A stretch of DNA of 20,608 bases from a virus: IMG/VR virus record IMGVR_UViG_3300013772_000053, positions 1 to 20,608 of that record; one strand, 5' to 3'. Each line of letters opens with the position of its first letter. Within the stretch, counting starts at the first letter, position 1. This document shows, piece by piece, positions 1 through 20,608 of the stretch. The notes below the pieces were generated by a model that saw only the letters and a program-made list of their open reading frames with translations, was not told the origin of the DNA and made no database searches. The translations under genes and the position numbers were made by a program.

Positions 1-92
1 AACGTTTGAACCCATCGGCGGTTTTTCCGGCCTTCACGGCGCGTGCCTATCGGGGGGTGTCGATGGCCCCCCCGCCCGGGGGTAGGAGGGGG
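1..92. other. Gene-free left edge with G/C runs; possible vicinity of the phage cos end
   Basis: No convincing gene is seen here. A run of six G at about 55-60 and a run of seven C at about 66-72 are separated by about nine bases and can pair. Further C and G runs follow to about 96. The flanking gene is an HNH endonuclease. Small HNH genes commonly sit at the end of actinophage genomes beside cos and the terminase, so this edge may lie near the physical end. That is inference; no overhang can be read from the sequence. Confidence 0.3.
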
Positions 93-752
93 TCAGGCTG
101 CTGCCACCAGGTCGGGCACCGGACTAGGCATCCGGTCACTCTTGTATGAGTTGCAGATGAAGTGTGTCTCGTCAACTCTCTGCTTGAGCAGTAGCACGTT
201 GCTGACCTGTGATTGGCTGCATCCATACTGCCGAGCCAGCGCCCGTTGCGTGACGCCACCCCGCGAGTACTCAGCACGCATGGCATCCACATCACTATCG
301 GTAAGCTTGTGCATCCCACTCCGCTCACCATTAGCCATGCGCTGACGCTCTACCGCATCACGCGTATTGTCCACGGGTAGGCCAGTGAGTAAGTGTGATG
401 GGTTGACGCACTGCCTGTTATCGCAGGTGTGCCGGATCAGGTGGCCGTCAGGGATAGTTCCGACCCATGATTCATAGGCTGCGCGGTGTGCGCGGTAAGG
501 CGCGCTGCCTTTGGTGATGGTGCCGTATCCATCTTGATCCCTGCTGCCAGCAAAGTTCCAGCAGTTCGATACTGCCGCTACTTGCCAGCCTGCAAAGTGC
601 AGCGCTTCTTCCGGGCTTGACCCTCGCGGGAGTCTAGTAATCACCCTCGCGTCTCCATGCTTCTTCCATCGCTGGTAGTGCATCGGGCAGTAGCCCTTTG
701 CGCCATGCCTACCGATCATGTTGGAGCAGTCTTCTATTGAGCAGGGGTTCAT
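93..752 (-). CDS. Homing-type HNH endonuclease with N-terminal zinc finger and C-terminal HTH
   Basis: A 219-aa site-specific DNA endonuclease of the phage HNH_3 type, probably a free-standing homing nuclease. Residues 4-25 form a candidate C-x4-C-x12-C-x2-H zinc site. The catalytic region is about 86-130: AHRAAYE (H89), IRHTCDN (H108, C110) and CVNPSHL (C115, N117, H120). A helix-turn-helix-like segment lies at about 167-188 (TQRALARQYGCSQSQVSNV), the usual DNA-contact module of these enzymes. The ATG at 752 has AAGGA five to six bases upstream. A perfect 13-bp hairpin separates it from the preceding HNH gene, so it may be independently expressed or inserted as a mobile gene. The family call is firm; the target is unknown. 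Confidence 0.88.
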   Translation of the reverse strand: MNPCSIEDCSNMIGRHGAKGYCPMHYQRWKKHGDARVITRLPRGSSPEEALHFAGWQVAAVSNCWNFAGSRDQDGYGTITKGSAPYRAHRAAYESWVGTIPDGHLIRHTCDNRQCVNPSHLLTGLPVDNTRDAVERQRMANGERSGMHKLTDSDVDAMRAEYSRGGVTQRALARQYGCSQSQVSNVLLLKQRVDETHFICNSYKSDRMPSPVPDLVAAA

Positions 753-771
753 GTCATGTCCTTAGATATGC

Positions 772-804
772 GAGAAGCCCCGAGCTAAGGACTCGGGGCT
801 TCTC
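772..804 (-). terminator. Perfect 13-bp stem-loop between two HNH genes
   Basis: 772-784 (GAGAAGCCCCGAG) pairs perfectly with 792-804 around a 7-base loop. No T-run follows on either strand, so it could be a bidirectional or weak terminator, or an mRNA-processing stem. It lies 20 bases upstream of the start of the 219-aa HNH gene and after the stop of the 117-aa HNH gene. Confidence 0.6.
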
Positions 805-845
805 TACCTACGGGTAATTAGTCCGTGGTTCTTTTGTGTGTTCAG

Positions 846-1199
846 TTATCGGGAGTTCCAGCCACCCGGCTGGTTCTGCGCAGTCTCCGTGTTGTGACAG
901 CCCACACAAAGTCCGCGGCCGTTAGCCGGATCGTCGGGGTTGAGGTCGAGGTCAACGAGGTCACGTCTGGACTTCGGCCAATGGTCAGCCACAACTGATG
1001 CACGCACGTGGCACAGCACGCAGATGGGGTCACGGTCCAGCACGCCGAGCCTGAACCTGATGCGGTGCGCCTTGGTGTTGTACGCCCGCGTGTTGTCCCA
1101 GTGCGTGCGTTGCGCTTCCTTGCTGTGCTCAGGGCAGCGCGAGCCTGGCCCCTCGTGGATCGTGGGGCAGCCTGATGTTGAGCAGATGCGGCTAGGCAC
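846..1199 (-). CDS. Small HNH endonuclease (terminase-associated type)
   Basis: A 117-aa HNH protein. An N-terminal C6/C11/C22/H25 cluster may bind zinc. The HNH core is C60-x2-C63 (ICVLCHVR), ADHWPKSR (D72-H73), then DPANGRGLCVGCHN (N93, C98, C101, H102). This CxxC...DH...N...CxxCH arrangement is typical of short HNH proteins found next to cos and the terminase, some of which (HK97 gp74 type) assist DNA packaging. The start is GTG at 1199, because an in-frame TAG lies two codons upstream; the ribosome site is weak (GATGGTAG). It follows the 43-aa gene by 12 bases. Packaging is inferred from context; no terminase is visible in the window. Confidence 0.85.
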   Translation of the reverse strand: MPSRICSTSGCPTIHEGPGSRCPEHSKEAQRTHWDNTRAYNTKAHRIRFRLGVLDRDPICVLCHVRASVVADHWPKSRRDLVDLDLNPDDPANGRGLCVGCHNTETAQNQPGGWNSR

Positions 1200-1211
1200 T
1201 GGCTACCATCA

Positions 1212-1343
1212 TCAGTAGTCCTCGTCCGCGTCGCCCTGACTCATAGCCCGGTCGGCATTACTGAATTCATTCTCGAGCGTGTCGGTTCGTAGATGCTCAG
1301 CCCATGCCTCAACGAATGAGCAGATGGCAGCGTATAGGCGCAT
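1212..1343 (-). CDS. Small acidic protein of unknown function (43 aa)
   Basis: An open frame from ATG 1343 to TGA 1212, starting MRLYAAICSFVEAWAEHLR and ending GDADEDY. A strong GGGAGG ribosome site lies about six bases upstream, which is the main support. The N-terminal half is an amphipathic helix candidate and the C-terminus is acidic. It lies between the tRNA and the small HNH gene and is probably co-transcribed with both. I do not recognise the family. Confidence 0.65.
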   Translation of the reverse strand: MRLYAAICSFVEAWAEHLRTDTLENEFSNADRAMSQGDADEDY

Positions 1344-1425
1344 TCCGAACCTCCCGCCATTGAAGGGGTTGAGCTACTTGTCGTGACCGCGTTCTCGTCA
1401 GTGTGTCGGACGGCGTTCGCTCAAG

Positions 1426-1498
1426 CTGATGAGGCAGGACTTGAACCTGCGGCCGATGGATTAACAATCCATTGCTCTGCCAACTGAGCTACTCATCA
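1426..1498 (-). tRNA. tRNA-Asn (anticodon GTT)
   Basis: A complete cloverleaf on the minus strand. The acceptor TGATGAG pairs with CTCATCA over 7 bp. The D arm is GCTC/GAGC. The anticodon stem ATGGA/TCCAT carries loop TTGTTAA, giving anticodon GTT. The T arm is GCAGG-TTCAAGT-CCTGC. The discriminator is G and CCA is not encoded, so the host must add it. It is the only full tRNA in the window and may supplement AAC/AAU decoding during late infection. Confidence 0.96.
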
Positions 1499-1502
1499 AA
1501 GG

Positions 1503-1571
1503 TGAGGCGCTGACGTATGGGGGTCCGTCAGCGCCTCAGTCATTGGGTGCCCGAGTGGAAAGTCCGGGCAC
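1503..1571 (-). other. Two consecutive hairpins in the tRNA leader
   Basis: Stem 1503-1515 pairs with 1526-1538 (13 bp, perfect). A second stem, 1547-1553 with 1565-1571 (GTGCCCG/CGGGCAC), lies just before it on the minus transcript. Neither is followed by a U-run on the minus strand, so they look more like processing or leader structures than a terminator. They sit between the promoter candidate at 1635-1663 and the tRNA, with no gene between 1499 and 1692. Confidence 0.5.
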
Positions 1572-1618
1572 GCAAAAGGCCGATCACTTGGACCGACCTG
1601 GTTTCCTAGACACTACTG

Positions 1619-1635
1619 GCTAGGCATGACCTAGC
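1619..1635. promoter_or_regulatory. Palindromic operator candidate GCTAGG-N5-CCTAGC
   Basis: A perfect 6-bp inverted repeat with a 5-base spacer, placed at about +1 to +17 of the leftward promoter candidate next to it. That is a typical position for a repressor. A related palindrome (GTGCTAG-AC-CTAGCAC) occurs at 18135-18150, sharing GCTAGGTC on the minus strand. Confidence 0.45.
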
Positions 1636-1663
1636 TTACATGGATTCAGCCCACTTGTGTTAA
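1635..1663 (-). promoter_or_regulatory. Promoter candidate for the tRNA/HNH segment
   Basis: On the minus strand TTAACA (5/6 to the -35 consensus), a 17-base spacer and TGTAAG (4/6 to -10) point toward the tRNA-Asn. It lies in the only gene-free gap between the early operon and the tRNA segment, and a palindrome overlaps its expected start site. Confidence 0.45.
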
Positions 1664-1692
1664 TACCTCACCTTCCGGCGTGTCGAGCATAA

Positions 1693-1998
1693 TTACCGCG
1701 CCCATTCAGGAAGGTAGTCCAGGTGGTCCGCGTACACGGCGGCGAGGACGCGGACGGTGTGCGCGCTAGTGTAGCCGCCCGGGTCGTAGGGATCTGTGTT
1801 GCGCGGTACCCTGGCGAGGATTGCCCGCTTAGCCGCACACTCAGCCAGTAGCCTCTCGGTTGTCAAAGGGGTCGTGACCCATTCCGCGCCTGTATAGACC
1901 TGCGTCCTTGGCGAATGTCCGGCGTCACCCTTGGCGAGGAGGGATGCGGTCTCCTCATCCTCAGTAATCCGTGCTTCCAGAAACTCGGTAATCGTCAT
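1693..1998 (-). CDS. DUF6221-like phage protein (101 aa)
   Basis: A 101-aa soluble protein beginning MTITEFLEARITEDE, the hallmark opening of the actinobacterial and phage DUF6221 family, with a C-terminal segment AHTVRVLAAVYADHLDYLPEW. The role is unknown. The start at 1998 is chosen over an upstream one because AAGGAGA lies about ten bases before it and the ATG overlaps the stop of the preceding gene (ATGA). It is the last gene of the early operon before the tRNA gap. The family assignment is from memory of the N-terminal pattern. Confidence 0.75.
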   Translation of the reverse strand: MTITEFLEARITEDEETASLLAKGDAGHSPRTQVYTGAEWVTTPLTTERLLAECAAKRAILARVPRNTDPYDPGGYTSAHTVRVLAAVYADHLDYLPEWAR

Positions 1999-2603
1999 GA
2001 TGCCATTATCTCCTTGTCTTTTGTGTCGAGTGCTCGCAGTAGGAACGCAACCTGATCGCCAGCCCAACCAGCTTCACAGGATGCACACTCGATATCCCAA
2101 GTCCCAATAGCCCGCATGTTGCCCTCGTCGTCCCAGCATCCAAGGCTCAGGCAGGTCTTCCGTTCATCGCCGTAGGTTGCCCAGCCGCACGACGGGCAGA
2201 CTTTGCCCACCAGTTTTCGGCGTGGCTTGACCGGCCACAGCATGGCGTTGATTTTGTCGATCCACTCAAGACTTACGTGCTCAAGGTAGCCGCTCCATTC
2301 CGGCGTGAGATCCAGGATTGCAACAGCCCGAAGTAGCCCAATAAGATCGCCCGGCCAACGCTCGCCAGTCATCTCGGCATAGTCAGTCCTAGCGTCAGTC
2401 TCAATCTCGGCCAGCAGGTCCAGCGCGTTCGGGTTGATCGGTATCGGCGGACCTCCCACACTTCCGCCAGCCGAGCCAGCATGTCCCGGCGTCACCGCTG
2501 CCCGCAGCTCATCCAGCAGCGCGGGGACCTTATGAGTCTTGCCGTCGCGGTCCATCTTTAGGTGTTCGCGGCAAAGTTGGTGGACGTGGTCCGTAAGGCT
2601 CAT
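1995..2603 (-). CDS. Phage protein with C-terminal zinc-ribbon Cys pairs (202 aa)
   Basis: A 202-aa protein starting MSLTDHVHQLCREH. The N-terminal half is helical with a Gly-rich linker (GHAGSAGGSVGG). The C-terminal third carries CPSCGW, a central Cys pair and ECASCEAGW, the layout of a zinc ribbon. It resembles the actinophage DUF7341-type proteins in its opening, its PALLDELRAAV segment and its Cys-rich end, but I hold this loosely. The start at 2603 overlaps the previous stop as ATGA; a longer frame to 2765 would run through the neighbouring gene and is low-complexity Arg-rich. Function unknown. Confidence 0.75.
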   Translation of the reverse strand: MSLTDHVHQLCREHLKMDRDGKTHKVPALLDELRAAVTPGHAGSAGGSVGGPPIPINPNALDLLAEIETDARTDYAEMTGERWPGDLIGLLRAVAILDLTPEWSGYLEHVSLEWIDKINAMLWPVKPRRKLVGKVCPSCGWATYGDERKTCLSLGCWDDEGNMRAIGTWDIECASCEAGWAGDQVAFLLRALDTKDKEIMAS

Positions 2604-2794
2604 GCTGGCCCCTCGCAGTCGCACGGCTTGGTCAGCCAGCAGGTGGCGCACGCGTCGGCCTTGCGGACTTGCCGCCCGGATCCTTCGCAGTCCACGTGCA
2701 CAATCTCGTCTTCGTCGTAGGTGGCAAGGTCGCCTACGTGGATACGCTCGGTACAGGCGCCGCAAGTGCCGCCATATTTCGCTTCAAAGCTCAT
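2600..2794 (-). CDS. Small zinc-finger protein (64 aa)
   Basis: A 64-aa Cys-rich protein. CGAC at 11-14 and HVDC at about 33-36 form one zinc-knuckle candidate, with CATC and CDC pairs at the C-terminus. MSFEAKYGGTCGACTERI followed by GDLATYD is a common actinophage pattern. The role is unknown, probably nucleic-acid or protein binding. ATGA overlaps at both ends place it inside the operon. Confidence 0.8.
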   Translation of the reverse strand: MSFEAKYGGTCGACTERIHVGDLATYDEDEIVHVDCEGSGRQVRKADACATCWLTKPCDCEGPA

Positions 2795-3039
2795 GCGTCA
2801 CCGCCCCACATTGCCGCCTTCTGCTCGTCGGTCATCTTGGGGCCGTGGTGATAGAACCCGCGCTCATCGGTCCAGTGCTTATCGGTAATCTCGCAGTGCC
2901 GATCAGTGCCATGCTCGCCGCGACGGTGGGCCTCGAATGCGGTGAGGCCGATGAACGTCTCGCAGCATCCAGAGCAGTGACCGGCGGTTGATCCTCCGGG
3001 ATAGCTCTTGCCGCACTTGGGGTGAATGGGATTGCTCAT
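2791..3039 (-). CDS. FDXHR-type putative zinc-binding protein (82 aa)
   Basis: An 82-aa protein with HPKCGKSYPGG, HCSGCCETFIGLTAFEAHRRGEH and a C-terminal acidic stretch. The CxGC...TAFxAHRRG signature is that of the FDXHR family of small phage zinc proteins; here the name motif reads FEAHR. A good ribosome site (AGGAGG) precedes ATG 3039. Molecular function is not established for the family. Confidence 0.82.
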   Translation of the reverse strand: MSNPIHPKCGKSYPGGSTAGHCSGCCETFIGLTAFEAHRRGEHGTDRHCEITDKHWTDERGFYHHGPKMTDEQKAAMWGGDA

Positions 3040-3521
3040 GAGTCCTCCTGGTCAATATGTCCACGGCTGCCGAGTAGCAGCGCGGTGAGTTCGTCCACGG
3101 TCATGAGCACGAACTGTTGCCCCGGCTTGGTGGTGCCGCGTCGTTTGGCGATGACGAGCCCGGCGAGCGCGTCGTCGTTCCCACGTTCCGTTTCGGCTTC
3201 CCCGATCCATTGGCCCGGCATGAGTCGGCCGCCATAGTCCTTGGCTTCAATCACTACGCGTCCGCCCATGTGCCGCAGCCCTCCAATGTCGCCGCGGTCC
3301 TGTGAGCCGGTTTTCACGCGACGGTCTATGCGGTCATCAACGACGGCGGCTAGGTGGTCCGCTATCAGTCGCTCGAAACTGGATCCAGCCTTCTTTGCTG
3401 ATACACGGGAACGCTTGGGAACGCGCTTGCTAAGCGCCTCGCTTGTCACTCCCGGCACTTCCACCCCTCCAGCCCCTTCTGTCGCGTCTATGCCGTCTGC
3501 AAACTCGTGTGAGCGGGTCAT
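3036..3521 (-). CDS. PD-(D/E)XK nuclease, Holliday-junction-resolvase-like
   Basis: A 161-aa protein with a basic N-terminal tail (KRVPKRSRVSAKKAG). It then has SSFERLIADHL (E50), QDRGDIGGL (D78) and VVIEAKDYGG (E92-x-K94), the E...D...ExK catalytic set of a PD-(D/E)XK nuclease. Its size and order resemble small archaeal/phage Hjc-like resolvases. A phage with its own replication genes often carries one to resolve branched DNA before packaging. It lies downstream of DnaB and overlaps its neighbours by ATGA at both ends. Specific activity cannot be told from the sequence. Confidence 0.75.
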   Translation of the reverse strand: MTRSHEFADGIDATEGAGGVEVPGVTSEALSKRVPKRSRVSAKKAGSSFERLIADHLAAVVDDRIDRRVKTGSQDRGDIGGLRHMGGRVVIEAKDYGGRLMPGQWIGEAETERGNDDALAGLVIAKRRGTTKPGQQFVLMTVDELTALLLGSRGHIDQEDS

Positions 3522-3724
3522 GAGTCGGTTTTACGTGCGAGGTCGCGGGCATCGTCAACATGTCGGATCATCTGGATAGCGACTTCCTTTAGTGCTTTCG
3601 CGTAGATCGTGTAGCCGGCAGTCGCTAAGCGGTCGCACGTCGCATTGATTTCCTTGGCCGCGTCTTCGTGTTTGTCAGCGGACGCCAGCAATGCTTCTCG
3701 CTGGGCTTGGTTCAGTTCGCTCAC
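3518..3724 (-). CDS. Small helical protein, paralogue of the gene at 5177-5377 (68 aa)
   Basis: A 68-aa predicted helical protein. After the GTG start (3724, with AAAGGAGGA about five bases upstream) its first 17 residues equal those of the gene at 5177-5377, and the C-terminal ARDLARK is shared. The two copies flank dnaB. I do not recognise a family; a helicase-associated or DNA-binding accessory role is only a guess from position. The GTG overlaps the previous stop (GTGA), which decides the start over the ATG at 3742. Confidence 0.75.
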   Translation of the reverse strand: MSELNQAQREALLASADKHEDAAKEINATCDRLATAGYTIYAKALKEVAIQMIRHVDDARDLARKTDS

Positions 3725-3879
3725 GCGTCCTCCTTTGGGCATACAGAAGCCCCAGCGCTAACCGGGGCTTCGTGTCGATCCATGTCGTCAAGCACTTTCT
3801 CAAGGACCCTCTTGCCCATGGGTGTTATGTCGTCGGGGTAGATGAACCTGAGTGCGGCCCGGATTCGTTCGGTTCTCAT
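3721..3879 (-). CDS. Small unknown protein between dnaB and its downstream paralogue (52 aa)
   Basis: The frame runs from ATG 3879, overlapping the dnaB stop as ATGA, to TGA 3721, overlapping the next GTG start as GTGA, with no internal stop. The protein begins MRTERIRAALRFIYPDD and continues KRVLEKVLDDMDRHE; it looks helical and is not a known family. The exact junctions at both ends argue for translational coupling. A hairpin (3746-3771) is embedded in its 3' part. Confidence 0.72.
   Translation of the reverse strand: MRTERIRAALRFIYPDDITPMGKRVLEKVLDDMDRHEAPVSAGASVCPKEDA
3746..3771 (-). other. Intragenic hairpin GAAGCCCC/GGGGCTTC
   Basis: An 8-bp perfect stem with a 10-base loop inside the 3' end of the 52-aa gene, about 20 bases before the next gene's start. 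There is no U-run. It shares the GAAGCCCC stem with the hairpin at 772-804. It could tune expression after dnaB or be incidental. Confidence 0.4.
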
Positions 3880-5180
3880 GCGGCCTGCCTTAGCGCGTTT
3901 TGCGGTGTCGTGCCTTGGTCGAGGGCCTTCGAGTAGTGGCCCCAGAAGGTGAGTTGAGCGAGTCCTGTTGCGCCATGCCGATTCTTAGCAACGAGCATTG
4001 ACAGGTCGTTGCGCAGGTCGCCCATGATTTCGCGGTGCAGCAGGATGACAACGTCGGCGTCTTGTTCGACGGCGCCGGACTCGCGGAGGTCTGACAGCAT
4101 CGGCATCTTGTCGTTCCTGGACTCACTGGCCCGGTTGAGCTGCGAGAGTGCGATGACAGGTATCTGCATGTCCATTGCCATGATTTTGAGCTGCCTGGAC
4201 ATGTCCGCAACGAACTCATGCCGTGGCCGCTTGTCTCCGTGCGGTTGGGCCATGAGTTGCAGGTAGTCCACGACGAGGCCGGCCAACGGTTTGCGGCGGT
4301 TGACTGATCGGGCGAAGCGTTTGATGTCGGTTATGGTCACGCCGGATCGGTCATCCACGTAGAGCGGCACGTCGCCCCATGCTGCGCGGCGGTCCCGGAT
4401 CTTTGCCCAGTCGCCGGGGGTTAGGTTCCGTTCGATCAGCCTTGACACGTCGAGGTTGAGGTCTGCGGAGACTGCCCGGATCTGGACGTCGTTGTTGGAC
4501 ATTTCCAGCGACGAGAACGCCACTGATCCACGTTGCGCGAGTCCTTGCGCCAGGTTCAGAGCCACCACGGACTTACCCACTGAGGGACGTGCGCCGACGA
4601 CGTACAGCGCGCCCGGCCTGAGTCCGCCGATGATCGCATTGACCGCGGCCCATGGTGTCGGGTGGTGGTTGATTTCCTCATCCAACGTCCCGAGCATCGT
4701 GTCGATGGTTTCGCCGAATGACAGGACTGCTGATCCGGTAGCGCGTGAGGTCTGGTCAACCTCGCGCCGTGCCGCTTCGACAAGTTCATCAACGTCGCCG
4801 CCGCTGCCTGCGAGCTCCTGGATCTTCCTGCCCGCGCCCGTCAGCCGCCGCCTCGTGGCCGCGTGGGCGACTATCTCGGCGTAGTAGGCACCGGCACTAG
4901 CGGACGGGACTGATAGCGCCAGTTCGTGAGCGTATGCCGCGCCACCGATCCGGGATATCTCGCCCATGTTTGTTAGCGCGTCGTTGATGGTGATCGCGTC
5001 CACCGGCTTACCCGCGCCGTGAACCTCCAGGATCGTCCGGTAGATGGTCTCGTGTGCGGGCTGGTAGAAGTCGCCGCCGTCAAGAATGTCCGCGATGTCC
5101 GCTATGGCGTCCCGGCTGATGAGCATTGCGCCAAGGACGGATTGCTCGGCTACTGCGTCGTGGGTTTGTGGTTCGGTCAT
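3876..5180 (-). CDS. dnaB: Replicative DNA helicase, DnaB family
   Basis: A 434-aa hexameric 5'-3' helicase for phage DNA replication. The N-terminal DnaB domain (about 5-105, EQSVLGAMLIS) is followed by a linker and the RecA-like ATPase: Walker A GARPSVGKS at 196-204, catalytic Glu in SSLEM (E226), Walker B LVVDYLQLM at 302-310, SQLNR at 346-350, and DLRESGAVEQDADVVILLHR at 364-383. Length is close to bacterial DnaB. It lies downstream of the initiator gene, the order seen in many temperate phages (initiator then helicase). One copy of a small paralogous gene sits on each side. ATG 5180 overlaps the upstream stop. Confidence 0.96.
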   Translation of the reverse strand: MTEPQTHDAVAEQSVLGAMLISRDAIADIADILDGGDFYQPAHETIYRTILEVHGAGKPVDAITINDALTNMGEISRIGGAAYAHELALSVPSASAGAYYAEIVAHAATRRRLTGAGRKIQELAGSGGDVDELVEAARREVDQTSRATGSAVLSFGETIDTMLGTLDEEINHHPTPWAAVNAIIGGLRPGALYVVGARPSVGKSVVALNLAQGLAQRGSVAFSSLEMSNNDVQIRAVSADLNLDVSRLIERNLTPGDWAKIRDRRAAWGDVPLYVDDRSGVTITDIKRFARSVNRRKPLAGLVVDYLQLMAQPHGDKRPRHEFVADMSRQLKIMAMDMQIPVIALSQLNRASESRNDKMPMLSDLRESGAVEQDADVVILLHREIMGDLRNDLSMLVAKNRHGATGLAQLTFWGHYSKALDQGTTPQNALRQAA

Positions 5181-5377
5181 GGCTTCCTCGCGAGATCGCG
5201 GGCGGCGTCAGCGTGGCCGATCATCTGGCGCACTACCCGAATCAACTCTTTGCCGTAGACGGTGTATCCGTGAGTAGCTAGAGCATCAACGGCTCCGCGT
5301 ACCGTCTTGGCAGCCTCTTCATGCAAGTCGGCTGATGCTAGCAATGCTTCACGCTGGGCTTGGTTTAGTTCGCTCAT
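5177..5377 (-). CDS. Small helical protein, paralogue of the gene at 3518-3724 (66 aa)
   Basis: A 66-aa protein starting MSELNQAQREALLASAD. The first 17 residues are identical to the copy after dnaB, and nucleotide identity across the first 50 bases is visibly high. The middle has diverged (VRGAVDALATHGYTVYGKEL against INATCDRLATAGYTIYAKAL). ATG 5377 overlaps the stop of the initiator gene (ATGA). Function unknown; position between initiator and helicase makes a replication-accessory role worth testing. Confidence 0.75.
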   Translation of the reverse strand: MSELNQAQREALLASADLHEEAAKTVRGAVDALATHGYTVYGKELIRVVRQMIGHADAARDLARKP

Positions 5378-6129
5378 TTGTAGAAGTCCTTATTCCATGG
5401 GCTTGAGGCGGCGGGTTTGGTTATTGATGGTTTGGCTTTTTTTAGCCATGTAGTGAATGCGGCATTCCAGGAGACGCATAGTCTTCCGTGCGTAGCGGCG
5501 TGGAGCCTAAAGAATTCGGCTTGCTCAATGACATCCACTCCCTGCTGCTTTGCTCTTTCGATATGCGATGCAGTGGGCGCCCAGCTTTTGGGCAAGGGCC
5601 CCTCTCTCGTCCCTGCGTCTTCATCATCGGGAACGGCAAAGAGAGATGTCTCTGTCTCTGTCTCTGTCTCTGTCTCTGTCTCTGTCTCTGTCTTAGCTAG
5701 CGTTGTGCTAGAGCATTCGTCTAGCACGTGCTTAGCAGGTGCTTCCGTTTTGCTAGGCTCTTGCTTGGCTTTTGCTAGGCCACCCTTGCGCCCAGCCTCA
5801 CGTTTCCGCTCAATGTCGGCGGTTGTGGTCTGATGTTCAGCGAAGTCGTGGATCATCCAGCCGCCGTCGATGGGGATCCACGAGGGCCGGTCCGCGTCGT
5901 TTGAGGACAGTTCGGCAGCGACATCGGCGCCCCATTTGCGCTTCACTACGCGCTCATCCAGGAACCCGTCAGTGAGTTGGCGGCGTGAGTAGAGGGTTGA
6001 TTCAAAGAGGGCCCGGAATGCGGCATCGGACAAGAACATAATTTTCGTGTGCTCATCCATGCCAATATCGAATTTCGCGTAAAGGCGCCGATCTTTCCGC
6101 GTGGTGCTATCCGGGATAGAATCTCCCAT
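5374..6129 (-). CDS. Phage replication initiator / helicase-loading type protein
   Basis: A 251-aa protein of the phage replication-initiator class. The N-terminal about 100 residues (RRLYAKFDIGMDEHTKIMFLSDAAFRALFE...GGWMIHDFAEHQ) look like a winged-helix DNA-binding domain. A basic linker and an acidic Thr-Glu repeat follow. The C-terminal module (about 190-240, ending WNAAFTTWLKKAK) resembles DnaT-like helicase-recruiting domains. The start at 6129 is chosen because AAGGAG lies about seven bases upstream; the upstream ATG at 6144 has no such site, and the AAGGAG falls inside that extension. Its gene carries two repeat arrays (see 5647 and 5729). The role is inferred from architecture and its neighbour dnaB. 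Confidence 0.78.
   Translation of the reverse strand: MGDSIPDSTTRKDRRLYAKFDIGMDEHTKIMFLSDAAFRALFESTLYSRRQLTDGFLDERVVKRKWGADVAAELSSNDADRPSWIPIDGGWMIHDFAEHQTTTADIERKREAGRKGGLAKAKQEPSKTEAPAKHVLDECSSTTLAKTETETETETETETETSLFAVPDDEDAGTREGPLPKSWAPTASHIERAKQQGVDVIEQAEFFRLHAATHGRLCVSWNAAFTTWLKKAKPSITKPAASSPWNKDFYK
5647..5693. repeat. Hexanucleotide tandem repeat, about 7.8 units of TGTCTC
   Basis: Seven perfect TGTCTC units and one partial one (TGTCT, cut short by a final T where the seventh unit has C). On the coding strand this is GAGACA, encoding Glu-Thr pairs in the linker of the initiator. Because the unit is six bases, slippage would lengthen or shorten the linker by dipeptides without a frameshift. 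Confidence 0.97.
5729..5783. repeat. Five 11-bp phased iteron-like repeats (origin candidate)
   Basis: TGCT begins at 5729, 5740, 5751, 5762 and 5773, an exact 11-bp period. The last three units read TGCTAGGCTCT, TGCTTGGCTTT and TGCTAGGCCAC. An 11-base period is out of register with codons, so the pattern is not a protein repeat. It lies inside the initiator gene, as lambda ori lies inside gene O. Origin function is inference. Confidence 0.6.
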
Positions 6130-6150
6130 AGCTGACTCCTTCATCTTTAG

Positions 6151-6456
6151 TCAGTCAGGCCCCGGGGTTCGTGTTGATAGCACGTCCGGGGCCGTTTTAT
6201 TTGGCCTCGTACTACCAATTTTCTCAGCCGCAATGTTTGTTTCCCAAACCGTTTGAGCGTGTTCTTGTAGCGGTCGCATGAACTCACGGGCGTGCGCGGC
6301 TTTGCATGCATCGCACTGTTTCCTTTTCCAGCGGTAATGCTGCATATAGCCCTCTTCGGTGCCGCATAACTCGGCCCGGAATGTGGGAGGCCTTCCGGTG
6401 CTCTTGTATTTGAGCGGCACGTGCGGCTGATCGCCCTTATAGATGTAGCCGGGCAT
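6151..6456 (-). CDS. CHCC-motif protein, single repeat (101 aa)
   Basis: A 101-aa basic protein starting MPGYIYKGDQPHVPLKY. It contains one copy of C-x8-H-x7-C-x2-C (LCGTEEGYMQHYRWKRKQCDAC), the same motif found twice in the gene just upstream, so the two are probably related by duplication. The spacing suggests a single zinc site. ATG 6456 overlaps the previous TAA by one base. The longer frame to 6591 overlaps the real upstream gene. Function unknown; nucleic-acid binding is likely but unproven. Confidence 0.72.
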   Translation of the reverse strand: MPGYIYKGDQPHVPLKYKSTGRPPTFRAELCGTEEGYMQHYRWKRKQCDACKAAHAREFMRPLQEHAQTVWETNIAAEKIGSTRPNKTAPDVLSTRTPGPD

Positions 6457-6827
6457 TATGCGGCCACCTGGCGTTGCTTCTTGCGGCCGGCGCGGTATGC
6501 GTTCATGTAGTCCGCGTGTGCTACCAGGCAGGCCGCGCAGGGCTTCACGCTGGTAATGATGTGCTTTCGGTAGCCTGAGTATGTCCCGCACAGGTTAGGC
6601 GTGAATACGGTCTTGCGAGGCCGATCCTTGGTGCGTTCGTAGTAGTCCCGTGAGTAAGCGGATTGTGCTTCGAGGCAGTCCTGGCACGCGGGAACCCTGT
6701 GTTTCTGGTGCCGCCGATAGCCTGCGTATGTTCCGCACGCTGACGGGTCGAACCCTTCGAGTTTCGTTGCGCGGGTCGGCACCTGTTCTTTGACGTCGCG
6801 GACAGTCCCGCGGTACTTGTAGCTCAT
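6456..6827 (-). CDS. CHCC-motif protein, two repeats (123 aa)
   Basis: A 123-aa basic protein with two copies of C-x8-H-x7-C-x2-C: CGTYAGYRRHQKHRVPACQDC at about 31-51, then CGTYSGYRKHIITSVKPCAAC at about 80-100. Each is followed by Ala-rich helix and Tyr (CLEAQSAYSRDY, CLVAHADYMNAY). The CGTxxGYxxH...CxxC pattern recurs in actinophage genomes without an assigned function. ATG 6827 overlaps the preceding stop as ATGA. A small zinc-finger DNA- or RNA-binding protein is the best reading. Confidence 0.75.
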   Translation of the reverse strand: MSYKYRGTVRDVKEQVPTRATKLEGFDPSACGTYAGYRRHQKHRVPACQDCLEAQSAYSRDYYERTKDRPRKTVFTPNLCGTYSGYRKHIITSVKPCAACLVAHADYMNAYRAGRKKQRQVAA

Positions 6828-7003
6828 TTCCTCTGTCCCTTCATGACGTTCCCAATGGCCTCAGTAGCCGTTGGATCTCTATACGTCCGGTCAGCCCCAC
6901 CGGCCACGCGCACGGGTCTGCGGTCATCCCAGTGGCAGCGACAGGAGTAGGCCTTCCCGCAGCAGTGAGGCGTCCAGCAACAGGCTCGGGCGCAGGAGGT
7001 CAC
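6824..7003 (-). CDS. Cys-rich small protein of unknown function (59 aa)
   Basis: A 59-aa protein with a dense N-terminal Cys/His cluster (SCARACCWTPHCCGKAYSCRCH), enough for one or two metal sites, and a plain C-terminus. I choose GTG 7003, which overlaps the previous stop exactly as GTGA; an in-frame ATG at 7033 is the alternative. Neither has a good ribosome site, so coupling probably drives translation. Family unknown. Confidence 0.62.
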   Translation of the reverse strand: MTSCARACCWTPHCCGKAYSCRCHWDDRRPVRVAGGADRTYRDPTATEAIGNVMKGQRK

Positions 7004-7407
7004 GCGGTGGGCCGCGGGGTCTTCTTGACCCATGGGAGGCGCGCTGATGTGTAGCCCCGCGCCTTGGAGACGCTCGCATACCCCTTTTCAATGACGCCAG
7101 CAGTAGCCAGCGCATCCAGAAGAATCACATATGTGGCGAAGTCCATTTGTTTGTCGAGGTATAGGTGAAAGTGCCCCGGCGTGCTGGATGGGATCAGGGC
7201 GGCCGGAAAGTCGATATCGAGGACTGGGCGGTGCATTCCGTCGTCGTCCGCACTGAGGATGATGTGCGCCGCTTCGATGTTTTCCACGGGCACATGCTCG
7301 CCGTCGTAGGCGTCTTCTTCGGTGGTGCCGGGGTCAGGAATAGTAGCCAGCTTGTGGTCTCGCGCAAATTCCGGGATCTGCGAAATAAGTTCGGCGCTCG
7401 TGGTCAT
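7000..7407 (-). CDS. Conserved actinophage protein of unknown function (135 aa)
   Basis: A 135-aa soluble protein starting MTTSAELISQIPEFARDH, with acidic N-terminal half, then HRPVLDIDFPAALIPSSTPGHFHLYLD and a C-terminal helical part. The conserved-looking DIDFPA/HFHLYLD core is typical of a phage family whose role is not known. The start at 7407 is preferred because GAGG lies about seven bases upstream; ATG 7428 would put the AAGGAG inside the coding sequence. It follows a terminator and a second hairpin, so it may begin a new transcript. Confidence 0.75.
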   Translation of the reverse strand: MTTSAELISQIPEFARDHKLATIPDPGTTEEDAYDGEHVPVENIEAAHIILSADDDGMHRPVLDIDFPAALIPSSTPGHFHLYLDKQMDFATYVILLDALATAGVIEKGYASVSKARGYTSARLPWVKKTPRPTA

Positions 7408-7434
7408 GTGAATCCTCTTCTCCTTCAAATAGTC

Positions 7435-7467
7435 CGCGGCGCCCAGCCATATCGACCGGGCGCCGCG
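7435..7467 (-). other. 10-bp GC-rich hairpin upstream of the 135-aa gene
   Basis: CGCGGCGCCC (7435-7444) pairs perfectly with GGGCGCCGCG (7458-7467) around a 13-base loop. It lies between the terminator at 7473-7498 and the ribosome site of the gene starting at 7407. It could be a 5' stabiliser or a second terminator; no U-run follows. Confidence 0.55.
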
Positions 7468-7472
7468 TGGGC

Positions 7473-7498
7473 ATAAAAAAAGCCGCGGTGGGCGGCTT
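7473..7498 (-). terminator. Rho-independent terminator after the ssb segment
   Basis: On the minus strand AAGCCGC, a 5-base loop and GCGGCTT are followed immediately by a T-run of five more bases. It lies about 20 bases after the stop of the 49-aa gene. It would end, or attenuate, the transcript coming from the exonuclease/SSB genes. Confidence 0.85.
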
Positions 7499-7520
7499 GG
7501 GGGTTAGTAACTCAGGTGTG

Positions 7521-7670
7521 CTACTTACTGTCCAGCGCAGCCCGGAGTTGAGCCAGTGTGATCGGGTGGCAGTCATGCCGATCAATCCTGCCGTTAGTGA
7601 CGGTCAGCTCGGCGCCACACTGGCATTCCGTGGTGAACGTGGCGTGGATGCCGCGGGGCTTGGTTTTCAT
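7521..7670 (-). CDS. Small Cys/His protein downstream of ssb (49 aa)
   Basis: Open frame ATG 7670 to TAG 7521, starting MKTKPRGIHATFTTECQCG and ending LAQLRAALDSK. CQC plus HDCH could bind one metal ion. It starts two bases after the SSB stop and ends just before the terminator, as expected for the last gene of that transcript. No clear Shine-Dalgarno is seen. Family unknown. Confidence 0.65.
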   Translation of the reverse strand: MKTKPRGIHATFTTECQCGAELTVTNGRIDRHDCHPITLAQLRAALDSK

Positions 7671-7672
7671 GG

Positions 7673-8134
7673 CTAAAAAGCAGGCTCGCCGGGTGCACCA
7701 CTAGGACCATTCCCCCATGCGGCCGGCGGCGTACCGGGCTGACTGCCGCCCCAGCTCTGTGCCGCTGTTGGCTGCTGCTGGCGGCCCTGCTGCGACGGTG
7801 CTCCAGCCTTGGGAATCAGCGCGATGTGCTTGGGTTTGATTTCCGCAGAGAAGCCCTTGGTGCCGTCCTTCTTCTCGTAGGTGCGAAAGCCAGCGGTGCC
7901 GATGACAAGCACCTTTGTACCCTTCAGGAGATGTTCAGCGAGGGCTTCAGCCTTCGCTTCCCACTCGGTCACGCGCCACCAGGTTGTTTCCCCGGCGTCC
8001 TCCCACTGGTTCGTCTGCTGGTTCAGGCGCCGCGGAGTGTCGCCAACGGAGAATTCCAGCTTGGCCTTACCGTTCGGCGTGAAGGTCAATTCCGAATCGG
8101 ACCCAAGATTCCCGCTCAGGGTGATGTCTGCCAT
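7673..8134 (-). CDS. ssb: Single-stranded DNA-binding protein
   Basis: A 153-aa SSB. The OB-fold domain spans about 1-108: ITLSGNLGSDSELTFTPNGKAKLEFSVGDTPR, ETTWWRVTEWEAKAEALAEHL, KGTKVLVIGTAGFRTYEKKDG. A Gln/Gly/Pro-rich tail follows. The usual acidic C-terminal tip (DDDIPF-like) is replaced by GEPAF, so binding to host proteins that recognise that tip may be weak or absent. It coats ssDNA during phage replication and recombination, in keeping with the exonuclease upstream. The start ATG 8134 lies two bases after the previous stop. Confidence 0.93.
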   Translation of the reverse strand: MADITLSGNLGSDSELTFTPNGKAKLEFSVGDTPRRLNQQTNQWEDAGETTWWRVTEWEAKAEALAEHLLKGTKVLVIGTAGFRTYEKKDGTKGFSAEIKPKHIALIPKAGAPSQQGRQQQPTAAQSWGGSQPGTPPAAWGNGPSGAPGEPAF

Positions 8135-8136
8135 GA

Positions 8137-8547
8137 TTACTTGCTCTCTTCTGCTTGGTTTCCGAATCGGGACTGGTGCCAGTCCGCAAGCTCGGCCTTG
8201 ATGAAATCGGGGGAGTTGAACGAGTGCTCGAACTGATCGAAAGCGAGACTCGATCCGTCATGCCAGCACTCGCCCGTAGGTGTGTAGTGGCAGTTGGTGT
8301 GACTAACCTTGGGGGCGAAGTCATAAAGCTGTGTTGCTGAATGGGTTTCCACGCCGCCGAAATACTCCATGCGGGAACTCTGCGAAGGCGTACGCCATAG
8401 TTCGATCGACCCTGCCGGGGTGGAGTACACGTAAGACTCGCGCTCTAGCTTCCCGTCAAGCTCACGCGTGACGTGCCTGAACTTTGGCGCGTTCTGGTAG
8501 GCGCGCCACTTTGCGTCAGCCTCGGACAACTGCTCCTGATCGCTCAT
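8137..8547 (-). CDS. Unknown early phage protein (136 aa)
   Basis: A 136-aa soluble protein starting MSDQEQLSEADAKWRAYQ, with aromatic-rich middle (YDFAPKVSHTNCHYTPTGECWHDG). I do not recognise it. The start at 8547 is decided by AAAGGAAAG about five bases upstream and by the ATGA overlap. It lies directly upstream of ssb in the recombination segment. Confidence 0.75.
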   Translation of the reverse strand: MSDQEQLSEADAKWRAYQNAPKFRHVTRELDGKLERESYVYSTPAGSIELWRTPSQSSRMEYFGGVETHSATQLYDFAPKVSHTNCHYTPTGECWHDGSSLAFDQFEHSFNSPDFIKAELADWHQSRFGNQAEESK

Positions 8548-8732
8548 TTGCTTTCCTTTGCTGCGATGGTTTCGAGCACCGAGATCCACTGCTTGGCGGT
8601 CTCGGGCGTAATCGTGATATACGTCGCGCCGCCGTGCATTTTGAGCATGTGGCCGAGCGTTCCGATCGGGTTGCGTGCCAGGGTGAGTGGACCGGCGACG
8701 ATTGACACTGAGGGGTAATAGTCCGGGTTCAT
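8544..8732 (-). CDS. Unknown small protein (62 aa)
   Basis: A 62-aa protein starting MNPDYYPSVSIVAGPL, with a mixed strand/helix pattern ending AKQWISVLETIAAKESK. Both ends overlap neighbours as ATGA. No family recognised; no Cys motif, signal or membrane segment. Confidence 0.7.
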   Translation of the reverse strand: MNPDYYPSVSIVAGPLTLARNPIGTLGHMLKMHGGATYITITPETAKQWISVLETIAAKESK

Positions 8733-9157
8733 GCGGTGGGCTCCGTGAACTTGTATGCAGGCAGGGGCGCGAGTTCGACGGGCCGGAACACGTACCAGAG
8801 TTCGTCTTTGTCGACGCCGTCTTCCCAGTCGTATTTGCTCGGGAATCCGTGATCGTCGCCGTTGTGCTCGATCATTGCCTCGCCGTATTTGCCGCCGCCC
8901 TGCCAGAACGCGAAGCCGAACAGCTTGCCGTCAGCCTTGCGCCGGATAACCCGCATGAGGGTGGATCCTTGATAGAGGTCGCCGTCCGTATGCCACTCGG
9001 AATCCGAACCGTTCTTCACCAGTTCATAGGCCGCTTTAAACTCGGCCTTCTGTTCGTCGGCAGCATCCCCGTAGTCGAAGGAATCCCAGGCAATGTCATG
9101 GCCGAGTTCGTCGCGGAATGCGATCTTGTCGGGCTGGTCGATGATGTAGCGGCTCAT
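8729..9157 (-). CDS. Unknown acidic protein (142 aa)
   Basis: A 142-aa acidic protein starting MSRYIIDQPDKIAFRDELGHDIAWDSF, rich in Asp, Gly and Trp/Phe (GFAFWQGGGKYGEAMIEHNGDDHGFPSKYDWEDG). It is soluble with no recognised domain. The start overlaps the stop of the 182-aa recombination-linked gene (ATGA). An anti-host or accessory replication protein is possible, without evidence. Confidence 0.72.
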   Translation of the reverse strand: MSRYIIDQPDKIAFRDELGHDIAWDSFDYGDAADEQKAEFKAAYELVKNGSDSEWHTDGDLYQGSTLMRVIRRKADGKLFGFAFWQGGGKYGEAMIEHNGDDHGFPSKYDWEDGVDKDELWYVFRPVELAPLPAYKFTEPTA

Positions 9158-9702
9158 GCCGTCCGCTCCTTCACGTAATCCACGATGAACTCCGGTGCGT
9201 TCTGCTCCCGGAGCCAGGCCAGGTAGTCCGCTGTGGTGCCGTTCGTGATGGCCTTCTGCGTGTTGGCGATTACGTCGGCGGGGATCTCGTTGGTTGCCTG
9301 CTTGGGCGCGGCGTCGGGGAGGGGTTGGACGGTGTAGGTCCGCTTCTTCCCGCGAGTCTCGGTGAGCAGGAGCGTTACCGGCTTGTCGATGTGCGAAACG
9401 GCTTCTACCTCAATGCCGCCAACCGCTTTCCCGCCGTAACGAATAGTCGGGTTGCCGGCCAGTTTTATTCGGCGCCCGACCCAAGCGTCCATCTCAGTGC
9501 CCCACGCCGCTGCGATTGCTCGCCTCATGCTCAGGGATGGCTTATAAGGGCGGTCGGGGTACTCTGCTACCTCGATGCGCATTGGCTGTTCCTTGTTACC
9601 GGTCAGTATGCCCGCCGTGACCGTTAGGATCTTCGGGCCCGTGACGTAGTCGTCATAGTTTTGTTGGTCGCTCTTTGGTGCGAGCGTTTCACTCATGTCC
9701 AT
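9154..9702 (-). CDS. Conserved phage protein paired with the exonuclease (182 aa)
   Basis: A 182-aa protein. Residues 20-125 (TGPKILTVTAGI...EQPMRIEVAEYPDRPYKPSLSMRRAIAAAWGTEMDAWVGRRIKLAGNPTIRYGGKAVGGIEVEAVSHIDKP) are a pattern common in actinophages immediately beside a Cas4/RecE-like exonuclease. The C-terminal about 40 residues form a separate helical tail. The start follows the exonuclease TAA directly. By position it is a candidate for the ssDNA-annealing or loading partner of the exonuclease, but no known annealase motif is visible. It could also be an independent DNA-binding protein. Confidence 0.78.
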   Translation of the reverse strand: MDMSETLAPKSDQQNYDDYVTGPKILTVTAGILTGNKEQPMRIEVAEYPDRPYKPSLSMRRAIAAAWGTEMDAWVGRRIKLAGNPTIRYGGKAVGGIEVEAVSHIDKPVTLLLTETRGKKRTYTVQPLPDAAPKQATNEIPADVIANTQKAITNGTTADYLAWLREQNAPEFIVDYVKERTA

Positions 9703-10527
9703 TTAGGAAAACTCCGGTTCCTGGTTGATGCCGAGCAATTCCTCGGCGCGGTAGATCGCCCACATGGGCAGGCTGATGAGGTCGGCGTTCGGGTAGCCGG
9801 GCCAGGTGTTGGATTCGACGCATTCCCGGTAGATCCGCTTTGCCCGGTCGTTCAACTGCCGCCCGATGTTGATTGCCTCGATGTCCAGTTCGACCACGGA
9901 CACGAGGTAGGGCTCAGTTTTTTCAACCAGGACGAAATGGAATGGCAACTCTTCGCCTGTCGCCGCCTTGACGCCGTCGATGTAGTGAGCGGCTGACTGG
10001 TGATAGCCGAACTCCGCCGCCGTCTTGCCGAACTCGTTAGGGTCGGCGCTGCGGGTCGTTTTGAGGTCGATCAGCGCGTAAGGCTGTCCTGCATCCGGGC
10101 GGCACTTGAGCATCAGCCCATCCTCTTCCCAGAAAACGGATGCCTCTGCGCGGTGGCCGGTGAACGCGGCGCGTGCGAGCGGGTGGCGCATAACCGATTC
10201 GCGCATGTTGACCACCTGCGTCCACTCCTTTAGTAGTAGCGGCTGCCTGCCAGATGCCAGCGCTTCCGCATTGGCTTCCTTTGCCGCCTTGGTGAGCCAG
10301 TTGTCGGCATCGACAATCTCAATACCGGATGCGTCATCTTCCAGGATCAGCGAGTGGGCCGCGGTGCCCAGCGTGAAGGCGTCCGAGAACTTCGGGTGCG
10401 TCTTGTCGTGCTGGTAGTGTGCCGGCGTCCGCGTGGCGAGCGTCTTGAGCGACGTGCTGCCCAGCGCCTCGTCGCGGTGATAGTCGGCATTCGAGATGCC
10501 GGAGTAGATTCCTGGTGCAAAGCTCAT
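9703..10527 (-). CDS. RecE/Cas4-like PD-(D/E)XK exonuclease
   Basis: A 274-aa exonuclease of the PDDEXK/exodeoxyribonuclease VIII-like class, commonly annotated Cas4-family exonuclease in actinophages. Ordered motifs: GTAAH at about 54-58, CRPDAG (D about 145), LIDLKTT (D154-x-K156) and QSAAHY (about 177-182). It would digest dsDNA ends to give 3' ssDNA for phage recombination, working with the SSB and perhaps the 182-aa neighbour. The start at 10527 is chosen for GGGGAG about six bases upstream; the longer frame has no such site. It lacks the four-Cys iron-sulfur cluster of true Cas4. Confidence 0.88.
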   Translation of the reverse strand: MSFAPGIYSGISNADYHRDEALGSTSLKTLATRTPAHYQHDKTHPKFSDAFTLGTAAHSLILEDDASGIEIVDADNWLTKAAKEANAEALASGRQPLLLKEWTQVVNMRESVMRHPLARAAFTGHRAEASVFWEEDGLMLKCRPDAGQPYALIDLKTTRSADPNEFGKTAAEFGYHQSAAHYIDGVKAATGEELPFHFVLVEKTEPYLVSVVELDIEAINIGRQLNDRAKRIYRECVESNTWPGYPNADLISLPMWAIYRAEELLGINQEPEFS

Positions 10528-10555
10528 TGTTTCTCCCCATAAAAAATGGACCCTC

Positions 10556-10702
10556 TCAGGTCCGTTGGTTTGTTCCGTGTTCACGGCAGTCCGGGTTTGT
10601 GGGTCTTATGTGGCGAGGCGTGTATCTCCATGGTGGACAGCTACAGCCGGGTTGTTTGTTATTACCTCGCGACCAGTTCTCTTTGGCTTGATCGTGGTCC
10701 AT
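10556..10702 (-). CDS. Small Cys/Pro-rich protein (48 aa)
   Basis: ATG 10702 to TGA 10556, with AAAGGAG about seven bases upstream. The protein starts MDHDQAKENW and contains CSCPPWRYTPRH and NPDCREHG, a possible C-x-C...C-x2-H metal site. Similar short CSCPPW/NPDC proteins recur in actinophages. Function unknown. It precedes the exonuclease gene. Confidence 0.72.
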   Translation of the reverse strand: MDHDQAKENWSRGNNKQPGCSCPPWRYTPRHIRPTNPDCREHGTNQRT

Positions 10703-10716
10703 GGCGGCTCCTTTGC

Positions 10717-10833
10717 CTAGTCTGTTTCTTCGTCGTCGCGCCTGACCGGTTCCGGTCCGATCCGGTCGGCTTCCTGGGACCGGGCCTGCAACTCCCGCAG
10801 GTCGTCGGTGTTGAGCTTCACACTGCGGCTCAT
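10717..10833 (-). CDS. Very small charged protein (38 aa)
   Basis: ATG 10833, overlapping the upstream stop as ATGA, to TAG 10717. An AGGAAG ribosome site lies about seven bases upstream. The sequence MSRSVKLNTDDLRELQARSQ continues to an acidic end (RRDDEETD). It is probably a single helix; family unknown. Confidence 0.62.
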   Translation of the reverse strand: MSRSVKLNTDDLRELQARSQEADRIGPEPVRRDDEETD

Positions 10834-10961
10834 CGGGGCTTCCTATTCGTGGTCTTTGATCCTTCACAGTAAGAGCAGTGCCAGAATTCCAGCTTCTTAC
10901 TCTCCATGTGTGGACAGAGGTACCAGCTATGGACGCCGATGCGACACAATACCCGCCTCAT
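10830..10961 (-). CDS. Small zinc-ribbon-like protein (43 aa)
   Basis: ATG 10961 to TGA 10830, exact ATGA overlaps at both ends, and a GGGAGCGGGG purine run upstream. MRRVLCRIGVHSWYLCPH and WHCSYC give two Cys/His pairs, a zinc-ribbon candidate. Short proteins with an LCRxGxHSW opening and a terminal CxxC are common in actinophages. Confidence 0.7.
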   Translation of the reverse strand: MRRVLCRIGVHSWYLCPHMESKKLEFWHCSYCEGSKTTNRKPR

Positions 10962-11149
10962 TCCCCGCTCCCTTCGCTGGGTCGAATCCGGTGCTTCCTA
11001 TCGCATCCGTCGCATTTCATGTGGCCTGCACTCTCGATGCATCGCCCGTCCTTATCGAATCGGTGCGCCCGCGTGAACCACTGCGACCCGCATGGGCAGA
11101 CGAATGTCTCAGCGGCCTTGGGGCGAATCTGGATGACACGTGCGCTCAT
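10958..11149 (-). CDS. Small zinc-binding protein (63 aa)
   Basis: A 63-aa protein with CPCG at about 18-21 and CDGCDRKH near residue 46-53, the two Cys pairs of a zinc ribbon, flanked by basic residues. It overlaps both neighbours as ATGA. A nucleic-acid-binding role is likely for the fold but unproven. Confidence 0.75.
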   Translation of the reverse strand: MSARVIQIRPKAAETFVCPCGSQWFTRAHRFDKDGRCIESAGHMKCDGCDRKHRIRPSEGSGE

Positions 11150-11520
11150 CCTTCACCCCGTACAGCCGCAGCCCGGGCGCGGAGCCATCGGGTGACGGAC
11201 ATCCGGTTGTGTCGCTGAAGGTAGCCGCGGCGTTCTACCTCTTCGTGGGTGTTCAAGCCGTGCTCGTCGTTCCTATTGGTAGCTTCAGCCGCATCCTCCA
11301 GCGCTTCCCTTTTCGCGTCGGCCGCGATGAACGGGGCCGCAGCTTCGAGGGCGGCGCGGGCTTCCTCCAGCATGGCGACCTGATACTCGGGCTCCATCCA
11401 CTCCCACGGTTTATAGCCGGTGATCACGCCAGCTTCCTCGTCGTAGATCGGCTGGCCCTGGTAGAGGGAACGCGCCGCCGCTTCTACGGCTTCCTCTGGC
11501 ACTACCGTCTTGCCGGTCAC
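11146..11520 (-). CDS. Unknown helical phage protein (124 aa)
   Basis: A 124-aa Ala/Glu-rich helical protein (VPEEAVEAAARSLYQG ... MLEEARAALEAAAPFIAADAK). The start is GTG 11520, overlapping the previous stop as GTGA, with GGAGG about eight bases upstream. The pattern of an EAVEAAARxLY opening and LxxARxALEAAAP is widespread in actinophages, with no known function. Confidence 0.78.
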   Translation of the reverse strand: MTGKTVVPEEAVEAAARSLYQGQPIYDEEAGVITGYKPWEWMEPEYQVAMLEEARAALEAAAPFIAADAKREALEDAAEATNRNDEHGLNTHEEVERRGYLQRHNRMSVTRWLRARAAAVRGEG

Positions 11521-11756
11521 AGGGTGGCCTCCAATGCGGCGCGGATGCGGCCCTCAATTTCTCGGCTGATGTAGTCGCCGTAGCTATCCCTGATCCAGTC
11601 AGCCAGCACGTCCACAGCCTCCAGTGCGGTGGCTTGTTTGCGGGCGAGGTCGAGGAGGTACTCACGGTCCTCTTGCGCTTCGTGCGGCCATGAGTAGGCT
11701 GGCTGGTTCTTGGCGCGTGCGGTGATCGCGTCGAGCCGTTCGGTGGTGGCGGTCAC
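11517..11756 (-). CDS. Unknown small helical protein (79 aa)
   Basis: A 79-aa helical protein. The chosen start is GTG 11756, because it overlaps the previous stop as GTGA and GAGG lies about eight bases upstream; the frame stays open to 11786. It ends IEGRIRAALEATL. The opening TATTERLDAITARA and the segment DREYLLDLARKQATALEAVD are reminiscent of actinophage helical proteins with unknown role. Confidence 0.72.
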   Translation of the reverse strand: MTATTERLDAITARAKNQPAYSWPHEAQEDREYLLDLARKQATALEAVDVLADWIRDSYGDYISREIEGRIRAALEATL

Positions 11757-12049
11757 TTGGTGGCCTCTGTGATGCTCCGGACCCAAGCTTCATGCCCGGC
11801 CTTGGCTTCCTCCAGCGTGCAGTAGCGGTCCGCGTCCTGATCAGCATCGCCGCCGAACTGCATAGTCTCGAAGATCACTGGAGGCCCGTCGCCATACCGA
11901 TGATCCAGGCCAAGCCAGACGGTGGAGATGGTGACATCCCCAATCTCAGTCAACGCGACTCGCTTGTACTCCCAGACTTCACGCGTCAGGAGTGCTATGT
12001 ACTCGTCACTGGAAAGCGGGTTGCCCTGCTTGTCGTAATAGTCGCTCAT
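11753..12049 (-). CDS. Conserved actinophage protein (98 aa)
   Basis: A 98-aa acidic soluble protein starting MSDYYDKQGNPLSSDEY, with a central VALTEIGDVTISTVWLGLDHRYGDGPPVIFETMQFGG segment. This pattern occurs in many actinobacterial phages and prophages. Its function has not been assigned as far as I know. ATGA overlaps at both ends. Confidence 0.8.
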   Translation of the reverse strand: MSDYYDKQGNPLSSDEYIALLTREVWEYKRVALTEIGDVTISTVWLGLDHRYGDGPPVIFETMQFGGDADQDADRYCTLEEAKAGHEAWVRSITEATK

Positions 12050-12264
12050 GCGTTCATTTCCTTTTCATCGTCGGTCAAATCCCGGTACCGCCGTGCGGCC
12101 GGTTCCCATGACCGGGCCTGCGTGATGTGCAGGTCGGGCAGCGGGGCGTTGTAGTCGAACGTGGACGTGAGCCCGCGGAGTTTCTGCTGGGCCGTGACAC
12201 CCTGCACGAGGGTTGTCTCGGCGGCGTAGGTGGCGGCTTCGGCAAGGTAGTCCTGAGCGGTCAT
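12046..12264 (-). CDS. Unknown small protein (72 aa)
   Basis: A 72-aa protein starting MTAQDYLAEAATYAAETT. The start at 12264 is chosen for its ATGA overlap with the preceding stop; the in-frame ATG at 12279 adds five residues. Ends DLTDDEKEMNA. No domain recognised. Confidence 0.7.
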   Translation of the reverse strand: MTAQDYLAEAATYAAETTLVQGVTAQQKLRGLTSTFDYNAPLPDLHITQARSWEPAARRYRDLTDDEKEMNA

Positions 12265-12452
12265 GATGCGAGCCCCCATGCGTGAGAGTAGGCTTCCCGG
12301 TGATCAACCTTGGCGAGGGGCGATATGTCGGCCCACTGCTCAGGCGTCAGACCATGCCAGCGCGCAACGAGCAGGTCAGGGACGCTGATCTTGGGCGCAG
12401 GTGCCAGCTCGGCGCGGTGGGCGGGTCGGCGGCGCTTGAAAATGTTCCTCAT
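12261..12452 (-). CDS. Unknown small basic protein (63 aa)
   Basis: A 63-aa protein with a basic N-terminus (MRNIFKRRRPAHR) and a C-terminal helical part (LTPEQWADISPLAKVDHREAYSHAWGLAS). GAGGAAAG precedes the ATG. It could bind nucleic acid through the basic arm; no family is recognised. Confidence 0.7.
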   Translation of the reverse strand: MRNIFKRRRPAHRAELAPAPKISVPDLLVARWHGLTPEQWADISPLAKVDHREAYSHAWGLAS

Positions 12453-12628
12453 TATTCTTTCCTCAGGCTCTCTAGGTAGTTGTCGTACGCCTCATTAGCG
12501 CGGTCGTCTTCGTCGTGCCGGGCGCATAGGTCGCCGTAATCCTCGACTTCGTTTTCGCAGTACTCGGCGGGTAAGTCGCGGGTCTGGCGGTAGGTTTGCG
12601 CGGGGCAGAGGATGGGTTCGGCGGTCAT
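12452..12628 (-). CDS. Unknown small acidic protein with three Cys (58 aa)
   Basis: A 58-aa protein. The start ATG 12628 is fixed by an ATGA overlap. It has CPAQ, YCENEVEDYGDLCARHDEDD: C-x15-C followed by RH, possibly one metal site similar to the CExxxxxxGxxCxxH pattern of small phage proteins. Strongly acidic. Longer readings upstream overlap the true neighbour. Confidence 0.68.
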   Translation of the reverse strand: MTAEPILCPAQTYRQTRDLPAEYCENEVEDYGDLCARHDEDDRANEAYDNYLESLRKE

Positions 12629-12870
12629 AGGTCGTACCACATCACGCGCTCGGTGTCGGTCATGAACGGGTTGCGCTTCCGATAGAGCCCGCCGTGATAT
12701 GCGCTGACATCGCCTGCCGAGTGGCCGGCCTGCCATGCGGACATGAGCGCGTTTACCATCCACTCGGGAGTCCATGCGGCCTCGTTGTTCTCGATAGCCT
12801 CAATGTCGGCCTTGATGGACTCGACCTTGGCAAACTGCGGCATGTTTGGATTCGGCTTCACGTGGCTCAC
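12625..12870 (-). CDS. Unknown small protein (81 aa)
   Basis: An 81-aa protein starting at GTG 12870 with GAGGGG about six bases upstream and a one-base overlap with the previous TAG. It reads SHVKPNPNMPQFAKVESIKADIEAIEN... and ends with YRKRNPFMTDTERVMWYDL. No domain recognised. The ATG-initiated longer frame to 13029 covers the small membrane gene in another frame and is rejected. Confidence 0.7.
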   Translation of the reverse strand: MSHVKPNPNMPQFAKVESIKADIEAIENNEAAWTPEWMVNALMSAWQAGHSAGDVSAYHGGLYRKRNPFMTDTERVMWYDL

Positions 12871-13013
12871 TATTTCCCCTCGCATTCGACGCAGCCGTCG
12901 TTCGGCCCGTGCATCAGGTGGTACTCGGCCATGCGGTCGGAGCGCATTGCCGGGAGGATGGCAACACCGAAGCCCACCAGTAGGACAAGGCATAGGAGTA
13001 TGGCCCAGCTCAT
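12870..13013 (-). CDS. Small single-span membrane protein (47 aa)
   Basis: ATG 13013, ATGA overlap and GAGGTGG upstream, to TAG 12870. Residues 3-21 (WAILLCLVLLVGFGVAILP) form one hydrophobic helix, followed by a short hydrophilic tail ending CVECEGK. Orientation is uncertain; Arg residues follow the helix, favouring an N-out/C-in topology. Early-operon membrane peptides may modify the host envelope or exclude other phages, but nothing here shows that. Confidence 0.7.
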   Translation of the reverse strand: MSWAILLCLVLLVGFGVAILPAMRSDRMAEYHLMHGPNDGCVECEGK

Positions 13014-13297
13014 GCGTCCACCTCGTCATAGTGGGGGAGTGTGGCGAAGCGCTCCAAGGTGTCAGCTATGCGGTTCAGTTCAGCGTTTTCCTGCTCATGG
13101 TTGGCAAAGAACTCGATATCAGCCTCGCCCGCCGCATAATGAAACTCGGCGGCGAGTTCGGCGTCCGTGAGGCGCTTGGCCACGATCAGCGCCCGTTCAC
13201 GCTTCCGTTCGCGCATCATGGCGGAAACATGATCGCCGGTATAGGTGAATCGGGGGCGCTCTGGCTTGGGGAAGATGGTGAGTTCGAGCGGTTTCAT
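13010..13297 (-). CDS. Unknown helical protein (95 aa)
   Basis: A 95-aa protein starting MKPLELTIFPKPERPRFTYTGDHV and then an Arg/Glu-rich helical region (MMRERKRERALIVAKRL...HEQENAELNRIADTLERF) that may form a coiled coil. The start at 13297 is fixed by the overlap with the upstream 55-aa gene. Function unknown. Confidence 0.72.
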   Translation of the reverse strand: MKPLELTIFPKPERPRFTYTGDHVSAMMRERKRERALIVAKRLTDAELAAEFHYAAGEADIEFFANHEQENAELNRIADTLERFATLPHYDEVDA

Positions 13298-13461
13298 GCG
13301 TGAGCCCACCTTCCGTGCCGTTCCCCGTCAGTTTCCCGGAGCAGGATGTGCATGGGGACGGGGGCCTGGTCGATGAACGCTTGGGCTTGGTCGCGGGTCA
13401 GGCCCTTCAGCCACACGTTCCCGGAACCCGTGATAGCGGCGGCGTACTCGATGCGTGTCAC
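13294..13461 (-). CDS. Unknown small protein (55 aa)
   Basis: GTG 13461, overlapping the previous stop as GTGA, with AAGGAG seven bases upstream, to TGA 13294. The protein reads TRIEYAAAITGSGNVWLKG and later RDQAQAFIDQAP. Not recognised. Start, stop and ribosome site together make it a likely gene. Confidence 0.7.
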   Translation of the reverse strand: MTRIEYAAAITGSGNVWLKGLTRDQAQAFIDQAPVPMHILLRETDGERHGRWAHA

Positions 13462-13733
13462 GATGCAACTCCTTCGTTGATCTTGCGGCGCCAGGTCTTT
13501 AGCGAGCCATGGCGGCGGGTCTTGTTGTTCGATGTCTGGTAGCCGGTCGCTTCGATGAAGCCGGCTGACTTGGCGGTGAGAAACGCTGCGCCGTAGTGGT
13601 TCGGGTGCGGGGCTGGGCGCATCTCCTTGCGGAGGTCGTCACACGTGAACTCAGGGAGGTCGTGAGCCAGGCCGATAATGGCTGCCACCGCGTCCTCACT
13701 CCACGTGGAGTCCTCTAGGGCCGCGGCGATCAC
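13458..13733 (-). CDS. Conserved phage protein, winged-helix-like (91 aa)
   Basis: A 91-aa protein: IAAALEDSTWSEDAVAAIIGLAHDLPEFTCDDLRKEM, then HPNHYGAAFLTAKSAGFIEATGYQTSN and SRHG-like RRHGSLKTWRRK. This is typical of a small phage protein family with a DNA-binding look (helix pairs and a basic C-terminal wing). GTG 13733 is the chosen start: GTGA overlap and GGAGG five bases upstream. The function in that family is not defined. Confidence 0.72.
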   Translation of the reverse strand: MIAAALEDSTWSEDAVAAIIGLAHDLPEFTCDDLRKEMRPAPHPNHYGAAFLTAKSAGFIEATGYQTSNNKTRRHGSLKTWRRKINEGVAS

Positions 13734-13918
13734 GATTCCCTCCACGGGAAGGTGAGCGACTTATCTCCCGACACCGGCACGCCAGCCTCTTCCCAGTGCG
13801 GGAGGCGAGTGAGTGATGCAAGGAACTGGACACTCCCAACTTCGTAAACAGAGACGGTGTCCGGGTCTAACTTGTCCCGCTCTCGCAGAACGTGCTCCAT
13901 GGGCTTGATGTGTTTCAT
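13730..13918 (-). CDS. Unknown small protein (62 aa)
   Basis: A 62-aa protein starting MKHIKPMEHVLRERDKLDPDTVSVYEVG and ending SLTFPWRES. ATG 13918 overlaps the stop of a 20-codon frame (ATGA), so it may be translated by coupling; the upstream ribosome site is weak. Family unknown. Confidence 0.65.
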   Translation of the reverse strand: MKHIKPMEHVLRERDKLDPDTVSVYEVGSVQFLASLTRLPHWEEAGVPVSGDKSLTFPWRES

Positions 13919-13977
13919 GCGCACGCCACGCTTGTCTCGCGTAGCAGCGTGTGGACATCGGTCTCTTCGTCGCTCAT
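13915..13977 (-). CDS. Candidate 20-residue micro-gene
   Basis: ATG 13977 to TGA 13915 encodes MSDEETDVHTLLRETSVACA. Its start overlaps the preceding stop (ATGA) and its stop overlaps the following start (ATGA). AAGGTGGC lies about six bases upstream. It may be a peptide or simply a translational-coupling relay; nothing more can be said. Confidence 0.5.
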   Translation of the reverse strand: MSDEETDVHTLLRETSVACA

Positions 13978-14177
13978 GACGCCACCTTGATCGGCATGTG
14001 AACCTGCAGCTTGCCGAAGTACTCGATGCGGGTCGGCTGCTCCACGCGGAACCGATACCCGACAGCGTGAACGTTGAGCACATCCACGAGTTCAGCGGCG
14101 TCCTTAGCGCTCGGCCGGGATGCGACGGTGATCCTTGTTCCGGTGGCTAAGTGCACGCGGATTATCTTGGTGGTCAT
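13974..14177 (-). CDS. Unknown small basic protein (67 aa)
   Basis: A 67-aa beta-rich-looking protein starting MTTKIIRVHLATGTRITVASRPSAKDAAELVDVLN, ending KLQVHMPIKVAS. ATGA overlaps at both ends. No family recognised. Confidence 0.7.
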   Translation of the reverse strand: MTTKIIRVHLATGTRITVASRPSAKDAAELVDVLNVHAVGYRFRVEQPTRIEYFGKLQVHMPIKVAS

Positions 14178-14431
14178 GCTGCGCTCCGTTCGATGTTGCG
14201 GATAGCCTTGTTGGCGGTTGGGTCAGAGTGCTGGAGGATCTTGCCGAGCATGTAGGGGTCAAGGTCCATGAGGTGGCTGAGGTTTCGTGCGAACCATTGC
14301 CGCGCCTTTTGCGGGAAGAGTGCAGTGAGGTGGTCCAGCGCGTCCTTCTTGGATAGGTCGCGGATTGCATCTTGCAGTGCGGCGTAGTCTTGGCCGTCCA
14401 CTGCTTGCTGAAATTGGGCATGGTTGTACAC
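14174..14431 (-). CDS. Unknown helical protein at the head of the small-gene train (85 aa)
   Basis: An 85-aa all-helical protein (MYNHAQFQQAVDGQDYAALQDAIRDLSKKDALDHLTALF...). The start is GTG 14431 with GGAGG six bases upstream. It begins the tightly overlapped series after a 70-base gap. Unknown function. Confidence 0.75.
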   Translation of the reverse strand: MYNHAQFQQAVDGQDYAALQDAIRDLSKKDALDHLTALFPQKARQWFARNLSHLMDLDPYMLGKILQHSDPTANKAIRNIERSAA

Positions 14432-14502
14432 GGGAAACCTCCGACCGTGGGTCAGTAGGGGATGGGTGGGGGGGTTTGCCCTCTTGGGGCGGGGGTGCCT
14501 AG

Positions 14503-15006
14503 TTAGGCGGATTCAGCGAAAGCGTCGATCCATTCGGTATCGATCCGCTGCTTGCCGGCTGCGGACATCTGATATGCCCTAGCTAGGTCAAGGTCGGCGC
14601 TGGATCCGGTGTACTGCTCGTAGCGCTTCTGGTGTACGTGTACTTCTGCGAGGCATTGCTGAACTTGGACGTCGGATACGTGTTCGGCTAGTTCATGGTC
14701 CAGCAGGAACCATTCGCTTTGATCCCGCTTGGTGGCGAACTGCCGATGAAGCTCGCGCTCCTTGGCGACGTTGCCGGGGATGTAGGCGATGAGGCTGGGG
14801 CTGCCTACCCAGATTGATGGCCGGATAGCCTTGCCACCGCGCTTGAGTTGGTCGCAGCGGGATTCCGGGTTGATACTGGTCCCGATCTTCAGGAATGATC
14901 CGCACTGGATGTAGTAGATGAACGGCCCGAGTTCCGGGAAGGCGGAGAGTGGAGCGGGGGCGTTTCCCCGAATATCTGCGGCGACGGCTTCTGTGATGTC
15001 GTCCAT
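14503..15006 (-). CDS. T5orf172/MUG113-type GIY-YIG-like protein
   Basis: A 167-aa protein with a T5orf172 domain, a branch of the GIY-YIG nuclease superfamily. FIYYIQ (29-34) and KIGTS (40-44) give the GIY...YIG-like strands, R50 the usual catalytic-helix Arg, and ERELHRQF...SEWF (83-100) the later conserved helix with Glu. The C-terminal region is helical. Its position right after the Cro-like and Xis-like genes is typical of early actinophage operons; in such proteins the domain may act on DNA or in regulation. ATG 15006 lies two bases after the previous stop; longer readings overlap the Xis-like gene. Confidence 0.8.
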   Translation of the reverse strand: MDDITEAVAADIRGNAPAPLSAFPELGPFIYYIQCGSFLKIGTSINPESRCDQLKRGGKAIRPSIWVGSPSLIAYIPGNVAKERELHRQFATKRDQSEWFLLDHELAEHVSDVQVQQCLAEVHVHQKRYEQYTGSSADLDLARAYQMSAAGKQRIDTEWIDAFAESA

Positions 15007-15008
15007 GG

Positions 15009-15203
15009 CTAGCGAGTCGGCTGCTTTACGAGCCAGGCCTGTACGGCTTCGGGGCTGTAACGGACGAGGCCGCCGATCCGGACGAACTCCGGGCCCTTCT
15101 TGTTTGTCCGCCAGTTGGCGATGGTTCCGGCTGATACCTGCCACATGCGGGCTAGGTCGTCGGGGGTGAGGTACTGGATTCCGACTGCCGGCGACTCGCT
15201 CAT
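15009..15203 (-). CDS. AlpA/excisionase-like HTH protein
   Basis: A 64-aa MerR-type winged-helix protein (HTH_17): YLTPDDLARMWQVSAGTIANWRTNKKGPEFVRIGGLVRYSPEAVQAWL. The helix-turn-helix is at about 15-32 and the wing Arg-x-Gly-x-x-Val-Arg-Tyr at 42-50. Such proteins act as excisionase or transcription regulator. As the integrase lies on the other strand nearby, directing excision at attP is the likely role. ATGA overlap with the Cro-like gene means it is made only when the early promoter is active. Confidence 0.85.
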   Translation of the reverse strand: MSESPAVGIQYLTPDDLARMWQVSAGTIANWRTNKKGPEFVRIGGLVRYSPEAVQAWLVKQPTR

Positions 15204-15466
15204 GCTGCTTCCTGAGCGAAGGCTTCCGGAAGGAGCGCGTAGGGGTGGACTTCCAGTGCGGCGGCGATAGCCTCGAGATGCGAAATACTAAGGCTACGGT
15301 GGCCCGTGGTGCCACCTTTAATGCTGCGGTATAGCGTGCGGTAGGGGATGCCGGTTTCATTAGAGAGGCCCAGGATGCTCATCTTTGCTTCGGCGAGTCG
15401 GGCGGCGATCAGGCTTGCAACTTCGGTGTCTGTGGCGGCGGTTTCGCCGGTCTGTGGATTAGCCAT
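15200..15466 (-). CDS. XRE-family regulator, Cro-like
   Basis: An 88-aa XRE helix-turn-helix protein, first gene of the leftward early operon. The HTH spans about 17-65 (VASLIAARLAEAKMSILGLSNETGIPYRTLYRSIKGG), with LEAIAAALEVHPYALL closing the domain. It faces a divergent XRE gene across a 140-base control region, the arrangement of Cro and CI. Its promoter (-35 TTGCAA, 17 bases, -10 TATAGT) ends six bases before the ATG, so the transcript should be leaderless. Which of the two XRE proteins is the repressor is inferred from the strand: this one is read with the lytic genes. Confidence 0.86.
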   Translation of the reverse strand: MANPQTGETAATDTEVASLIAARLAEAKMSILGLSNETGIPYRTLYRSIKGGTTGHRSLSISHLEAIAAALEVHPYALLPEAFAQEAA

Positions 15467-15472
15467 ACGTCA

Positions 15473-15501
15473 ACTATAGGTAGTCGTATGGCTAATTGCA
15501 A
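15473..15501 (-). promoter_or_regulatory. Early leftward promoter, leaderless
   Basis: On the minus strand TTGCAA (15501-15496), a 17-base spacer, TATAGT (15478-15473), then six bases to the ATG of the Cro-like gene. This spacing puts the transcription start at or one base from the start codon. No Shine-Dalgarno is present, which agrees. Confidence 0.7.
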
Positions 15502-15523
15502 GTACTAATCCAAGTAGTTACAT

Positions 15524-15556
15524 TCGTGTCACTCGAGTACACGATTGGCATACTCG
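15524..15556. promoter_or_regulatory. Operator candidates in the switch region
   Basis: Two overlapping dyads. TCGTGT (15524-15529) and ACACGA (15539-15544) flank the palindromic core ACTCGAGT (15531-15538). CGAGTA (15534-15539) and TACTCG (15551-15556) form an inverted repeat with an 11-base spacer. A further pair GGCTAAT (15490) and ATTAGCC (15557) spans the region. They lie between the two -35 boxes, as expected for sites bound by the XRE proteins. Confidence 0.6.
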
Positions 15557-15569
15557 ATTAGCCGAATGG

Positions 15570-15599
15570 TTGCAAGCAGGGTCCATAACTGCCTAAGAT
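15570..15599 (+). promoter_or_regulatory. Repressor promoter, leaderless
   Basis: TTGCAA (15570-15575), an 18-base spacer, TAAGAT (15594-15599), then seven bases to the ATG at 15607. No Shine-Dalgarno precedes the gene, so a leaderless transcript is the simple reading. Confidence 0.6.
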
Positions 15600-15606
15600 T
15601 GCACGC

Positions 15607-15855
15607 ATGACAAGTTATGGCGAGAGTCTTGAAGCAGCGCTCTCAATTCAGATCAAAGTCGAACTAGCGGAACGCGGCATGGACCAGAAGGGTCTTGCGG
15701 ATGCCGTTGGAATCAATCGTGTGACGATGAGCCACTATATGACGGGCAAGCGCAGTATGCCACTGCCCACCTATTTCAAGGTGGCCGAGGCCCTGGGTCT
15801 TAGCGCTCGTGAGTTGATGCAGCGCACTGAGGCTCGTATTCATCCAGAAGGCTAG
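15607..15855 (+). CDS. XRE-family immunity-repressor candidate
   Basis: An 82-aa protein consisting mostly of one XRE helix-turn-helix (about 12-70: IQIKVELAERGMDQKGLADAVGINRVTMSHYMTGKRSMPLPTYFKVAEALGL). It has no C-terminal peptidase or oligomerisation domain, so it is much shorter than lambda CI, as is common for actinophage repressors. It is divergent from the Cro-like gene, on the integrase strand, and ends before a strong terminator. These features favour a lysogeny repressor. It could alternatively be the Cro, with the upstream minus gene as repressor. Confidence 0.83.
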   Translation: MTSYGESLEAALSIQIKVELAERGMDQKGLADAVGINRVTMSHYMTGKRSMPLPTYFKVAEALGLSARELMQRTEARIHPEG

Positions 15856-15982
15856 ACGCACGGAGGCCGGCGCTGGCAGCGACGTCTCCAAGCTCGCATA
15901 TGGTCATGGCCTCAATGGTGCTGTGCTGCAAAGGTTCCCCCAGGGACTGCTCGAAGGTGTGTTCGATTCTTCGAAGACCATA
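15856..15982. other. Gene-free region between the repressor and its terminator
   Basis: No gene with a ribosome site is seen. A GGAGG at 15862 is not followed by a start codon at usable distance. An open plus frame (ATG 15900) continues through the terminator into the second XRE gene but has no ribosome site and reads through the 14-bp stem, so I reject it. A short palindrome CTTCGAAG lies near 15968. Small RNA content cannot be excluded. Confidence 0.5.
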
Positions 15983-16019
15983 CGCCACCACTCCGACATT
16001 TCGGAGTGGTGGCGTTTTT
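15983..16019 (+). terminator. Strong rho-independent terminator after the repressor
   Basis: CGCCACCACTCCGA (15983-15996), a 4-base loop and its perfect complement (16001-16014), followed by TTTTT. A 14-bp uninterrupted stem with a U-run on the plus strand is a textbook terminator. It isolates the repressor transcript from the integrase genes. Confidence 0.93.
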
Positions 16020-16199
16020 GGTATCCGCCATACGGGATTAGGGTACTCCATGGGTTCTGAGAGTTTAAATTTGAGTTGTGCCGCGCATGTCTTAGCCGTA
16101 GCCTTACAGATGAACGCTCAGCGCTCATATGGACATTGCGCTTCATCCGGGGCCACGCAGCTTACGGTCGGATTTTATGAGTTACGAACAGGTAGTCTT
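16020..16199 (+). promoter_or_regulatory. Control region of the regulator-integrase pair
   Basis: 180 bases without a supported gene. It must hold the integrase-operon promoter, since a terminator precedes it. I find no convincing -35/-10 pair. An imperfect palindrome at 16111-16127 (TGA-CGCT-C-AGCG-TCA arms) is an operator candidate. Confidence 0.45.
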
Positions 16200-16472
16200 A
16201 TGGCCGTGCCATCAGGGAAAATGCAGGAGTCGGGGCCTTTTGCGCGGGCGATATCGGCAGAGATACGCGCAACGCTCGCCCGCCAGCGACTAACAGTCAA
16301 AGGCCTGGCGGGCATGTCAGGCCTGTCCGAAAGCTACCTAGGCAAAAGATTGCGCGACGTCGCGCCCCTGACACTCAATGACGTAGAGGCGATCTGCGAT
16401 GCGCTCGGGGAGAATCTATTGGCGTTCGCTGCGGCCGCACTGGAAGCCGCCCGCGATTCGGACCAGTCATGA
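16200..16472 (+). CDS. Second XRE-family regulator, coupled to integrase
   Basis: A 90-aa XRE protein: ARAISAEIRATLARQRLTVKGLAGMSGLSESYLGKRLRDVAPLTLNDVEAICDALGENLLAFAAAALEAARDSDQS, with the HTH at about 30-65. The stop overlaps the integrase ATG as ATGA, so the two are co-translated. The ATG at 16200 has only a weak AGG upstream; an in-frame ATG at 16221 with AGGGAAA close by is the alternative. A likely role is control of integrase or a repressor partner. An XRE gene directly fused in translation to int is a recurring actinophage layout. Confidence 0.8.
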   Translation: MAVPSGKMQESGPFARAISAEIRATLARQRLTVKGLAGMSGLSESYLGKRLRDVAPLTLNDVEAICDALGENLLAFAAAALEAARDSDQS

Positions 16473-17602
16473 GAGGCCGCGCCCCGCTCCCGATCGGCAC
16501 GAGTGGGCAGGTTTCATACTCAGGGCCGAAGGGTAAGATTACCGCCCTTACCCGCTTCCGGGATTTCGACGGGGTTACGCGTCGGGTATCCGCGCAGGGT
16601 ACGTCCAAGGCGGCTGCTGATGCTGCGTTAAAGGAGAAGCTGAAGGCGCGGACCCACCTGGGCGGGCTGGAACTCACGCGGGATTCAACGATCAAAGAGC
16701 TTTCGGAGCGCTGGCTGCCGACACTTACCCAGTCGCAGGCCACGCAGGACTCATACCGGCAGAAGGTCGAGCGGTACATCATCCCCGGCATGGGCGCGTG
16801 GAGGCTCTGGGAGGCCACTACAGGCCGGTGTGAGGCGTTCCTGACAACGCTACAGGCGTCGGCTCCGGCGATGGCTTCACAGAGCCGCGTAGTCCTATCG
16901 CTCATGCTCGGACTGGCGGTGCGTTACGACATCATCGACACTAATCCGGTGCGTGAAGTGATGATGCACGCAAAGGCGAAGAAGCACGTGTCAGCGCTCA
17001 CTGTTGAAGAGGTCCAAGAGTTGCGCCGGCACATTGCCCAATGGGCGAGCGAGAAGGCGGGCAGGGCGGCCACGCTTGACGCTATGGACATGTTCCTGGC
17101 TACCGGGCTGCGGCCGGGGGAGTTGCTGGCGTTGCAGTTCTCTGATGTGGATTTCCGGGCGGGCACTATCACCGTGACGGGGACGGTCAAGCGGGATTCT
17201 GCGAAGGGCCTGCACCGGCAGGCGTTCCCCAAGTCGGAGTCCGGTAAGCGAGTGCTGACACTGCCGCTGTTCGGGGTAGAGCTGTTGCGGCACCGGAAGT
17301 CCAGCGTTGACGGGGATCTCGTCTTCCCGAACCGCAACGGTGATGCGATGGAGCCGGCGAACTTCCGCAGGCTGTGGCGTGAGGCCCGCGGCGATACGTG
17401 GGATGCCGTCAAGCCCTCATCATTCCGTAAGGCCGTGGCGACACTCATTGAGCGGGAGAGCGGTTCACTTATCGCTTCCCGGCAGCTTGGTCACAGCTCG
17501 GACACGATCACGAAGAAGCACTACATTGAGCGGAACCGGAACGCACCTGACTCGTCGCTAATTCTGGAGCAGTTGAACCAGCGAGTCACGCTGGTCCAAT
17601 AA
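16469..17602 (+). CDS. int: Phage integrase, tyrosine recombinase
   Basis: A 377-aa tyrosine recombinase that inserts and excises the phage at attP. The N-terminal arm-binding domain (about 1-65) is followed by a core-binding SAM-like domain (about 75-160) and the catalytic domain. Catalytic residues: R215 in TGLRPGELLAL, K255 in FPKSESGKR, R320 in SSFRK, H342 in LGHSS and nucleophile Y352 in HYIERN. The first His of the canonical HxxR box is replaced by Ser (S317), a substitution tolerated in many actinobacterial phage integrases. It starts by overlap with the XRE gene and ends 27 bases before the first arm-type repeat. Confidence 0.95.
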   Translation: MRGRAPLPIGTSGQVSYSGPKGKITALTRFRDFDGVTRRVSAQGTSKAAADAALKEKLKARTHLGGLELTRDSTIKELSERWLPTLTQSQATQDSYRQKVERYIIPGMGAWRLWEATTGRCEAFLTTLQASAPAMASQSRVVLSLMLGLAVRYDIIDTNPVREVMMHAKAKKHVSALTVEEVQELRRHIAQWASEKAGRAATLDAMDMFLATGLRPGELLALQFSDVDFRAGTITVTGTVKRDSAKGLHRQAFPKSESGKRVLTLPLFGVELLRHRKSSVDGDLVFPNRNGDAMEPANFRRLWREARGDTWDAVKPSSFRKAVATLIERESGSLIASRQLGHSSDTITKKHYIERNRNAPDSSLILEQLNQRVTLVQ

Positions 17603-17628
17603 TCCCCACGCTGGTTAACCGTTCAAAC

Positions 17629-17647
17629 GACGACTAAACGACGAGTA
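17629..17647. repeat. attP arm-type repeat, left copy
   Basis: GACGACTAAACGACGAGTA, identical to 17900-17918. Inside it ACGACTA and ACGAGTA form a close tandem pair, as for two integrase arm sites. It lies between int and the tRNA-like core. Confidence 0.8.
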
Positions 17648-17667
17648 GGGCCGTTTTTGGGCAATAA

Positions 17668-17714
17668 AAAAACCGCTCCAATACCCGACTTTCGCCAGTA
17701 TTGGAGCGGTTTTT
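17668..17714 (+). terminator. Terminator after int, bidirectional
   Basis: A 17-bp perfect stem (17668-17684 with 17698-17714) and 13-base loop. Its A-run on one side and T-run on the other let it work on both strands. It ends the integrase transcript and blocks leftward reading into int from the tail side. It sits inside the P arm, between the arm repeat and the core. Confidence 0.93.
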
Positions 17715-17717
17715 CGC

Positions 17718-17756
17718 TGGTGCACCCCCCGGGACTCGAACCCGGAACCCATTGAT
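17718..17756 (-). other. attP core identical to a tRNA 3' end (tRNA-Lys-like)
   Basis: Read on the minus strand, 17756 to 17718 gives ATCAATGGGTT, T arm CCGGG-TTCGAGT-CCCGG, acceptor strand GGGGTGC, discriminator A and CCA. There is no D arm or anticodon stem upstream, so it is not a functional tRNA gene. Tyrosine integrases commonly use the 3' half of a host tRNA as attB, the phage copy restoring the gene on integration. ATCAATGGG matches the 3' anticodon-stem region usual for tRNA-Lys; the identity needs host comparison. Confidence 0.82.
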
Positions 17757-17899
17757 CCCGAATAGTGCAACTGTTGCATAGTCCACGGACGTCCACGATA
17801 ATGCCCTAATGCCCATTCAAAAAACGCGGAATGACGCGGAATTGGGCCACGTTAAATCACCTACCCCCACGTTAGTTCATGACTCACCACGGATTAAAA
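17757..17899. other. Distal attP arm region with short direct repeats
   Basis: About 140 bases without a gene. It holds two copies of GTCCACG (near 17781 and 17790) and two of GACGCGGAAT-like sequence (near 17822 and 17833). These may be extra integrase, Xis or host-factor sites of the P' arm. Confidence 0.5.
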
Positions 17900-17918
17900 G
17901 ACGACTAAACGACGAGTA
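17900..17918. repeat. attP arm-type repeat, right copy
   Basis: Second exact copy of the 19-bp arm repeat, on the far side of the tRNA-like core in the same orientation. Two copies flanking the core show the attP is complete. Confidence 0.8.
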
Positions 17919-17960
17919 AATTAGGTCTCCTATCCCTTGCTGTGGGATGACGACAAAAAC

Positions 17961-17990
17961 AGCCCCTCGCCACCACCATGGCGGGGGGCT
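17961..17990 (-). terminator. Terminator-like hairpin right of attP
   Basis: AGCCCC-T-CGCCA pairs with TGGCG-G-GGGGCT (12 bp with one T-G wobble) around a 6-base loop. On the minus strand it is followed by GTTTTTG. It would stop leftward transcription from the tail gene before attP. Confidence 0.72.
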
Positions 17991-18343
17991 TTGCTGTGCC
18001 CGTCGCAATGGCGCCCCAGCCCGGCACCCGCAGCCCCCGTCTCCCTGGCGGCGCGGTGGCGTGGATCGTGATTGGCTTCAGTCCGCGTGGACGTTCCCCG
18101 AAAATGCTAGGTTGCATTATCGTTCTTGACTGGCGTGCTAGACCTAGCACATTACGGAACTATTTTGAATGTGACAGAAAACGCGAGCGCTCCGCCGACC
18201 GCCCATGTGCCCTAGCGCCCCGCCAGTCCGCGACACGCCACCCCCGCAGCAGCCGACGCGCTCGGTTAACACAGAAACGCCCCGCCCTCACGAAGAGGAC
18301 GGGGCAATTTCAGTTAGGGAACAAAGCCGGTCTTACTTGCCCC
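17991..18343. other. Gene-free region with a palindrome and a terminator-like stem
   Basis: About 350 bases with no gene I can support. It contains a perfect palindrome GTGCTAG-AC-CTAGCAC at 18135-18150, with TTGACT at 18126 placing it in the spacer of a possible rightward promoter (weak -10). It also has a stem GCCCCG-C-CCTC/GAGG-A-CGGGGC at 18279-18305. A regulatory RNA or an operator-controlled promoter for the next gene is possible. Confidence 0.45.
18279..18305 (-). terminator. Terminator-like hairpin downstream of the tail gene
   Basis: An 11-position stem with one C-A mismatch and a 5-base loop. On the minus strand it is followed by GTTTCTG, a weak U-tract. It is the first structure met by leftward transcription after the tail gene. 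Confidence 0.6.
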
Positions 18344-18349
18344 TATACT
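18344..18349 (+). promoter_or_regulatory. -10 box of a leaderless promoter
   Basis: TATACT ends six bases before the ATG at 18356, and no Shine-Dalgarno is present. This matches the spacing of the leaderless switch promoters. The -35 is weak or absent. Confidence 0.5.
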
Positions 18350-18355
18350 CATCGC

Positions 18356-18505
18356 ATGGGGATTGAAATTCAGATAGCTATCGTGTCCGCTCTCGTGCTG
18401 CTCTCACTGGTCGGGATTGTGATCCGCGTCCGGTGGGAGAAACGCAACGGCGTTGAGCCTTCCGAGGGTTCCGCTGTTGGTGGTTGGTTCGGCCCCAACC
18501 GTTAG
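18356..18505 (+). CDS. Small single-span membrane protein beside attP (49 aa)
   Basis: MGIEIQIAIVSALVLLSLVGIVIRVRWEKRNGVEPSEG... ends FGPNR. Residues 4-23 form one hydrophobic helix, followed by a basic RVRWEKR stretch, predicting N-out/C-in. The gene runs against the tail gene and overlaps its stop by three bases (TAA/TAG). It is separated from both int and the tail gene by terminators and has its own -10 box, so it may be expressed in the lysogen. Such lone membrane genes next to attP are candidates for lysogenic conversion or superinfection exclusion; no homology is claimed. Confidence 0.65.
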   Translation: MGIEIQIAIVSALVLLSLVGIVIRVRWEKRNGVEPSEGSAVGGWFGPNR

Positions 18506-20608
18506 GCCTTGCTGTAGATCAGCTTCGTTCCGAGTAGTCGAACATCCCCTATTGAGGTGTCGAGGCCGTGTGTCGCGGTACGGGTCAGGTGCAGTTCCAA
18601 ACGCTTCGCCGTGCCGTCTGCCATTACCGTTGGGAAGTTCACCCTGCTGGTAATGGTGGTGTTCGCTACGCCTGGCACTGTCGGTGTGATTGCGACATCG
18701 ACCGAGGCCGTGCTGAGCACGGTGCCGGACGGGCTGAGGACTGACAGCCGCCCAAGCCACCGGACATTCCCGGTGATGGCGACGGGCGACGCCCAGGTGA
18801 TATCGAATCCGACTGCAGTTCCGGTGAAGGCGTCCAGTGGGAAGTTTACGGGCTGGTAGTACACGCCCGTGTCCGCGCCCGTTTCCGGGAGGGTGTATCC
18901 GAAGCGGCTGTCCGCGATAGTGGCTGCCACATCAGACAGTCCGACGGAAAGGTCAACACCACCCGAGGCCGGGATGGCCGGGGTGGTAGAGGTCATTGCT
19001 CCCAACACGTCACTCATGATACGACATGCGATGCCCGATGAGTTGATGTAGTCCACAACGGTGGTGAAGTCCGCTGTCGGGTAGTTGTACGCATCGCCCG
19101 TGGTGGCTATGCCGTGGGTTAGGATGACCAACCATTCCTTATTGGCGATGGCCCGATCAATCGCTGCCGTGATCGTGGCTGGCGCGACTCCGTTGTTGAG
19201 TTGGACGCATCGGATGCGCATAGGGTCGGCCGGTGGCAGCGTCTCGGAGCGGAAGTCCGTGGTTGAGTAGGCGAGTCGGGAAGCGGACTGGTACTTTTTC
19301 ACAGTGTCAATCACGGTGGGGCTGAACTGCCCACCAGGGTACGCCCCAACGTCGGAGCCCCGGAAACCGTTGACCTTCAGGAACGCCCGCATTTGTGCAA
19401 GCCGCGAATCAAGGTAGTCCGCTGCCTGCCCCACAAACGAGGTGTTGTGGTCTGCCACGGACATTGAGTGCGCGGAGATTTCCCAGCCGTGTTTGTCTTC
19501 AAGTTCCTTGTGCTGCGCGAGTGTCATGTAGCTGGTGCCGCCCCACGCTTCGGGGATGGTGAACGCCGTGCCGGGGAACCCGTAATTGTCCATGATCGGA
19601 CGGGCCACGAGGTACTGGGAGTCTTTGCTGTCGTCAAAGGTGAGCGAGACGACGCCCTTAGCGAAGGACTGGTCAGCGGCCACAACATCAACACCACCGA
19701 CGCGGACGGTTGCCTGCTGGCCGGAGACACCCTTGACGCGGATCTGTAGGTTGGTTATGGCGGCACGGTCGGGCGTGCCAGTCAACGTGGCGTCGGACCA
19801 TGGAAGCGTAATGCCAGCCCAGTCGCCGGATCGGAGCCAGCGCGTATCCGGTGACGGTATGGTGTTGGCAACAGTCCACAGCCAATACGCGGCGAGTCCG
19901 GGGGTGCCGGCGTAGACGATGATCTGTCCCAGCTTCGCCATGTCGTCAACCTTGAACCAGATGCGCAGAGACCCGGCGCGGCTGTCCAGCGACAGCCCGG
20001 ACTTGGTCAGGTCGGCGGACCCTGCTGCGGCGTCGGAGACAACCTTGATCGACTGTGACCCGAACACAAAGTCGGTGGTGTCATTCAGGTTGCTTGACCC
20101 ATCGGCCCCGGCGAGTGCCCAGCCGTGGCCGGGTTGAACCGTAGCTGTTTTCTTGGGCTGCGGGCGTGGTATCCGGCGAGGGGTTACGTAGGACTGACTG
20201 GCATACGTCGGACTAAAATTCCAGTTCGCTGCGGTGAAGCTCGCGCCTGACGTGTGGTTAGCAATAGCCGATACAACGTCACCGCCGGGGCTGAGTACCT
20301 TGTCGCCTACGAGGTACGCCGTGGTGGCTTTCCACTTAGGGACAAAGGTGGCATTTAGTGCCGTGTCTTGGAGCCGCGTGGGCAGCCGTGCGTCGGCCAA
20401 GGTCCCGGCTGTCATCAGGGACGCGTCCGTGGTTGCCGGACCCGCCGGACCTTCAGGACCGGCCACGGTGGACGCTGGGCCGGGGATGGGGGTGGTGGTG
20501 GTCAGGACGAACACCTGAGTCCCGGACTTGAACGCGCACTGTGTTCGGTCCGCGAGCGTGAAGTCCGGGAACATCGCGTTCGCGTCAGAAATCAGCGTCG
20601 TCGTGACC
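18502..20608 (-). CDS. Tail receptor-binding protein with NodB polysaccharide deacetylase domain (partial)
   Basis: At least 690 aa, the frame still open at the window edge (VTTTLISDANAM precedes the internal ATG at 20574, which lacks a ribosome site), so the true start probably lies outside. Counting from that Met: a short collagen-like stretch GPEGPAG (39-46); a CBM5/12-like module at about 80-121 (WKATTAYLVGDKV...HTSG...FTAANWNF); a linker/jelly-roll-like region; then a CE4/NodB deacetylase at about 305-525 with TFDDS (D314, D315), HSMSVADH (369-376), GAYPGG (410-415) and ILTHG (484-488). It ends with a beta-rich domain. It likely de-acetylates host surface glycan during adsorption. Confidence 0.87.
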   Translation of the reverse strand, partial: VTTTLISDANAMFPDFTLADRTQCAFKSGTQVFVLTTTTPIPGPASTVAGPEGPAGPATTDASLMTAGTLADARLPTRLQDTALNATFVPKWKATTAYLVGDKVLSPGGDVVSAIANHTSGASFTAANWNFSPTYASQSYVTPRRIPRPQPKKTATVQPGHGWALAGADGSSNLNDTTDFVFGSQSIKVVSDAAAGSADLTKSGLSLDSRAGSLRIWFKVDDMAKLGQIIVYAGTPGLAAYWLWTVANTIPSPDTRWLRSGDWAGITLPWSDATLTGTPDRAAITNLQIRVKGVSGQQATVRVGGVDVVAADQSFAKGVVSLTFDDSKDSQYLVARPIMDNYGFPGTAFTIPEAWGGTSYMTLAQHKELEDKHGWEISAHSMSVADHNTSFVGQAADYLDSRLAQMRAFLKVNGFRGSDVGAYPGGQFSPTVIDTVKKYQSASRLAYSTTDFRSETLPPADPMRIRCVQLNNGVAPATITAAIDRAIANKEWLVILTHGIATTGDAYNYPTADFTTVVDYINSSGIACRIMSDVLGAMTSTTPAIPASGGVDLSVGLSDVAATIADSRFGYTLPETGADTGVYYQPVNFPLDAFTGTAVGFDITWASPVAITGNVRWLGRLSVLSPSGTVLSTASVDVAITPTVPGVANTTITSRVNFPTVMADGTAKRLELHLTRTATHGLDTSIGDVRLLGTKLIYSKA

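Follow-up and report, generated by a model that had tools for sequence, protein, structure and literature searches.

A helically phased repeat array within the linker of an actinophage initiator gene as a probable replication origin

Inside a gene for a replication initiator the tetramer TGCT recurs at exact steps of 11 bp, and this raises the question which function such repeats serve as DNA in a stretch that also encodes a protein. For most actinobacteriophages the origin has, to our knowledge, yet to be mapped. The window, i.e., the whole stretch of DNA that was analyzed, comprises the 20,608 b of one whole virus record and is probably a fragment of a temperate actinophage. As this 20.6-kb record probably represents an incomplete virus genome, an origin might also lie outside of it. 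We nevertheless assign a probability of roughly 85% to the reading that positions 5640–5778 constitute the replication origin of the phage, placed inside the gene of its own initiator, in the linker region. The features on which the analysis is based are the following:

3876–5180, minus strand: gene for a DnaB-like replicative helicase, located downstream of the initiator gene (DnaB_C, E=1.8e-71; phrog_19, E=3.9e-94)
5374–6144, minus strand: replication initiator gene, 256 aa (phrog_22834, E=1.5e-38; phrog_3926 'replication initiation protein', E=1.3e-15)
5431–5598, minus strand: C-terminal three-helix DnaT-like domain (Pfam DnaT, E=0.0093, below the cut-off; AlphaFold2 helices 192–236)
5640–5653, minus strand: weak inverted repeat, AGAGA(CATC)TCTCT, where the tract ends on its 3' side; detected in L043, a close relative, and recognizable in the window
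5647–5693, minus strand: hexanucleotide tract, read as (GAGACA)7.8 on the coding strand and translated as TETETE... (TRF; repeat TGTCTC on the plus strand)
about 5694–5778, minus strand: iteron array, coding-strand AGCA sites plus reverse sites
5729–5776, plus strand: five-unit run of TGCT at exact 11-bp steps, starting at 5729, 5740, 5751, 5762 and 5773
5830–6072, minus strand: N-terminal winged-helix domain, residues 25–105 (AlphaFold2 pLDDT >90; helix-strand-helix-helix-strand-strand)
16469–17602: tyrosine integrase gene

The initiator gene and its surroundings

The open reading frame encodes 256 aa from the first ATG and 251 aa from the second in-frame ATG, the latter being the length given in the initial annotation. 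By homology and by the neighboring DnaB-like helicase gene the protein belongs to the actinophage 'RepA-like replication initiator' family (phrog_22834/3926). Curtobacterium phage Kithara and Gordonia phage Birdsong have homologues that carry this annotation and are likewise encoded upstream of a DnaB-like helicase, and a search of phage DNA resulted in a single distant match, Kithara. The Pfam scan of the initiator gave neither a match to Phage_rep_O nor to the plasmid RepA_N and iteron Rep families, the sub-threshold DnaT hit being the only one. In the AlphaFold2 model, calculated from a 66-sequence alignment, the linker between both domains is disordered (residues 138–178), exactly where the DNA element lies. 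The N-terminal winged-helix domain is the predicted iteron binder and the C-terminal domain presumably the module contacting the helicase. Structure matches of the N-terminal domain in the PDB were weak, with the plasmid Rep-DNA structures 4pql (Z 6.6) and 5kbj (Z 5.9) among generic winged helices, and a PDB sequence search with the profile of this domain yielded nothing relevant; matches in BFVD were phage replisome organisers and helix-turn-helix proteins.

Several further features of the window were observed. Downstream of the integrase gene, 11-bp direct repeats of the sequence AAACGACGA(C/G)T occur in two pairs, at 17625–17646 and 17896–17917, about 260 bp apart; they are probable integrase arm sites flanking attP. 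The least stable 150 bp of the window, positions 15450–15599, are located between the divergent regulatory genes 15200–15466 (minus strand) and 15607–15855 (plus strand) and are probably a lysogeny control region. The product of 6456–6827 contains repeated cysteine motifs and matches WhiB-like/HNH phrogs, and the overlapping open reading frame 6151–6591 encodes a similar cysteine motif. An Rfam scan of the window resulted only in a tRNA.

Phased iterons and a short tandem repeat selected as DNA

The run of five TGCT units is the sole run of at least five in the 20,608-b window when all tetramers at all spacings of 7–24 bp are considered. Counting any tetramer at any spacing that is not a multiple of three, 3000 trials of synonymous recoding with the codon usage of the record never produced a run of five, and 3000 trials of synonymous codon shuffling within the gene produced one in 2 cases. 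The exact 11-bp phasing at five positions, as initially described, is confirmed, as is the argument that a period not divisible by three does not originate from a repeated peptide. The same holds for the two longer sequences described for three units, with TGCTAGGC present at 5751 and 5773 and TGCTTGGC at 5762. Moreover, a 20-bp two-unit pattern matched twice in the window compared to 0 expected matches (100 shuffles). A second comparable array was not found in the window, where the other repeats are two-copy or integrase-flanking ones only.

The five units initially described are part of a larger element, whose remaining parts had been missed: a sixth TGCT at 5706, the reverse-oriented AGCA sites and the TGTCTC tract. 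The coding-strand AGCA sites of the array correspond to TGCT on the plus strand at 5706, 5729, 5740, 5751, 5762 and 5773, and the reverse-oriented sites to AGCA on the plus strand at 5712, 5723 and 5734, again in 11-bp steps. The sites occur in both orientations with a consensus of about CTAGCAAAWGC, and only the units at 5723–5732 and 5734–5743 are palindromic or nearly so. The coding-strand sequence of the linker is CTAGCAAAAGC CAAGCAAGAGC CTAGCAAAACG GAAGCACCTGC TAAGCACGTGC TAGACGAATGC TCTAGCACAACG CTAGCTAAG, followed by (ACAGAG)n. The hexamer tract with its 7.8 copies adjoins the iteron array and is part of the same conserved element.

Two scans of viral contigs resulted in 30 and 60 homologous loci, which partly overlap. 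In 19 close homologues the fraction of the major codon in columns with a conserved residue is 0.94 in the linker vs. 0.69 in the N-terminal domain (Mann-Whitney p=7e-9, which is indicative only as it ignores shared ancestry), and within residues 131–158 every codon of a conserved residue is identical. The N-terminal domain beside the linker is better conserved as a protein, yet it varies synonymously. The comparison of the phasing at synonymous sites in homologues, set beforehand as the check that could overturn the origin reading, thus gave the same codon nearly everywhere in the linker in 19/19, i.e., the phasing is kept, and together with the failed synonymous shuffles the near-invariant linker codons bear out the proposed selection on DNA. 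In 55 distinct linkers, AGC sites lie preferentially 11, 22–23, 34, 45 and 56 bp from one another, which shows that each helical turn holds one site, also in linkers with single steps of 10, 12 or 13 bp. The initial annotation's unit per helical turn is retained; as the spacing is 11 bp in the window and 10–13 bp in some relatives, a step of one turn describes the array better than a fixed 11 bp.

Arrays of the hexamer, (AGAGAC or AGAGTC)n, are present in the linker of 40 of the 60 homologous loci and at 0 positions elsewhere in 336 kb. In the Thr/Ser-Glu runs threonine is encoded by ACA in 177/180 cases vs. 185/846 (22%) elsewhere in the same genes (p=6e-91, again indicative only, with shared ancestry ignored), and glutamate by GAG in 155/163. 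The copy number of the hexamer differs among relatives, and the same hexamer was found in phages whose initiator protein is only about 50% alike. Scanning the whole collection with TAGCNNAGACAGAGACAGAGACA gave 24 contigs; in 22 of them initiator motifs are present in the open frame, and the remaining two, L117 and L124, are also initiators when read by eye. Other tracts take the place of the hexamer in further loci: L079 carries a 7-bp (TACAGAG)n tract, L015 and L016 carry 5-bp CCCGA and CCCGT tracts, and L002, L017 and L028 carry tracts of the CTACCT, CTACTT or ACATCT type, the initiators of the latter five loci sharing only the C-terminal domain and having other N-terminal domains. As periods of 5, 7 and 11 are not multiples of three, repeated peptides are excluded as their source.

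The iterons are independent of the C-terminal module. The close clade contains at least two types of C-terminal domain, and the identity of the linker DNA is 0.84 between types vs. 0.85 within types; the C-terminal domains diverge directly after the hexamer tract, with linkers up to 97% identical. The fact that a swap of the C-terminal domain leaves the linker identity unaffected indicates that the iterons travel with the DNA-binding domain.

The window's tract appears to be of low stability and has a strong strand asymmetry. The 100-bp stretch 5618–5717, which holds the tract, is the fourth least stable of the window (z=2.75), other stretches, chiefly 15450–15599, being less stable. With 47.5% GC the tract is not strictly AT-rich. 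It is a candidate for the site of unwinding or of strand-specific single-strand binding.

Hairpins, a possible mechanism and rival readings

Many relatives have a perfect inverted repeat downstream of the tract with a fixed loop of the C(TRAM)G type. As these hairpins were chosen by complementarity, the frequency of hairpins and the type of loop elsewhere served as control instead of covariation. The linkers (15.6 kb) contain 20 stems of at least 7 bp, 19 of which have the loop C(TAAC)G, C(TAAA)G, C(TAC)G, C(TGAC)G or C(TAGC)G, whereas outside the linkers (336 kb) such a loop is present in 1 of 31 stems of this length. The stems vary between phages and the loop is constant. In other initiator families TAAA or TTC loops are found at the equivalent position. 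A perfect hairpin with the constant loop (TAAC, TAAA, TAC, TGAC) was observed directly 3' of the tandem repeat in L064, L065, L066, L068, L071, L072, L076, L078–L080, L083, L085, L086, L090 and L096, and also in L014–L016. In L015 (about 3420–3460) and L016, which have a different N-terminal domain, it is a TAAA-loop hairpin that follows the CCCGA/CCCGT tandem repeats.

A strong hairpin was not found in the window, where the best stem near the tract has 5 bp and is no better than those of synonymous shuffles. Most of the closest relatives are without it as well, L052 having one, and for this reason the hairpin is not claimed for the window. The weak repeat at 5640–5653 is a possible counterpart of the strong hairpin of the relatives. 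DNA hairpins are unusually stable when a C-G pair closes a GNNA or GNA loop, and the template strand carries loops close to these types, GTTA, GTCA, GCTA, GTA, GAA or TTTA. The folding model prefers one strand only slightly, by 0.4 kcal/mol for GNNA-type loops and not at all for others. Since it barely separates the strands, the idea of a template-strand hairpin depends on studies of DNA loops.

Dozens of related phages retain the same codons for these one-turn repeats, which makes the array very probably the start of genome copying. We infer binding, unwinding and initiation at this putative origin, which would proceed as follows. The N-terminal winged-helix domain would bind the AGCA/TGCT iterons, of which each helical turn has about one, and so build up a nucleoprotein array, the strain of which would open the adjoining (GAGACA)n tract. 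The opened repeats may then be held on one strand by the initiator or the helicase, and the C-terminal DnaT-like domain would recruit the phage DnaB-type helicase encoded downstream. At 5.7 kb, a clear switch of the GC skew is not seen.

The array could alternatively be an autoregulatory operator at which the initiator or another phage repressor binds inside the gene and blocks transcription or limits the level of initiator, replication starting elsewhere. The unique phased run, the linker codons and the AGC phasing support such a binding site equally, and iteron proteins commonly autoregulate. However, operators usually overlap the promoter and the array lies about 370 bp inside the gene; furthermore, an operator leaves the conserved hexamer or pentamer tract and the hairpin beside the iterons as well as the lambda-like layout unexplained, so that we regard this function as unlikely. 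Even less credit is given to the view that replication slippage and a low-complexity, disordered linker rich in Ala, Lys, Thr and Glu brought about the repeats as a by-product, with no role of the DNA. The predicted disorder and the copy number of the hexamer, varying among relatives as slippage would produce, agree with it, but the 11-bp period is no multiple of a codon, the conservation of codons exceeds that of the protein, the same hexamer recurs in phages about 50% alike in the protein, and 5- and 7-bp tracts substitute for it in other initiators.

The abrupt change of C-terminal domains right after the tract, next to linkers of up to 97% identity, would be expected if the repeats chiefly were a recombination joint for the exchange of initiator N- and C-terminal modules. 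Such swapping is expected at any conserved tract, though, and a joint explains neither the helical phasing nor the iteron classes specific for N-terminal clades, making this proposal just as improbable as slippage. Finally, the array resembles a partition centromere, as the parS loci of actinophages consist of short direct repeats arranged in arrays (PMC7157519). The window encodes a tyrosine integrase, ParA or ParB were not recognized among the scanned proteins, and the array is within the initiator gene in every homologue, all of which speaks against a centromere to such an extent that we consider it the most improbable function of all. The origin proposed in the initial annotation is hence the reading supported by codon-level conservation and helical phasing, the role as origin being deduced from these.

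The replication origin would be a precise, testable prediction for a large family of initiators, including those of phages growing on Mycobacterium smegmatis and Gordonia terrae, and it would provide a rule for finding origins, namely to look in the linker region of initiator genes for a helically phased array with a short tandem repeat behind it. Such relatives are the Mycobacterium phages ThulaThula and Typha (M. smegmatis mc2 155) and the Gordonia phages Asapag and Catfish (G. terrae). Moreover, one stretch of DNA could both encode a protein linker and form the binding platform of that protein. An origin cassette of these three parts, hairpin included, may be widespread among actinophages in general. 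More specifically, phased iterons, a 5–7-bp one-strand tandem repeat and a hairpin might form a modular cassette in the disordered linkers of many otherwise unrelated actinophage initiators, with the fixed-loop hairpin acting as single-stranded DNA in the opened origin; we hold this tentatively, at slightly less than even odds. If true, the hairpin would place, e.g., the helicase or primase, and the origin type would be conserved across initiator families while the iterons diverge.

Comparison with known origins

A description of the element was not found in the open-access papers searched. Among known systems, the origins of lambda and Stx phages are located inside gene O and are composed of iterons and an AT-rich tract (PMC7466680). 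As in these lambdoid phages, the iterons occupy a central part of the initiator gene that separates the DNA-binding from the helicase-recruiting domain, a tract that may open easily lies on one side of them, and their number varies among relatives, altering the protein linker (PMC7466680). The parallel to the lambda origin drawn initially, with a different iteron length, therefore stands and is extended by the repeat tract of apparently low stability and, in many relatives, by the hairpin. In contrast to the 19-bp imperfect inverted repeats of lambda (PMC7466680), the iterons described here are of about 11 bp at one-turn spacing, and instead of an AT-rich tract there is a (GAGACA)n tract of 47% GC. 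Also unlike lambda, a separate P loader was not recognized next to the helicase gene. Without a Phage_rep_O match and with different iteron length and tract, the initiator is not a member of the lambda O family, although the element would work like the lambda origin.

Plasmid Rep proteins bind one strand of the repeated DUE sequence (PMC4081077). The element would resemble iteron plasmids of the RK2 oriV/TrfA type in having tandem sites beside a short-repeat tract that is needed on one strand and a winged-helix initiator, predicted in our case (PMC4081077). It differs from them as it lies within coding sequence and contains hexamers rather than 13-mers (PMC4081077), and as the initiator combines one winged-helix domain with a DnaT-like domain rather than having two winged helices. 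For the RepA replicons of cluster A mycobacteriophages no repeats were found and the origin was guessed to be in or beside repA (PMC7157519). By their description these prophages are similar in that an actinophage initiator gene is sufficient for replication with the origin suspected in or next to it, whereas they are extrachromosomal parABS phages without reported repeats and the phage studied here carries an integrase (PMC7157519). The element differs from lambda-type origins in its iteron length and its tract, and its anatomy fits their arrangement, with the origin embedded in the initiator gene.

Follow-up and report, generated by a model that had tools for sequence, protein, structure and literature searches.

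In a 20.6-kb virus fragment from IMG/VR (20,608 nt, hereafter the window), a RecE-type exonuclease gene and the gene of a 182-amino acid (aa) partner directly behind it probably form a phage two-component exonuclease/annealing recombinase, in which a predicted OB core of the partner would replace RecT functionally. This reading builds on the pairing of the two genes, on the replacement of RecT by the partner at one and the same slot, on a C-terminal tail shared with annealases, and on an OB-like structural model. The operon of the pair also encodes a replication initiator, a DnaB helicase and a RusA-like resolvase, and the features considered here are as follows:

9703-10584, minus strand: RecE-type exonuclease (DUF3799, PD-(D/E)XK), from Pfam, PHROG and 3h4r matches
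9154-9702, minus strand: 182-aa partner (phrog_11517), an ORF with a PHROG match at E 1.5e-51
9319-9702, minus strand: predicted OB-like core, residues 1-128 of the partner (111-sequence core alignment and AlphaFold core model)
9157-9318, minus strand: three-helix C-terminal tail, residues 129-182 of the partner, before the stop codon at 9154-9156
8729-9157, minus strand: 142-aa ORF that lies between the genes of the partner and of SSB and overlaps the stop codon of the partner
7673-8134, minus strand: single-strand DNA-binding protein, SSB (PF00436, E 3.5e-18; phrog_44, E 1.7e-29)
5374-6144, minus strand: replication initiation protein (phrog_3926, E 1.3e-15)
3876-5180, minus strand: DnaB-type replicative helicase (DnaB_C, E 1.8e-71)
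3036-3521, minus strand: RusA-like Holliday junction resolvase (phrog_244, E 3.8e-27), in the same operon direction as the pair
16469-17602: integrase, on the other side of the window from the operon
18502-20574, minus strand: 690-aa protein that opens with a collagen-like GPEGPAGP stretch and contains a polysaccharide deacetylase domain (PF01522)

As described in the initial annotation of this DNA, the partner begins at the exonuclease stop (junction TAA|ATG, the start lying on the next base without any gap), and the SSB gene is the fourth after it, with three small genes between them in the ORF list. The 142-aa ORF at 8729-9157 has no confident family in PHROG or Pfam profile searches. The exonuclease had been labelled RecE/Cas4-like, and only the first half of this label is retained: the protein matches PF12684/DUF3799 (E 2e-26, 93.5 bits for a cut-off of 26), the PHROG exonuclease VIII family (E 2e-92) and the solved E. 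coli RecE nuclease 3h4r (E 3e-20), while Cas4 is the wrong family and reflects a naming habit. The H, D, D and K columns of the PD-(D/E)XK site are invariant in the exonuclease alignment, and these residues are present in the alignment with 3h4r. The ORF at 9703-10584 opens with a GTG and encodes 293 aa; an internal ATG at 10527, the end used earlier, gives a 274-aa protein (MSFAPGIY...) and, judging by relatives, is the likely true start.

The partner belongs to phrog_11517, a family of unknown function in PHROG, whose profile matches 24 of 24 diverse family members, while searches of these with Pfam and NCBIfam return chance-level matches only; in the phage records examined, the family is annotated as hypothetical. 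The claim that the 182-aa protein is conserved holds on a large scale: relatives occur in 187 INPHARED phage records (tblastn), with Vibrio, Arthrobacter, Gordonia, Rhodococcus, Aeromonas, Pseudoalteromonas, Salmonella, Synechococcus, Microbacterium and Mycobacterium as hosts, in at least 584 IMG/VR stretches (profile search), and in 86 bacterial genome stretches, mostly of actinobacteria and alphaproteobacteria. Invariant or nearly invariant positions of the 111-sequence core alignment are SDQ...N..D, P55, R61, W67-G68, G95-G96 and S103.

An exonuclease lies directly upstream of the partner, on the same strand, in all 182 partner loci having readable upstream DNA, so that the arrangement by which a two-component recombinase is recognised, an exonuclease gene adjoining the gene of a (here putative) strand-handling protein, is found in 182 of 182 cases. 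These loci come from a set of 185, at least nine of them fetched twice, the remaining three having at most 92 bases upstream. The upstream exonucleases are of two types, 119 YqaJ and 63 DUF3799 (separate profiles, zero ambiguous, the at least nine double fetches being counted), both confirmed by Pfam, and their stop codons often overlap the partner start codon. The co-occurrence of the pair, which the initial annotation had proposed to check, is thus constant across two exonuclease families, and the adjacency exceeds chance, as every relative locus with upstream sequence shows an exonuclease. RecT has also been reported paired with both DUF3799 and YqaJ exonucleases (PMC8093625). Of 23 loci, 11 (about half) show an SSB gene within the stretch that was read. 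We discarded the possibility that the partner is simply the phage's own SSB, since these loci encode a true SSB close by; the 182-aa protein and the 24 family members have no profile match to the bacterial SSB family PF00436.

Do these phages carry a known annealase in addition to the partner? In the 20.6-kb window, profiles of the RecT, Erf, Sak, Sak4, Rad52 and Gp2.5-type families detect none, in agreement with the earlier remark that no annealase is recognisable there. Among partner records, the window included, PF03837 RecT is found in none of 60, and Erf, Sak4, Rad52, Sak and phrog_561 RecT are absent across 44 of these 60. PF10991 (Gp2.5/Enc34) gives nothing over its cut-off in 44-46 records and no match among the 24 family members. 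No known annealase elsewhere in the genome, the finding that would have spoken against the proposed role, is therefore seen in 44-60 relative phage records; the positive-control records were detected for RecT and Erf, and the sensitivity of the annealase profiles is limited, since PF03837 missed the diverged RecT-like protein of Agueybana, which phrog_561 detected. The 182-aa protein has no core profile match to PF03837 or phrog_561 RecT.

The partner and RecT alternate at the same position. When loci are fetched solely by exonuclease similarity and classed by the gene after the exonuclease, relatives of the window exonuclease (n=30) are followed by the partner in 23 cases, by RecT in 4 and by neither in 3 (one of these loci being truncated), whereas relatives of the exonucleases of two RecT phages (n=33) are followed by RecT in 27 cases, by neither in 6 and by the partner in none. 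With trimmed seed-based profiles, partner and RecT occur together in none of these exonuclease-selected loci (30 + 33). Loci holding both were considered and rejected: with these profiles, a single locus, L128, gives an apparent double match, and this match is the shared tail described below. Annotated siblings with RecT in the slot are Agueybana, Jung, prophiGD53-3 and SPC32H. Alternation extends to another annealase module in Salmonella phage SEN22, where DNA blocks place the exonuclease and partner between P22-like flanks, at the position of abc2-abc1-erf-arf in P22.

The key evidence for the recombinase reading is that the tail of the partner is interchangeable with those of annealases in the same slot. 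Beyond residue 128, the tails of the family are variable and helical. A phmmer search of the loci selected by exonuclease finds these tails in 31 of 5510 other ORFs, and 30 of these 31 were scored as the gene directly after the exonuclease, the last (in L257) being the same after-exonuclease gene read from an over-extended ORF. The cores carried by the tail-matched proteins are RecT-like (L209, L211, L215, L250 and others), Sak4-like (L216, a weak assignment), or of the phrog_3657 type, a family without assigned function (L230, L256). The 171 distinct tails form 52 clusters, 5 of which include tails of other annealases or of phrog_3657 proteins, and tail type does not follow exonuclease type, the same type occurring with DUF3799 and YqaJ. 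In a whole-phage search, the window tail matches the C-terminus of Arthrobacter phage EvePickles gp67 (E 2e-9), which is a RecT by PHROG (E 8e-39); the alignment scores 140, where shuffled sequences average 29 (sd 5), whereas the window core aligns with the EvePickles RecT at chance level in the same kind of shuffle control. A comparison of the window tail with nine annealases gave no match. A second, independent case of a shared tail is the long partner of Mycobacterium gordonae (L128:2979-3825): its last 80 residues match the C-terminal end of the mycobacteriophage Jung RecT in a search with a single sequence (E 6e-11).

Proteins of phrog_3657, listed with unknown function, also occur directly after a RecE-type exonuclease and have tails in common with the partner family. 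Some records name them RecT or ssDNA-binding, and they may represent another uncharacterised annealase family. Their loci are:

L230, 1802-2974: phrog_3657 locus
L255, 4852-5709: phrog_3657 locus
L256, 4812-5754: phrog_3657 locus
L257, 4852-5718: phrog_3657 locus
L261, 1392-2504: phrog_3657 locus, Gordonia phage Mutzi gp54

The exchange can be followed at the DNA level between the Arthrobacter phages Seahorse and EvePickles. Their exonuclease genes align at 72% and the 153 bp coding for the tail at 85%. The DNA separating these two blocks does not match: in Seahorse it encodes the OB core, in EvePickles a small gene and the RecT core. Furthermore, phrog_11517 is absent from the complete EvePickles genome, and phrog_561 RecT from Seahorse. 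The two phages thus display a natural swap of the core between the exonuclease gene and the tail.

What kind of core is exchanged for that of RecT? The full partner, modelled by AlphaFold with 96 natural relatives, reaches a mean pLDDT of 94, and the core alone 88. The core model comprises strands 24-33, 41-45 and 48-53, a helix at 57-67, strands 78-84 and 96-102, and a terminal hairpin (109-116/119-127), a b1-b2-b3-helix-b4-b5 order that is the order of an OB-fold with an extra hairpin; the predicted tail helices are 142-154, 157-166 and 171-181. Matches of the model in the PDB are weak, with Foldseek E values of at least 0.09 and VIA Z scores of at most 5.0, and mostly of OB type (Trbp111, the MetRS C-domain, CsaA, SSB, RPA70N, a DNA ligase OB domain, BrxL, PrgE, eIF5A and ribosomal S4e); because of this weakness, the predicted OB assignment relies on the order of the strands and the type of fold among the matches listed. 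The comparison with RecT and Rad52 folds suggested in the initial annotation gives an OB-like strand order, with RecT and Rad52 absent among the weak Foldseek and VIA matches listed, an absence that alone is not proof. Sequence profiles of the partner have no match among solved structures. Conserved basic (K10, R51, K54, R61, R77, R117, K120) and aromatic residues (Y53, W67, W74, Y89, Y123) would fit ssDNA binding by the partner. Numerous OB proteins bind ssDNA but do not anneal it.

From these elements a mechanism can be proposed. The exonuclease would resect DNA ends, and the partner would handle the 3' single strand in RecT's usual role, coating it and annealing it to its complement. Within the partner, the predicted N-terminal OB-fold would most likely bind ssDNA and anneal the complement, and the exchangeable three-helix tail would most likely dock the protein to something that RecT proteins of related phages share. 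For this docking, SSB appears a better candidate than the exonuclease, since the same type of tail accompanies DUF3799 as well as YqaJ exonucleases; tail docking to the exonuclease is weakened, as tails do not follow exonuclease type. The shared tail would point to a shared docking partner, not to a shared activity. Since the partner occupies the position of RecT and has the tails of RecT proteins, the simplest interpretation is that it performs the function of RecT by means of a different core. The initial annotation had proposed a divergent annealing or loading factor: the recombination role is favoured by exonuclease pairing, alternation with RecT and the shared tail, but the protein is not recognisably a diverged RecT or Rad52, its core being OB-like in the model. 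We lean slightly towards a broader proposal, in which phrog_11517 would be a new annealing family with an OB core unrelated to RecT, Rad52 and Sak4, swapped between exonuclease gene and docking tail, the core annealing and the tail adapting the protein to the host or phage SSB.

Could the partner instead be a recombination mediator, that is, an OB protein that displaces SSB and loads the host RecA, in the manner of RecO or UvsY, or otherwise aids a host pathway? The predicted OB-like core and the presence of SSB near the partner in about half of the loci would suit such a role, and since the Redbeta tail is a three-helix bundle resembling lambda Orf, an SSB-binding mediator (PMC8303780), a tail joined to an OB core could be one as well. 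We nevertheless regard this, the main rival reading, as rather unlikely, as at the slot the partner stands in for RecT, for annealases of the Erf module and for Sak4-like ones instead of accompanying them, and pairs with exonucleases as RecT does, while known RecA loaders were not seen alternating with RecT in this way in the present loci.

An accessory subunit of the nuclease (a processivity or end-recognition factor, or an inhibitor) having no strand-handling function would also be expected to adjoin the exonuclease throughout, as the partner does, often with its start codon overlapping the exonuclease stop, but pairing with two different exonuclease families, together with a tail that is found on RecT and Sak4-like cores independently of exonuclease type, makes this quite improbable. 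The partner might finally be a RecT/Redbeta or Rad52 protein diverged past detection, given that slot, tail and exonuclease partners are all the same as for RecT. This is very hard to reconcile with the EvePickles comparison, where the core is at chance and the tail well above it, and fits poorly with the OB-like predicted strand order and the PDB matches listed, none of which is RecT or Rad52 (alone not a proof). An annealing recombinase with an OB core remains the preferred reading.

This arrangement can be compared with known systems. With RecE/RecT (the Rac prophage, or actinophages having DUF3799 and RecT), it shares the exonuclease family, the slot, the gene order, an SSB gene often lying downstream, and a tail that is that of some RecT proteins; in contrast, the partner core is OB-like in prediction, about 130 residues long, and has no sequence similarity to the RecT core. 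Lambda Red, with its YqaJ/lambda-exo-type exonuclease and Redbeta, likewise consists of two components, an exonuclease and a strand-handling protein, but no homology is found between the partner core and that of Redbeta. The small three-helix C-terminal domain of Redbeta binds lambda exonuclease and SSB, and is dispensable for DNA binding (PMC8303780); its likeness to the partner tail is one of helix number. OB-fold proteins already form one of the annealing-protein superfamilies, T7 Gp2.5/Enc34 SSB (PF10991), and Gp2.5 neighbourhoods are without ssb and pair with a DUF2800 nuclease and polA (PMC8093625). The partner differs from them in having no sequence match, in pairing with DUF3799 or YqaJ, and in the frequent presence of ssb.

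The family has very probably been flagged before. Kauffman et al. (2022; PMC8766483) noted two vibriophage protein clusters, mmseq 297 and mmseq 600, that are always adjacent to a recombinase-associated exonuclease, which in other cases neighbours a known annealase, and for that reason counted them as putative recombinases, family unknown. Cluster mmseq 297 very probably corresponds to the Vibrio members of phrog_11517, since these were found in that phage collection, their hosts agree, and their neighbours are annotated as exodeoxyribonuclease 8. The representative of mmseq 600, AUR82881.1, belongs to phrog_21613, a separate PHROG family whose profile weakly matches 6 of the 24 partner-family members, and which would thus be a remote relative of phrog_11517 and likely a further branch of the partner superfamily. 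It adjoins a YqaJ gene: in Vibrio phage 1.029.O (L226:5437-5943), it is encoded just upstream of the YqaJ exonuclease, in reversed gene order, and resembles the partner core weakly. As far as the available part of the 2022 account extends (PMC8766483), it comes without fold, shared tail or actinophage link, and no functional study, fold or tail analysis of phrog_11517 was found in the open-access literature.

If the proposed function is true, it would be assigned to a family now annotated as hypothetical. Recombineering is built on RecE/RecT and Red, and actinobacteria have a limited range of tools of this kind. The OB-core proteins would then offer a new candidate recombineering class for Arthrobacter, Gordonia, Rhodococcus, Mycobacterium and alphaproteobacteria, and the Seahorse/EvePickles swap, by separating the putative annealing core from the docking tail, bears on the host limits of annealing proteins.

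Elsewhere in the window, the replication initiation protein (5374-6144, minus strand) contains a run of Thr-Glu repeats (TETETETETETETE), and the 690-aa PF01522 protein at 18502-20574, which adjoins the integrase side of the phage, is possibly a tail-fibre or depolymerase-type protein.
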